In this document: positions 1-54,845 of the stretch, piece by piece
How positions within the stretch are numbered: position 1 is the first letter of the stretch
How the letters are laid out: each line of letters starts with the position of its first letter
Assembly: GCF_000307225.1 (NCBI RefSeq)
Contig: NZ_HE978617.1
Coordinates: forward strand, 564,206 to 619,050
DNA: 54,845 bases
Direction of reading: 5' to 3'
Origin: Anaerococcus vaginalis
GTDB taxonomy: Bacteria; Bacillota; Clostridia; Tissierellales; Peptoniphilaceae
Notes under the pieces: generated by a model
Told to the model about the DNA's origin: nothing
Database searches by the model: none
Seen by the model: the letters and a program-made list of their open reading frames with translations, nothing else
Made by a program: the position numbers and the translations under genes

Positions 1-1394
1 ACATTCTTTCCTGGTTTTCCTAATATTTTTGATATTACGCCTTTTGCTTTGGCAAAGTATGAGCTATCTTCTTTGTGAGATAGGATTTCTACCTTTGTTA
101 TTGAGCCTTTTGATATGGTTACTCTAACTTTTATTGGTCCGTTAAAGCCTTCTGATGTTCCTTCGTAAATTCCATCTTTTAGCTTTTTATTGTTTTTACC
201 TATTCCAATAGAATTTCCTGTTTTTTTATTTTTGCCCGCTTTATTATTTTTTGAAGGGCTAGGTTTTTTTGTTTTTGTTTGTTTTACCTTTTGATTTTTT
301 GAGCCTGCTTTTGCTATTGCATTGTTTACTGCATCAATTATTCCCCTACTTGAGTATGTTGCACCAGATACTGTATCAACACTTTTTCCTGGTTTGCCTA
401 GGATTCTTGATATAACACCTCTTGCTCGACTAAAGTATGGATTATCATCACTATAAGATAGGATTTCTATATTTTTTATTACTCCATTTGCTATGGTAAC
501 TCTTACGCTTATAGGGCCATTGTATCCTTGACCTGAACCCGTATATACTCCGTCTTTAAGGTCTTTGTTTCCTATTGTAACGCTTCCTGCAACATTTCCT
601 CTTCTATTATTAGCATTTGATGAATTGTTTACAGCTTGCACCTTGGCTTGTTGTTTTGAACCAGCCTTTTGGATTGCGTTAGCTACTGCCATTTTTAATG
701 CATTTGATGATATGGTAGCTCCCGAAACTGAATCTACATTCACGCTTCCTGTACTTAAAATTTGATTTATAACTGCATAGGCTCTTCTAAAGTATGCTGG
801 AGTTTCATTTTGAGAAACAACGTTTATTGCACTTATTTTTCCATTTTTTATGGTTACTTTTACAGTCAATGCTCCACCATATCCATTTGCACTACCAAGA
901 TATTCACCATCTTTTAAGCCTTCTACTTTTTTGGTGTCTTTCTTTTTGGTTTTTTCTTTTATTTTTTCCTTAGATCCAGCTTTTTGTAGAGCTTTTGCTA
1001 CAGCATCTTTTATGGCATTTGATGATATTGTAGCTCCTGAAACTGAATCTACATCTACGCTTCCTTTTCTTAAAATTTCATCTATTACTGCTAGGGCTTT
1101 CTTGAAATATTCCTCTGTTTCATTTTGGGATATTACTTTAATGTCTGTTAATTTTCCATTTTCAATGGTTATTCTAACAGTCAACAAGCCACCGTAACCT
1201 TCTGAACTTGCTTCATATTCTCCGTCTTTCAGATCTTTCGAAACACGGATAGTTTCATGAATATCTTTGTCCTTTTTGCCCTCATTGAGCTTATTATTTT
1301 TTTCTAATACAGACATTGACGATTTTATAATAGCTACAGATGCTGCACCTACAATAAAAATTGCCAATACTTTTTTCAAAAATGTATTTTTCAT
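1..1394 (-). CDS. Multi-repeat FMN-binding surface protein (C-terminus beyond window)
   Basis: Reads leftwards from an ATG at 1394 preceded by AGAGGAAAG, and stays open for 464 codons to the window edge, so the C-terminus is missing. Residues 8-24 form a hydrophobic signal or anchor segment. At least four FMN_bind-type domains follow, starting near residues 54, 158, 278 and 404. Each opens with LKDG(E/V/I)Y and an aromatic-glycine stretch; the first three contain SGAT (119-122, 224-227, 343-346), matching the motif where ApbE-type transferases attach FMN to Thr, and the fourth is cut before it. Linkers are Lys/Asn/Ser-rich. Known relatives are surface electron carriers such as PplA and RnfG/NqrC-type domains. 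An extracellular electron-transfer role is inferred. A promoter with a Fur-like operator lies about 500 nt upstream. Confidence 0.85.
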   Translation of the reverse strand, partial: MKNTFLKKVLAIFIVGAASVAIIKSSMSVLEKNNKLNEGKKDKDIHETIRVSKDLKDGEYEASSEGYGGLLTVRITIENGKLTDIKVISQNETEEYFKKALAVIDEILRKGSVDVDSVSGATISSNAIKDAVAKALQKAGSKEKIKEKTKKKDTKKVEGLKDGEYLGSANGYGGALTVKVTIKNGKISAINVVSQNETPAYFRRAYAVINQILSTGSVNVDSVSGATISSNALKMAVANAIQKAGSKQQAKVQAVNNSSNANNRRGNVAGSVTIGNKDLKDGVYTGSGQGYNGPISVRVTIANGVIKNIEILSYSDDNPYFSRARGVISRILGKPGKSVDTVSGATYSSRGIIDAVNNAIAKAGSKNQKVKQTKTKKPSPSKNNKAGKNKKTGNSIGIGKNNKKLKDGIYEGTSEGFNGPIKVRVTISKGSITKVEILSHKEDSSYFAKAKGVISKILGKPGKN

Positions 1395-1888
1395 CTTTCC
1401 TCTTTATAAAAAATATATTTAGGTTATAAGGTACCTACTCCTTTTGATTTTTAGATAAAAAAATCTTAAATATAATTTTCGAGTATAAACTCTTTTTCTT
1501 TAAAATAAGTTCATTAGCCTATTTTAAAAGCGATGAATTTTTAGAGATTTTTCAAATTTTGTTTTTCAAAAATTCTTCTAAAAAATTCGGTTTTAAGATT
1601 TGATATTGGTAAAAATAACTATAACTTTTCTAGTTTTATGGCAAATTTCTAAAAATAACTAAATGGATCTTGTTATTATTAGTCTTTTGCATAAATATTT
1701 TTATCTTATCAAAGGTTTTTTCCGAATAAATACAAATCCAAATTATTATATATAAATCTTTAGCAATTGATTTTATTCGTTTTCAGCTATATTTTATCCT
1801 ATATCAATTATTTATTTTTTCACATCTACTCCTTTCTAAAAAATTTCTTTTTTTCCCTAAAACTTTTTGTGAAAAAGTTTTACTTTCA
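1395..1888 (-). other. Long AT-rich leader without a supported gene
   Basis: No credible coding frame on either strand. On the minus strand there is a hairpin of two 8-bp arms around GTG (1861-1879). After it comes a ribosome-site-like AAAGGAG followed only by a start and an immediate stop. A second AAAGGAGTAG lies near 1436. This may be a long 5' leader or the remains of a lost gene. Confidence 0.4.
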
Positions 1889-1941
1889 ATAGTGATAATC
1901 ACTATCCATTCAATTATACAAAATAGTTTTAAAAAAAACAA
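1889..1941 (-). promoter_or_regulatory. Promoter overlapped by a Fur-like palindromic operator
   Basis: On the minus strand a -35 TTGTTT (1936-1941) and -10 TATAAT (1913-1918) are 17 bp apart. Just downstream, over the expected start point, is a perfect 17-bp palindrome ATAGTGATAATCACTAT (1889-1905) resembling Fur-family boxes. It points towards the FMN-binding gene, leaving a leader of about 500 nt. The promoter geometry is seen; the regulator is inferred. Confidence 0.5.
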
Positions 1942-2037
1942 TATTTCTTATCACTTTTTCTCAGAGTGTATTTTTTTATACAAATCCGTATTTTTCTATG
2001 CTTTCAAGATAAAATTCATAGAAATTTCAAATAAAAA

Positions 2038-2083
2038 AACTGACTCAAAAGTTAGTTTTTTTCCTAACTTTTGAGTCAGTTTT
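2038..2083 (-). terminator. Strong intrinsic terminator of the nrdA-nrdB operon
   Basis: A perfect stem of about 19 bp (arm beginning AAACTGACTCAAAAG) with a short T-rich loop. On the minus strand it ends in a T run, just after the nrdB stop. The plus-strand side also has a short T tail, so it may work in both directions. Confidence 0.85.
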
Positions 2084-2124
2084 AAATAGAAAAATTTATT
2101 TTTTTATAGCTTTTAAATTTTATT

Positions 2125-3183
2125 TTATAAATCATCTTCAATAACTGAAGATTTTGAATAAGCGGAAACTTTTCCTTCAAAAAAGTCAGTTTTTACTTGG
2201 TTTGGATCAGAATATTCGCTTACCCATTTCATTGATTGAGGTTCTTCTTCATATCCTTCATAGATTGTTCCAAGTCCTAGGCCCTTTGCCCTTAAATTTC
2301 CCAGATATTTTATATAATCTTCAATCATTTGTGAATTTAATCCTTGGATTTCATCTCCAATGGCATATTTCCCCCAGGCAATTTCTTGTTCTACTCCCTC
2401 TTTTAGTAATGAGCGATAAAACTCTTTTAATTCGTCTGTAAATAGGTCCGGTCTTTCTGCTTTCAAATCATTAATCATTGACCTAAATAGCCACAAATGA
2501 GTGTTTTCGTCTCTATTTATATATCTAATTTCTTGGACAGTTCCTGGCATTTTCCCATTTCTTCCAAGATTATAGAAAAATGAAAATCCTGAATAGAAAT
2601 AAATTCCTTCAAGTATATAATTGGCAATCAAAACCCTCATTATATTAAATTCGCTATCATCTTTGATAAATTCATTGTATTGCTCTCCAATAAATTTATT
2701 TCTTTTTAAAAGATGCTCATCTTCTTTCCAAAGATACAATATTCTAGTTCTTTCATCAGGAGAACAAATTGTATCTAATATATAAGAATAGGATTGGGAG
2801 TGAATTGCCTCTTGGTAGGTTTGAATAGCAAGGCAAAGGTTGACTTCATTTGCTGTTATATAGGTTTGAAGATTTGGTAAATTTGCAGTTTGAATTGAAT
2901 CGAGATAGGTCAAAAATGACAAGATCCTATCATAAGCCTTTTTTTCAGCCTTGGATAAATTTCTATAATCTTTTATATCCTGGTTTAAATTAATTTCTTC
3001 AGGAATCCAAAAGTTATTCATAGCTTGGCGATACCAATCGCTTGTCCATGTATATTTTACATTATTAAAATCATTAAGATTGGTTGTATTTCCATTGATA
3101 ATTCTTCTTTTGGAAAGCTCAATATCCCCATCTTCATTAAAAATTCCTCTTTTAGAAACTTCTTCATTATATTTTTTTTCCAT
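2125..3183 (-). CDS. nrdB: Ribonucleoside-diphosphate reductase, beta (radical) subunit
   Basis: Small subunit of class I ribonucleotide reductase, which holds the di-metal centre and tyrosyl radical used by the alpha subunit to make deoxyribonucleotides. The 352-residue length is normal. Ligand motifs are all present in order: Asp in YLDSIQT, the E-x-x-H-x-x-x-Y pattern in EAIHSQSYSYIL (so the radical Tyr is kept), Glu in LEGIYFYSGF, and E-x-x-H in DENTHLWLF. Start ATG 3183 follows AAAGGAG. It lies downstream of the alpha subunit with a 218-bp gap holding a GC-rich repeat, and is closed by a strong terminator. Naming as NrdB rather than NrdF follows the ATP cone in its partner. Confidence 0.93.
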   Translation of the reverse strand: MEKKYNEEVSKRGIFNEDGDIELSKRRIINGNTTNLNDFNNVKYTWTSDWYRQAMNNFWIPEEINLNQDIKDYRNLSKAEKKAYDRILSFLTYLDSIQTANLPNLQTYITANEVNLCLAIQTYQEAIHSQSYSYILDTICSPDERTRILYLWKEDEHLLKRNKFIGEQYNEFIKDDSEFNIMRVLIANYILEGIYFYSGFSFFYNLGRNGKMPGTVQEIRYINRDENTHLWLFRSMINDLKAERPDLFTDELKEFYRSLLKEGVEQEIAWGKYAIGDEIQGLNSQMIEDYIKYLGNLRAKGLGLGTIYEGYEEEPQSMKWVSEYSDPNQVKTDFFEGKVSAYSKSSVIEDDL

Positions 3184-3258
3184 CTTTACTCCTTTATTAA
3201 AATAAGTCTTAATTCTTATTTACCCAATTTTTTCTATAAAATCTTAATACTAAGTTGA

Positions 3259-3384
3259 AAGAAGCGAAGCTTCTTACAAAATCAGCCCGCGCAGCGGTCG
3301 GTTGCAGGGGGTTAATAAAGTAGGGGCTTGGGGGAGGAAAACAGGGGGAGAATCGAAACTCCCCCTTTCTTCCCCCAAATCCGA
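3259..3384. repeat. GC-rich nested inverted-repeat element between nrdA and nrdB
   Basis: A block much richer in GC than its surroundings. It starts with a hairpin AAGAAGC/GCTTCTT (3259-3275), passes through a GC stretch (AGCCCGCGCAGCGG), and ends with nested hairpins: inner GGGGGAG/CTCCCCC and outer TGGGGGAGG/CTTCCCCCA. No gene-like reading frame is credible. It looks like a dispersed non-coding repeat or small insertion inside the nrd operon. Copy number elsewhere cannot be seen from this window. Confidence 0.55.
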
Positions 3385-3401
3385 AGTAATTAATTTTAAA
3401 T

Positions 3402-5936
3402 TTATGACGCACATGAATCACAATCTTCTACTTCAAGAGATTTTCCTCTTACGTAATAGAGGGATTTTACTCCTGCTTCCCATGCTGTTAGGTAGATATT
3501 TAAAATTTGTCTCATTGTGTATTCTGTTGTTATATAAATATTTACTGATTGGGCTTGGTCGATGTGTCTTTGTCTTACTCCACATGCTCTCATAGAAATA
3601 TTTTGATCGATTGTATAGGCATTTTCGTAAAGCCAAAATGTTTTTGTGTTTAGTCCTGGGGCAACTCTTGGTACTATTGCTCCTTTTTTTTCTTCTAGGA
3701 AATACTTGTTCATTATTGGGTCAACTCCTGCAGATGTTCCTGAAATTATTGAGGTTGAGCCTGTTGGAGCTACTGCCAATAAATATCCATTTCTAAGTCC
3801 ATTTTCGTGAACTTCTTTTTTCAATTTTTCCCATCTTTCGCTTTCATATCCTCTTATTTTGAAATAATCTCCATTATCCCAATCACTTCCTTTGAAGCAT
3901 AAATATGATCCTTTTTCTTTGGCAAGCTCATTTGATGCTTTTATTGCAAAATAGTTTATATCTTCATAAACCTTGTCTACAAAATCAAGATGTGCCTCTT
4001 CTTCTGACCATTTTATGTCATTTTTTACGAGCATATGGTGGTAGCCACTTGTTCCAAGTCCTATTGCCCTGTATTTTTTGTTGGTTACCTTGGCATAAGG
4101 TGTTGGATAATAATTTAACTCTATTACATTATCAAGGGCCCTTACAACTGTTGAAACAACTTCTTCAAGCTCTTTTTTATCATTTACGTCAATATTTCCA
4201 AGTGTGAGGCTTGCTAGATTACATTCTACAAAGTCTCCAGGTTTTGTTGTATTAACAATAATAGTTTCTCCATCAACTGTTTTAATTTCTTCGCTAACTG
4301 TTTCTGATGGGCTCATATTTTGGGCAATTTCTGTACAAAGATTTGAGGAATAAATTATTCCCTCATGCTTGTTTGGATTTGTCTTATTTACGGCATCCCT
4401 ATTAAAGACAAAAGGTGTTCCTGTTTCTGTCCATGATTTTATCAACAACCTAATAATATCCTTGATTGCTATAACTCTTTTTGAAATTTCTTTATCTTTA
4501 ACTAATTTATGGTAAAATTCTTCAAATTCTTCTCCGTAGGTATCTTCGATTGATTTTCCATATTTTACAAAAACTTCGTGAGGATCAAACATATACCAAT
4601 CTCCACCAATATTATCCCTACATTCTTTCCAGAAAAGATCTGGCACGCAAACTGCTGGGAAAATATCGTGAGCCTTCATCCTATCATCTCCGTTGTTTGT
4701 CCTAAGAGATAAGAATTCTGGTACATCTTTATGCCAAATGTCTAAATAACAAGCAACTGCTCCTTGTCTTACTCCCAATTGGTCAACAGCAACTGCTGTA
4801 TCATTGGCAAGTTTTATCCATCTTATAACTCCACCAGCAACATTTCTTATTCCTCTAATGTCAGAACCTTGAGCCCTAACTTTTCCAAAATAAAGTCCCA
4901 TTCCGCCACCGTGTTTTGAAACTTGGGCAAAGTTTGTAATTGAACGGTAGATTCCTTTTAAGGTATCTGGAACTGTATCTATAAAACATGAGGAAAGTTG
5001 GTTAAAAGGCTTTCTCGCATTGGTCATTGTTGGAGTTGCCATAGTTGCCTTTAGTTGGGATAAAATGTCATATAATTTTTTGGCAAAAGAAACTTGGTCT
5101 TTCTCACCAATTGCAAGGTGCATAGAAATTCCCATAAACATTTCTTGGACGCTTTCTATATATTCACCCTCGAAAGTTTTAATCAAATATCTTTTTGCAA
5201 CTAAATCAAGACCTGAATAAGTAAAAAGTTTGTTTCTTTCTTCTTTTAAATAGGCTCCCAATTCTTCCAAGTCTTTGTTGGTATAAGATTCTAAAATATA
5301 TTTTCCATAAAGGCCAACTGAAGTTAGGTATTGAACCTTTGACCTAAAATCAACAATTCCATATTTTTCTTCACTAAGGCTAATTTTTAAATTAATCAAA
5401 TGAATCATAAATCTTGCAGAAATAAATTCCCAATCAGGAGCTTCTTTGCTTGTAAGCTCACTTGCAGCCTTGATAAGGGCGTTTAACAAGGCCTCCTTGG
5501 TCATATTTTTCTTGGTAAAAGATTCAAATTTTAAATACAAAGATTCTATTGGATATCTTTGGTTGTCATACTCTTCATTAATGTCCTTAATGATAGAAAG
5601 AGTATATTCATCATCAATGAAGTTTTCAAAATCTGTTATAACTTTCCTGTCCATATTGTGTTTTGCCCTATAAAGAATATAAGATTTAACTTCCTTATAG
5701 TAATTATTTTCAATAAGCTCAAGCTCAACCAAATCTTGAATTTCCTCAACAGTAACTATGTGGTCTTTGGGATATCTTTCCTTGATTGTGTTTTCTATAT
5801 TAAGAGAAATTTTATCCAAATTTTCATCACTAATAAGAGAATCCACAGACCTGAAAGACTTAAAGATTGCACGATTAATCTTCTCCCTTTCAAAGTCAAC
5901 AACTTTACCATCTCTTTTTTTTACTTCCATGTTCAC
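3402..5936 (-). CDS. nrdA: Ribonucleoside-diphosphate reductase, alpha (catalytic) subunit with ATP cone
   Basis: Catalytic large subunit, 844 residues. An N-terminal ATP-cone (about 1-95, opening MEVKKRDGKVVDFERE) indicates allosteric activity control. Catalytic features are present: Cys in QLSSCF, the NLCTE active-site loop near residue 530, the second redox Cys in VECNLASL, the radical-transfer Tyr pair in SLYYVRGKS, and a C-terminal CDSCAS tail whose two Cys would shuttle electrons from thioredoxin or glutaredoxin. It is first in an operon with the beta subunit. A perfect NrdR-type palindrome sits about 30 nt upstream of the start, so repression by NrdR is likely. Confidence 0.95.
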   Translation of the reverse strand: MNMEVKKRDGKVVDFEREKINRAIFKSFRSVDSLISDENLDKISLNIENTIKERYPKDHIVTVEEIQDLVELELIENNYYKEVKSYILYRAKHNMDRKVITDFENFIDDEYTLSIIKDINEEYDNQRYPIESLYLKFESFTKKNMTKEALLNALIKAASELTSKEAPDWEFISARFMIHLINLKISLSEEKYGIVDFRSKVQYLTSVGLYGKYILESYTNKDLEELGAYLKEERNKLFTYSGLDLVAKRYLIKTFEGEYIESVQEMFMGISMHLAIGEKDQVSFAKKLYDILSQLKATMATPTMTNARKPFNQLSSCFIDTVPDTLKGIYRSITNFAQVSKHGGGMGLYFGKVRAQGSDIRGIRNVAGGVIRWIKLANDTAVAVDQLGVRQGAVACYLDIWHKDVPEFLSLRTNNGDDRMKAHDIFPAVCVPDLFWKECRDNIGGDWYMFDPHEVFVKYGKSIEDTYGEEFEEFYHKLVKDKEISKRVIAIKDIIRLLIKSWTETGTPFVFNRDAVNKTNPNKHEGIIYSSNLCTEIAQNMSPSETVSEEIKTVDGETIIVNTTKPGDFVECNLASLTLGNIDVNDKKELEEVVSTVVRALDNVIELNYYPTPYAKVTNKKYRAIGLGTSGYHHMLVKNDIKWSEEEAHLDFVDKVYEDINYFAIKASNELAKEKGSYLCFKGSDWDNGDYFKIRGYESERWEKLKKEVHENGLRNGYLLAVAPTGSTSIISGTSAGVDPIMNKYFLEEKKGAIVPRVAPGLNTKTFWLYENAYTIDQNISMRACGVRQRHIDQAQSVNIYITTEYTMRQILNIYLTAWEAGVKSLYYVRGKSLEVEDCDSCAS

Positions 5937-5965
5937 CCCTAAATATCGTTATTTTTATATTTAAT

Positions 5966-6012
5966 CCACTATATATAGTGGTTATTCCGAATTTGCTACC
6001 ATATAATCATAC
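5966..6012 (-). promoter_or_regulatory. NrdR box pair upstream of nrdA
   Basis: CCACTATATATAGTGG (5966-5981) is a perfect 16-bp palindrome of NrdR type. A degenerate second half-match, TACCATATAATCATAC (5997-6012), lies 31 bp away centre to centre, the usual three-turn spacing of paired NrdR boxes. The first box is strong; the second is weak. Confidence 0.75.
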
Positions 6013-6106
6013 CATAAGATAAGAATTTTAAAAAGTATGAAATACTTATAATTTTTGAAAATATAATAATATTTTAAAGAAGCTAATATAAAATTTTCCA
6101 AAAAAA

Positions 6107-6137
6107 AAGATATATCTTGAAATTCAAAATATATCTT
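6107..6137 (-). terminator. Intrinsic terminator after the RDD gene
   Basis: Stem AAGATATAT/ATATATCTT with a run of eight or more T on the minus strand, directly after the RDD gene stop. It ends the sppA-RDD operon. Confidence 0.75.
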
Positions 6138-6147
6138 AAAATCTTTA

Positions 6148-6642
6148 TTAATTTTCAAAAAGATAATCTATAACATCATCTTTTACAACTACTGTGTCAA
6201 CTAACATATCTGCTAAAGATTGCTTATTTGGACTAACACCTATAATTAGGTACAAAATTTTTATGAAATTTTGTATATATCTTGCAAAAATTTCCCTTAC
6301 TAAACAATCAAAAAAGGACAATTTTTCATCTTTTAATGAAATAACCCTTATTCCCATCGCCATTTTCCCTAGAGTTTGACCATTGTTCAAATAAGTTAAG
6401 ATGAAAAAATATAATAAACAAATACCCGTTTGAATCAAAGGATTTATTTCTATATTCATAAAACTTAAATCAGTTTTTATTTGAAAAATCTTTAAAATTA
6501 TATTTGAAAATGAATAACAAACTATAGAATCTATAGCAAATGCTACAAGTCTTAAGAAAAAACCAGCATAGGCAAATTGAGGTATGGATATTGTTTTTTG
6601 ATTGTCTAAATTCCTATTTTCAATTACTTCCATATTTTCCAT
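6148..6642 (-). CDS. RDD-family membrane protein (YteJ-like)
   Basis: 164 residues with an RDD domain: an Arg-Leu-Val-Ala-Phe-Ala-Ile-Asp stretch near residues 31-38 opens the first hydrophobic helix, and a second lies about 67-85, followed by GQTLGKMAMGIRV, typical of the family. It starts 8 bp after the sppA stop and shares its operon. In Bacillus subtilis the same pair, sppA-yteJ, is linked to resistance to lantibiotics and to control of SppA. A similar role is inferred from context. It acts in the cytoplasmic membrane. Confidence 0.8.
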   Translation of the reverse strand: MENMEVIENRNLDNQKTISIPQFAYAGFFLRLVAFAIDSIVCYSFSNIILKIFQIKTDLSFMNIEINPLIQTGICLLYFFILTYLNNGQTLGKMAMGIRVISLKDEKLSFFDCLVREIFARYIQNFIKILYLIIGVSPNKQSLADMLVDTVVVKDDVIDYLFEN

Positions 6643-6650
6643 AATTTCAC

Positions 6651-7652
6651 CTATTTTCCATAATAATACATTGGTAGTGGAGAATCTTTTTCCATTAATT
6701 CCTTCAAAATTGAAAGATCAGATGATGAATTTTTTTCTACTAGATTTTGAGCTTTTGAGAAAAGTTTTCTAAATGAATAATCATTTCCCTCATACTCATA
6801 AACTTCAGGATTATTTAATTTATAATCTTTTTTCATATCCTCAATAGCATTATCAAGATTTCCAATCTTATCTACAAGACCCTTGCTCTTAGCTTGAGCT
6901 CCATCATAAACCCTACCGTCAGCAAGTTTTCTAACTTCGTCTTCCTTCATAGATCTTCCTTGAGATACAACTTTTACGAACCTATCAAATGAAGAATTTA
7001 TAAGCTCTTGGAAATATTTCTTTTGTTCATCTGTCATATCTTTTCCAGGAGAACCTGCATCTTTCATCTTTCCTGTAGTTATATTTTGTTGTTTAATTCC
7101 ATATTTTTCAAATAAACCTTGGAATGACATTGTTGACATAATTACACCAATTGAACCTGTAAGAGTTTCATTTGATGCATAAATTTTATCGGTTGGTGCA
7201 GAAATATAATATCCACCACTTGCTGCCATAGTTTTCATAACTGTATAAACAGGAATTTTCTTCTCACTTTGAATCTCTTTTATCTTATTTGCAATTTGTT
7301 CAGAATTATAAACAGCTCCGCCTGGAGAATTAACTTGCATAATAACCCCTTTTACAGACTCATCCTTATATATATCATCAAGTTGTTCCATAAAAGCATC
7401 ATAAACATCGCCATCTCCAATAGCGCCCTCATAAGAAAGAACTGCTATTTTATTTTTACTATCTCCCTCTTCCAAAACATTTTTATTTGCAGTTGCTGAA
7501 AATGGATTGAATTGGTCAAAATATTCGCTTGTCAATTTTTCCTTTTGCTTTTCAGTAATTTTTTCTCTCTTATTTGATACAATAGATGATGCCACAAATA
7601 AAAGTAGGGCTATAGCTATCGCTATCCACCTTTTGCTATTGTTTTTTTTCAT
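6651..7652 (-). CDS. sppA: Signal peptide peptidase SppA
   Basis: Membrane-anchored serine protease of the S49 family, which degrades leftover signal peptides. 333 residues, the short single-domain Gram-positive form. An N-terminal anchor (about 8-25) is followed by the protease core with NSPGGAVYNSE, the catalytic-serine region MAASGGYYISA, and TGSIGVI. Start ATG 7652 follows GAAGGAG. The promoter is visible: -35 TTGAAT (7707-7712), 17 bp, -10 TATAGT (7684-7689). Cotranscribed with the RDD gene downstream. Confidence 0.93.
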   Translation of the reverse strand: MKKNNSKRWIAIAIALLLFVASSIVSNKREKITEKQKEKLTSEYFDQFNPFSATANKNVLEEGDSKNKIAVLSYEGAIGDGDVYDAFMEQLDDIYKDESVKGVIMQVNSPGGAVYNSEQIANKIKEIQSEKKIPVYTVMKTMAASGGYYISAPTDKIYASNETLTGSIGVIMSTMSFQGLFEKYGIKQQNITTGKMKDAGSPGKDMTDEQKKYFQELINSSFDRFVKVVSQGRSMKEDEVRKLADGRVYDGAQAKSKGLVDKIGNLDNAIEDMKKDYKLNNPEVYEYEGNDYSFRKLFSKAQNLVEKNSSSDLSILKELMEKDSPLPMYYYGK

Positions 7653-7683
7653 ATTAACTCCTTCAGTAATTTTTTATAATTAC

Positions 7684-7712
7684 ACTATATTATTTTGAAT
7701 TTAAAGATTCAA
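7684..7712 (-). promoter_or_regulatory. sppA promoter
   Basis: On the minus strand TTGAAT and TATAGT are separated by 17 bp, ending about 30 bp before the sppA start codon. Confidence 0.6.
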
Positions 7713-7778
7713 GGAAAAATAAATAAGTTTTGATTTTTTTTAACAATTGAGTACAATGAAAGAGCAAAACAATTATCG

Positions 7779-7944
7779 TTGACACTAAGAGAATTGTTTT
7801 TGTATAGTCTCTTAATTGAGACTATTTACATAGAGGATTTTTACCAAAATTAAGAGGTAAAAGTCCATTTTTTTAAAAAATTTTTCAAAAAAATCTGGAG
7901 ATTTTAAAAAATTAATTTTTTCTTAATTTAAAATCTCCAGATTT
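7779..7944 (+). ncRNA. Candidate small RNA divergent from sppA
   Basis: A plus-strand promoter (TTGACA 7779-7784, 18 bp, TATAGT 7803-7808) is followed by a hairpin AGTCTC/GAGACT, a second hairpin TTTTACC/GGTAAAA, and the strong inverted repeat at 7891-7944. There is no coding frame. The expected transcript is about 130 nt. It could be a real small RNA or chance motifs in AT-rich DNA. Confidence 0.35.
7891..7944 (-). terminator. Strong, probably bidirectional terminator
   Basis: A perfect 18-bp stem (AAATCTGGAGATTTTAAA and its complement) with an AT-rich loop. On the minus strand it has a T7 tail just after the small membrane gene. Confidence 0.8.
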
Positions 7945-7957
7945 AATTTTTACATTT

Positions 7958-8266
7958 TTATTTCTTATTTTTCATCTCAAGTTTTTTTCTAGTTTCATTC
8001 AAATTCATAAGTATAAGAGCTATAAAAACTCCAAAAAAACTTGGAGAAACTTTTCCAATTATAAAATGATTAATCAAAACCACCAATATAATCGGAATAA
8101 AAACCCAAACTAAATTCGATAAATAAGGATGCTTTTTATTAAAATTACTAAATTTTTCAATAAAGACAATTTGAAAAAATAAAGTGAGCAAAAGAACCAC
8201 AAAAACTTCCAAAATTAAAAATATAAGCCTATAATTTTGGTAAAAATTTTTCAAAAATTCAATCAT
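7958..8266 (-). CDS. Small multi-span membrane protein, unknown function
   Basis: 102 residues from the ATG at 8266, chosen because AAGGAG precedes it at good spacing; an in-frame ATG nine codons upstream lies in the ftsH terminator. Three hydrophobic helices (about 11-35, 50-70 and 75-90) with short basic loops, and a Lys-rich tail ending KLEMKNKK. No recognised family. It lies between the ftsH terminator and its own strong terminator, so it is probably a monocistronic gene or read-through member. Confidence 0.65.
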   Translation of the reverse strand: MIEFLKNFYQNYRLIFLILEVFVVLLLTLFFQIVFIEKFSNFNKKHPYLSNLVWVFIPIILVVLINHFIIGKVSPSFFGVFIALILMNLNETRKKLEMKNKK

Positions 8267-8280
8267 CCTTATTCTCCTTA

Positions 8281-8306
8281 AAAAAAGAGCCAATTAGGCT
8301 CTTTTT
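8281..8306 (-). terminator. Intrinsic terminator of marR-ftsH
   Basis: AAAAAGAGCC and GGCTCTTTTT form a 10-bp stem around AATTA, with a T7 tail on the minus strand immediately after the ftsH stop. Confidence 0.85.
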
Positions 8307-8307
8307 A

Positions 8308-10386
8308 TTATTCATCTTCTTGATTTGGTTGTTCACTTGAGCCTAAGGCTATTGGATCATCTAAATCTTTATTTGAAGATTTTTCTTCTTCTTTTTCATT
8401 TTCTTTCAAAGTTTCTTCTAAATCTTTTTTCAAATCTTCCTTTGAATTTTCACTAGAATTTTCTTTTCCCTCATCAAGATTTTTCTCTTCTGATAAATTT
8501 TGATGATCAGTTTCTTCATTTGAAATTTCATTATTATTTTCTACAGGCTTTTTATTTAATATATCCATAAATTGCTCACCTGTAATGGTTTCTTCTTTTA
8601 AAAGGAAATCTGAAATCTCGTGAAGTTTGTCAAGATTATCTTTTAAAATTTCTATAGCTCTCATATGAGCTTGTCCTATAATTTTTCCAACTTTTTGGTC
8701 GATTTTATCTCCAGTTCCATTTGAAACTATCATAGCTCTTTGACCACCAAGATATCTTCCTTGAATTTGTTCAAGTTGCATAAAGTCAAAGTCATCATCC
8801 ATACCATAAATTGTTACCATATTTCTTGCTATAGCTGTTGCTTTTTCTATATCGTTACTTGCTCCAGTTGTTTTTGTGTTAAAGATTAATTCTTCAGCAC
8901 TTCTTCCACCTGCCAAGGTTACTATTTCATCAAACAATTCTTGCTTGGTCATTATATATTTTTCGTCCTTATCGACAGTCATAGTATAACCCAAAGCCCC
9001 ACCAGTTCTTGGAATAATTGTAATTTTAGTTACTGGTGTTTTTTGTGTTTGAATTGCTGCAACAAGTGCATGACCTACCTCGTGGTAAGCTATCACTTTC
9101 TTTTGATCATCAGAAATAACGGCATTTTTCTTTTGTGCTCCTGCTATAACTGTTTCGATTGACTCTTCGAGGTCTGTTTGGGTTAGTTTCTTTCTTCCTT
9201 CCCTAACAGCACGAAGAGCTCCTTCATTTACTATATTTGCAAGGTCTGCACCAGAAGTTCCTGCTGTTCTTTTTGCTATTTCTTCGTAGTCAATTTCATC
9301 TTCACGCTTAATTTTTTTCGCATGAACTTTTAATATATCTTCACGACCCTTTAAGTCAGGCAATTCCACTTGAACCCTTCTATCAAAACGTCCAGGTCTT
9401 GTAAGGGCAGGGTCTAGGATTTCTGGCCTATTGGTTGCAGATAATAAAACTACTCCCTCAGTAGCATCAAATCCGTCCATCTCATTTAATAGTTGGTTTA
9501 GGGTTTGCTCACGTTCATCATTTCCAGAATATCCAGAAACATCACGTTTTTTACCAATAGCATCTATCTCATCAATAAATACAATACAAGGTGCTTTCTC
9601 CTTTGCTTGTTTAAAAAGATCACGAACCTTGCTTGCTCCCATTCCTACAAACATTTCTACAAATTCAGAACCTGAAATTGAAAAAAATGGAACACTAGCC
9701 TCACCTGCAACTGCTTTTGCAAGTAAAGTTTTACCAGTTCCTGGAGGTCCTACAAGCAAAACACCTTTTGGTAAAACTGCACCAATTTCCTTATATTTTT
9801 GAGGTCCATGTAGAAAATCTACAACTTCATTTAAGCTATCTTTTGCCTCTTCTTGACCTGCAACATCAGCAAAAGTTTTTCCAGTTTTATTTTCCATATA
9901 AATTTTGGCATTTGATTTGCCAAAATTCATAAAATCTCCGCCTCCACGGCCTCCCATTGTCTTTGATAAAGACCTGTTTGCCATATAAAAAATCAAAAGT
10001 AGGAATAACAAAGGTAAAATACTTGTTACAAAAAGAGTAAGCCAAGGACTCATCTTTGTTTCAACTTCTTTTGTAAAAGTTAAATTTTTATGTTTTTTAC
10101 TAGCCTCAAGAAGCCTTTCTGTAAGATCTGTATCAGGCCACAAGCCTGTAACAAAATTTTTTTTCTCCCCGTCAACTACAGCTGTGAAAGTGTAATTGTA
10201 ATTATCTTTTGTTACCTCTCTAACTTGTCCCTTGTCTATCATAGACACAAATTGAGAGTAAGTTATTTCTTTCGGCTTTCCTTCTGCCCTAATTGGTTGT
10301 AAAACTTGCTGAATAACCAAAAAGGCGACTATGGCAATAATCCAGTAATAGACCAGAGGTCTTTTGCCTTTTTTCATTGATGGCAT
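8308..10386 (-). CDS. ftsH: ATP-dependent zinc metalloprotease FtsH
   Basis: Membrane-anchored AAA+ protease that extracts and degrades unassembled membrane and regulatory proteins. Two transmembrane helices (about 11-29 and 113-135) flank the external domain. Then come Walker A GPPGTGKT, Walker B VFIDEIDA, the arginine-finger region [10 protein letters not shown], and the zinc site HEVGH, a variant of the usual HEAGH that keeps HExxH. The last 75 residues are an acidic, Glu/Lys/Ser-rich tail, longer than usual and probably disordered. The start ATG 10386 touches the marR stop, with AGGAGTGG inside marR, so translation is likely coupled. Confidence 0.96.
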
Positions 10387-10857
10387 CTATAAACCACTCC
10401 TAACAATATAATCATCTAGCAACTTATCAAGTGAATCTAGTTCATTAATTATAGTTTTTAAATTAGAGTTGATTGATTTCTCTTCAACTTCTGGCTTAAT
10501 TTTATCAAAATATTTGCTTACTTTTTCAGCTGCATCAAAGCCTTTTTCTGTCAATTTTACATTAACAACTCTCTCATCTTCATCAGATCTATTTCTATCA
10601 ACAAATCCTTGTTTTTCCAACTTTTTACAAATATTAGAAATATTTCCTCCATTTACTCCAATTGATTTACCAAGATTTCCTATAGAAACTGAACCATCGG
10701 ATGCTGATAAAGTCATAATCATTTTTAACTGAAGAGTAGTTACTCCTAGCTCTTGAGCTGTTTCTTGCAAAAGCAAATCTATCTTATGTGATATTTCTCT
10801 AATCATCGAAAATATAGAGTTATTAAATTCAAAAAAATCTATGTGTCTTTTTGTCAT
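10387..10857 (-). CDS. MarR-family transcriptional regulator
   Basis: 156 residues with a winged-helix DNA-binding domain: SIGNLGKSIGVNGGNISNICKKLEKQGFVDRNRSDEDER is not quoted in full; the recognition helix lies in GGNISNICKKLEKQGF and the wing in DRNRSDEDER (about residues 70-100). Helices at both ends would form the dimer interface. It is the first gene before ftsH with no gap, so it may control ftsH and itself. The ligand is unknown. An inverted repeat in the upstream region is a possible operator. Confidence 0.85.
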   Translation of the reverse strand: MTKRHIDFFEFNNSIFSMIREISHKIDLLLQETAQELGVTTLQLKMIMTLSASDGSVSIGNLGKSIGVNGGNISNICKKLEKQGFVDRNRSDEDERVVNVKLTEKGFDAAEKVSKYFDKIKPEVEEKSINSNLKTIINELDSLDKLLDDYIVRSGL

Positions 10858-10883
10858 ATAAACCTCCTTAAAATTTATAGACC

Positions 10884-10932
10884 TTAATATAAAATAGTAA
10901 ATCTACTTAAATATTATTCTACATATAATATT
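10884..10932 (-). promoter_or_regulatory. Possible operator region for marR-ftsH
   Basis: AATATTAT and ATAATATT form a perfect 8-bp inverted repeat around TCTACAT (10910-10932), next to a weaker AGTA/TACT repeat. Position upstream of a MarR gene suggests autoregulation. AT-rich sequence makes chance repeats common. Confidence 0.3.
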
Positions 10933-11069
10933 ATAATTTTCAAGTAAAAATAAAGATTGTTTTTAATAATTAATTTTAATTATGTATTAATTGTATTCCT
11001 AGCAAATTGCATTTGAAATTTCCTAAATATTCTTATTAAAATAAGTTTTGTATATCTTGAAATTTTCAA

Positions 11070-11100
11070 AAAAAATTATGCCACACCCTTTGGCGTGACA
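11070..11100 (-). terminator. Terminator of the thioredoxin operon
   Basis: A 9-bp stem with two G-U pairs (TGTCACGCC/GGTGTGGCA on the minus strand), loop AAAG, then TAA and eight T. It follows the reductase gene; a parS site lies between gene and hairpin. Confidence 0.75.
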
Positions 11101-11105
11101 TTTGT

Positions 11106-11121
11106 TGTTTCACGTGAAACA
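11106..11121. other. parS: parS site 1
   Basis: TGTTTCACGTGAAACA, a perfect 16-bp palindrome matching the bacterial parS consensus bound by ParB. Intergenic. Confidence 0.93.
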
Positions 11122-11122
11122 T

Positions 11123-11974
11123 TTATTTGTTTTTATTTATAAAACTTGCAGCATTTAATCCAGCAACCTGCCCCTCACCTGCTGCTTTATTTATTTGATA
11201 TGGCTTTCCTGTAATATCTCCACAAGCAAAAAGTCCTCTTATGTTTGTTTTCATATCAGAATCTACTTTTATGTGCCCATCTTCAATTTCAACCGATGGA
11301 ACTAAACTTTCTGGCTTTGATGAATTTTTTATTATAAAAAATCCATCAGCTCTAAGCTCTTGGCCATCTTCTAAAATTAAAGTTTCCGCTTTTAAATTTC
11401 CTGTAAATTTTAATGGCTTTTTATTGATAATTTCTATTCCGATATCAAGATTTACATCTTTTTTATTTGGATTTATAAAAATAGTTTGGCTTGCCATTTT
11501 ATTAATAAAGTTTGCCTCTTCTATTGCCTCATCATTCATTCCAACTAAGACAACTTTTTTTCCTTTATAAAGGCTAGCATCGCAGGTTGCACAATATGAA
11601 ATTCCCTTGGCAAAAAATTTATCTTCATTTTCTATGCTTTTTCCCATATCAATTCCTGATGCAATAATGCAAGCTTTTGATGTGAGCATTTTTTCTCCCA
11701 AGTCTACAGAGAAATATTCTCCCATAGCATAAACTGCCTTTATTTTTCTATCTAGTATTTCTATAGGATAATCTTTTATGTGATTTATGAAATTATTATA
11801 TAAATCAGATCCTTTTATATCTTTAAAGCCCAAATAGTTTTTTATCGATTGGCTTTTTTCTAAAGCTTTTGATTTTTTTCCTATTATTAATACTTTTTTT
11901 CTTCTTATACTAGCATTAAGGCCCGCAGAAATCCCCGCCGGTCCAAGTCCTACTATTATTAAATCGTAATCCAT
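11123..11974 (-). CDS. Thioredoxin reductase-like flavoprotein lacking NADPH motifs
   Basis: 283 residues, short for TrxB (about 305-320). FAD motif GLGPAG (9-14), redox pair CATC (128-131) and FAD-binding CGD (251-253) are intact. The NADPH site is not: the GGGDSA-type loop reads GMNDEA (145-150), and the HRRxxxR basic motif is replaced by NPNKKD near 169. Reductases of this type in clostridia (FFTR group) take electrons from ferredoxin rather than NADPH. It would reduce the thioredoxin encoded directly upstream, whose stop overlaps this start by one base. Ferredoxin dependence is inferred from motif loss. Confidence 0.85.
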   Translation of the reverse strand: MDYDLIIVGLGPAGISAGLNASIRRKKVLIIGKKSKALEKSQSIKNYLGFKDIKGSDLYNNFINHIKDYPIEILDRKIKAVYAMGEYFSVDLGEKMLTSKACIIASGIDMGKSIENEDKFFAKGISYCATCDASLYKGKKVVLVGMNDEAIEEANFINKMASQTIFINPNKKDVNLDIGIEIINKKPLKFTGNLKAETLILEDGQELRADGFFIIKNSSKPESLVPSVEIEDGHIKVDSDMKTNIRGLFACGDITGKPYQINKAAGEGQVAGLNAASFINKNK

Positions 11975-12282
11975 TATTTTAGTTTTTCTACTTCAGAAAG
12001 TATAACTTCTTTTGCTTGAAAACCAACTAGAGTATTTTTTAAAACTCCACCTTTAAATAACATCATTGATGGAACTGCATTTACATTATATCTTCCTGCA
12101 AGTTCTGGATTTTCATCTACATCAACTGAATATATGTCAAAATCAGCTTCGCTTTCAATTTCTTCTAAGACTGGCTTTTGCATTTTGCAAGGTCCACACC
12201 AAGTAGCTGAAAAATCTACTAAAGCTATTCCCTCATTTTCTAAAACAAGTGTATCAAATTCATTTTTATTTATCTCTTTCAT
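11974..12282 (-). CDS. trxA: Thioredoxin
   Basis: About 102 residues with the active site WCGPC and the conserved cis-proline in AVPSMMLF. It reduces protein disulfides and can supply electrons to ribonucleotide reductase and peroxiredoxin. The start is taken as ATG 12282, because the upstream in-frame ATG overlaps the GGAGG ribosome site. Its stop overlaps the start of the flavoprotein reductase, so the two form a translationally coupled pair. Confidence 0.93.
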   Translation of the reverse strand: MKEINKNEFDTLVLENEGIALVDFSATWCGPCKMQKPVLEEIESEADFDIYSVDVDENPELAGRYNVNAVPSMMLFKGGVLKNTLVGFQAKEVILSEVEKLK

Positions 12283-12318
12283 TATATCCTCCATTTTCAC
12301 CTTTATAATTATACCATC

Positions 12319-12914
12319 TTAATTTTGCTCAACAAGTCCACGAACGTCTGAAACAGGAAGGGAAAATAAAATTCCTTTTGAATTTTCATCTAATTTCATA
12401 GCCTCATAAATGGCAGATTTTACTCTTTCAGATATTTCTTTTTTTATTAACATTAAAACAATATCTTTTTCAGGTTCAATTGTCATATTCAAAAATACTG
12501 ATTTTTTTTGTATTCCAGATCCTCTTCCATGAACAACTGTTGCACCTTTTGCTCCTTCATTTTGTGAAATTTCTATTACCTTGTCAGCATTAGCCCTATC
12601 TACTATTACATACAAAGCTTCATATTCCATATTAATTTCTCCTTTACAATCTAATGGTGTTGTAAACATTATAGAATTGTTCTTTTTATCAAATTTATCT
12701 TTTATTTCATCTAATATTTCTTTTATTATATTATCATTAACAAGTGCAGAAACTATTTCTTTTTTTCTTTATCAATACCCAAGACTTCGAGTATGTGTGC
12801 ATTTGCTGATCCTTCTGCCAAAAAACAACTTATGGATTTTACACCTTTCTCACTTAACTTATTCATTATTTTTGAACCATTTGATCTTGGTGTTATAATT
12901 CTTAAATACTTCAT
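12319..12914 (-). CDS. Tandem PII-like protein partner of DUF1538 (frameshifted)
   Basis: Two halves in different frames that join on adding one A in the A7 run at 12760-12766. Repaired length is 198 residues. The N-terminal half opens MKYLRIITPRSNGSK; the C-terminal half has GAKGATVVHGRGSG, like the PII T-loop region. Both halves look PII-like. The start overlaps the DUF1538 stop as TAATG. PII-like proteins beside DUF1538 membrane proteins probably control transport in response to a nucleotide or ion signal; this is inferred. The frameshift is probably a sequencing error. Confidence 0.7.
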
Positions 12915-14307
12915 TATCCTTCAATAGCCTCCTTATAAAATGATCCCATTATCATTATGGTTATTACTGGCATTAGAGCTACAAAGGCTATAACTCCAAA
13001 TCCATCCGATATATTTCCTGCAACGCCTTGACAAAAACCTAAAATAAAAGTAGCTGTCATAGGTCCTGATGCAACTCCACCAGAATCAAAGGCTATTCCT
13101 ACAAAAAGTTGTGGAACATTTCTCGATAAAATTAAGGCTATTAAAAATCCAGGAAATATTAGCATTCATAATTTAAAGGCATCCATTTTAATCCTAAACA
13201 TAGCAAGCATAACCGCAAAAGCAACTCCGATTGAAAGTGCCTTCATAATTGATGACTTATGAATTGAACCTCCAGTAACTTCTTCTACTTGTTCTGATAA
13301 AACAAACACAGCAGGTTCAGCTAAAACAACCAAAAGTCCCAAAATAAAACCAATTATTGGAACAAATTTAAAATCCGAATAATTCTCTCCCATTACTCTT
13401 GCAAGTTCCATAAATCCACCTTCAACACTTGTCAAGAATAAAATTAAGCCTATATAGGTATAAATAAGTCCTAAGTTTAAATTTTTTTGTTTTTTATTTT
13501 GAAAACCAATTTATCCATTACATAAAAAACTAGACTTATTGGTAAAATGGCAAAAGTTGAGGACTTAAATCCAGATATTAAGGCTGATTGATGAGCTGTT
13601 TCTTCAATCAATACATTTGTAGAGTTAATTGACATAGTCATTATTAAGCCTGCAAGAATTGGTCCTGCTGATGCTATTCCAACAAGGCCAAAGGAGTTTT
13701 CTTCTCCCTTGCTTTCTCCTTTTAATTTACTTACTCCAAGTCCAAGAGCAATTATAAATGGGGTCGTCATAGCCCCAGTTGTTGCTCCTGAAGCATCAAA
13801 GGCGATTGCGTGGCCTAAATCTGATGAAATTATCATAAGAATAAAAATAATTCCATAAATTACTATCATTAAGGTTGATAACTTTATTTCTTTAAAAATC
13901 CTATAAAGACCAATAGAAATCATAAATCCAACTCCTATGGATATTATTGTAACTATCAGAAAAGATTTTATTCCTAAAGACGACGTAACTTGATTTGCAA
14001 GTATTAAAAGGTCTGGTTCTGCTATTGAAATTATAAAGCCTATAAAAATTCCAAATATTATAACTTTGATTATGTTTTGAGATTTTGCTATAAAATCTCC
14101 CATATAAGATCCGATTTTCGATATAGAAAGCTCGACTCCGGTAAGAAATATTGATAAACCCAAAATTACTCCAGCACATCCAAAAATAAACTTAATTATC
14201 AATTTATTTTCTACCGGTCTAAATATATTCAATATTAAAACCAAAACGGCTATTGGTACAACGGCCTTGGCATTTTGTTTTATTTCATCTTTAAATATAA
14301 GTACCAC
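12914..14307 (-). CDS. DUF1538 membrane transporter, two domains (frameshift and in-frame TGA)
   Basis: Once repaired, a protein of about 464 residues with two DUF1538 repeats, each bearing the signature AFDxxGxxxGxMT (AFDASGATTGAMTTPF; AFDSGGVASGPMTATF). A missing A in the run at 13482-13488 shifts the frame after the first domain, and a TGA at 13166-13168 interrupts the second, just before MLIFPGFLIAL, where a Trp codon would fit. Related UmpAB proteins of Halomonas were reported as Na+/H+ antiporters. The start is uncertain: GTG 14307 lies within the ribosome-site region. It may be a decaying gene or carry errors. Confidence 0.7.
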
Positions 14308-14364
14308 CTCTTTTCTTGTTTTTTATTATTTATATATTTAATAACTTAATTTTTGATATAACAA

Positions 14365-14390
14365 AAGAGGCAATCAATAGACTGTCTCTT
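14365..14390 (-). terminator. Terminator of pta
   Basis: AAGAGACA/TGCCTCTT stem (one G-U pair) on the minus strand, followed by a short T-rich tail, between pta and the DUF1538 gene. Confidence 0.6.
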
Positions 14391-14403
14391 CTCAATATTT
14401 TTA

Positions 14404-15390
14404 TTAATCTCTAACTTGGTTAGCTGTTAGTATTGTAAGTTTATATACGTCTTCTTCGTTACATCCTCTTGAAAGATCGTTTACCGGTTTGTTTAATCCT
14501 TGAAGTATTGGACCTAATGCTTCATAGTTTCCAAGTCTTTGTCCAATTTTATATCCAATATTTGCAGCTTGTAGGTCTGGAAAAATAAATACTTTTGCTC
14601 TTCCTGCTACATCTGAATTAGGAATCTTCTTCCTTGCAACTTGTGGTGATATAGCTGCATCAAATTGCATTTCTCCGTCTACTTGAAGGTTTGGATCCAT
14701 TTCTTTTGCAATTTTTGTAGCTTCTTCTACTTTTCTTGCAAGCTCATGCTTTGCAGAGCCTTTTGTTGAGAATGATAGCATAGCTACTATTGGATCTATT
14801 CCGAACTCTTTAGCTGTTTTGGCAGCTTCAACTGCAACTTCTGCAAGTTCGTTTGATTGAAGAGTAATATTAATTGCTGTATCTGCAAATAATAATTTTT
14901 CTCCATTTGGTCCAAGCATAATCATAACTCCGGAAACCCTATTCACACCTTTTCTTGTTTTGATAAGTTGTAGGGCTGGTCTTACTGTATCTCCTGTTGG
15001 GTTTGAAGCTCCTGAAACCATTCCGTCAGCTTTTCCAGTTTGAACTAGCATTGTTCCAAAATAGTTGTTATCTTTTTTTAATATATATTCACCATCTTCT
15101 CTGGTGTTTTTACCTTTTCTGATTTCAACATATTTGTCTACTAATTCTTCAAGTTCTTCGCTTTCTCTAGGGTTTATTATTTTAATATTTCCTAATTCTA
15201 CCCCTTCTTGATCTGCTACTTTTTGAATTTCTTCCTTATCTCCTAAAAGTATCGGAACTATAAGTCCATCATTTTGATGTCTAATAGCTGCTCTTAGGAC
15301 TCTTGAGTCATTGCCTTCTGGAAATACTATCTTGAGGTTTTTGCCTCTAATATTTTCGATAGCAAGCTCCATAACTCCATCGTTTGCCAT
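14404..15390 (-). CDS. pta: Phosphate acetyltransferase
   Basis: Converts acetyl-CoA and phosphate to acetyl phosphate and CoA, for ATP formation with acetate kinase. 328 residues, the usual short bacterial form. Recognisable blocks are VFPEGNDSRVLRAA, GKADGMVSGASNPTGDTVRPAL, MLSFSTKGSA, and the C-terminal FPDLQAANIGYKIGQRLG. Start ATG 15390 follows TAGGAGG. A TATAAT (15428-15433 on the minus strand) upstream suggests its own promoter with a weak -35. No acetate kinase gene is visible in this window. Confidence 0.95.
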   Translation of the reverse strand: MANDGVMELAIENIRGKNLKIVFPEGNDSRVLRAAIRHQNDGLIVPILLGDKEEIQKVADQEGVELGNIKIINPRESEELEELVDKYVEIRKGKNTREDGEYILKKDNNYFGTMLVQTGKADGMVSGASNPTGDTVRPALQLIKTRKGVNRVSGVMIMLGPNGEKLLFADTAINITLQSNELAEVAVEAAKTAKEFGIDPIVAMLSFSTKGSAKHELARKVEEATKIAKEMDPNLQVDGEMQFDAAISPQVARKKIPNSDVAGRAKVFIFPDLQAANIGYKIGQRLGNYEALGPILQGLNKPVNDLSRGCNEEDVYKLTILTANQVRD

Positions 15391-15455
15391 AATAACCTCC
15401 TAATAATAAATCGATATCAGCACTAATATTATACCCTAATTGCATAAATTATCTT

Positions 15456-15926
15456 CTATAATTTTGCTTTTTTTAAGCATTCATTTTCCTTATCAGAAAG
15501 TTCGATTTCACACTCTCCATTTGTAATTTCTTTAAGATAAGTATTTGAACCATCTTGAGAATATAAATTTGTTAAAATTATTCCATTATGGTAAGAATCA
15601 AGTAAGGTAAGAGAAAAAGAATTTCTTCCTCTTTGGCTATCAAAGGCATCATAATGAACAACTGCCATCTTGCTCACAGCTCCCATGGAAGTATTTTTTG
15701 TATCAGAAGATCTTTGATCAAGTGATTTTATTTCCTTATTTGACTCTTCTATCTGATCATTAATTTGAAGAAGTAACTCTTCAAGATTTATATCTGGATT
15801 TTTCCCTCTAAGTAAATAATCGTATCTTCTTTTTTGTCTTTTTAACTTATTTTGGTTAGCTCTTATCATTGAATATTCAAAAATAACAAGAATAAATAAG
15901 ATAACTATAGCTATTATTTGTCCCAT
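15456..15926 (-). CDS. DUF4446-family membrane-anchored protein
   Basis: 156 residues. One N-terminal transmembrane helix (about 3-20), then a basic coiled-coil stretch (about 21-70), then a compact domain with VVHYDAFDSQRGRNSFSLTLL and YHNGIILTNLYSQDG typical of DUF4446. These are often found next to parB in Clostridia, as here. The function is unknown; a link with chromosome segregation is only contextual. It lies 3 bp after the cyclodeaminase-family gene. Confidence 0.82.
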   Translation of the reverse strand: MGQIIAIVILFILVIFEYSMIRANQNKLKRQKRRYDYLLRGKNPDINLEELLLQINDQIEESNKEIKSLDQRSSDTKNTSMGAVSKMAVVHYDAFDSQRGRNSFSLTLLDSYHNGIILTNLYSQDGSNTYLKEITNGECEIELSDKENECLKKAKL

Positions 15927-15929
15927 TTT

Positions 15930-16517
15930 TTACCTCTCTTTAATGATTTTCATATTATCCTTATATAATTTATCGCAAAATTCTATAATAGATTTGTAAT
16001 TTGTTTTTTCATAATTTTCATTAATAATATTAGCTTCATTCATAATAAGATTTGTAAAGGATGAGTGAATCGCCTCTTTTACAAGCCTCAATCCAATCTC
16101 TCCATCACTAACATATGCCATATTTCCATATTTTAAAATAAAATCACAATCTTGTAGGACAATAATCATAAGCTCAATTGTTCTTTTTGGCGCTTTGTTT
16201 GCCTCAATTATAAAATCGTCATATTCTTTTATTTCCTTATCCTTATAAGCCTTAATTAAAATATTTACCTTATCAATATCTTCTTGCATCAAATCTTTTA
16301 ATTCATCAGCATATTTTTTAAATTTTTTTTCAAGTTTTTGTGATTTTTTATTTAATTTTTCATCTCCATAATCCTTTTTTGCCATCATTAAAATTAAATT
16401 TAAGCCAAGATTTCCGACAAGGCTTGCTATGGCTCCTCCTCCTGGGTTTGCTGTTTTTTTTCTTGTATTTTCTATAAGCTCGCCCACAGAAAAATCAATC
16501 ATTTTATTCTTTTCCAT
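15930..16517 (-). CDS. Cyclodeaminase/cyclohydrolase family protein (FTCD_C fold)
   Basis: 195 residues, all-helical, with the family hallmark TANPGGGAIASLVGNLGLNL (about 22-41) that binds the folate substrate. It is related to formimidoyltetrahydrofolate cyclodeaminase and to FchA methenyl-THF cyclohydrolase, which act in folate one-carbon metabolism. The exact reaction cannot be settled from sequence. It overlaps the repaired parB end by 14 bp, and sits in the parA-parB-DUF4446 operon. Confidence 0.82.
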   Translation of the reverse strand: MEKNKMIDFSVGELIENTRKKTANPGGGAIASLVGNLGLNLILMMAKKDYGDEKLNKKSQKLEKKFKKYADELKDLMQEDIDKVNILIKAYKDKEIKEYDDFIIEANKAPKRTIELMIIVLQDCDFILKYGNMAYVSDGEIGLRLVKEAIHSSFTNLIMNEANIINENYEKTNYKSIIEFCDKLYKDNMKIIKER

Positions 16518-17342
16518 TCTTTAATCTCCAATATAAATGTTCTATATCATCAATAGAAAAACAATCAATAGTTACCTTATAAGTTTCTTTTGTTCTTTTA
16601 ATTTCTACCTTTGAGCTTAAAAGATCTATAAATTTTTCCTCAAAATCTTCAAATAAAATCCTATCTAATTTATCTTCCTTATTAACCTTTTTCTTATTTT
16701 GAGAACTGATTTTTTCTACTTTTCTTATATTAGTTTTTTGTTTTTAAAATCATCAAGGCTCTTTTTCCTATCTTCTTCATCTTTTATTGATAGCAAAGTT
16801 CTTGCTTGGGATGATGAGATATTTCCCTCTTCTAATTCTTTTTTTGAATTTTCATCAAGTTTTAGAAGTCTAAGAGTATTTGCTATATATGACCTTGATT
16901 TGCCAACAGTTTTTGCTATTTCATCTTGGGTCATGCCATAATTTTTGGACAATTCATTATAAGCATTCGCTTCTTCAAGACCAGATAGATCTTCTCTTTG
17001 TACATTTTCAACTATTGATAGAATATCAATATCTTTTGTGTCTACATTTTTTATTACAGCTTCTATTTCTTTTAAACCCAATAGTTTACTTGCCCTAAAT
17101 CTTCGCTCTCCAGCAATTATTTCATACCTTATTCCATTTTTTCTAAGAACAATTGGGTTTAGCAAGCCATATTTTTCTATTGATTGGCTGAGGCCTTCTA
17201 TAGCTTTTTCATCAAAATTTTTTCTAGGTTGGTCGTTTCTTGGATAAATTTTTTCCATAGGAATTCTTACTATAGCTTTATTTTTTTTATTATTTTCTGG
17301 TATAAGAGATCCAAGTCCTCTTCCCAAAGATCTTTTTGTCAT
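16504..17342 (-). CDS. parB: Chromosome partitioning protein ParB (frameshifted)
   Basis: CTPase clamp that loads on parS and recruits condensin for chromosome segregation. The N-terminal domain has PRKNFDEKAIEGLSQSI and the CTP-site GERRFRASKLLGL; the helix-turn-helix follows (MTQDEIAKTVGKSRSYIANTLR). The frame breaks near 16734-16745, in A-rich runs; adding one A continues it to a stop at 16504-16506. This restores the C-terminal dimerisation domain and gives about 279 residues, the normal size. Probably a sequencing error. It starts 3 bp after the parA stop. Four parS sites lie in this window. Confidence 0.9.
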
Positions 17343-17344
17343 AG

Positions 17345-18397
17345 CTAATCCCTCTTTTCATTATTTACAAGTTTGTTTTGGCTAAATGAAAATTTATTTT
17401 TCTTTACTATCCCGTTCTCAAACTTTTTTTCTTCTTTTTCTTCAGTATTTTTTTCATTTTCATCCGATTTAATAGAATTTTCATCATCTATATTCTTATC
17501 ATCAGACAAATCCTTATCTTCTTTATGAGCCTCTACTTTTTTATCAGTATTTTCTAAATTCTTTTCTTTTATTATATCTTTTTCATCTTTTAAAGAATCA
17601 GAATTTGAAGTTTCTTCTAAAAATTTTTCACCAAAAATATTTTCCGAAATCTCCCTTGCTAAAGCCATATACGCTCTTGCACCCTTAGAATTTTCATCAT
17701 AAAAAATTACAGACTTTCCAAATGATGGAGCTTCAGCAAGTTTTATATCTCTTGGTATCATTGTTCTAAATACTTTTTCTTTGAAAAATTCCTTGACTTC
17801 TTCTACAACTTCGTATGATAAGTCTGTGTCCTTATCAAACATAGAAAGTAAAATTCCTTCAATTTCCAAATCTTCTTTTATAGAATTTTTAATTTTTTGG
17901 TAGGTGTTTAATAGCTCGCTAACACCTTCAAGGGCATAATATTCTGTTTGTATGGGAATTATTATAGAATCACTTGCTACAAGAGCATTTAAAGATAAAA
18001 GTCCTAATGAAGGTGGACAATCAATTAAAATTAAATCAAAATCATCCCTTATTTCCTTTATAATTTCATTTAATATTTGAAGTCTTTCTCCTTCATCAAG
18101 ACTTACAAGTTCTACCTCAAGGCCAGATAAAGAATTTTCACTTGGTATAATATATGGACCTTCTTCACTTTTAAAAATATAATCCTTATAATTTCCATCT
18201 TCATCATAAAACATCTTGTAAACAGATTTCTCCTGCTCATTTTTATTGATGCCAAGACCTGTAGTAGTGTTTGCTTGAGGATCAAAATCTATTACCAAAA
18301 CTTTTTTATCTAATTTAGATAAAGCTACAGAAAGATTTACTACACTAGTAGTTTTTCCAACTCCACCCTTTTGATTAAATATTGATATTGTCTTCAT
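17345..18397 (-). CDS. parA: Chromosome partitioning ATPase ParA/Soj with long charged tail
   Basis: 350 residues. The first 255 or so are a standard Soj ATPase: deviant Walker A KGGVGKTT (10-17), Walker B region LILIDCPPSLGLL, and switch motif IDFDPQANTTTGLG. The remaining 95 residues are an unusual Lys/Glu/Asp/Asn-rich, probably disordered tail ending in a basic KKNKFSFSQNKL segment. Its start overlaps the end of cinA by 23 bp, and parB follows at once. With ParB and nearby parS sites it segregates origins and may regulate DnaA, as Soj does in Bacillus. Confidence 0.94.
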   Translation of the reverse strand: MKTISIFNQKGGVGKTTSVVNLSVALSKLDKKVLVIDFDPQANTTTGLGINKNEQEKSVYKMFYDEDGNYKDYIFKSEEGPYIIPSENSLSGLEVELVSLDEGERLQILNEIIKEIRDDFDLILIDCPPSLGLLSLNALVASDSIIIPIQTEYYALEGVSELLNTYQKIKNSIKEDLEIEGILLSMFDKDTDLSYEVVEEVKEFFKEKVFRTMIPRDIKLAEAPSFGKSVIFYDENSKGARAYMALAREISENIFGEKFLEETSNSDSLKDEKDIIKEKNLENTDKKVEAHKEDKDLSDDKNIDDENSIKSDENEKNTEEKEEKKFENGIVKKNKFSFSQNKLVNNEKRD

Positions 18398-19590
18398 TGT
18401 TACCTCTCATTATTAAAATAGCTAAATCTAACGCTCTGTTTTTTGCAAATAGCCTAGCCTTATTTCTGTCGGCAGAAAATTGAAATTTTTTAATTATTTT
18501 TTTATTATTATATTTTATGGCCAAAAAAATAAGTCCCTTGTGAGCATAGCCAGTTGATGCTATACAAAGATTAGATTTTGTTTTATTGTATAAGCCCTCG
18601 ACCATTTCATCTGCACATTCAAAGCTAACTGCACTATACCTATTTAGTGTTTCACGTGAAACATTTAAGATCTTTTCCTTAATCTTGTCAGAATAGGTTA
18701 TATAGGATTCCTCAATCACATCACTTGCACCACTTATATCAATGATTGATGAAGCAATTAGACCTCCTGTTACAGATTCTGTGGTAGATACTTTTTCATT
18801 TCTTTCTTTTAATAAATTTATTAAAGTTTCTTCTTTTCTAAGTCCATCATCAGAAATCAAAAGATTTTTAAAAACTTTCTCTACTTCTTTTTCTTTTTTT
18901 TCTAAAAGTCTTCCTGCTTCGGACTCATTATTTGCCTTAGCTGTGATTCTTAAAAATCCTCCCTCATCGTCAAAATAAGGAGAAATAGTTGGATTTATTG
19001 AAGATAAATCAATCCTACTTGCCATATCCCGTTCACCCAAAAGACCTATTCTTAAATTTTTGGATTTTATAATAGAATCTTTTTTTAAATAATTTACAAG
19101 CTTGTTTTCGAACATATATTCCATTTCCCTTGGTGGACCCGGAAGTAAAATTATTTTTGTTTTTTTACCCATTATACATCCTGGGGCAGTTCCTCTATCA
19201 TTATCCAAAATTATTGCATTTTGAGGAAATTTTGCTTGTTTTAAATTTATATTTAGAGCTTTTTTATTTTTATAAAAATAATCTTCAAGCCTTTTTTTAG
19301 ATTTTTCATCAACTACTACTTGATCTTCCTCTCCCAATGCTTTTATAGCTACTTCTTTGCTTATATCATCTTCAGTAGGTCCAAGTCCCCCTGTTATAAA
19401 AATATAATCAACTTTTCCCAAAGTATCTTTTATAGCCTCATATAATCTCTCAAAATTATCACCGACTGTTACCATTTTATATACATCGATGCCAAATTCT
19501 GTAAGTTTTTTTGCTATATATTGTGAATTGGTATCAGTTATATTTCCTAATAATATTTCTGTGCCAACAGAAAAAAATTTGTGCTTTCAT
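18375..19590 (-). CDS. cinA: CinA-family protein (frameshifted at N-terminus)
   Basis: Two-domain protein: an N-terminal molybdopterin-binding-like domain (ITGGLGPTEDDISKE; LLPGPPREMEYMF) and a C-terminal PncC-like nicotinamide-mononucleotide deamidase domain (TTESVTGGLIASSI). The first 38 residues (opening MKAQIFSVGTEILLGNITD) are in another frame, joined by removing one A from the run at 19571-19577. Repaired length is 404. Start ATG 19590 follows AAGAGG. A parS site lies within the coding region at 18648-18663. The role is in NAD recycling or repair; competence linkage is unproven here. Confidence 0.87.
18648..18663. other. parS: parS site 2
   Basis: A perfect TGTTTCACGTGAAACA inside cinA. 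The protein reads through it as VSRETLN. Confidence 0.93.
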
Positions 19591-19636
19591 AAAACCTCTT
19601 TTCTTATAATAGTATAACATATTTTAATAAAAAAAA

Positions 19637-19652
19637 TGTTTCACGTGAAACA
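19637..19652. other. parS: parS site 3
   Basis: A perfect TGTTTCACGTGAAACA between rsmG and cinA, extended by flanking AAAAA/TTTTT so that it could also act as a terminator-like hairpin. Confidence 0.93.
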
Positions 19653-19682
19653 TTTTTCTTTAAAATTATTTTTCATTTGATA

Positions 19683-20312
19683 TTATAAAGGATTTTTTTT
19701 GGCTTGATTTTTTCCTCTTGGATATTTCTTTTTCGTTGACCTAATTTTTTTTATTAAAATATTTTTTCTTGTATTCCCATGGAGATTAATATTATCTATA
19801 TTTATAAGCTCTCCACCCAAAGTTTTTAAAGCATTTTGAGCATCCTTATATTCATCTTCTGCTTTTGGTCCCTTCATTGCTATAAATATTCCTCCAACTT
19901 TTAAAAATGGGAGAGCGTACTCCGAAAGAGTTGATAGGTTTGCTACAGCTCTTGATATAACCAAATCAAACTCTTCCCTATGATCTTTTGCAAAATCTTC
20001 TGCTCTTGTATGAATTGCCCTAGTATTTTCTAAATCCAATTCTTCTATAACTTCATTCATAAATTTGACTTTTTTATTTACAGAATCTATCAATGTTAGG
20101 TCAAAATCTTTTTTTATTCTTAAAGGAATACCTGGAAAGCCTGCACCAGATCCTATATCTAAAACTTTCATCCCCTTATTTATATATGATTCTATAGTCA
20201 AGGAATCTTCAAAATGTTTTATTCTTATTTCTTCTGGATCTTCAATACTCGTGAGATTGAATTTTTTATTTGTTTCAATAAGCATTTCTTGGTATTTTTC
20301 AAACTTATCCAT
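19683..20312 (-). CDS. rsmG: 16S rRNA m7G527 methyltransferase RsmG (GidB)
   Basis: 209 residues with an S-adenosylmethionine-binding Rossmann fold: [15 protein letters not shown] near residues 45-59, then [14 protein letters not shown]. It methylates G527 of 16S rRNA. A very basic tail ([15 protein letters not shown]) would contact rRNA. The start overlaps the end of mnmG by 8 bp, continuing the mnmE-mnmG-rsmG operon. Slightly shorter than the Bacillus protein but complete. Confidence 0.95.
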
Positions 20313-22215
20313 TCAAATCACCTGCTTTTAGTCTAATTAACAAAACATTTATATCAGCAGGAGATACTCCAGAAATTCTTGATGCTTGACCAATGGAGTC
20401 TGGTTTTATCTTATTTAATTTTTCTGCTGACTCTTTTTTAAGTCCTTTTATTTTATTGTAATCAAGATTGTGGTCTAATTTTTTATTTTCAAGTTTTTTG
20501 AATTTTCCTATATCAGCCATTTGTTTTTTAATATAGCCTTGGTATTTTATTTCTGTTTGTACTTGAATTTGTTGAAATTTTGGAAGATAAGGTCTGTCTG
20601 GATCTAATAGTTCGAGTTTTTTATAAGTTAATTCTGGTCTTTTTATTAAATCGTATAAAGTATATCCTGTTTTTATTGGACTTGATCCAATTTTTTCTAA
20701 AATCTCATTATTTTCCTTATTCGGACTAATCATTATATTTTTTAGTCTGTCTATTTCTTTTTCAATATTTTCTCTTTTTTTAATCATTTTTTCATAGCGT
20801 TCATCCGTAACTAAACCAATTTTATGACCCTTTTCTGTGAGTCTAAAGTCAGCATTATCTTGTCTCATTGTAAGCCTATATTCGCATCTTGAAGTCATCA
20901 TCCTGTAAGGTTCGTTGGTTCCCTTAGTTACCAAATCATCAATTAAAACTCCAATATAAGCGTCTGACCTATCTAAAATAAGAGGTTTTTCTCCCCTTAA
21001 TTTCAATGCTGCATTGATTCCTGCAATAAGACCTTGTCCTGCTGCCTCTTCGTAGCCACTTGAACCATTTATTTGACCTGCAAAAAATAGATTTTCAATA
21101 TTTTTTGACTCTAAGCTTCTTTTTAAATTTGTTGAATCTAAGCAATCATACTCTATTCCATAGGCAGGTCTTATAATTTTGCAATCTTCAAGTCCCTTTA
21201 TTGTTTTATAAAATTCTTTTTGAACTTCTTGAGGAAGGGTTGATGAAACTCCTTGAATATACATTTCATCTGTTGAAAGGCTTTCAGGCTCTATAAAAAC
21301 TTGGTGGATGTCCCTATCTGGAAATCTTACCATTTTATCCTCAATAGACGGGCAATATCTTGGACCTATTCCTTTTACAAGTCCAGCATACATAGGGGAC
21401 CTTTCTAAATTTTCCATAATTATTTCTTTTGTTTTTTCTGTAGTATAGGTCAAATAGCACGCTTCTTGCTTTTTATCCGAAAAATCTTTTTCTTCATTTA
21501 AAAATGAAAAAGCTACTACATTTTGATCTCCCTTTTGAATTTCAGTTTTTGATAGATCAAGACTTTTTTTGTCAACTCTTGCTGGAGTTCCCGTTTTAAA
21601 ACGCCTCAAAGAAAATCCTAGTTCTTCTAGGCTGTCTGATAGGTGAGTTGCTGCAGAAAGGCCATGAGGACCTGAAGTTTTTTGAAAGTCTCCCATCAAA
21701 ATTTTTCCATTTAGGTAAGTTCCTGTACAAACTACGCAAGCCTTTGTCAGAAAAATTGCTCCTTGGATTGTTTCTACACTCTTTATTTTTCCATTTTCTA
21801 TATTTATTTTATCGACTTCTTGTTCAAACAAATCTAAATTTTCTTGGTTTTCAAGAGTTTTTTTCATCTCTTGGTGGTATTTGATCTTATCAGCTTGAAC
21901 TCTTAAAGAGTGAACTGCAGGTCCTTTTGAAGTATTTAACATTCTTGATTGGATAAAGGTCTTGTCAATATTTATTGCCATCTCTCCACCCAAAGCATCA
22001 ATTTCTCTAACTATATGTCCCTTTCCTGTTCCACCAATATTTGGATTACAAGGCATATCTCCAACTGATTCCATACTAGTTGTAAGAACCAATGTTTTAA
22101 AACCAAGTCTTGCTGATGCAAGAGCAGCCTCACAGCCTGCATGTCCTGCTCCTACAACTACAACATCATAGGCTTCATCAATATATTTCTTATTTTCTAA
22201 CTTATTATTTCCCAA
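20305..22215 (-). CDS. mnmG: tRNA U34 modification enzyme MnmG (GidA)
   Basis: 636 residues, full length. FAD-binding motif [20 protein letters not shown] at the N-terminus, [24 protein letters not shown], and [26 protein letters not shown], all family signatures. With MnmE it adds the carboxymethylaminomethyl group to U34 of several tRNAs. It overlaps mnmE by 11 bp and rsmG by 8 bp, indicating a coupled operon. Confidence 0.97.
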
Positions 22216-23569
22216 CGCAAAACTCCCTAAATACTTTATCCATTATTTCATCTGAAACAGTCTCTCCTATTATAAGACCCAAATCATCATAAGAGTCCCT
22301 TAAATCAACTTCCACACAATCTATAGGAACATTAGATTTTATATCATTTAATGATGATTCTAATTTTTTCATTGAAGAATTTAATAGTCTTTCATGTCTA
22401 AGATTTGTAATAATCAAAGACTCCTTATTTAATTCTTTTGAATCAAAGATCTCAAAAATTGCTCCTTCTAACTTATCGATTCCATCTCGTGAAATCATAG
22501 ATGTTTCTATAATTTTAAAAGATTCATCAAAATCATTTTTCGAAATTTTTCCATCTAAATCCGTTTTATTTAGAATTATAATCGCATTTTTCCCCTTTAA
22601 TAGGTCTAAGATTATCTTATCTTCCTCATCAAGTTTTCTTGATTTATCAAAAATTGCAATTATTAAATCTGATCCCTTTGCTAATTCTTTCGATCTTTGA
22701 ACTCCAATTTTTTCTACTTCATCATGAGTTTCTCTAATTCCTGCCGTATCATTTATTTTTAAAGTTAGATTTCCAAGATTTATATATTCAGTTATTGAAT
22801 CTCTTGTTGTTCCTGGAATATCTGTAACAATTGCCCTATTTTCATTTAATAAAACATTTAATAAGGAAGATTTTCCAACATTTGGCTTTCCTATTATTGT
22901 TGTTTCAATTCCATCTTTTACAAGCTTTCCCTTATTTGCAGTTGATAAAAGCTTTGAAATTTCCTCATAAGCTTTGTTCATATATTCAATAATATTATCT
23001 AAGGGTAAATCTTCACCATCTTCTGTGAAATTTATTGAATATTCTATTCTTGATAGGGCTTCAAGCTCAATTTTTCTAATTTCTTCAATTTTTTCTCTTA
23101 ATAAGCCTGATAATTGTTTTAGACCTTGTTCTTGAGATAATTCGTTAGTTGAATTTATTATATCAAGAACAGCTTCAGCTTGGGATAAGTCAATTCTTCC
23201 ATTAAGGAAGGCTCTTTTTGTAAATTCTCCCCTGTCTGCAAGCTCACATCCTAAATCCAAAAGTAAATTCAAAATATCTCTTACTGAAATCATAGAGCCA
23301 TGGCAATTTATTTCACAAATATCTTCTCTAGTATAAGTATTTGGTCCTTTCATAAAATTTACCATAACTTCATCATAAATTCTGCCATCTTTTTCGATAT
23401 GGCCATATCTCATCATTCTATTATCTTTTTCTTTATCTAATGCCCTCTTATTTATTGGCTTAAAAATCTTTTTTATAATGTCAAAAGATTTTTCGCCACT
23501 CATACGAACTATAGATATACCACCACTTCCCTGTGGCGTAGAAATTGCTGCTATCGTAGATTCATTCAT
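22205..23569 (-). CDS. mnmE: tRNA modification GTPase MnmE (TrmE)
   Basis: 454 residues. The N-terminal tetrahydrofolate-binding domain opens with [21 protein letters not shown]. The G domain has [27 protein letters not shown] and NKTD, and the C-terminus ends FREFCVGK, with the conserved Cys. Partner of MnmG. Start ATG 23569 lies about 100 bp after the jag end, so these genes form one long left-arm operon or two adjacent ones. Confidence 0.97.
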
Positions 23570-23653
23570 ATTTTATCCTTTCTTAAATGACTGCTTACCT
23601 TTGACATAAACATTCTTTCCATATTATACATTAATATTAGCAATAAAAAAAGA

Positions 23654-23669
23654 TGTTTCACGTGAAACA
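23654..23669. other. parS: parS site 4
   Basis: A perfect TGTTTCACGTGAAACA, extended to a 24-bp palindrome (AAGA/TCTT flanks), right after the jag stop and upstream of mnmE. It may double as a weak terminator. Confidence 0.93.
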
Positions 23670-23677
23670 TCTTTTGA

Positions 23678-24558
23678 TTAATCTATTTTATAATCAACTA
23701 CAACAAATCTTTTTGGTTCAATTCCTTCTGAGTGGGAATCAAGTTTATCATATTTTGAAATTTGCTCATGTGCAAGTCTTCTTTCGTATGAATTCATATA
23801 TTTTAGATTCCAACTTTTTCTAGTTTTTAAAACTTTTTTACAAGCTTTATCAGCTAGCATAACAATTTTATCATCACGTCTTTTTTTGTAGTTATTTATA
23901 TCTATATTTAGCTTAACCTTATTTGATTTTGCTTTTATAATCTTTCTTATTACAGTCTCTATTGCATCAAGGGTTTTTCCATTTTTCCTATAACAATTCC
24001 CGTATCTTTAGGATCAATTTTTGCGTCAAGCTTAATAATATTATCTTCAAGATTTCCAATAACTTTTATATCTTCAAAGTGCATTTGGCTAAGAATTTCT
24101 TCTAATAAGTCTTTTGCCTTGTAATATAAACTTACTTCATCTTCTTTTTGTTCTATATCTTCTATTTTTTCTTCAAAATCTTCATTAATTAAATTATCAA
24201 AAAATTCATTTGTTTCTTCAAAATCTTCTGTTTGAATTATATCTTTATCTTTTTTTATCTCAAAAGAATTTTCTTCTTCAATTTTTTCTGATAAGTCTTT
24301 AATGTTAAATTCTTCTTTAATTTCTTTTTTGCTGTCTTCTTCAATCTCTTTCATCAAAGAATCTATTCCATCTTGGATATCTTCTTCGTAAGAAATTCTA
24401 ACAACAGCATTTTTTTGCCCAATTAGTCCCAAAAATCCTGTAGATTCTTCTTCTATAACTTCAACATCAACTTCATCTATTTTTTTGTTAATTTCTTTTA
24501 AAGCTAAATTAATAGCTTCTTCTTTAGTTTTTGCTGTTTTTACTATTGATCTTTTCAT
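23678..24558 (-). CDS. jag: RNA-binding protein Jag/KhpB (frameshifted)
   Basis: Jag-N domain (about 1-60, with STGFLGLIGQKNAVVRI), a long acidic Glu/Asp/Lys linker (about 65-150), then KH and R3H domains. The frame breaks at the T5 run 23982-23986; adding one A to the minus strand restores the KH core (GIVIGKNGKTLDAIE), and the frame continues to the R3H motif MNSYERRLAHEQI, a total near 293 residues. KhpB pairs with KhpA in RNA binding and cell-envelope control. Overlap with yidC is 35 bp. Probably a sequencing error. Confidence 0.9.
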
Positions 24559-25282
24559 TTTCTTCCTCTTTATCTCTTTTACTTAGGCCAACTAAATATT
24601 GCCCTCCAAGAATTATAAGTCTTGATACTGAACTTGTTGTCCAGTAAAGTGGCAATCCTGCAGGAAGATTTCTAAATACGAAATAATAAACAACTGGCAT
24701 AGCCAAAAGCATATTATTCATTGAACCCATTCCTGGAGTATTTTGAACTTGACCTTGAGCTGATGTCCTCATTGTAATAATTTGGACACCTAATTGACTT
24801 ATACTTGTGAAAAGTGGCAAACCATAAAACAAAGGATCTGCCTTAGAAAGACTTGGCACCCATAAAAAGTCATCTCTAATTGAATGCATTTTCCCAGCAA
24901 AAATAAATTTATCAGGATTTTGAATTACCCTATATAATGATAAAAGTATTAATAATTGGAAAATCATAACTAAACAAGATGATATTCCTGGTCCTACACC
25001 CTCTTCTTTATATAATTGTTGCATTTTTTGTTGCATAATTTGAGGATCATAGGCATATTTTTTCTTTATTGCTTCAACTTTAGGTTGAATTTCTCCGCTT
25101 TTTGCAGCTTGTTTTTGTTGGTTCATAGTCATTGGTATTGTTATTAATGATACCAAAACTGTCATTAATATGATTGAGATAGAATAAAAACTCATATTAG
25201 ATGGCTCAGTAAAATTATTTACCAAAGTATCATAAATAAGTTTCATTAAACTACCCAAAATTTGTGCTATAAAACTTAACAT
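24524..25282 (-). CDS. yidC: Membrane protein insertase YidC
   Basis: 252 residues, the short Gram-positive form. Five hydrophobic helices: about 1-20, 30-50, 103-121, and two near 150-170 and 190-225. The cytoplasmic hairpin KQAAKSGEIQPKVEAIKKKY and the groove segment are present. No lipobox is seen, unlike SpoIIIJ. It sits between yidD and jag as in most Firmicutes, and inserts or folds membrane proteins with or without SecYEG. Confidence 0.93.
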   Translation of the reverse strand: MLSFIAQILGSLMKLIYDTLVNNFTEPSNMSFYSISIILMTVLVSLITIPMTMNQQKQAAKSGEIQPKVEAIKKKYAYDPQIMQQKMQQLYKEEGVGPGISSCLVMIFQLLILLSLYRVIQNPDKFIFAGKMHSIRDDFLWVPSLSKADPLFYGLPLFTSISQLGVQIITMRTSAQGQVQNTPGMGSMNNMLLAMPVVYYFVFRNLPAGLPLYWTTSSVSRLIILGGQYLVGLSKRDKEEENEKINSKNSKN

Positions 25283-25324
25283 TATTTCTCCTAATCTCTA
25301 TTTAAAATATAAAAAAATCAATTG

Positions 25325-25537
25325 CTAGGCTGGATCATATCCTCCCTTAGAAAAAGGATTACACCTTAAAATTCTCCAACAAACCTTAAAAAAGGCTTTT
25401 AAAAAATTATATTTTTTAAAACAGTCGATCGCATATTGGCTGCAAGTAGGATGATATTTACATTTTCCAGAGCCTAATAGTGGAGAAATAAACAATTGAT
25501 AAAATCTAATTAATATTAGAAAAAGTTTATTTAACAT
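25325..25537 (-). CDS. yidD: Membrane protein insertion efficiency factor YidD
   Basis: 70 residues from ATG 25537, the start matching the family (MLNKLFLILIRFYQLFISP). Conserved block KYHPTCSQYAIDC and the C-terminal CNPFSKGGYDP are intact. A small membrane-associated helper of YidC. Overlaps rnpA by 11 bp. Confidence 0.94.
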   Translation of the reverse strand: MLNKLFLILIRFYQLFISPLLGSGKCKYHPTCSQYAIDCFKKYNFLKAFFKVCWRILRCNPFSKGGYDPA

Positions 25538-25877
25538 ATCTAATTTTCTTATCCTTAAAGGCTTTACTAAGTACATGTCCCAAAGAAGATTTAAGTTTTT
25601 GGTAAGTAAAATCTGTAGTGTGTTTTTTTGGAATAATAATTATATCAACATTATTAATGTTTTTATAATTTTCATAAACAATTGACCTAAGTCTTCTTTT
25701 AAGCTTGTTTCTTTGATTTGCCTTGCCTATTTTTTTTGAAATAGAAAAACCAAACCTTGGACTATTAACCCCGTTATTTTTTATAAAAACGGTAAAATCT
25801 CTATTGTAGTAGTGCTTAGATTTTTTATAAACTCTTTCAAAGTCTACATTCTTTCTTAAACTAAATTGTTTTTCCAT
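25527..25877 (-). CDS. rnpA: Ribonuclease P protein component
   Basis: 116 residues, very basic. It has the signature GFSISKKIGKANQRNKLKRRLRS, of which the RNR-like core NQRNKLKRRLR is the RNA-contacting helix, and an N-terminal LRKNVDFERVYK. It binds RNase P RNA for tRNA 5' maturation. It lies 57 bp after rpmH in the same operon. Confidence 0.95.
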   Translation of the reverse strand: MEKQFSLRKNVDFERVYKKSKHYYNRDFTVFIKNNGVNSPRFGFSISKKIGKANQRNKLKRRLRSIVYENYKNINNVDIIIIPKKHTTDFTYQKLKSSLGHVLSKAFKDKKIRYVK

Positions 25878-25934
25878 TAGAATAAAACCTAACTTTTTTC
25901 CTACCTACAATATAAAAAAGCCGCAGCTTTTTTA

Positions 25935-26068
25935 TTATGCAGATAATTTCTTTCTTCCCTTTTTTCTTCTGGATTTTAAAACTCTTCTTCCAGCGGGAGT
26001 TGACATTCTTTTTCTAAAGCCATGGTCTTTTTTCTTTTTCTTCTATTTGGTTGATAAGTTCTCTTCAT
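25935..26068 (-). CDS. rpmH: Ribosomal protein L34 (frameshifted)
   Basis: Start ATG 26068 follows the ideal AGGAGGTGA. The first codons read [14 protein letters not shown], then the frame is lost at the T6 run 26028-26033. Adding one A restores [17 protein letters not shown] and the basic end GRKKLSA, giving exactly 44 residues, the normal L34 length. As L34 is a core ribosomal protein with no second copy expected, this is almost certainly a base-calling error, and it calibrates the other single-base frameshifts in this window. Confidence 0.95.
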
Positions 26069-26101
26069 ATTATCACCTCCTATTATTTTACGCTGTCTTT
26101 T

Positions 26102-26130
26102 ATTATATTTAAAAAATGCTATAAAGTCAA
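26102..26130 (-). promoter_or_regulatory. rpmH operon promoter
   Basis: On the minus strand -35 TTGACT (26125-26130), 17 bp, -10 TATAAT (26102-26107). It drives rpmH-rnpA-yidD-yidC-jag, reading away from oriC. Confidence 0.8.
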
Positions 26131-26309
26131 GGTTTTAAATAGAAAAATAAGAAGAAAAAATTTATTAATATTTGCTTATTTATGTGATTTTTTAAAAATT
26201 TAGTTGATTTTTTTTATTAATTTGATTTTTAAATTTTAAAAATTTCAAAAATTTTTAATTTATTAGAATTATTTTTTTATTTTTTGTGAATTATTTTCAT
26301 ATTTATTTT

Positions 26310-26843
26310 TTTATCTATCTGTGGATAAGTTTTTTTAATTATATTTTATCCACATTCTTTTTTGATAAGTTTTCTTATGTATAATTTCAAATTTTTTTGA
26401 AAATAATTTTTATCAAATTCCTATAAATAAAGATTTATTTATAAAATTATTTACAAATTTTAATATTTTATCAAGATATCCACAATATCCACATGATTTT
26501 AATATTTCTAAATTTAAGAAATTTTATCTTATCCCAAACTTATTAACATTTTGTGGATAACTTTACAAAATGGCTATATTAGTGTATAATTTCTTGTGTA
26601 AAAGATGATGATAAGTAAATTTTTTATTAATTTTTTTATTTATTTTGTGGATAATTTTATTTTGTTTGTTTTTTAAAAATAATATGCATATATTATTCGT
26701 AAAAATAAAGATTTTTCCTATCCACAATAAACTTATCCACATCTTATCCAAAATTTGTGGATAAGCTCAAAAATTTATTTAACATCTTAATATTTACTTG
26801 TTTGTTTTGTGTGGATAATATTTTATGAAAGAGAGCTTGTAAG
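26310..26843. other. oriC: oriC, upstream DnaA-box cluster
   Basis: Seven perfect DnaA boxes (TTATCCACA or its complement) at 26320, 26346, 26552, 26646, 26733, 26756 and 26810, plus several one-mismatch sites (two ATATCCACA near 26475-26492; 26718; 26745). The sequence from 26140 is extremely AT-rich. Genes diverge here: minus strand to the left, plus to the right. No protein-coding frame is credible in 26131-26843. Confidence 0.93.
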
Positions 26844-28220
26844 ATGAATCTAGAATATATAACTAATGAATTAAAAGAAAAAATGAAAATGAATGTTCCA
26901 GATCTTCAGCAGTATGAAACTTGGATTGGTATTTTAAAGCCTTTAAATAAGTATGAAGATAGAATTTATTTGGAAATTCCAAAAAATGATACAAAATTTA
27001 TTTTTGATCAAATTTGGGTTCCTCAACTTCAAATTATTTTAAATGATATTAATAAAAGGGAACATAAGTCTTATAAACTTGAAATTGTTGCAAAAGATAG
27101 TCCAGATTATGAAAATATTTTAAGTCTTGGCAAAAATGTTGATGATGATGGGCAATTAAGACTTAATAATATAAACAAATATCCTAAACCTCTTTTGGAA
27201 AAAAATAACATTTTTAAAAATTTTGTTCAGGGTAAATCTAATCAATTGGCTCTTGCTGCTAGTCAATCTGTTGCAGAAAATATGGCAAATTATAAGGTTT
27301 CAAGAGTTTATAATCCTCTTTTTATTTATGGATCAAGTGGTCTTGGAAAAACTCACCTTATGCAAGCTATTGCCCATGAGATTCTTGAAAAAAGAGATGA
27401 TTGCTATGTTATGTATCTTTCTAGTGAGAAATTTACAAATGAAATGATTTCTGCTGTTAGAAATAATACTAATGAGGAATTTAGAAAAAAATATCGCTCA
27501 GTTGATATGCTTTTGATTGATGATATTCAATTTATAGCTAATAAAACTGGAACTCAAGAAGAATTTTTCCATACTTTCGAAGATCTATATAATCAGGGAA
27601 AACAAATTGTAATTTCTTCTGATAGGCCTCCAAAGGAAATTAAACACTTGGAAGAAAGACTTGTTTCAAGATTTGGTTGGGGAATTATTGTTGATATTTC
27701 AAAACCTGATTTTGAAACTAGAGTTGCTATTTTGCAAAAAAAGCAAGATGAGCTAGGTGCTGTTGTTGATTATAAAATTTTGGAATATATAGCAGAAAAT
27801 ATTGAAACAAATATTAGAGATCTTGAGGGCGCCTTGGCTACATCTATTGCTTGTGCAAAATCTAATAACAGATCTTATGTTGCTTTAGAAGATGCAAGAC
27901 TTGGAGTTAGCTCAAGAGTTCATAAGGATAAAAAAAGAATAAATGCTGAAGATATTCAAAAAAAGGTTGCTGAAAGATACCATGTGAAATTATCTGATCT
28001 TAGGGGAAAATCCAGAAAGAAAGAAATAGTTATGCCAAGGCAAATTGCAATGTATCTTTGTAGGGATCTCTTATCAATTTCTTTGGTAAGTCTTGCTAAT
28101 GAATTTAATAGAGATCATACAACAATCATGCATGGCCATGATAAAATTAAAGATATGATAGAAGAGGACCAAAATTTCAGGCAAGAAATTGAAGAGATAA
28201 TTAAGGAAATAAAATCTTAG
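26844..28220 (+). CDS. dnaA: Chromosomal replication initiator DnaA
   Basis: 458 residues. Domain I about 1-85; AAA+ domain with NPLFIYGSSGLGKTHLMQAI (Walker A), LLIDDIQFI (Walker B) and sensor residues; domain IV with the DnaA signature RDHTTIMHGHDKI near the end, which reads DnaA boxes. It is flanked on both sides by DnaA boxes, giving a bipartite origin and likely autoregulation. Confidence 0.98.
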   Translation: MNLEYITNELKEKMKMNVPDLQQYETWIGILKPLNKYEDRIYLEIPKNDTKFIFDQIWVPQLQIILNDINKREHKSYKLEIVAKDSPDYENILSLGKNVDDDGQLRLNNINKYPKPLLEKNNIFKNFVQGKSNQLALAASQSVAENMANYKVSRVYNPLFIYGSSGLGKTHLMQAIAHEILEKRDDCYVMYLSSEKFTNEMISAVRNNTNEEFRKKYRSVDMLLIDDIQFIANKTGTQEEFFHTFEDLYNQGKQIVISSDRPPKEIKHLEERLVSRFGWGIIVDISKPDFETRVAILQKKQDELGAVVDYKILEYIAENIETNIRDLEGALATSIACAKSNNRSYVALEDARLGVSSRVHKDKKRINAEDIQKKVAERYHVKLSDLRGKSRKKEIVMPRQIAMYLCRDLLSISLVSLANEFNRDHTTIMHGHDKIKDMIEEDQNFRQEIEEIIKEIKS

Positions 28221-28452
28221 TTATCCACATAATGTGTATAAGTTTGAGGATAAGCTTGTTTATAAGCTTAACTTTTAAAAAAATATTTTTTGACCTGTGG
28301 ATTGTGTGGAAAAGTGGATTACTTATAAAAACTTATCCAAAACTTATTAATTAAATTTTTGTTTTGAAAATAAAGATTTAATAGACTTATCCACATATAT
28401 ACACTGCCTACTATTAATACTACTAAGTTTATATAATATTTTAGGAGCAAAT
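28221..28452. other. oriC: oriC, downstream DnaA boxes between dnaA and dnaN
   Basis: Perfect boxes at 28221 and 28387, with near matches at 28245 (TGAGGATAA), 28298 and 28334. A short hairpin TAAGCTT/AAGCTTA and AT-rich tracts lie between. By analogy with Bacillus this side may contain the unwinding element. Confidence 0.8.
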
Positions 28453-29565
28453 ATGAAAATAGAAATTCAACAAAAAGATTTATTAAATAAAATATCCATA
28501 GCTTTAAAAGCTGTTTCAAGAAAAACCAATATACAAATTCATGAATTAATATACTTTGAAGCAAAAAATGATAGTCTTACACTCACATCATCAGATGGAG
28601 AAATATCTATTTTAACTAAAGTAAATTGTAAAGTAATTGAAGAAGGAGAAATGGCAATAAATGCAAATATAATTGCAAATATTGTAAGAAAATTACCGGA
28701 TGAGCTTATAAAAATCGAACTTGAGGATTCAAAAATAAAAATAAAATGTAATGGATCAAACTTTAATATCCTAGCCTTTGATTATTATGAAAAGAAAGAT
28801 TTGAAGATTCCTAATGTAGATTATTTAGAAATTCAAAATGACAAATTAAAAAGATCAATCGCTCAAACAGAATTTGCAACGAGTTTGGATGAAACAAAGC
28901 TTGCCCTTACAGGAATTTTATTTGAATTAAAAGATGGAGATTTGAATTTTGTAGCCCTTGATGGATATAGGGTTGCCCTTAAAAAATTAAAATTATCATA
29001 TCCATCATCAATGGATAAGGCTAGGCTTATTATTCCAAGAAAATCTATTTCTGAATGGACAAGGATAATAGATGATGAAAAAATTACAAAAATTTATAAG
29101 GATGACAAGGATATAATATTTGAATCTGGAGATACTACAATGTATTGCAAGGTAATAGATAAAAATTATATTGATTATACAAATATAATTTCAGATATAT
29201 CTACAACAAGTCTTATTGTAGATAGGCAAGAGCTAATAGATTCACTTGAAAGAGCACAATTATTGAATAATACCCAAAGAGCAAATCTTATAAAAATAAA
29301 TATAGAAGATGATAAGTGTCTAATAGAATCAAATTCAGAAATTGGAGATTTAAAAGAAATTATTCAAATACAAAAAGAAGGTGATGATGTAAAAATCGCC
29401 TTTAATGCAAGATATTTAATAGAAGGGGTTAAGGCTTGTGATACAAAAACTATAAGGATGCACTTAAAATCTTCTCTAAATCCATGCCTAATTTATCCAA
29501 ATGATTCAAAATATGATGATGAAGAATTTACTTATCTTGCTCTTCCAGTTAGACTTGCAGAATAG
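28453..29565 (+). CDS. dnaN: DNA polymerase III beta sliding clamp
   Basis: 370 residues, three clamp domains, start ATG 28453 after TTAGGAG. It has the typical IANIVRKLPDELIKIE and the C-terminal PNDSKYDDEEFTYLALPVRL. It tethers polymerase to DNA. Begins the dnaN-yaaA-recF-gyrB-gyrA operon. Confidence 0.97.
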   Translation: MKIEIQQKDLLNKISIALKAVSRKTNIQIHELIYFEAKNDSLTLTSSDGEISILTKVNCKVIEEGEMAINANIIANIVRKLPDELIKIELEDSKIKIKCNGSNFNILAFDYYEKKDLKIPNVDYLEIQNDKLKRSIAQTEFATSLDETKLALTGILFELKDGDLNFVALDGYRVALKKLKLSYPSSMDKARLIIPRKSISEWTRIIDDEKITKIYKDDKDIIFESGDTTMYCKVIDKNYIDYTNIISDISTTSLIVDRQELIDSLERAQLLNNTQRANLIKINIEDDKCLIESNSEIGDLKEIIQIQKEGDDVKIAFNARYLIEGVKACDTKTIRMHLKSSLNPCLIYPNDSKYDDEEFTYLALPVRLAE

Positions 29566-29573
29566 GAGTTTTT

Positions 29574-29783
29574 ATGGAAAAAATAGAATTTCAATGTGAA
29601 ACAATCACAGCCAAAGATCTATTAAAGGCAACAGATATAGCCCAAAGTGGAGGAGAGGCCAAACATCTTATAAAAGAATATGGAATTTTAGTAAATGGAG
29701 AAGAATTTTTCCAAGCTGGCAAAAAACTTCACAAGGGCGATAAGGTAGAATTTGATAATCAATTTTTAATAAGTCTTGTATAA
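29574..29783 (+). CDS. yaaA: S4-domain RNA-binding protein YaaA
   Basis: 69 residues, a single S4 domain (TAKDLLKATDIAQSGGEAKH, ILVNGE). Conserved between dnaN and recF in Firmicutes; thought to act on RNA or the ribosome. Its stop overlaps the recF start (TAATG). Confidence 0.9.
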   Translation: MEKIEFQCETITAKDLLKATDIAQSGGEAKHLIKEYGILVNGEEFFQAGKKLHKGDKVEFDNQFLISLV

Positions 29784-30856
29784 TGTGGATTCAAAATTTA
29801 AAACTTAATAAATTTAGGAATTATCTTTCTCAGAATATAGAATTTAATAAAAATATAAATATATTTTTGGGAGATAATGCCCAAGGAAAAACAAATTTAC
29901 TCGAGAGTATATATTATTTGGCAAATGCAAAAAGTTTTAAGTCTTTTAAAGATAAAGATCTAATTATGTTTAATGAAAAAGAAATGACCCTTGAAGGCAC
30001 AATAAGAAAGGGAGAATCTTTCAAAAATGTTCAAATAAATGTAGATGAAAATAAAAAAGATATTTTTGTAAATGAAATAAAATATGATAAAAATAAAGAT
30101 TTAAAATCTCTTTTTAAATTAGTTTTATTTACACCAGAGGACTTAAATATAATAAAAGATGGGCCAAATTTTAGAAGAGAGCTAATTGATGATATAATAA
30201 TTAGTGTTAATTTTAGCTATAAGTCTTTGAAAAAAGATTTCGATAAAATTCTTAGCCAAAGAAATAAATTATTAAAAAATCAAAGATCAAAATATTTTAA
30301 AACCGAACTTATGGCGTTTGACCAGCAAATAATTAAACTAAATTATAAGATCTATAGGTTTAGAGAAAAATACATTTCTTTGATAAATACTTACGCCAAC
30401 AAAAATCACTTAAACCTAACAGAAAATAAAGAAAATTTAACCATAATATATAAACCAAATATTATGGCAAAATCAATAGAAGAATATGGAGAAAAATTTT
30501 CAAAAAATTTGTGTGAAGATTTAAAATATTTTAGAACTATATCAGGTAGTCAAAGAGATGAAATTGATATAAGGATAAATGGCAAGGATATAAAAAAATT
30601 TGGATCCCAAGGTCAGCAAAGATCTGCAATTTTAAATATCAAGCTTGCAAATGTAAATTTAATTGAAAACACAAGTCAAGATGAGGCTATAATTTTATTT
30701 GATGATGTATTTTCAGAACTTGATGAAAAAAGATCGAATTTTTTGCTAGAAAATTTAGGAAAATTTCAAACAATAATAACCGCAACCAATACAAAAAGTT
30801 TGGATGGGGTTGACAGGAATAAGATTAGAAAAATAATAGGTGGCCACATAAAATAA
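29783..30856 (+). CDS. recF: DNA replication and repair protein RecF
   Basis: 357 residues of the SMC-like ATPase family: Walker A GDNAQGKTN, signature GSQGQQRSAIL, Walker B AIILFDDVFSELD. It loads RecA at gaps with RecO and RecR. The start ATG overlaps the yaaA stop by one base. Confidence 0.96.
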   Translation: MWIQNLKLNKFRNYLSQNIEFNKNINIFLGDNAQGKTNLLESIYYLANAKSFKSFKDKDLIMFNEKEMTLEGTIRKGESFKNVQINVDENKKDIFVNEIKYDKNKDLKSLFKLVLFTPEDLNIIKDGPNFRRELIDDIIISVNFSYKSLKKDFDKILSQRNKLLKNQRSKYFKTELMAFDQQIIKLNYKIYRFREKYISLINTYANKNHLNLTENKENLTIIYKPNIMAKSIEEYGEKFSKNLCEDLKYFRTISGSQRDEIDIRINGKDIKKFGSQGQQRSAILNIKLANVNLIENTSQDEAIILFDDVFSELDEKRSNFLLENLGKFQTIITATNTKSLDGVDRNKIRKIIGGHIK

Positions 30857-30870
30857 TAGAAAGGAATTTT

Positions 30871-32775
30871 ATGGAAAAGACAGAGTATAATGCATCGAAT
30901 ATTAGGGTCCTAAAAGGACTAGAACCAGTAAGGCTTAGACCTGGAATGTATATAGGATCAACAAGCGAGAGAGGACTTCATCACTTAGTTTACGAAGTTG
31001 TAGACAACTCAGTAGATGAGGCACTTGCAGGTCGTTGTGATTATATAAAAATAAGTATAGACGAAAATAATATAGTAACAGTAGAAGATGATGGTTCAGG
31101 AATACCAATTGAAAAACATCCACAAACTGGAAAATCAACCCTAGAAACAGTTCTAACAGTTTTGCACGCTGGAGGAAAATTTGATGATAAGGCCTATAAA
31201 GTTTCTGGAGGTCTTCATGGAGTAGGAGTTTCAGTTGTAAACGCCCTTAGTGAATACTTAATAGCAGAAGTAAAAAGAGAAGGTCATATCCATAGAATGA
31301 CTTTTGAAAGAGGAAAAGCTACAACAGAACTTGAAATAATTGGAGATACAAAAGAAACAGGAACAAAAATAACTTTTAAGGCAGATCCAGAAATTTTTGA
31401 TGTAACTGTTTATGATAAAAAAACCTTAGAAAATAGGTTTAGAGAAATGGCGTTTTTGAATAAGGGTGTAAGACTTATTTTTGAAGACAAAAGAGATGGT
31501 TCAGAAGTTGAATTTAAGTATGATGGTGGAATCAAAGAATTTGTCCAATATCTAAATAGAAATAAAAGTCCTTTATTTAAAGAAGTTCCATATTTTGAAG
31601 GAAGTCAAGAATCTACAGAAGTTGAAGTTTCTTTCCAATACACAGATTCTTATAGTGAAAATATCCTAACATTTGCCAATAATATTTACACAGTAGAAGG
31701 TGGAACTCATCTTTCAGGATTTAGATCTGCTTTAACCAGAAGTGTAAATGATTATGCAAGAAAATATAATTTGTTAAAAGAAAATGAAGATAATCTTCAA
31801 GGAGATGACGCTAGAGAAGGTATTACTGCAATCATATCAGTAAAAATTTCAAATCCTCAATTTGAAGGACAAACCAAGGGAAAACTTGGTAATAGTGAAG
31901 TAAGAGGAGCAGTAGATGCTTTTTTCTCAGAACATATGGGAAATTTCTTGGAAGAAAATCCTAAAATTGCAAAACTTATAATTCAAAAAGCCCTAGCATC
32001 AAGAAGGGCAAGAGAAGCTGCAAGAAAGGCTAGAGATTTAACAAGAAAAAGATCAATACTTGATTCAACAACTCTTCCAGGAAAACTTGCAGATTGCCAG
32101 TCCCAAGATATAGGAGAAAATGAAATTTTTATAGTCGAGGGTAATTCAGCTGGAGGTTCTGCAAAAGGTGGACGTGATAATAGAATCCAAGCAATTCTTC
32201 CTTTAAGAGGAAAAATAATGAATGTAGAAAAAGCAAATCTTGATAGGATTTTAAATTATGAAGAAATAAAGTCAATGATAACAGCTTTTGGAACAGGAAT
32301 TGGATCTGAATTTGATATAAGTAAACTTCGCTATGGAAAAATAATAATTATGACCGATGCCGATGTAGATGGAGCTCATATTAGAACTTTACTTTTGACA
32401 TTTTTCTATAGATATATGAAACCTCTTGTAGATGGCGGTCATATTTATATAGCCCAACCACCACTTTATAAATTATCAAGTGGCAAAAGAGAAAGATATT
32501 GTTATACAGATAAAGAATTAGATGAAATTATAAAAGCGTGGGAAACTGACAATTATAAAATTTCCAGATACAAGGGTCTTGGTGAAATGAACGCAGAACA
32601 ATTGTGGGAAACAACTATGGATCCAGAAAATAGGGTCTTACTTCAAGTATATGAAAAAGAAGATTCACAAATGTCAACAGACGCAACATTTTCAATGCTA
32701 ATGGGTGAAAAAGTAGAACCTAGAAGAGAATTTATTGAAGAAAATGCCCAATATGTTGAAAACTTAGATGTCTAG
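30871..32775 (+). CDS. gyrB: DNA gyrase subunit B
   Basis: 634 residues. GHKL ATPase domain (VDNSVDEALAG, DDGSGIP, GGLHGVGVSVVNALS), then the TOPRIM domain with EGNSAGGSAKGGRD, PLRGKIMNVEKA and DADVDGAHI. Works with GyrA to introduce negative supercoils. Start 14 bp after recF. Confidence 0.98.
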   Translation: MEKTEYNASNIRVLKGLEPVRLRPGMYIGSTSERGLHHLVYEVVDNSVDEALAGRCDYIKISIDENNIVTVEDDGSGIPIEKHPQTGKSTLETVLTVLHAGGKFDDKAYKVSGGLHGVGVSVVNALSEYLIAEVKREGHIHRMTFERGKATTELEIIGDTKETGTKITFKADPEIFDVTVYDKKTLENRFREMAFLNKGVRLIFEDKRDGSEVEFKYDGGIKEFVQYLNRNKSPLFKEVPYFEGSQESTEVEVSFQYTDSYSENILTFANNIYTVEGGTHLSGFRSALTRSVNDYARKYNLLKENEDNLQGDDAREGITAIISVKISNPQFEGQTKGKLGNSEVRGAVDAFFSEHMGNFLEENPKIAKLIIQKALASRRAREAARKARDLTRKRSILDSTTLPGKLADCQSQDIGENEIFIVEGNSAGGSAKGGRDNRIQAILPLRGKIMNVEKANLDRILNYEEIKSMITAFGTGIGSEFDISKLRYGKIIIMTDADVDGAHIRTLLLTFFYRYMKPLVDGGHIYIAQPPLYKLSSGKRERYCYTDKELDEIIKAWETDNYKISRYKGLGEMNAEQLWETTMDPENRVLLQVYEKEDSQMSTDATFSMLMGEKVEPRREFIEENAQYVENLDV

Positions 32776-32783
32776 GAGGATAA

Positions 32784-35225
32784 ATGACAGAAACTAACTT
32801 TCAAAATATCATAGAGGTAGATCTTGAAAACCAAATGAAAAGTGCTTACTTGGAATATTCCATGTCAGTAATTGTTTCAAGAGCCCTACCAGATGTACGT
32901 GATGGATTAAAACCAGTTCATAGAAGAATTTTATACGGAATGGAAGGTCTTGGACTTGACCCAAGTAAACCAACCAGAAAATCAGCAAGAGTTGTCGGTG
33001 AAGTTATGGGTAAATTCCACCCTCATGGAGATTCTGCAATTTATGATGCCTTGGTAAGACTTGCTCAAGATTTTTCAACCAGATATCCTTTGGCAACAGG
33101 TCAAGGAAACTTTGGTTCAATTGACGGAGATGACGCAGCAGCTATGCGTTATACAGAAGTTAAGATGAGTAAAATCGCCAAGGAAATGTTAAGAGATATA
33201 AATAAAGATACTGTAGATTTTATGCCAAACTTTGATGAGGAAGAAAAAGAGCCAACAGTTCTTCCATCAAGATTTCCAAATCTTTTAGTAAATGGATCAA
33301 ATGGTATAGCAGTAGGAATGGCAACCAATATGGCTCCACATAATTTGGGAGATTCTATAGATGCTTGTGTTGCTTATATGAATAATCCGGAAATTTCCAT
33401 AAAAGAATTAGCAGATATTATAAAGGGACCGGATTTTCCAACAGGAGCTCAAATTTTAGGAAAATCTGGTATAAAAAAAGCCTATAAAACTGGACGTGGA
33501 AAATTAAAACTTCGTGCTGTTGCAAAAATCGAATCTTTCAAAAAAAATAGAGAAAGAATAATAGTTACAGAAATTCCTTACCAAGTAAATAAGGCAAATT
33601 TAATTAAAAAAATTGCTGAATATGTTAAAGATAAAAAACTTGAAGGAATTTCTGATATTAGAGATGAATCCGACAGAAAGGGAATGAGAATTGTAATTGA
33701 GGTAAAAAGAGATGCAAATGCAAATATAGTTTTAAATAACCTCTACAAGCAAACTCAACTTGAAACAACTTTCGGAATTATAAATCTTGCTTTGGTTGAT
33801 GGAGTTCCAAAAATTCTTGATTTAAAAGAGCTTATAAAATACTATGTAAAACACCAAAAAGAAGTAGTAAGAAGAAGGACAATATTTGACCTTGATAAGG
33901 CTCAAAAGAGAAAACACATAGTTGAAGGCTTGATTATTGCTATTGATCACATTGATGAAATTATAAAAATAATTAGATCTTCTTATGATAATGATCAAAT
34001 CAAAAAAATATTTAATGAAAGATTTTCTTTAACAGATGAACAAAGTCAAGCTATTCTTGATATGCAATTAAAAAGGCTATCAGGTCTTGAAATTGAAAAA
34101 TTACAAGCTGAAGATAAAGAACTTGCTGAAAAAATTGAATATTTTACATCAATTCTAAATGATGAAGAAAAATTAATCAGTGTTATTGAAGAAGAAATTT
34201 TAGAAATAAAAGAAAAATTTGCAGATGATAGGAGAACAAAAATTGTTCCGGATGAGGGAGAATTTGATATTGAGGAATTGATTGAAAAAGAAGATGTACT
34301 AATTTCTCTAACTCATGATGGATATATAAAAAGACTTCCTATAAATACCTACAAGGTTCAAAATAGAGGAGGAAAGGGAATTTCTGCTGGAAATACAAAA
34401 GAAAATGATTTTATCCAAAAAATTCTCACAACAAACACTCACGAATCTCTTCTTTGCTTTACAAATTTAGGTAGGGTTTATTCACTAAAATGCTATGAAA
34501 TTCCAGAAGCAAGTAGGCAATCAAGAGGACAAGCTATTATAAATATAATTTCTCTTGCAAATAATGAAAAAATAACTGACATAATGGAATTGTCAAACTT
34601 AAACGAAAATAGCCAATTAGTTTTTCAAACTGAAAATGGAAAAATCAAAAAAACTGATGCAGAATTATTTACAAATATCCAAAGAAATGGAATTATAGCA
34701 ATTTCACTTGAAGATGGAGACAGGCTTGTTTCAATTAGGCAAATAGATCATCCTTGTGATATAATTGTAACAACCAAAAAGGGAATGGCAATAAAATTTG
34801 CCTCATCTGATATTAGGTCTATGGGAAGAAATGCTCAAGGAGTAAGAGGAATTAGACTTTCTAAAGATGATAAGGTTGTGTCAATGAATATTGTTGAAGA
34901 TGAAGTTTATTTGGTAGTTGTAACTGCAAATGGTTTTGGTAAAAAAACATCCTTTAATAATTTTAATGCTCAAAATAGGGGAGGAAAGGGTGTAAGATGT
35001 CATAAAATCACAGAAAAAACTGGAGATTTGGTAGCGACTCTTCCTGCTAATTTGAACGATGACATAATGATGGTTTCTTTAAAAGGAGATATGATTAGAA
35101 TATCTGCAAGAGATATATCAACCACAGGCAGAAATACCCTTGGTGTAAAATTAAAGAATTTAGAAAAAACTGAAGACTTTATTGTTTCTGTAACCAAATA
35201 TTATGAAGAAAATAGTGAGGATTAG
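32784..35225 (+). CDS. gyrA: DNA gyrase subunit A
   Basis: 813 residues. The catalytic Tyr lies in AAAMRYTEVKM. The quinolone-resistance region reads HPHGDSAIYDALVRLAQ, with Ser in the wild-type position, so no classical resistance change there. The C-terminal beta-pinwheel has repeated QNRGGKG boxes. It ends 2 bp before the STAS gene, making the regulatory trio likely cotranscribed. Confidence 0.98.
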   Translation: MTETNFQNIIEVDLENQMKSAYLEYSMSVIVSRALPDVRDGLKPVHRRILYGMEGLGLDPSKPTRKSARVVGEVMGKFHPHGDSAIYDALVRLAQDFSTRYPLATGQGNFGSIDGDDAAAMRYTEVKMSKIAKEMLRDINKDTVDFMPNFDEEEKEPTVLPSRFPNLLVNGSNGIAVGMATNMAPHNLGDSIDACVAYMNNPEISIKELADIIKGPDFPTGAQILGKSGIKKAYKTGRGKLKLRAVAKIESFKKNRERIIVTEIPYQVNKANLIKKIAEYVKDKKLEGISDIRDESDRKGMRIVIEVKRDANANIVLNNLYKQTQLETTFGIINLALVDGVPKILDLKELIKYYVKHQKEVVRRRTIFDLDKAQKRKHIVEGLIIAIDHIDEIIKIIRSSYDNDQIKKIFNERFSLTDEQSQAILDMQLKRLSGLEIEKLQAEDKELAEKIEYFTSILNDEEKLISVIEEEILEIKEKFADDRRTKIVPDEGEFDIEELIEKEDVLISLTHDGYIKRLPINTYKVQNRGGKGISAGNTKENDFIQKILTTNTHESLLCFTNLGRVYSLKCYEIPEASRQSRGQAIINIISLANNEKITDIMELSNLNENSQLVFQTENGKIKKTDAELFTNIQRNGIIAISLEDGDRLVSIRQIDHPCDIIVTTKKGMAIKFASSDIRSMGRNAQGVRGIRLSKDDKVVSMNIVEDEVYLVVVTANGFGKKTSFNNFNAQNRGGKGVRCHKITEKTGDLVATLPANLNDDIMMVSLKGDMIRISARDISTTGRNTLGVKLKNLEKTEDFIVSVTKYYEENSED

Positions 35226-35227
35226 GA

Positions 35228-35536
35228 ATGTTTAAAGCAAATATTGAAGAAAAAAATGATCACTTATTGATAGGGCTTATTGGAGATTTAGACATTTATT
35301 CAAAGGAAGATTTTTCTAAATTCTGTGATGAATCCTTAAAAAATACTAATTCAAATCTTATAATTGACCTTGAAAAACTTGATTATATAGATTCAACTGG
35401 TCTTGGTATGTTTATAAATATCTACAAAGATCAAAAAGAAAAAGATAAAAGTGTAAAGATAATTAATCCAAAAGAAAATATCAAAAAATTATTTAAAATA
35501 ACCGATATAAGTGATTTATTCGAGATGGAGGAATAA
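35228..35536 (+). CDS. STAS-domain anti-sigma factor antagonist
   Basis: 102 residues with a STAS fold: KLDYIDSTGLGMFINIY contains the Ser of the D-S-T-G-L-G motif that is phosphorylated in RsbV and SpoIIAA. In the standard scheme the unphosphorylated form binds the anti-sigma factor and frees the sigma factor. First of a three-gene partner-switching operon directly after gyrA. Confidence 0.9.
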   Translation: MFKANIEEKNDHLLIGLIGDLDIYSKEDFSKFCDESLKNTNSNLIIDLEKLDYIDSTGLGMFINIYKDQKEKDKSVKIINPKENIKKLFKITDISDLFEMEE

Positions 35537-35868
35537 TGGATACATTAAAACTTACAATTCCACCAAAAACTATTTATCTAAAATCAATGAGACTTTTTGC
35601 AGCAAGCCTTGCAAGCGACATTGGATTTGATATAGAAAAAGTCGAAGATATAAGAGTTGTCGTATCAGAAGCGATAAATTATAAAATGAGCGATAAGGAT
35701 ATAAAAATCAATTTCTATATAAAAGAAAATCTTATGAAAGTAGAAGTTATAGGAAAAGATAGGGAAATTGAAGAGGAAAATCTAAAAATAAAACAAATTA
35801 TCCTAGAGCAATTGGCAGATAAGGTAGAAGTTGTTGAAGATAAGATAATACTTACAAAAGAGAAATAA
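35536..35868 (+). CDS. Degenerate RsbW-like anti-sigma factor
   Basis: 110 residues, shorter than RsbW or SpoIIAB (about 140-160). The N-box region is recognisable (KVEDIRVVVSEAINYKM), but the usual Asn position is altered, and the G1 (DxGxG) and G2 (GxGL) loops that bind ATP are absent; the sequence goes straight to VEVIGKDREIEEENLK. It may hold the sigma factor without kinase activity. Stop of the STAS gene and start here overlap by one base, and the sigma gene follows after 2 bp. Confidence 0.72.
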   Translation: MDTLKLTIPPKTIYLKSMRLFAASLASDIGFDIEKVEDIRVVVSEAINYKMSDKDIKINFYIKENLMKVEVIGKDREIEEENLKIKQIILEQLADKVEVVEDKIILTKEK

Positions 35869-35870
35869 TT

Positions 35871-36640
35871 ATGGCAGATACAAAAGCTTCTCTTGAAAGA
35901 AAAAAGAGATCAAAGAAAAATTTGAACAATTTTATAAAACAAGGGATAAGGACTTGAGAAACGAGCTTATAGAAGATCATATGTATATAGTCGATATTCT
36001 TTCCAATAAATATGTTGGAAAGGGAATTGAAAAAGATGACCTATATCAAGTGGCATCTCTGGGTCTGATATATGCCATCGATAGGTACAATCCTTCAAAA
36101 GGATATGAATTTTCATCATTTGCAACTCCAACAATAATGGGTGAGCTAAAAAGATACTTCAGAGACAAGGGCTGGGTAATAAGAGTTCCAAGAAGAATAC
36201 AAAATCTTTATAAAAAAATAAATGTAGCAAAAAAAATTCTTCCCCAAGAGCTCCAAAGAACACCAACTGTAAAAGATATAGCGGATTATCTTGGAGAAGA
36301 TGAAGAAACAATTCTTGAAACAATAGAGGCAAGTAAGGTTTATTCCCCACAAAGTTTGGATATGAAATATCAAGTTCAAAAGGGAGAAAATTCTGTAGAT
36401 TTATCAGATATGATTGGAGAAGATGATAAAAATTTTGATTCAATCGAATTAAAAGATTTGATAGATAAATCAACTGAAAGATTAAATGATCTTGAAAAAC
36501 AAATCCTAGAATTAAGATATTATGAAGGAAGAACTCAAATAGATATAGCAAATAAATTATCTATATCTCAAATGACAGTATCAAGAATAGAGAAAAAAAT
36601 TCTTCAAAAATTTACAATAGAAATGCAAAAATTGCAATAA
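35871..36640 (+). CDS. RNA polymerase sigma factor, sigma-B/F type (frameshifted)
   Basis: Start ATG 35871 (MADTKASLERK). The frame breaks in the A6 run 35900-35905; one added A restores EIKEKFEQFYKTRDKDLRNE and continues into region 2 (DDLYQVASLGLIYAIDRY, SSFATPTIMGELKR), region 3 and region 4 (ERLNDLEKQILELRYYEG, SQMTVSRIEKKIL). Repaired length is 256. Group 3 sigma of the general-stress or SpoIIAC kind. The regulon is unknown. Probably a base-calling error. Confidence 0.88.
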
Positions 36641-36670
36641 AAACTAGCAAATTTTCTGCTAGTTTTTTTT
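36640..36670 (+). terminator. Terminator of the gyrA-sigma operon
   Basis: AAAACTAGCA/TGCTAGTTTT, a 10-bp stem with a T8 tail immediately after the sigma-factor stop. Confidence 0.9.
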
Positions 36671-36930
36671 ATTGTAAATAAAAGAATTTAATTTCTTTTT
36701 TTTGATTTTATGAGAAAAAAATTTTTTTGTTTTTTTCATAAATTTTTTTATTTTTTTGTGGGATTTTTTTATGTTTTTGAAAAGTACAAAAAATAAAACT
36801 TTAGACAAAACTAAGAAAAAACAACCCATCTTTAGAAAAGTTGAGAGATTTTTTTTGATTAAACTTATTTTTATTAAATAAATTTATGGTATTTCTCTAT
36901 TTTCAAAAAGGGTTGTATATTTTTAATTTT
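36671..36930. other. AT-rich intergenic region without a gene
   Basis: Long T runs, and a distant pair ACAACCC/GGGTTGT (about 36828-36920) that could fold over the end of the convergent lipoprotein gene. No gene or clear terminator. Confidence 0.4.
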
Positions 36931-37860
36931 TTACTTGTCATCTCCTGGATACATTGTAGATGAATTTGGATACATTTTTGCTATTTCATTTATTATTAGA
37001 CCTATATCGCCATAGCCTGTTTCTTTAAGTTTTTTCTCTGCCCTATAATTTGCAAGGTCTATATCCTCATTAGTAATTTTTTCTACAGAACTTTGAGAAA
37101 ATCCATAAAGTTCAACTAATTGTTTTCTAAAGTCGTCATAGTCTTGTTTTTTTTCTGAAAATTTTTTCATTTGTCCACTTTCTTGATTTTCATTTTTTGA
37201 AGTTTTATTTTTTGGTGTTTCATTTTTAGTTTCATTGTAACCATTTGGGAATTTTTCTTTTAATTTTTGACAAGCCTTGTCTATTTGTTCATCATAACTT
37301 TTTAATTTATTTTCATCATAAACATTAAAAAATATTTCTTTTAGGATTCCATTTGGAACCTTAGATGCATCAAAGCCTCTTTGGCTTAGATAATTTCTTG
37401 CATTTTTGTAATTATCAGTATTTTCATCACCACTATAAATCCAAGTTTCTTCGACTTCATTTACAGATATATCAGGATATTGTTTTGAAGAATTAGGATT
37501 ATCCTTTCCTACTTGGTTGAAAAATAAGATTAATTTGTTCCAAAATCCTGTTTTTTCTCTTAATTCATCAGCCTTTTTTTCATATTTTTTTATATCTTCA
37601 TCTTTTAGTCCATCAACAAATTTTTTATCAAAAGCTCCAATATCAACCATAGCTTTTTTGATTTCTTCTATGCTTAGGGGTTTTTTTGCTGAATTTTCAT
37701 TTTTATCTACACTAACATTTGATAAATTAGAATTTTTTTCTTCGGATTTTTCGCTTGTTTGCCTATTGCTTGAGATATTATTTTCTTTGATTTTTTCTTT
37801 CTTTGCACATCCTGTAAAGACAAGAGAAAGGCAAAGTGCTAATATTAATTTCTTTTTCAT
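36931..37860 (-). CDS. Lipoprotein with duplicated helical module, unknown function
   Basis: 309 residues. Signal peptide with lipobox FTGC (Cys 18), a Ser/Asn/Glu-rich linker, then two similar modules: about 65-128 (EEIKKAMVDIGAFDKKFV, ending NPNSSKQYP) and about 245-308 (FRKQLVELYGFSQSSVEK, ending YPNSSTMYP). Each has the pattern helix-GF/AF-(N/D)EDI-helix-NSSxxYP. The middle part (about 140-215) is related in style, then Lys/Asn-rich. Related in outline to Ltp-type surface lipoproteins, but no confident family match. Expressed opposite to its neighbours. Confidence 0.75.
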   Translation of the reverse strand: MKKKLILALCLSLVFTGCAKKEKIKENNISSNRQTSEKSEEKNSNLSNVSVDKNENSAKKPLSIEEIKKAMVDIGAFDKKFVDGLKDEDIKKYEKKADELREKTGFWNKLILFFNQVGKDNPNSSKQYPDISVNEVEETWIYSGDENTDNYKNARNYLSQRGFDASKVPNGILKEIFFNVYDENKLKSYDEQIDKACQKLKEKFPNGYNETKNETPKNKTSKNENQESGQMKKFSEKKQDYDDFRKQLVELYGFSQSSVEKITNEDIDLANYRAEKKLKETGYGDIGLIINEIAKMYPNSSTMYPGDDK

Positions 37861-38171
37861 AAATCCTCCTATATTATTATATTATTTTTACCCATCAAAG
37901 AATAAATTTAAAAAATTTTTTTGAAAAAGCAAAAATTTTTTTAGTAAAAAATTTTATATTTTACAATTTAGTCTATTAATATGCAAATAAGGTAAAACTT
38001 GTTTTTTTAATAATTTTTCTTTGTAAAATTGAAAAAATCTTTTGGAAATGTAAAAAAAATTTTGCAAAGATACAAAAATCTCCCTTAAATTTTGTATAAA
38101 TATAAATTTGTAAAAAATAATAAGCTTTATTTTTCTTTGAAAATATTGAAATAATCACTAGAAAATAGAAA
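37861..38171. other. Divergent intergenic region between lipoprotein and oppA
   Basis: AT-rich, with no supported gene. The oppA promoter lies at its right end; no clear promoter was recognised for the lipoprotein gene. Confidence 0.45.
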
Positions 38172-38200
38172 TTGACAAAAACATAAATATAAACTATAAT
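38172..38200 (+). promoter_or_regulatory. oppA promoter, full consensus
   Basis: TTGACA (38172-38177), 17 bp, TATAAT (38195-38200), 37 bp before the oppA start. A perfect sigma-A promoter, suggesting high expression. Confidence 0.88.
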
Positions 38201-38237
38201 GTATTCATATAAAATAAAAAGAAAAGAGGAGAGAAGG

Positions 38238-40358
38238 ATGAATTTTAAAAAAGTTTTCTCACAAGCTTTTGCACTTGGCTTAGTTTTAACTCTTACTGCT
38301 TGTGGCGGTAGTGGAAACAAAGACAACAATGGATCAGCTGGAGATAATAATGCTAGTAACGAAGAAGCTAAGGAAGAATTTAAAAAACAAACTAATGATA
38401 ACACACTTGTATTGGGTGTTGATTCACTTGGTGGAGAATTTATCCAAGGCTTTAACAACAGCGCAAACGATGTAAGAGCTAGAGAATTTATGGGTATCCA
38501 AGGTTCTGTAGGTTATGATACTTATGTTAAGGATAAAAGTGGAATATATGTAGCAAACAAGACTGTTCTTGATGGAGATCCTCAATCAAAAGAAAATGAA
38601 GATGGAACAAAGACTATCACCTTCAAAATTAAAAAAGATCTCAAATGGTCAGATGGCAAACCAGTAACAGCTGATGATTATTTATTTACAAAACTTTTGC
38701 ACTCACCACAAGATTATTCTCTTATAACTGGATCTACAGAAATTGGTGGAGATACTTTTAAAGGTTACAATGAATTTAGAGAAGGAAAAACTAAAGAATT
38801 TGAAGGTGTTAAGAAAATTGACGATCACACATTCGAAGTAACAGTTTCTAAAGATTTTGTACCATATTATGAAGAAGATGCTATAAAAGCAATTAATCCA
38901 AGACCAATTCATTATATAGCTCCAAACTTAAAAGTTGAAGGATCTAAATTTGCTATTAAAGATGGATATAAGGTATCTGATGATGATAAAAAAGCCTTTG
39001 TCCAATCAATCGATAAGCAAATCGAAACAGAAAATTCTTCTTATAAAGAAGAAGTAAAAGCAGCTGGTAAAGAAGATCCAGATGATAAAAAAGCTCACGA
39101 AGAAAAAGTAAAAGCTCTTGAAGAAAAGAAAAAAGCTGCTGAAAATGGAAAAGATATAGATCCAACAGAATTACTTGTTGAACAAGCTATGCTTTTTGAT
39201 GCTAACGAATATAGAAAAGCACCAAAAGTAACATGTGGACCTTATAAATTTGTTTCATTTGAAAATAATATGGTAAAAATGGAACTTAACGATCAATATG
39301 CAGGAGATTTTGAAGGCCACAAAGCTACAATTCCAAATGTAATTATCCAAGCAGTAAACCCAGAAATTTCTGTAGACCTTGTTAAAAATGGAGATATAGA
39401 TATTTTTGAAGGAGAAATGAATGGCTCAAGAATTTCTCAAATAAGAAAAGCTGCTGATGAAAAGAAATTACAATATGTATCATACGACAGAAATGGTTAT
39501 GGTTGCTTGAAATTCTTAAATGATAGAGGAGCAACAAAATATAAAGAAGTAAGACAAGCTATAGCTTTCTTGATGGATAGAAATGACTTCGTACAAAACT
39601 TTGCAGGTGGATATGCAGTAGTAACAAACGGAATGTATGGTTCAAGCCAATGGCTATACAAAGAAAGAGGAGCTGATATAGAAGCTAAACTTACAAACTA
39701 TACATTAAACGTTGATGAAGCTAATAAGAGATTAGATAAAACACCATACAAATTCGAAAAAGATGGAAAAACTCCTTGGGATGCTAAAAAAGCAGCAGAA
39801 GAATACAAAAATAATGCTGAAAAATTTGATTATTATAGATACGATGAAAATGGAAAGAAATTGCAAGTAAACCAATTTGGTGCAAAAGAATCAGAAATAA
39901 CAACACTTCTTTCAAACCAATTGCCAGACAATGCAAAACAAGCAGGACTTGAATATAACGTTCAAGCAGGAGATTTCAATACACTTCTAAACTATATGAG
40001 AAATCCTAAAGAAGGAGATAAGGCTGAATATACAGCATTCAATATGGGACTTGAATTTGGAACACCATTTGATCCATTCTACCAATACAACAGCAAAGGA
40101 AATGATAATACAACAAAAACAAATGATCCACAAGCTGATAAAATTACAGAAGAATTAAGAAGAACAAAACCTGGCGATAAAGAAACTTACCTAAATAAAT
40201 GGGAAGAATTCCAAAAATGGTACAATGATTACCTACCAGAGATTCCACTTTATTCTAACCAAATCCACTCATCAGCATCAACAAGAGTTAAAGGATTTGA
40301 AGGCTTAACACCAGAATGGCCAACATCATTCCAAATCAATCAAATGAGCCTTAAATAA
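38238..40358 (+). CDS. oppA: Oligopeptide-binding lipoprotein OppA with charged insertion
   Basis: 706 residues from ATG 38238, preceded by GAGGAGAGAAGG. Signal peptide with lipobox LTAC. Family 5 solute-binding protein: KKDLKWSDGKPVTADDYLF marks the conserved motif. It is larger than the usual 540. A charged helical stretch (about residues 250-310; 38985-39165), rich in Lys/Glu/Asp, sits before the APKVTCGPYKFV core, and a second extra region lies near residues 490-550. Captures peptides on the cell surface for OppBCDF. Monocistronic, followed by a terminator. Confidence 0.93.
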   Translation: MNFKKVFSQAFALGLVLTLTACGGSGNKDNNGSAGDNNASNEEAKEEFKKQTNDNTLVLGVDSLGGEFIQGFNNSANDVRAREFMGIQGSVGYDTYVKDKSGIYVANKTVLDGDPQSKENEDGTKTITFKIKKDLKWSDGKPVTADDYLFTKLLHSPQDYSLITGSTEIGGDTFKGYNEFREGKTKEFEGVKKIDDHTFEVTVSKDFVPYYEEDAIKAINPRPIHYIAPNLKVEGSKFAIKDGYKVSDDDKKAFVQSIDKQIETENSSYKEEVKAAGKEDPDDKKAHEEKVKALEEKKKAAENGKDIDPTELLVEQAMLFDANEYRKAPKVTCGPYKFVSFENNMVKMELNDQYAGDFEGHKATIPNVIIQAVNPEISVDLVKNGDIDIFEGEMNGSRISQIRKAADEKKLQYVSYDRNGYGCLKFLNDRGATKYKEVRQAIAFLMDRNDFVQNFAGGYAVVTNGMYGSSQWLYKERGADIEAKLTNYTLNVDEANKRLDKTPYKFEKDGKTPWDAKKAAEEYKNNAEKFDYYRYDENGKKLQVNQFGAKESEITTLLSNQLPDNAKQAGLEYNVQAGDFNTLLNYMRNPKEGDKAEYTAFNMGLEFGTPFDPFYQYNSKGNDNTTKTNDPQADKITEELRRTKPGDKETYLNKWEEFQKWYNDYLPEIPLYSNQIHSSASTRVKGFEGLTPEWPTSFQINQMSLK

Positions 40359-40387
40359 AATTTAAAATTTTAAATTTAAAATCAAAA

Positions 40388-40419
40388 AGAAGCTAATGCT
40401 TGGCATAGCTTCTTTTTTT
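40388..40419 (+). terminator. Terminator of oppA
   Basis: AGAAGCTA/TAGCTTCT stem with an ATGCTTGGCA loop and a T7 tail. It separates the abundant binding protein from the membrane genes, which have their own promoter. Confidence 0.85.
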
Positions 40420-40620
40420 GCTGATAAAAATAATTTGAAAAATGAAAGAAATTCCAAAACGATTTTTGATAAAAATTTTAAAAATTTCAGATGAAAAAAA
40501 TCAAAAATCAGTTCGTTTTGGATAAATATTAATTTATTTTTTAAGATAAGAATTTTATTCACAAATAATGAATTTTTAAAAATAAATATCAATCTTTATA
40601 AGTTTATGATAAATTTTACG

Positions 40621-40650
40621 TTGACAAAAGTGGGCTTTTATATTAATATT
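40621..40650 (+). promoter_or_regulatory. Promoter for oppBCDF
   Basis: TTGACA (40621-40626), 17 bp, TAATAT. It leaves a leader of about 175 nt before oppB. The DNA 40420-40620 shows no gene. Confidence 0.55.
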
Positions 40651-40720
40651 ATGGTTATGATATTATAAGTTTACTCTAAATTAATTTTTTTATATTTATT
40701 TATAAAATTTTATAAGTAAT

Positions 40721-40758
40721 GTTTTCCTTGCATAATTTCTTCAAAAAAGAAGGAAAAC
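40721..40758 (+). promoter_or_regulatory. Leader hairpin before oppB
   Basis: GTTTTCCTT and AAGGAAAAC pair perfectly (9 bp). An alternative small hairpin TTCTT/AAGAA lies in the loop. No T run follows, so an RNA processing, stability or control element is more likely than a terminator. Confidence 0.35.
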
Positions 40759-40826
40759 TTATATTATTTATTCTTTATTAAATAAATTTAAAGGGTAAAT
40801 TTTAAAAAAATAAGGAAGGGATGTAT

Positions 40827-41789
40827 ATGTTAAAATACATAGTAAAAAGAATCATTAATTTGATTCCTGTAGCCATAATAATTTCTATTTTGGTTTTTGT
40901 ACTTTCTAAATCTATGCCAGGTGATCCTGTTTTAGCTATGATGCCAAAAGATGGAAGAATGACCAAGGCCCAACAAGAACAAATGTATAAAAACCTTGAA
41001 AAACGTTATGGTTATGACAAATCGTTACCAGAACAATATTTTATGTGGATGGGAAGAAGTTTGAAGGGAGATTTTGGTGAATCTACTCAATCTAAAAGAC
41101 CTGTAAAGGAATATCTTTCTGAACCACTTAGAAACACAATTTTACTTAATATTGGTTCAACCTTTATTTCTTTTTTGCTTTCGGTTCTCATAGGAATTAG
41201 ATCTGCCGTTCATAAGGGAGGACCTTTCGATAAATTCTTTCAGGTATTTACCATAGTCGGTATTTCTTTGCCTACATTTTTTATAGGTTTATTTTTTATA
41301 TTTTTATTTGCCTTTAGGCTAGGATGGTTACCTGCTAATGGTATGCCTAGAAATAATACTTTTGGTGAATGGATTAAATATTTAATTTTACCTACTTTAA
41401 CTTTAACTGTTGGTTCTATGGCATCTATTTCTAGGTATGTAAGAAATTCTATGCTAGATTCTCTAAATGAAGATTATATTAGGACAGCAAGAGCCAAGGG
41501 TTTAAAGGAAAAAACTGTAATTTATTCTCATGCTTTTAGAAATGCCCTAATACCGGTTGTAACTGCTATGACTTGGGCAATTCTTTCTATGTTTTCAGGT
41601 TCTGCTATAACTGAAACTATCTTTGCTTATAGGGGAATTGGAAATATACTTATAAAATCTGTTTTAGCTCAAGATTATAATGTTATTCTTGCATTAACAA
41701 TGTTTTATGCACTTTTAACTCTTCTTGGAAACTTGGTTATGGATATAGCTTATGCTCTTGTAGATCCTAGAGTAAAATTGGAGGCTTAA
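40827..41789 (+). CDS. oppB: Oligopeptide ABC transporter permease OppB
   Basis: 320 residues from ATG 40827, chosen because GGAAGG lies 7 nt before it; an ATG at 40821 is too close. Six membrane helices: about 8-28, then five between 100 and 310. The cytoplasmic EAA loop reads RTARAKGLKEKTVIYSHAFRNALIPV. Normal length with no insertions, in contrast to OppC and OppF. Ends 1 bp before oppC. Confidence 0.95.
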   Translation: MLKYIVKRIINLIPVAIIISILVFVLSKSMPGDPVLAMMPKDGRMTKAQQEQMYKNLEKRYGYDKSLPEQYFMWMGRSLKGDFGESTQSKRPVKEYLSEPLRNTILLNIGSTFISFLLSVLIGIRSAVHKGGPFDKFFQVFTIVGISLPTFFIGLFFIFLFAFRLGWLPANGMPRNNTFGEWIKYLILPTLTLTVGSMASISRYVRNSMLDSLNEDYIRTARAKGLKEKTVIYSHAFRNALIPVVTAMTWAILSMFSGSAITETIFAYRGIGNILIKSVLAQDYNVILALTMFYALLTLLGNLVMDIAYALVDPRVKLEA

Positions 41790-41790
41790 T

Positions 41791-43674
41791 ATGAAAGATG
41801 AATTAAAAAAATCATTCAAATCTTTTGGTAGATTAGTTTTTTCCATGTTTACTTTTGGAACTAATGCAAATGATGTAGAAAAAGACTTAATAGATAATGA
41901 AAATGAATCATTAAAAGAAGATGCTATTACTTCTCCTGGGAAAATGGCTGTAAAAAATTATTTTAGAAATCCTTTAGGTGTTATAGGTTTAGTTTGGTTA
42001 ATCGGAATTATCTTAGTTGTATTTATAGGATCTGCTATTATTCCTTTTAATCCTTACCAATCTGAGGGAAATCTTATAAATGTATCTCCAGGTTCAGGCT
42101 ATATGAAATATCCTTCTAAGATGGAAAAAGAGGGAGTTGAGAAAATTTCTGTAGGAAATACTTTTGGTGTTGGTCTAACTAAGGAGAAAAATTTCTATTT
42201 TTGGGGCAAAAATAACGAAGATAATGTTATGAAAATGCCTGAAGATATAAAGGAAAAACTTAAAGGCAAAAAAATAAAAGATGTTGCTGCTGGTGATAGG
42301 CATATTCTTGTTGCAACTGAAGACAACGAAGTTTATGGTTGGGGTAATGATTCTTTCCAACAAACAAAACTTCCACCAATGCAAGAAAGTCAAATAAAAC
42401 AAGAAGGCATCAAAAAACTTGGTGGTGGAGTTCAATATTCTGTTGTTTTGACTGAAAAAAATAATATATATGTTTGGGGTTCTACAATGAACTCAAGACT
42501 TGATCTTATTCCAAAAGAAGTTAAAGGAAAAGTTGTAGATTTTGATACAAGTGGTTCAAATATTCTCGCTGTATTAAAAGATGGATCTACAAAACTTCTC
42601 GGTGTAAGAGGGGCTGAGGTTGATGTTGGAGCACCAGATGAAATTAAAAATAATAAGGTGAAAATTTCTAAGGTTGCTTTAACTTCAAAATCTGCGGCAG
42701 CCCTTGATGAAAATGGAAAACTTTATGTTTGGGGACCTTCTAGGGATAATTTATCTGGAAAAAATGTTCCAAAATTTAAAGGAAAAGTTAAGGATATAGT
42801 TGCAGGAACAAATCATTTTACTGCCCTTGATGAAGATGGAAAAATTTATGCTTGGGGAAATAATGTTTATGGTGAAGCAAATGCTCCATCTGGAAAATAT
42901 GAAAAAATATTTGCTGGATATTTTAATAATTATGCTGTAAGTAAAGAAAATAAAATTGATACTTGGGGTCTTAAAGGATTTAGATTTGGATCAGATGACC
43001 AAGGTCGTGATATTTTCACAAGATTAATTCATGGTGGAAAAATGACCATAGTTATTTCCTTTGTATCAGTTATTATACAAGTTGTGCTTGGTGTAATTAT
43101 TGGTATGGTTTCAGGTTATGCTGGTGGAAAAGTCGACAATGTTTTGATGAGAATTACAGAAATTGTTCAATCTTTCCCATTTTATCCACTTATTATTACA
43201 CTTTCTGCCCTTCTTCCTGTAAATACTAGTCAAAATACAAGACTTATGATGATTATGGTTTTGCTTGGAGTTATTGGATGGACAGGAATTGCAAGGCTTG
43301 TTCGTGGACAAATTTTAGCTGAAAGAGAAAGAGATTATGTAATAGCTGCAAGGGCACTTGGTGTTACAAATTCATCAATTCTTGTAAGACATATTCTACC
43401 AAATATTCTTTCAATAATAATTGTAAATGCGACTCTTGGTTTTGCAGGAAACCTCCTTACAGAAGCAGGTTTATCATTTTTAGGTTTTGGTGTTCAAGAG
43501 CCAATGCCATCATGGGGAAATATGATGACAAGTGCCCAATCATCAGATGTAATTAATATTTACTGGTGGAGATGGGTAATTCCAGCTATTGCAGTATTTT
43601 CAGCAGCATTTTCAGTAAACTTGATAGGAGACGCCCTAAGAGATGCAATAGATCCAAGGTCAAATGAGAGATAG
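41791..43674 (+). CDS. oppC: Oligopeptide permease OppC with inserted seven-repeat RCC1-like propeller
   Basis: 627 residues, about twice the usual 300. After a helix at 60-84 ending PFNPYQ, where normal OppC soon continues to FGTDxxGRD, a block of about 300 residues (95-397) is inserted. It has seven RCC1-type repeats, near 116, 160, 206, 247, 290, 332 and 369, each with a core like VxAGxxHxxAL...GxxYxWG (WG at 138, 184, 229, 314, 355, 392; the fourth blade is degenerate). Permease sequence resumes with FGSDDQGRDIF, five more helices, and the EAA loop YVIAARALGVTNSSILVRH. Topology puts the propeller outside the cell, facing OppA or peptide. Confidence 0.95.
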   Translation: MKDELKKSFKSFGRLVFSMFTFGTNANDVEKDLIDNENESLKEDAITSPGKMAVKNYFRNPLGVIGLVWLIGIILVVFIGSAIIPFNPYQSEGNLINVSPGSGYMKYPSKMEKEGVEKISVGNTFGVGLTKEKNFYFWGKNNEDNVMKMPEDIKEKLKGKKIKDVAAGDRHILVATEDNEVYGWGNDSFQQTKLPPMQESQIKQEGIKKLGGGVQYSVVLTEKNNIYVWGSTMNSRLDLIPKEVKGKVVDFDTSGSNILAVLKDGSTKLLGVRGAEVDVGAPDEIKNNKVKISKVALTSKSAAALDENGKLYVWGPSRDNLSGKNVPKFKGKVKDIVAGTNHFTALDEDGKIYAWGNNVYGEANAPSGKYEKIFAGYFNNYAVSKENKIDTWGLKGFRFGSDDQGRDIFTRLIHGGKMTIVISFVSVIIQVVLGVIIGMVSGYAGGKVDNVLMRITEIVQSFPFYPLIITLSALLPVNTSQNTRLMMIMVLLGVIGWTGIARLVRGQILAERERDYVIAARALGVTNSSILVRHILPNILSIIIVNATLGFAGNLLTEAGLSFLGFGVQEPMPSWGNMMTSAQSSDVINIYWWRWVIPAIAVFSAAFSVNLIGDALRDAIDPRSNER

Positions 43675-43682
43675 GTGTAAAA

Positions 43683-44687
43683 ATGAAAAATTTACTTGAA
43701 ATAAAAAATCTTCATACCTACTTTGAAACAAGAAGAGGTCAAATCAAAGCAGTAAATGGAGTATCATGTACAATTGAAGAAGGAAAAACTTTGGGCTTGG
43801 TTGGAGAAAGTGGTTCTGGAAAAAGTCAAACGGCTATGAGTATCTTGCAACTTTTTGAACCAAATCAAAAAATCTATGGGGGAGAAATAATTTTTGAAGG
43901 AGAAAAAATTTCTTCATTTAATAGATCTCAAATGGAAAAAATCAGGGGAAATGATATTTCTATGATTTTTCAAGAGCCAATGAGCTCATTGAATCCTGTT
44001 TTTACTGTAGAAAAACAAATTTCGGAAGTTTTAATTCTTCATAAAAAAATGGATAAAAAAGAGGCTGCAAAAAGGGTGGAGGAACTTCTTGCCCAAGTTA
44101 AAATTCCAAATCCTCACGTTGTTGCCAAACAATATCCTTTTGAGCTTTCAGGTGGTATGAATCAAAGAGTTATGATTGCTATGGCACTTGCTTGTGAGCC
44201 AAAATTACTTATAGCAGACGAGCCAACAACAGCTCTTGATGTTACAATCCAAGCTCAAATTTTAAAATTGATGAATGAATTAAAGGAAAAGCAAAACACT
44301 TCAATTTTATTTATAACCCACGACTTGGGAGTAATAAATCAAATGGCAGATGAGGTTGCTGTAATGTATTGTGGACAAATTGTAGAACAATCTCCAGTTG
44401 ATTATATTTTTAAACACAATATTACAAAATACAACCATCCTTACACAATAGCTCTTTTAAATTCTATCCCAGCAATTACAAGTGATAGGAATGAAAGACT
44501 TGATATAATACCAGGATCTGTTCCACATCCACTTAACCTTCCTAGCGGATGTAAATTTGCAGACAGGTGTAAGTATGCTACTGAAAAATGTAGAAAAGAA
44601 ATGCCAGAGCTTGTGTCAGTAAATGAAAATCAAAAAATTAGATGCCACTACCCAAATAGAGAGGAGAGAGAAAATGGAGAACAATAA
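43683..44687 (+). CDS. oppD: Oligopeptide ABC transporter ATPase OppD
   Basis: 334 residues. Walker A GESGSGKS, Q-loop FQEPMSSLNP, signature LSGGMNQRV, Walker B LLIADEPTTALD, and H-loop ITHDLG. The C-terminal Cys-rich region (GCKFADRCKYATEKC) is the iron-sulphur-like motif common in peptide transporters. Its last codons overlap oppF by 14 bp. Unlike its partner OppF it has no insertion. Confidence 0.96.
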   Translation: MKNLLEIKNLHTYFETRRGQIKAVNGVSCTIEEGKTLGLVGESGSGKSQTAMSILQLFEPNQKIYGGEIIFEGEKISSFNRSQMEKIRGNDISMIFQEPMSSLNPVFTVEKQISEVLILHKKMDKKEAAKRVEELLAQVKIPNPHVVAKQYPFELSGGMNQRVMIAMALACEPKLLIADEPTTALDVTIQAQILKLMNELKEKQNTSILFITHDLGVINQMADEVAVMYCGQIVEQSPVDYIFKHNITKYNHPYTIALLNSIPAITSDRNERLDIIPGSVPHPLNLPSGCKFADRCKYATEKCRKEMPELVSVNENQKIRCHYPNREERENGEQ

Positions 44688-46290
44688 TAAAAAGGTCTTA
44701 TTCAAAATAAGAAATCTTAAAAAATATTTTCCAATCAAGAAAAAATCTATCTTTTCTAGGGGAGCCAACGAATATGTCCATGCCAACGAAAATATCTCTA
44801 TAGATATATATGAGGGTGAAACTTTTGGTTTGGTTGGAGAAAGTGGTTGTGGTAAATCTACTTTTGGTAGGACTATTCTTCAAATTTATGAACAAACAGA
44901 AGGAACAACCCTATATTATGGAACAACTTTAGACAAACTTGCCCCAGCCTATATGGGAAAAGATATAAGAGATATTCCAAAAAAATTCCCTTCATATGAT
45001 ACAGAAGTAGGAAAACTTCAAAAAATTTATGATGAGTTAGAAAAAACTGAAGATGAAGAAAAGAAGGCAGAATTAAATGAAGCTGCTATGCATCAAAGAA
45101 GACTTATCCAAGAAAAATATGAAAATATGATGAGAATTGCTGGAGGACTTCTTGCAAGCGATAATTTATCGGAAATTTCTTCAATTCTTGATGATTATTA
45201 CAAAAAAATCAAGGAAAGATCTAAAGTTTTGTTAGATATCAAAAAAATTGAAGAAAAAGACCAAGTGAGAATTAGGGATAAAAAAGAATTAAAAGATGCC
45301 ATTTTAAATGATCCAAAATACAAGGAACTTTTGAGTAAAAAAGAAAAACTCGACAAGGAAGTTTTGGAAAAAGATCAAAAAATAAGGGCGAAAAAAGAAG
45401 AATTAAAAGCAAAAGAAGATTTTGAAAAATTTGAAAGTTTTCTTGATGATGGAATTGACCTTTCAAGACTTGCAAATGAAGAAATGAGAGAGCTTAGAAA
45501 AGATCTTCAAATAATTTTCCAAGATCCTTATGGTTCTTTGGATACAAAAATGACGGTTGGAAATATAATTGGAGAAGGAGTTTTGGGCCACGAACTTTTC
45601 AAATCAAGAAGTGAAGCAGGCTATAACGAATATATCCAAGATATAATGAACCAATGTGGACTTGCTCCATATTTTATTCACAGGTATCCTCACCAATTTT
45701 CTGGTGGACAAAGACAAAGAATTGGAATTGCTAGAGCACTTGCCCTAAATCCAAGTTTTATTGTTTGTGATGAGGCAGTATCAGCCCTTGATGTTTCAAT
45801 CCAATCACAAATTATAAATTTATTACAAGATTTAAAAACAGATTTAAACCTAACTTATTTATTTATAACTCATGACCTTTCAGTTGTAAAATATATTTCT
45901 GATAGGATTGGAGTAATGTATTTGGGAGTTATGGTTGAACTTTCAGATTCAGATAGGATTTTCAAAAATCCACAACATCCTTACACAAAGGCACTCTTGC
46001 AAGCAATACCAAGAACTGACGTTGATAAGGGACAAGAATTACAAACAATTGATGGAGATATTCCATCAGCAGTAAGGCCACCAAAAGGTTGTCGTTTCCA
46101 CACAAGATGTAAATATTGTATGGATATTTGTAAACAATTTGAGCCAGAGCTTAAAGAAGTTGAAGCTGGTCATTTTGTAGCTTGTCATTTGATGGATGTT
46201 TCAGAAGAAACAAAAATGAAAGCCTTTGAAAAAAACGAAGAAGAAAGACTAAAAAGAGAACACGAATTAGCCAAGGAAGCTAATCTATGA
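44674..46290 (+). CDS. oppF: Oligopeptide ABC transporter ATPase OppF with charged helical insertion
   Basis: 538 residues against about 320 normally. Start ATG 44674 (MENNNKKVL) overlaps oppD. Walker A GESGCGKS lies at 55-62, but the Q-loop FQDPYGSLD comes only at 282-290. In between, about residues 85-265 are extra: Lys/Glu-rich helices with coiled-coil-like character (for example LLSKKEKLDKEVLEKDQK). Signature FSGGQRQR, Walker B FIVCDEAVSALD, H-loop ITHDLS and the C-terminal Cys-rich motif are intact, so ATPase function is likely kept. The insertion would project from the cytoplasmic face. Confidence 0.95.
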   Translation: MENNNKKVLFKIRNLKKYFPIKKKSIFSRGANEYVHANENISIDIYEGETFGLVGESGCGKSTFGRTILQIYEQTEGTTLYYGTTLDKLAPAYMGKDIRDIPKKFPSYDTEVGKLQKIYDELEKTEDEEKKAELNEAAMHQRRLIQEKYENMMRIAGGLLASDNLSEISSILDDYYKKIKERSKVLLDIKKIEEKDQVRIRDKKELKDAILNDPKYKELLSKKEKLDKEVLEKDQKIRAKKEELKAKEDFEKFESFLDDGIDLSRLANEEMRELRKDLQIIFQDPYGSLDTKMTVGNIIGEGVLGHELFKSRSEAGYNEYIQDIMNQCGLAPYFIHRYPHQFSGGQRQRIGIARALALNPSFIVCDEAVSALDVSIQSQIINLLQDLKTDLNLTYLFITHDLSVVKYISDRIGVMYLGVMVELSDSDRIFKNPQHPYTKALLQAIPRTDVDKGQELQTIDGDIPSAVRPPKGCRFHTRCKYCMDICKQFEPELKEVEAGHFVACHLMDVSEETKMKAFEKNEEERLKREHELAKEANL

Positions 46291-46475
46291 AAAGACCAAT
46301 AGATCCATTCAAGGAAAAAAGTCCGGACGAAATCTATGAAAAAGAAGAACTTTTAGAAAAAGATAATCTTGAAAAAGACGATAGGCTTGCTATGTTTTTG
46401 GCAGCTATGAAAGTTTTTTTGCCACCAGTTCTATTGATACTTCTAATATTTTCCTCCCTAATATTTTTCTTTTAA
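46287..46475 (+). CDS. Small tail-anchored membrane protein coupled to oppF
   Basis: 62 residues: an acidic, Glu/Lys-rich cytoplasmic part (1-42) and one C-terminal hydrophobic helix (about 43-62) ending FFF. The ATG overlaps the oppF TGA (ATGA), the arrangement of translationally coupled subunits. No family recognised. A possible accessory part of the enlarged Opp transporter; this is inferred from coupling alone. Confidence 0.72.
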   Translation: MKRPIDPFKEKSPDEIYEKEELLEKDNLEKDDRLAMFLAAMKVFLPPVLLILLIFSSLIFFF

Positions 46476-46536
46476 GTTTTAAAAATAAATTTAAGGGTAG
46501 AAAATTAAAAGATTAGATAAAAAGAAAGGAAGTATT

Positions 46537-46782
46537 ATGAGTAAATTTGACTTATATTTTAAACCAGAATGTCCATATTGCTTAAAAGTTTTAAACTTTA
46601 TGTATGAAAATAAAATTGTAGATTTTACATCCTACAATGTAAAAGATGGAAGAAGTGGAGAAGAAAACACCAAAGAATTAGTTAAACTTGGTGGAAAAGA
46701 TCAAATTCCATTTATGGTATTTGGTGATAAAAAAATGTACGAATCAGATGATATAATCGAATATCTAAAAGAAAATTACTAA
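46537..46782 (+). CDS. Glutaredoxin-like protein
   Basis: 81 residues with CPYC (about 11-14) in FKPECPYCLKVLNFM, and the substrate-binding IPFMVFGDKKMYESDDIIEYL. A small thiol-disulfide oxidoreductase; could serve ribonucleotide reductase or peroxide defence. RBS AAGGAAG. Own terminator follows. Confidence 0.9.
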   Translation: MSKFDLYFKPECPYCLKVLNFMYENKIVDFTSYNVKDGRSGEENTKELVKLGGKDQIPFMVFGDKKMYESDDIIEYLKENY

Positions 46783-46791
46783 AATAAAACC

Positions 46792-46830
46792 AGCAGGAAT
46801 GAGGTGAAAACCAAAATCCTGCTTTTTTTT
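46792..46830 (+). terminator. Terminator of the glutaredoxin gene
   Basis: AGCAGGA/TCCTGCT stem with a T8 tail just after the gene. Confidence 0.85.
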
Positions 46831-47219
46831 GAAGTAAAAATGAAAACAAGATATAAAGACAGAAAATTTTGAAAATGGGATAAGGATATAAATTAGAAGG
46901 AAAGTACAATGTGTTGCATATTAGTAAAAAACTGCTTGCAAGATTTAAGATAAAAAAATAATTTAGATTAAGAAGAAAAAGGCAAGATGTAATAGGAAAT
47001 TTAAAATTGAAAAAATAAAGGATAAACCCATAAGCTAGGCTAAAATTATAAATAAAGAATTTTAGTAAAAAAGAGATAAAAACTTCAGTAACAAAATTAT
47101 AAAAAACTTTAGCAATTAAAAATATCAAACCACCACCCATCTCGAGCGAATGCAATGAGTCGAGAAATCTCATGCAAAAATAAGTATATATAAAAACTTC
47201 AGCAATAAAATCACAAAAA
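46831..47219. repeat. Non-coding region with palindromic repeat and degenerate direct repeats
   Basis: No supported gene. A more GC-rich segment at 47131-47175 holds a hairpin TCTCGA/TCGAGA (47140-47165). It is flanked by three degenerate copies of about 21 nt (TAAAAACTTCAG...) at 47077, about 47099 and 47191; the first and last match at 19 of 21. It looks like a small dispersed repeat or insertion remnant. Confidence 0.45.
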
Positions 47220-47241
47220 AAGAACTCAAAATTGAGTTCTT
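47220..47241 (-). terminator. Terminator of the TM2 gene
   Basis: AAGAACTCAA/TTGAGTTCTT stem overlapping the TM2 stop codon, with a T7 tail on the minus strand. Confidence 0.85.
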
Positions 47242-47716
47242 ATACATATATTTCCCCATTTTCATTAGGAGTCTTTGTAAGGGCGATTATAAATTCTATG
47301 AAGGCAATTATAGAAGGAATAAAAGTCCAAGAAAAAATCAAATATAAAATACCGGTACCAATTTTTCCTGCATAAAATTTGTGAGCTCCTATTCCTCCCA
47401 AAAAAAATGCCAAGAGAACATAGGCAATTTTATTTACAGCTTTTCCTTGAGGGGTTATATAATAATTATTTGTTATATTTTCTCTGCTACTGGTATAAGC
47501 ATTATTACTAACAGGTTCTCTATAAACCATATTTTCATTCTTAGGTTTTTGCTCATTTATTTTACTTATCAAATAACCATTTTCATCCTTAAAAACCTTA
47601 ACCTTATTTCCTATTTCTGGAATAAAACTAATATTAGAAATATTTACCCTAATAACAGATCCATCATCAAGACCAACTACAACACTATCAAATTCAACTT
47701 TAATTATTTCTCCCAT
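47240..47716 (-). CDS. TM2-domain membrane protein
   Basis: 158 residues. The N-terminal 60 form a small beta-rich domain (VEFDSVVVGLDDGSVIRV, IGNKVKVFKDENGYLI), then an Asn-rich linker. A TM2 domain follows: two helices (about 95-112 and 120-148) joined by GGIGAHKFYAGKIGTGILY. The function of TM2 proteins in bacteria is poorly known. RBS AGGAAA before ATG 47716. Divergent from the XRE gene. Confidence 0.85.
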   Translation of the reverse strand: MGEIIKVEFDSVVVGLDDGSVIRVNISNISFIPEIGNKVKVFKDENGYLISKINEQKPKNENMVYREPVSNNAYTSSRENITNNYYITPQGKAVNKIAYVLLAFFLGGIGAHKFYAGKIGTGILYLIFSWTFIPSIIAFIEFIIALTKTPNENGEIYV

Positions 47717-47853
47717 AAATTTTCCTTTCTTTTGCTAATATTATAGCATAATTAGTTAAAAAAATAGAAATAAATAGAATTTTTCCATCAAGTTGCCCTA
47801 TAGTTGCTAGCTTTTTTTTGAAAAAGTTTTAAAATAATAAAAAAGGAGGTCTT

Positions 47854-48350
47854 ATGATTGGAGAAAAAATTAAAAAAAGAGAAAAGAATTAAATTTAACT
47901 CAAGAATATTTAGCAAAAGAATTAAATATTTCAAGACAAGCCATATCAAAATGGGAAAAAGAAATGAGCTATCCATCTATGGAAAATCTTGTGAAATTGT
48001 CTGAAATTTTTGGAGTAGATATAGAATATTTTAAAAATGAAAAAGAAGAAAAATCAAAAAAAGGAGAAATATTTTGGAGTTTTATATATATAATAATAGC
48101 TTTGTTTTTTTACTTGATTTATTATTTTGGAATTGTAGAAGGATTTTTAAACAAGGATCCAAAACAAATGCCTTTTTTAATACTTACAATTTTTCTAGCG
48201 TTTTCAGTAATAGCCTTCCCTCAAGCAGTAAAAAATATGGGAAATAAGTTAGATAAAATAGATTATGTTACATTTTCAAAATTAGTTTTGCCAATAATTT
48301 TTATAGTCTCACCTTTTATAGTTTTTTATTATATTTTAAAAAAAGAATGA
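47854..48350 (+). CDS. XRE-family regulator with membrane domain (frameshifted)
   Basis: Start ATG 47854 after AGGAGG. The frame is lost in the A7 run 47872-47878; one added A gives MIGEKIKKKRKELNLTQEYL. The helix-turn-helix is clear (LTQEYLAKELNISRQAISKWE), followed by NLVKLSEIFGVDIEYF. The C-terminal half has three hydrophobic helices (about 77-95, 107-125, 145-162), so this is a membrane-linked XRE regulator of about 165 residues. Signal and targets unknown. Confidence 0.85.
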
Positions 48351-48386
48351 TGATAATTTTATGATGTTTATGTAATTTTAAGAAAA

Positions 48387-48421
48387 AAATAATGTGCAGA
48401 TTTTTATTCTGCACATTATTT
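48387..48421. terminator. Bidirectional terminator between xre and ahpF
   Basis: A 14-bp stem (AAATAATGTGCAGA and its complement) around a T-rich loop, with T-rich tails on both strands, between two convergent genes. Confidence 0.88.
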
Positions 48422-48422
48422 T

Positions 48423-49948
48423 TTATTTTCTTATTAAATAGTTAAAGGCTGATAGGGCTGCTGTGGCTCCTGAGCCTGCTGCTATTATTATTTGTTTATA
48501 AACGGAATTTATTGCATCGCCTGCTGCAAATATTCCTTCTATATTTGTTGAACCGTCTTTTTCTACTTCGATTTCGCCTCTATCTGTAAGTTTCAATTTT
48601 CCTTCTAGCCATTCTGTGTTTGGAATTTGACCGATTTGGATGAAAACTCCAGCGAGATCTATTGTTTTTTCTTCTTTTGTATTTCTATCTATATATTCAA
48701 GACCTGTTAGTTTTTTATCTCCTAGGAGTTTTGTTGTTTGGGCAGATGTTATGACTTTTACGTTTTGAAAGGATTCTAATTTTGTTTGTAATATTTTATC
48801 TGCCTTTAATTCTGGTAAAAATTCGAGAACTGTAACGGTTTTTGCTATTGATGCAAGGTCTATTGCTGCTTCTATTCCTGAATTTCCTCCTCCTATAACT
48901 GCTACGTCTTTTCCTTTAAATAGGGGACCATCGCAGTGGGTACAAAAAGCTACGCCCTTGTTTTTGAATTTTTCTTCTCCATCTATTCCAAGAAGTCTCC
49001 ATCTTGTTCCTGTTGCAAAAATTAGACTTTTACTATTTATTTTTGCTCCATCTTCTAGGATTATATTAAATTCATCGTCTTTTTTTTCGAAATCGACAGC
49101 TTTTACTCCCTCTATTATGTCTACACCAAGATTTTCTACTTGGTTTTTGACTGATAGCATATATTTAGGTCCCTCTGTTTTTAGGATACCTGTTATATTT
49201 TCTATATCGAGGGTTTCGTTTACTTGTCCACCAAATTCGTCTGCCACTATTGCAACTTTTAGTCCTTTTCTTGCTCCATAAATTGCAGCGGTAGCACTAC
49301 TTGGTCCTGCTCCGACTATCAAGATATCATAATCTTTGAAATTGGATAAATCTTTTTGGACTTTTTCTGCAACAAGGTCTAAAAGACTTGCCATAGTTTT
49401 TTTGCCCCCGTCAAGAAATTCTCCATTTTCAAAAATTGCTGGCACTGCCATAACATCTCTTTGTTCACATATATCTTGGTTTATTGAACCTTCAATCATT
49501 GTGTGTGAGATATTTTTGTTTAAAACTGCCATAATATTGAAAGCTTGTACAACCTCTGGGCAGTTGTGGCAGGAAAGTGAAACTATTGTTTCAAAATTTC
49601 TTTTTTCCTTTATAGATTTTATTCTTTCTTTTTCTTCAGTGGATATTTTTGGTTCGATTCCACCAACTTGCAAAAGTGCAAGAACAAATGATTCGAACTC
49701 GTGTCCCAAAGGGATTCCTGCAAAAACAATTTTCCCGTGTTCAAATTCTCCGTTTAAACTAAAAGCAGGTGTAAAATCTAATTTTTCTTCTTTTATTTTT
49801 ATCTTGTCAGATAAAGACTCAACATCTTCAACAAAAGATTTTAGTTTTTTGAATTTTCATCTTCATTTAGCGAAAGTCCAATTGTTACATTGGACTTTAG
49901 CATTTTAAGATAAGCCTTTAGCTGATCTTTTAATTTACTGTCTAACAT
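48423..49948 (-). CDS. ahpF: Alkyl hydroperoxide reductase AhpF-type flavoprotein (frameshifted)
   Basis: About 508 residues once one A is added in the run at 49845-49850; without this the first 38 codons are out of frame. N-terminal double thioredoxin fold with CHNC, then a TrxB-like part: FAD motif GAGPSSATAAIY, redox pair CTHC in FCTHCDGPLFKG, pyridine-nucleotide motif GGGNSG followed by LEFLPELKAD, which is the AhpF (NADH) form rather than HRR. It reduces AhpC, encoded upstream, with overlapping TGATG. Frameshift probably technical. Confidence 0.92.
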
Positions 49949-50517
49949 CAGATTTTTCCAACAAGGTCAAGTCCTGGTGTTAGTGTATCATCATTTTCAG
50001 AATTCCATTTAGCAGGACATACTTGGTCTGGATGTTTTCTTACATATTGACCAGCTTTAACTTTATATATATTATTTTCTGCTTTTCTTCCGATTCCTCC
50101 TGCATTTATTTCTAATGCTTGAATAACATTATCAGGGTCTATAACAAAAGTTGCTCTGTCAGCTTTTCCATCTTCTGTTAAAATATCTAAAGCTTTTGTG
50201 AGTTCTTTGTTAGAATCGCCAATCATTTTGTATTGGATTTTTCCTATAGCTTCACTTTCATCATGCCAAGCCTTGTGTACAAAATGTGTATCAACACTTA
50301 CAGAATAAACTTCTGCTCCCATCTCTTTTAATTGCCCATATTTTTCTTGCAAATCTTCAAGCTCTGTAGGGCATACAAAAGTAAAGTCTGCTGGATAAAA
50401 CATTAAAACTTTCCATTCACCTTCAAGGTCCTTATCGCTAATTTTGATAAATTCATTTGTTTTTGGATCATAAGCATCCAAATTAAATTCAGGTAATTTT
50501 TTTCCTATTAATGACAT
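49948..50517 (-). CDS. ahpC: Peroxiredoxin AhpC
   Basis: 189 residues from ATG 50517, which follows GGAGG; an earlier ATG contains the ribosome site. Peroxidatic Cys in FTFVCPTEL, resolving Cys in DQVCPAKWN: a typical 2-Cys peroxiredoxin. It removes hydrogen peroxide and alkyl peroxides with electrons from AhpF. Its own promoter and a possible operator lie upstream. Confidence 0.96.
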
Positions 50518-50565
50518 AGTATCCTCCATTTTTAAATAAATTACTTTATTTTAAATAAGAAACAA

Positions 50566-50604
50566 AGTATATGATAATTATACTCATTATAAAACTAAAA
50601 TCAA
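50566..50604 (-). promoter_or_regulatory. ahpC promoter with possible PerR-type operator
   Basis: On the minus strand -35 TTGATT (50599-50604), 16 bp, -10 TATAAT (50577-50582). An inverted repeat AGTATA/TATACT overlaps the -10 and start, in the place where PerR boxes act on peroxide genes. The box match is only partial. Confidence 0.5.
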
Positions 50605-50628
50605 TATCATAAATTTCAAAATAAAAAT

Positions 50629-50792
50629 GCCCTTCCAAAATTTATGGAAAGGCAATTTTAAAAGCCACTTATTTTAAGTAAGTGGCTCTTTGATGGGCGA
50701 AATCTTTTTCAAGATTTCAATGAGTTAAACAGTAAAAGTTTATCTTAATAAACTTTCCACTTAATTATATCATTGAATTTGCAATTGGTAAA
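50629..50792 (-). ncRNA. Candidate structured small RNA upstream of ahpC
   Basis: On the minus strand: -35 TTTACC (50787-50792), 17 bp, TATAAT (50764-50769). Downstream lie hairpins AAAGTTTA/TAAACTTT, GAAATCTT/AAGATTTC, AGCCACTTA/TAAGTGGCT (50663-50687) and GCCTTTCC/GGAAGGGC (50629-50653) with an ATTTTTAT tail. The expected transcript is 70-130 nt with no reading frame. No known RNA family recognised. It could instead be an ahpC leader. Confidence 0.4.
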
Positions 50793-50827
50793 GATAATTA
50801 ATGATTTATCTGAAAAAGATAATTAAT
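50790..50827 (+). repeat. Direct repeat upstream of glycerate kinase
   Basis: AAAGATAATTAAT occurs at 50790-50802 and 50815-50827, 25 bp apart. A TATAAT (about 50850) precedes the gene. It may be a binding site; the evidence is slight. Confidence 0.3.
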
Positions 50828-50870
50828 AATTTGCCCATATAGTTAGGGTATAATTTAATTGAGGTGAATT

Positions 50871-51974
50871 ATGAATATATTATTAGCTTTAGATTCTATT
50901 AAAGATTTTGAAAATTCTATTGAAATCGGAAATTATTTTAAAGAAGAGTTAGAAAGTGAAAATAAAAAAAACAAGGTTTCTATTCTTCCATTTTTGGATG
51001 GGGGTTTGGGAACTGTAGAAATAATTAAAGAATTTATCGGTGGAGATTTTTCTTATGTAAATGTCCACAATCCTATAAACGAGGCTGCAACCGCCAGATA
51101 TATTATCAAAAAAAATATGTGTGCTATGGAGATGGCGCAGGCTTGTGGTCTTAGACTCTTGTACAAGGACAAGCTAAATGTTATGGAGTCTTCTTCCATT
51201 GGATTGGGAGAGATGATTGTTGATGGTTTAAACAATGGTTGCAAGAATTTTTTTATTGGAATTGGAGATACTGCAACAAATGATATGGGTATGGGTATGC
51301 TTTATGCCTTGGGAGTAAGATTTTTTGATAAAAATCTTAATTCATTAAACCCAGTTGCAAAAAATATGATAAAAGTTAATTCGATTGATACATCAAATCT
51401 TGATAAGAGAGTTTTAGATGCAGATTTTGAAATAGCTACAAGCCTTCCCCTAACTCTTTTTCAAAAAAACTCCTTTTTAGAGAAAAGACCAATTAGAAAG
51501 GGAGCAAGTCCAGAAGAAATTTTGGAGCTTGAGAAAGCTTGCAAGCATTTTTCTAAAAAAATAAGTGAATTTTTAGGGGCAAGCGAAATAGATTTTCCAT
51601 ATCTTGGTGCAGGAGGTGGAGTTTGTTGGGCTTTTTATGTATTTTTCAAGGCGAAAATTTCTAATTCAATGGAGCTTATTTTATCTCTTGTTGATTTTGA
51701 AAAAGAAGTTAAGGACAAGGACCTTTTGATTATTACAGAAAATGTTGATGAATTTAATGGGGAAAATTCTATTAATCTTTCCAAATTTGCCAAAAGATAC
51801 AATAAAAATATAAAAATAATTTTTTTACAAGATGAAGATTACCAAAATTTGAGGGATAATCCTTATATAGATGAAATTTATAAATTCAAAATTAAAGCAA
51901 ATCTTGAAAGGAAAGATTACGAAAAAGAAATTAGGTCTATTGCAAAAGATCTTATTTCTAAAAATCTTTTCTAA
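50871..51974 (+). CDS. Glycerate kinase
   Basis: 367 residues of the GarK/GlxK family. Recognised by LPFLDGGLGTVEII, AMEMAQACGLRLL, SSIGLGEMIVDGLNNGCKNFFIGIGDTATNDMGMGMLYALG, and LGAGGGVCWAFYVFF; the last two give the substrate and nucleotide regions. Phosphorylates D-glycerate. The family motif usually reads DGGEGT; here it is DGGLGT, and the protein is divergent, so substrate is less sure. RBS GAGGTG. Confidence 0.88.
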   Translation: MNILLALDSIKDFENSIEIGNYFKEELESENKKNKVSILPFLDGGLGTVEIIKEFIGGDFSYVNVHNPINEAATARYIIKKNMCAMEMAQACGLRLLYKDKLNVMESSSIGLGEMIVDGLNNGCKNFFIGIGDTATNDMGMGMLYALGVRFFDKNLNSLNPVAKNMIKVNSIDTSNLDKRVLDADFEIATSLPLTLFQKNSFLEKRPIRKGASPEEILELEKACKHFSKKISEFLGASEIDFPYLGAGGGVCWAFYVFFKAKISNSMELILSLVDFEKEVKDKDLLIITENVDEFNGENSINLSKFAKRYNKNIKIIFLQDEDYQNLRDNPYIDEIYKFKIKANLERKDYEKEIRSIAKDLISKNLF

Positions 51975-51992
51975 AAATATGAAAGAGGAGTT

Positions 51993-52658
51993 ATGGCGAA
52001 GGGAAAAATGACTAGAATAATAATGGCGATTAATGTAATAGTTTTTATTCTTATGACTATTAATGGTGGGAGTGAAAATATTGAAAATCTTTTAAGATTT
52101 AATGCAATGAGCAAGGTTCATGTTTATCAAGGCGAATGGTGGAGGTTGTTTTGTCCGATTTTTATCCACATAGGAGTATTTCACCTTTTGATGAATATGT
52201 ATTTTTTAAACAGCGTTGGAGATACTTTTGAATCCTTGTACGGATCCAAAAACTTTCTAATTATTTACCTACTAACAGGAGTAATGGGAAATTTATTTAC
52301 CTATGCTTTTGGAGAAATGACAAGTGTATCAGCAGGAGCATCAACATCTCTTTACGGTTTATTTGGTCTTGCTCTTGGAATTATGTTTAATTATAGGGAT
52401 AATGAAATTTTAAGGCAATTCGGTTCAAGTTTCATAGGAATTGTTGCAATAAATATAATGTATTCATTTATGGTTCCAGGAATTGGAATCACTGGGCACA
52501 TTGGTGGACTTTTGGGAGGATTTATCCTTGCAGGATATTTCCCAATAATGAATATGACCCTACCAACTACTACAAAAATCATAGCTATAATTTCATTCGG
52601 ATTAATGGCTATGGCTTTCATATATATAGGAAACAAATCGGTAGCACAAGTTTTATAA
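51993..52658 (+). CDS. Rhomboid-family intramembrane serine protease
   Basis: 221 residues, six or seven membrane helices. The catalytic Ser lies in SAGASTSLYGLFG (GxS) and the catalytic His in GITGHIGGLLGGFI, with a conserved HLLMNMYFL stretch earlier. It cleaves membrane proteins within the bilayer. Substrate unknown. Short spacing (9 bp) to pepF suggests cotranscription. Confidence 0.93.
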   Translation: MAKGKMTRIIMAINVIVFILMTINGGSENIENLLRFNAMSKVHVYQGEWWRLFCPIFIHIGVFHLLMNMYFLNSVGDTFESLYGSKNFLIIYLLTGVMGNLFTYAFGEMTSVSAGASTSLYGLFGLALGIMFNYRDNEILRQFGSSFIGIVAINIMYSFMVPGIGITGHIGGLLGGFILAGYFPIMNMTLPTTTKIIAIISFGLMAMAFIYIGNKSVAQVL

Positions 52659-52667
52659 GGAGAAAAT

Positions 52668-54452
52668 ATGGATAGAAAAGATATAGACAAGTCCCTAAAA
52701 TGGGACACAGAAAAAATTTATAAGACAGACGAAGACTTTTATAAAGACGTAGAAGAAGTAAAAAAACTACTAGAAAAAACCAAGACATATAAAGGAAAGA
52801 TTTTACAATCAGCCAATAGCCTTTATGACTTTTTAAAAACAAGCGAAAAATTAGAAAGAAAATTTTTCAAACTTAGCGTATATGCTTCATTAAAATCTGA
52901 CGAAGATACAAGAGTAGCAAAATACCAAGAAATGTCAAAAGTTGGAGATAATTTATTTGCAGAAATAGCAAAAGAACTTTCCTTTATAACACCAGAAATT
53001 TTGTCAGAAGATTACGAAAAAGTACAAGCATATATAAAAGAAAAAGAAGAATTAGAAATTTATGCACACTATTTCGAAGACTTATTTAGAAATAAAGAAC
53101 ATACTCTTGGAGAAAATGAAGAAAAAATTATAGCATCATTTTCAAAATTATCCCAAAACCCACAAAACACCTATATGATTTTTTCAAACGCCGACCTAAA
53201 ATTTCCAAAAGTAAAAAAAGGCGACGAAGAAATCCAAATAACAGACGCAAACTTCACAAACCTAGAACTAGATTCAAATCGAAAGTTTAGAAAAGAAGTC
53301 TACGAAAAATATTATAAAGTTTACAAGCAATTCGAAAACACAGCAGCCTCCCTTCTTGACGGAGAGATGACAGCAAACAATACAATAGCAAATTTAAAAA
53401 AATTCGATTCAGCAAGAAAGATGAGTCTTTTTGCAAACAATATTGACGAAAAAGTTTACGATAATCTAATAGAAGTAATCCACGATAATATAAAAATTCA
53501 CAGAGACTACACTAGCCTAAGAAAAAAAGTTTTAGGACTTGATGATTTAGGATTTTACGATATTTACCTACCATTGGTAGAAGATTACAACAAAACTTAT
53601 ACATTTGACGAGGCAAAAGAATTAATCCTAAAAGCCCTAGCTCCACTCGGAGAAGACTACATCAAAAAAGCAAGAGAAGGCTTTGACGATAGGTGGTTTG
53701 ATGTAATGGAAAACGAAGGAAAAAGATCAGGAGGATATTCATCTGGATCCTACGATACAGAACCATACATCTTATTAAACTATAATGATTCCCTAGACTC
53801 ACTTTTCACAACAGCTCATGAGCTTGGACATTCCATGCACTCCTATTACACAAGAAAAACCCAACCATATATATACGGAGACTATTCAATATTTTTGGCA
53901 GAAATAGCATCAACAACAAACGAGCTTTTATTATTAAATTATATGATAGAACATGCCAAAGACGAAAAAGAAAAAGCCTATTTACTAAACCATTACGTAA
54001 ATTCATTTAAGTCAACCGTATTTAGACAAACAATGTTTGCGGAATTTGAACTAGAGGCAAATAAACTTGTAGAAAATTCAATTCCAGTAACAGCAGAAAA
54101 ATTAAACCAAATCTACCACGACCTAAACGTAGATTACTTTGGAGAAGATATAGAAGTAGACAAATATATATCAACAGAATGGGCAAGAATCCCACACTTT
54201 TATTTGTTCTACTACGTCTTCCAATACGCAACAGGATTCTCATCAGCAGTAAGCCTATCAGAAAAAATCCTCCATGGAGACAAAAAAGATTTAGAAAAGT
54301 ACCTTAATTTCCTAAAAGCAGGAAAAAGCAAATATCCAATAGAAGTATTAAAAGATGCAGGAGTAGATATGACAAAAAAAGATTCACTCCAAAAAGCAAT
54401 GGATGCTTGCAAAGAAAAATTAGAAGAATTAAAAAAAGCATTAGAAAAATAA
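52668..54452 (+). CDS. pepF: Oligoendopeptidase F
   Basis: 594 residues of the M3B family. Zinc site HELGHSMHSYY, with the downstream Glu in FLAEIASTTNE. It cuts short cytoplasmic peptides, fitting downstream use of peptides imported by the Opp system 8 kb upstream. RBS AAGGAG before ATG 52668. Strong terminator after the stop. Confidence 0.96.
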   Translation: MDRKDIDKSLKWDTEKIYKTDEDFYKDVEEVKKLLEKTKTYKGKILQSANSLYDFLKTSEKLERKFFKLSVYASLKSDEDTRVAKYQEMSKVGDNLFAEIAKELSFITPEILSEDYEKVQAYIKEKEELEIYAHYFEDLFRNKEHTLGENEEKIIASFSKLSQNPQNTYMIFSNADLKFPKVKKGDEEIQITDANFTNLELDSNRKFRKEVYEKYYKVYKQFENTAASLLDGEMTANNTIANLKKFDSARKMSLFANNIDEKVYDNLIEVIHDNIKIHRDYTSLRKKVLGLDDLGFYDIYLPLVEDYNKTYTFDEAKELILKALAPLGEDYIKKAREGFDDRWFDVMENEGKRSGGYSSGSYDTEPYILLNYNDSLDSLFTTAHELGHSMHSYYTRKTQPYIYGDYSIFLAEIASTTNELLLLNYMIEHAKDEKEKAYLLNHYVNSFKSTVFRQTMFAEFELEANKLVENSIPVTAEKLNQIYHDLNVDYFGEDIEVDKYISTEWARIPHFYLFYYVFQYATGFSSAVSLSEKILHGDKKDLEKYLNFLKAGKSKYPIEVLKDAGVDMTKKDSLQKAMDACKEKLEELKKALEK

Positions 54453-54463
54453 AATAAAAATCA

Positions 54464-54521
54464 AAAAGAGCCCGACAAGCATAAAATAAAAAGAGAAAAG
54501 CTTGAAAAATAGGGCTCTTTT
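54464..54521 (+). terminator. Terminator of the rhomboid-pepF operon
   Basis: Outer stem AAAGAGCCC/GGGCTCTTT with an inner CAAGC/GCTTG stem in the loop, then a short T tail. Confidence 0.8.
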
Positions 54522-54549
54522 AAAATTTAAAAAAATTTCAAAAAAAAAT

Positions 54550-54758
54550 TTGACAAAGCAAAAAAATCCTAGTATTATATAAAGGCACTGTTAAAGAAGC
54601 AAGTCAAAAAAGAAAAATAAATTTTCAAAATATTTGACAAGCAAACTTAGATAGTGTATTATAAATATAATATCACTTCAGATAAATAATCTAAAAAGTA
54701 AGAAATTAATAAAAAAATTAAAAAAATACTTGACAAGATAAAACGAACGTGGTATTAT
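54550..54758 (+). promoter_or_regulatory. Three tandem promoters, probable rRNA operon leader
   Basis: TTGACA at 54550, 54634 and 54730, each followed after exactly 17 bp by TATTAT (54573, 54657, 54753). Such repeated near-consensus promoters are typical of rRNA operons. A hairpin GTCGTTAC/GTAGCGAC (54766-54784) follows. The rRNA genes would lie beyond the window edge. No gene is present in 54522-54845. Confidence 0.75.
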
Positions 54759-54845
54759 ATAATAGTCGTTACGAAGTAGCGACATTGAACCTCAAAAAAA
54801 TATATAGAAAACTACAAAAAAGTAAAGTGAATTACTTTGAGTAAA

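Follow-up and report, generated by a model that had tools for sequence, protein, structure and literature searches.

Opp/Dpp importers are textbook machines that are thought to differ chiefly in their binding proteins, and the propeller protein BLIP-II is known to bind beta-lactamases. The P2 domain of MalF differs in fold and loop from the domain described here. In the E. coli OppBCDF and DppABCDF structures (8z1v-8z21; PMC12136057), OppC and OppF have 278 and 328 residues, respectively, with no propeller and no ATPase insertion. That paper reports, for DppABCDF, that DppB is the partner of DppD and DppC that of DppF, that the TM1-TM2 regions of DppB and DppC are periplasmic, with DppA capping both, that a scoop motif between TM1 and TM2 of DppB fills the DppA cleft, and that TM1 and the TM1-TM2 region are strikingly different in DppB and DppC. 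MalF-P2 of MalFGK2E is, like the propeller predicted here for OppC, a folded domain of a type I importer that lies in a periplasmic portion of one of the permease subunits, and it is in direct contact with MalE (PMC3150292). In PMC9218822, RCC1 figures as a nuclear interactor and BLIP-II as a secreted binding protein, and words starting with "transporter" or "permease" do not occur. The RCC1-like domains of RCC1, UVR8, HERC and CR4 are eukaryotic and occur in other contexts; most of their chains are longer than BLIP-II, with 325-450 residues compared with some 270. RCC1/BLIP-II propellers and Opp importers are each well known, and their combination, reported here, is an undescribed variant as far as the open-licence literature can tell: judged by title and abstract opening, none of the papers retrieved from it concerns such a protein. 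Subscription papers and preprints lay outside the scope of these searches, and the architecture may be recorded, uncommented, in domain databases.

The opp operon and the domain inserted into OppC

The window, that is, the whole stretch of 54,845 nucleotides of Anaerococcus vaginalis DNA that was analysed (564206-619050 of a 2.05-Mb genome), carries a five-gene oppABCDF operon on the forward strand, on which all operon features given below lie. A putative sigma-70-type promoter with a perfect TTGACA-17-TATAAT sequence (38172..38200; 12 of 12 positions in a consensus scan, a consensus match only) is located upstream of oppA. The oppA gene (38241..40358) encodes a 705-aa family-5 peptide-binding lipoprotein (Pfam SBP_bac_5, 2e-35; lipobox by sequence reading), which scored below the cut-off of NCBIfam Opp4A. 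Its residues from about 230 to 330 constitute a lysine/glutamate-rich insertion, probably a helical hairpin, ahead of the TCGPY motif. Given a promoter-like site in the long gap between oppA and oppB (40621..40649; 10 of 12 matches, weak, with shuffles of the region at least as rich), oppA and oppBCDF may be expressed separately. The permease gene oppB (40821..41789; 322 aa; Pfam BPD_transp_1, 2.5e-43) is followed by oppC (41791..43674), a single uninterrupted ORF of 627 aa, and by the genes for the first and second ATPase, oppD (43683..44687) and oppF (44671..46290; 539 aa). A gene for a PepF-type M3 oligopeptidase lies 6.4 kb downstream of oppF (52668-54452; Pfam 8.8e-74), which fits a peptide-feeding role.

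Two permease domains were recognised in OppC by the Pfam protein scan, OppC_N (residues 48-94, 35.0 bits against a cut-off of 23.9) and BPD_transp_1 (residues 434-623, 104.5 bits against 26.4). Together with the position of the gene within oppABCDF, they assign the protein to the OppC/DppC permeases. The Opp4C equivalog NF045476 was the best of 26 families with 307.4 bits against 350, over residues 395-623 only; judged by its domains, the window protein is an OppC-type permease, though below this equivalog cut-off. In a phmmer search against solved structures, residues 396-624 matched E. coli OppC at 6e-50, and the middle part of the protein matched HERC2, UVR8, RCC1 and BLIP-II. Without their inserts, the window proteins align to E. 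coli OppC and OppF over nearly the whole of the latter chains. The first transmembrane helix comprises residues 61-83 (41971..42039; a helix in the structural model, within OppC_N), and the permease core runs from the GSDDQGRD motif to the end (residues 400-627; 42988..43671). Between them lies the insert, at residues 92-396 with linkers (42064..42978), a few bases off the 42073..42981 given in a preliminary description of this locus.

RCC1_2 matched between the two permease domains with 129.9 bits against a cut-off of 22 (E 1.7e-38), five stretches passing the cut-off individually, and RCC1 repeats above the curated cut-off place the insert in the RCC1/BLIP-II superfamily by sequence. The PF00415 (RCC1) model, proposed as a check in the preliminary description, passed in the protein scan as a sum (27.5 against 21.7), but no single stretch did so; PF13540 was the better fit. 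WD40_RLD scored 134, under its cut-off of 150. No RCC1_2 match was found elsewhere in the window's genome or in 14 control genomes, and the genome-level search with PF00415 gave 0 matches in the window's genome and also in all 14 controls. Of the seven repeats, six close with xWG (WG at 138-139, 184-185, 229-230, 314-315, 355-356 and 392-393). The seventh, residues 248-271, is degenerate and ends in LLG; W is absent from this end in all 19 aligned inserts, and G271 is conserved in 95% of weighted sequences. The E-values, together with full-length relatives that share 29-95% identity, rule out a chance origin of the repeats.

The AlphaFold2 (AF2) monomer of OppC showed the insert as seven groups of three strands, corresponding to blade 1 (residues 116-139; 42136..42207), blade 2 (162-185; 42274..42345), blade 3 (207-230; 42409..42480), blade 4, the degenerate repeat (248-270; 42532..42600), blade 5 (292-314; 42664..42732), blade 6 (333-356; 42787..42858) and blade 7 (370-392; 42898..42966). 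In a comparison with PDB folds, BLIP-II was the top match of the insert and RCC1 itself came behind it; the BLIP-II alignment spans residues 96-384, with 262 residues at 2.5 A. The prediction thus describes a closed seven-bladed ring, whose modelled compact three-strand blades resemble those of BLIP-II more than those of RCC1. By itself, the fold does not point to beta-lactamases as a target. BLIP-II (1jtd, 3qi0) is a free secreted inhibitor, whereas the predicted propeller sits inside a permease loop. This loop is probably extracellular, judging by homology to DppC (PMC12136057). Cysteine content was discarded as evidence for an extracellular position; the window's insert and 62 of 86 inserts contain 0 cysteines, but the core is poor in it too (65 of 19612). 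The preliminary description, which had proposed a complete seven-bladed RCC1-type propeller with one degenerate repeat in the first external loop, between the first helix and the GSDDQGRD core, agrees with these predictions.

Distribution and ancestry of the propeller permeases

That the insert is a chimeric assembly, a doubt raised in the preliminary description, or an oddity of the window was ruled out, as the same gene is open in independent genomes. A scan of titled genomes with six short peptide patterns, which reaches close relatives only, recovered open oppC frames of 628-650 aa in seven Anaerococcus species and two Peptoniphilaceae MAGs (L001-L009); nine further loci from other phyla were ordinary OppC-type permeases. 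One of these relatives, A. porci (L009), has an oppB frame (3692-4656) of 284 aa compared with about 320 in relatives, with a stop 110 bases before oppC, which is a frameshift or a sequence error. The search of related genera suggested in the preliminary description found the insert in 10 of the 39 genera of the family (44 of 130 genomes), including all 31 genomes of the window's genus among those listed (66 matchless family genomes are unlisted). All 45 matches in the family were stop-free, in frames of 605-670 aa.

The order, class and phylum were searched with a profile of 19 inserts. Within the order, 82 of 249 genomes gave some match, and 63 had it at full length in an OppC-sized frame. 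The class sample yielded matches in 132 of 391 genomes, with at least 17 propeller OppCs among the matches listed, 15 of them full and two (G463 and G262) matched in two pieces and read as OppC; the phylum sample yielded 96 of 398, at least 14 of them full among the matches listed; G917 lies in a 555-aa frame close to a contig start. Altogether, the three samples contained at least 85 distinct genomes with a propeller OppC among the matches listed, from 17 family codes and one phylum; beyond this phylum, the coverage consists of the six-pattern scan and the 14 control genomes. The remaining profile matches were partial and mostly in frames not of OppC size, and some of those fetched (L138, L139, L141) were free RCC1 proteins. 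The insert precedes the G(S/T)D..G.D motif in all 50 fetched loci and in 36 of 36 further OppCs. Its length was 280-306 in 75 of 86 inserts, as measurable by landmark; the landmark was missing in 11, evidently including the longer L125 and L126. Seven blades were recognised by eye in all eight sequences inspected. The OppCs of L125 (G463; 696 aa) and L126 (G262; 658 aa) likewise read by eye as seven-bladed but have long additional loops, an acidic low-complexity one between blades 2 and 3 in L125, and the OppA frames of both loci are long as well. A tandem pair of propeller-type opp operons, both with an OppF insertion, was observed in L116 (G187:C1, 1872-16948).

The propeller is under purifying selection, with dN/dS values of 0.09-0.29 against 0.04-0.17 for the core (seven pairs with the window, dS exceeding 1 in two). 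In a tree of the permease core (83 rows, insert excluded; built by a 'quick' method, with long branches for the short-OppC rows), the 53 propeller rows lay on one side of a single branch (SH-aLRT 99), opposite the 30 short OppCs. On this tree the propeller OppCs form one clade, and the propeller and the OppF insertion described below represent essentially one event, retained since. A family-wide search with the core gave, among the matches listed, frames of at least 605 aa wherever identity to the window was 51% or more, except in G062 and G063 (52% core identity, frames of 347 and 340). G062 also lacks the OppF insertion (L144; 108 residues from Walker A to LSGGQ), and the G063 locus (L145) had no readable second ATPase. 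The window's genome itself holds a second, ordinary Opp system with a short OppC (L142). A recent horizontal insertion was rejected on base composition (GC of 0.326 for the insert, 0.354 for the core and 0.296 for the window) and on the presence of one clade over many families. In-frame TAG codons were noted in six short OppC paralogues; in the two that were read, the TAG is the gene's own stop and hence ordinary.

The insertion in OppF and its pairing with the propeller

OppF carries an insertion of its own at residues 91-264, approximately, between Walker A and the Q-loop (44941..45462), which, like the sharing of the architecture by many relatives, adds to the preliminary description. The protein is assigned to the OppF-type ATPases by Walker A and signature patterns and by ABC_tran and oligo_HPY matches above cut-off; the NCBIfam OppF equivalog NF011659 was the best of 181 families, with 371.5 bits against 540. 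In the AF2 model, the insertion is predicted to form five helices of mixed confidence (blocks of 40-89), and the remainder matches 8z21_D, which we take to be E. coli OppF from the chain order, with 47% identity over 293 residues. The fold comparison of the whole model returned a list filled by ABC ATPases, dominated by the core rather than the insertion. By sequence, the insertion gave two weak matches only among solved structures (E 0.0017 and 0.0058), and its best Pfam E-value was 0.11. The NCBIfam models of the mycoplasma Opp ATPases, MMSYN1_0167 and MMSYN1_0168, match the window's OppF; MMSYN1_0167, with 561 positions, covers residues 117-517 and with them the insertion, and the mycoplasma OppC model (307 positions) aligns to the OppC core only (390-624); the long ATPase insertions of mycoplasma Opp may be related to the one found here. 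A defence-system role was not indicated, as PADLOC gave 0 matches for OppC and five for OppF that read as generic ATPase-like.

The spacing from Walker A to LSGGQ is 287 residues in the window's OppF, against 104-111 for the second ATPase of short-OppC operons, and 114 in OppD, which lacks the insertion. Among 66 propeller operons (five with the first ATPase only and three with none readable), the spacing was 255-297 for the second ATPase in 58 of the 58 with two readable ATPases and 114 for the first in all 63 that were readable. These operons are not all independent genomes, since L007/L067 and L008/L049 are apparently the same genes found twice. For the 21 short-OppC loci, of which 20 were parsed, the second ATPase had a spacing of 104-111 in 19 of 19 readable cases, a number that a stricter motif pattern reduces to 5. 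The searches with an OppF-insert profile depend on the cut-offs used (1e-25, 1e-20; weakest accepted matches 7.4e-26 and 1.1e-26). At E of 1e-25 or below, 62 of the 249 order genomes matched, all of them among the 63 propeller genomes. The remaining one (G200) has oppC on a 3494-bp contig, followed by one incomplete ATPase frame. Neither insertion was present in 186 genomes, counting G223, whose propeller fragment is cut by a contig end. In the class sample, the OppF insert was found in 18 of 391 genomes, the 17 propeller genomes and G347, which has a weak propeller match (2e-7) and an OppF match lying no more than about 560 bases from the end of its 3742-bp contig. The Fisher value for the co-occurrence, 2e-58, ignores kinship, and the co-occurrence provides no replicates because of the single origin. 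True separation was seen once, in G021, where an extra propeller permease set lacks adjoining ATPase genes and the other operon carries the long OppF. The second set (L063, G021:C6, 2712-8314) consists of oppB, oppC and oppA, with no oppD or oppF within 12.9 kb, and is followed by genes for another lipoprotein and a permease; it presumably shares the ATPases of the first operon. Taken together, it is practically certain that this OppC has a seven-bladed RCC1/BLIP-II-type propeller between TM1 and TM2, paired with an insertion in OppF, and that the pair belongs to one permease clade.

The single origin on the tree, as well as the short-OppC importers that manage without a propeller, would agree with a passive spacer or stabiliser that was captured once and retained with no specific binding role. 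This explanation is very improbable, as blade number and insert length are kept, dN/dS is far under 1, and the propeller occurs apart from the OppF insertion only at contig ends or where no ATPase gene is nearby.

Possible partners of the propeller

By analogy with the Dpp structures, the propeller would be extracellular, at the place in OppC that corresponds to the scoop, and would stand beside the docked OppA; the scoop itself is pushed into the binding protein by DppB and presumably by OppB too. OppF would be the ATPase touching OppC, so that both insertions would reside on one half of the machine. We propose that the propeller serves the cognate OppA lipoprotein as a platform for docking and regulation on the extracytoplasmic side, where it would hold or select loaded OppA and help to seal the outward cavity, as in the case of MalF-P2 and MalE, while the OppF insertion would tune the ATPase of the same half from inside. 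We put the probability of this docking mechanism at roughly 0.43. DppB and DppC differ strikingly in this region, so that the placement of the scoop may not apply to OppC.

The distances between propellers were compared with those of the other components in 44 of the 66 operons (10 near-duplicates dropped by name, 12 missing a gene). The partial correlation of the propeller was largest with OppA (0.30; 0.25-0.32 in leave-one-out analysis), followed by OppB (0.20), the OppC core (0.15), the OppF insertion (0.07), the OppF core (0.04) and OppD (-0.12), which weakly favours docking. The value of 0.30 is small, and the fast evolution of OppA and the propeller (mean distances of 1.26 and 1.30) could raise it by itself. 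The oppB-oppC-oppA set of G021, lacking oppDF, is as expected if the propeller works with OppB and OppA, which supports docking weakly, and the best fold match, a secreted protein-binding propeller, points the same way, as do the purifying selection on the propeller and its co-occurrence with the OppF insertion. Short-OppC importers that do without the propeller, one of them in the same genome, count against docking, and so does the single origin of the pair. The propeller hardly tracks the OppF insertion (0.07), whose own distances follow those of OppA most (partial correlation 0.33, 44 operons); this lends no support to a direct connection of the two insertions. A further point against is that the large OppA hairpin, considered as a common partner of the propeller and rejected, is not common to all measured propeller operons: it occurs in one family subclade only (landmark distance 197-250), with mostly 129-155 elsewhere (both landmarks placed in 33 of 59 propeller OppAs and two of seven short ones). 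Of the roles suggested in the preliminary description, namely receiving OppA, binding peptides or the wall, and binding another cell, the evidence leans weakly to OppA.

The pairing of the two insertions could also reflect one transmembrane signal path, in which the importer doubles as a receptor: on sensing a protein or peptide, the outer propeller would set the ATPase by way of the paired inner insertion. We regard this as quite unlikely. It is doubtful, too, that the propeller is a receptor for the substrate or environment, which binds extracellular peptides, proteins or wall or host glycans and feeds or gates the importer. The conservation profile shows mostly ordinary repeat-consensus G, W and P among the most conserved propeller positions, and the role of peptide receptor is already filled by OppA. 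The closeness to the BLIP-II fold is also consistent with the binding of another envelope or secreted protein, e.g., a protease, peptidase or wall enzyme, which would keep the importer near a peptide source. An M3 peptidase relative was found in five of 65 propeller loci and in none of 21 short-OppC loci, and the window contains pepF (52668-54452). Yet five loci are few and do not make this neighbour a rule, M3 enzymes of such type are expected to be cytosolic, and no recurring extracellular partner gene was seen beside the operon in loci read by eye from ORF lists; this alternative is unlikely.

The propeller permeases belong to a clade of importers in which one half of the machine has been remodelled by two added domains, a large one outside and another inside. 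Such a system allows a direct test of how the outer domains of importers control binding-protein docking and ATP use. In Anaerococcus and further Peptoniphilaceae, the combination of propeller and long OppF would also mark out these importers as a distinct class.
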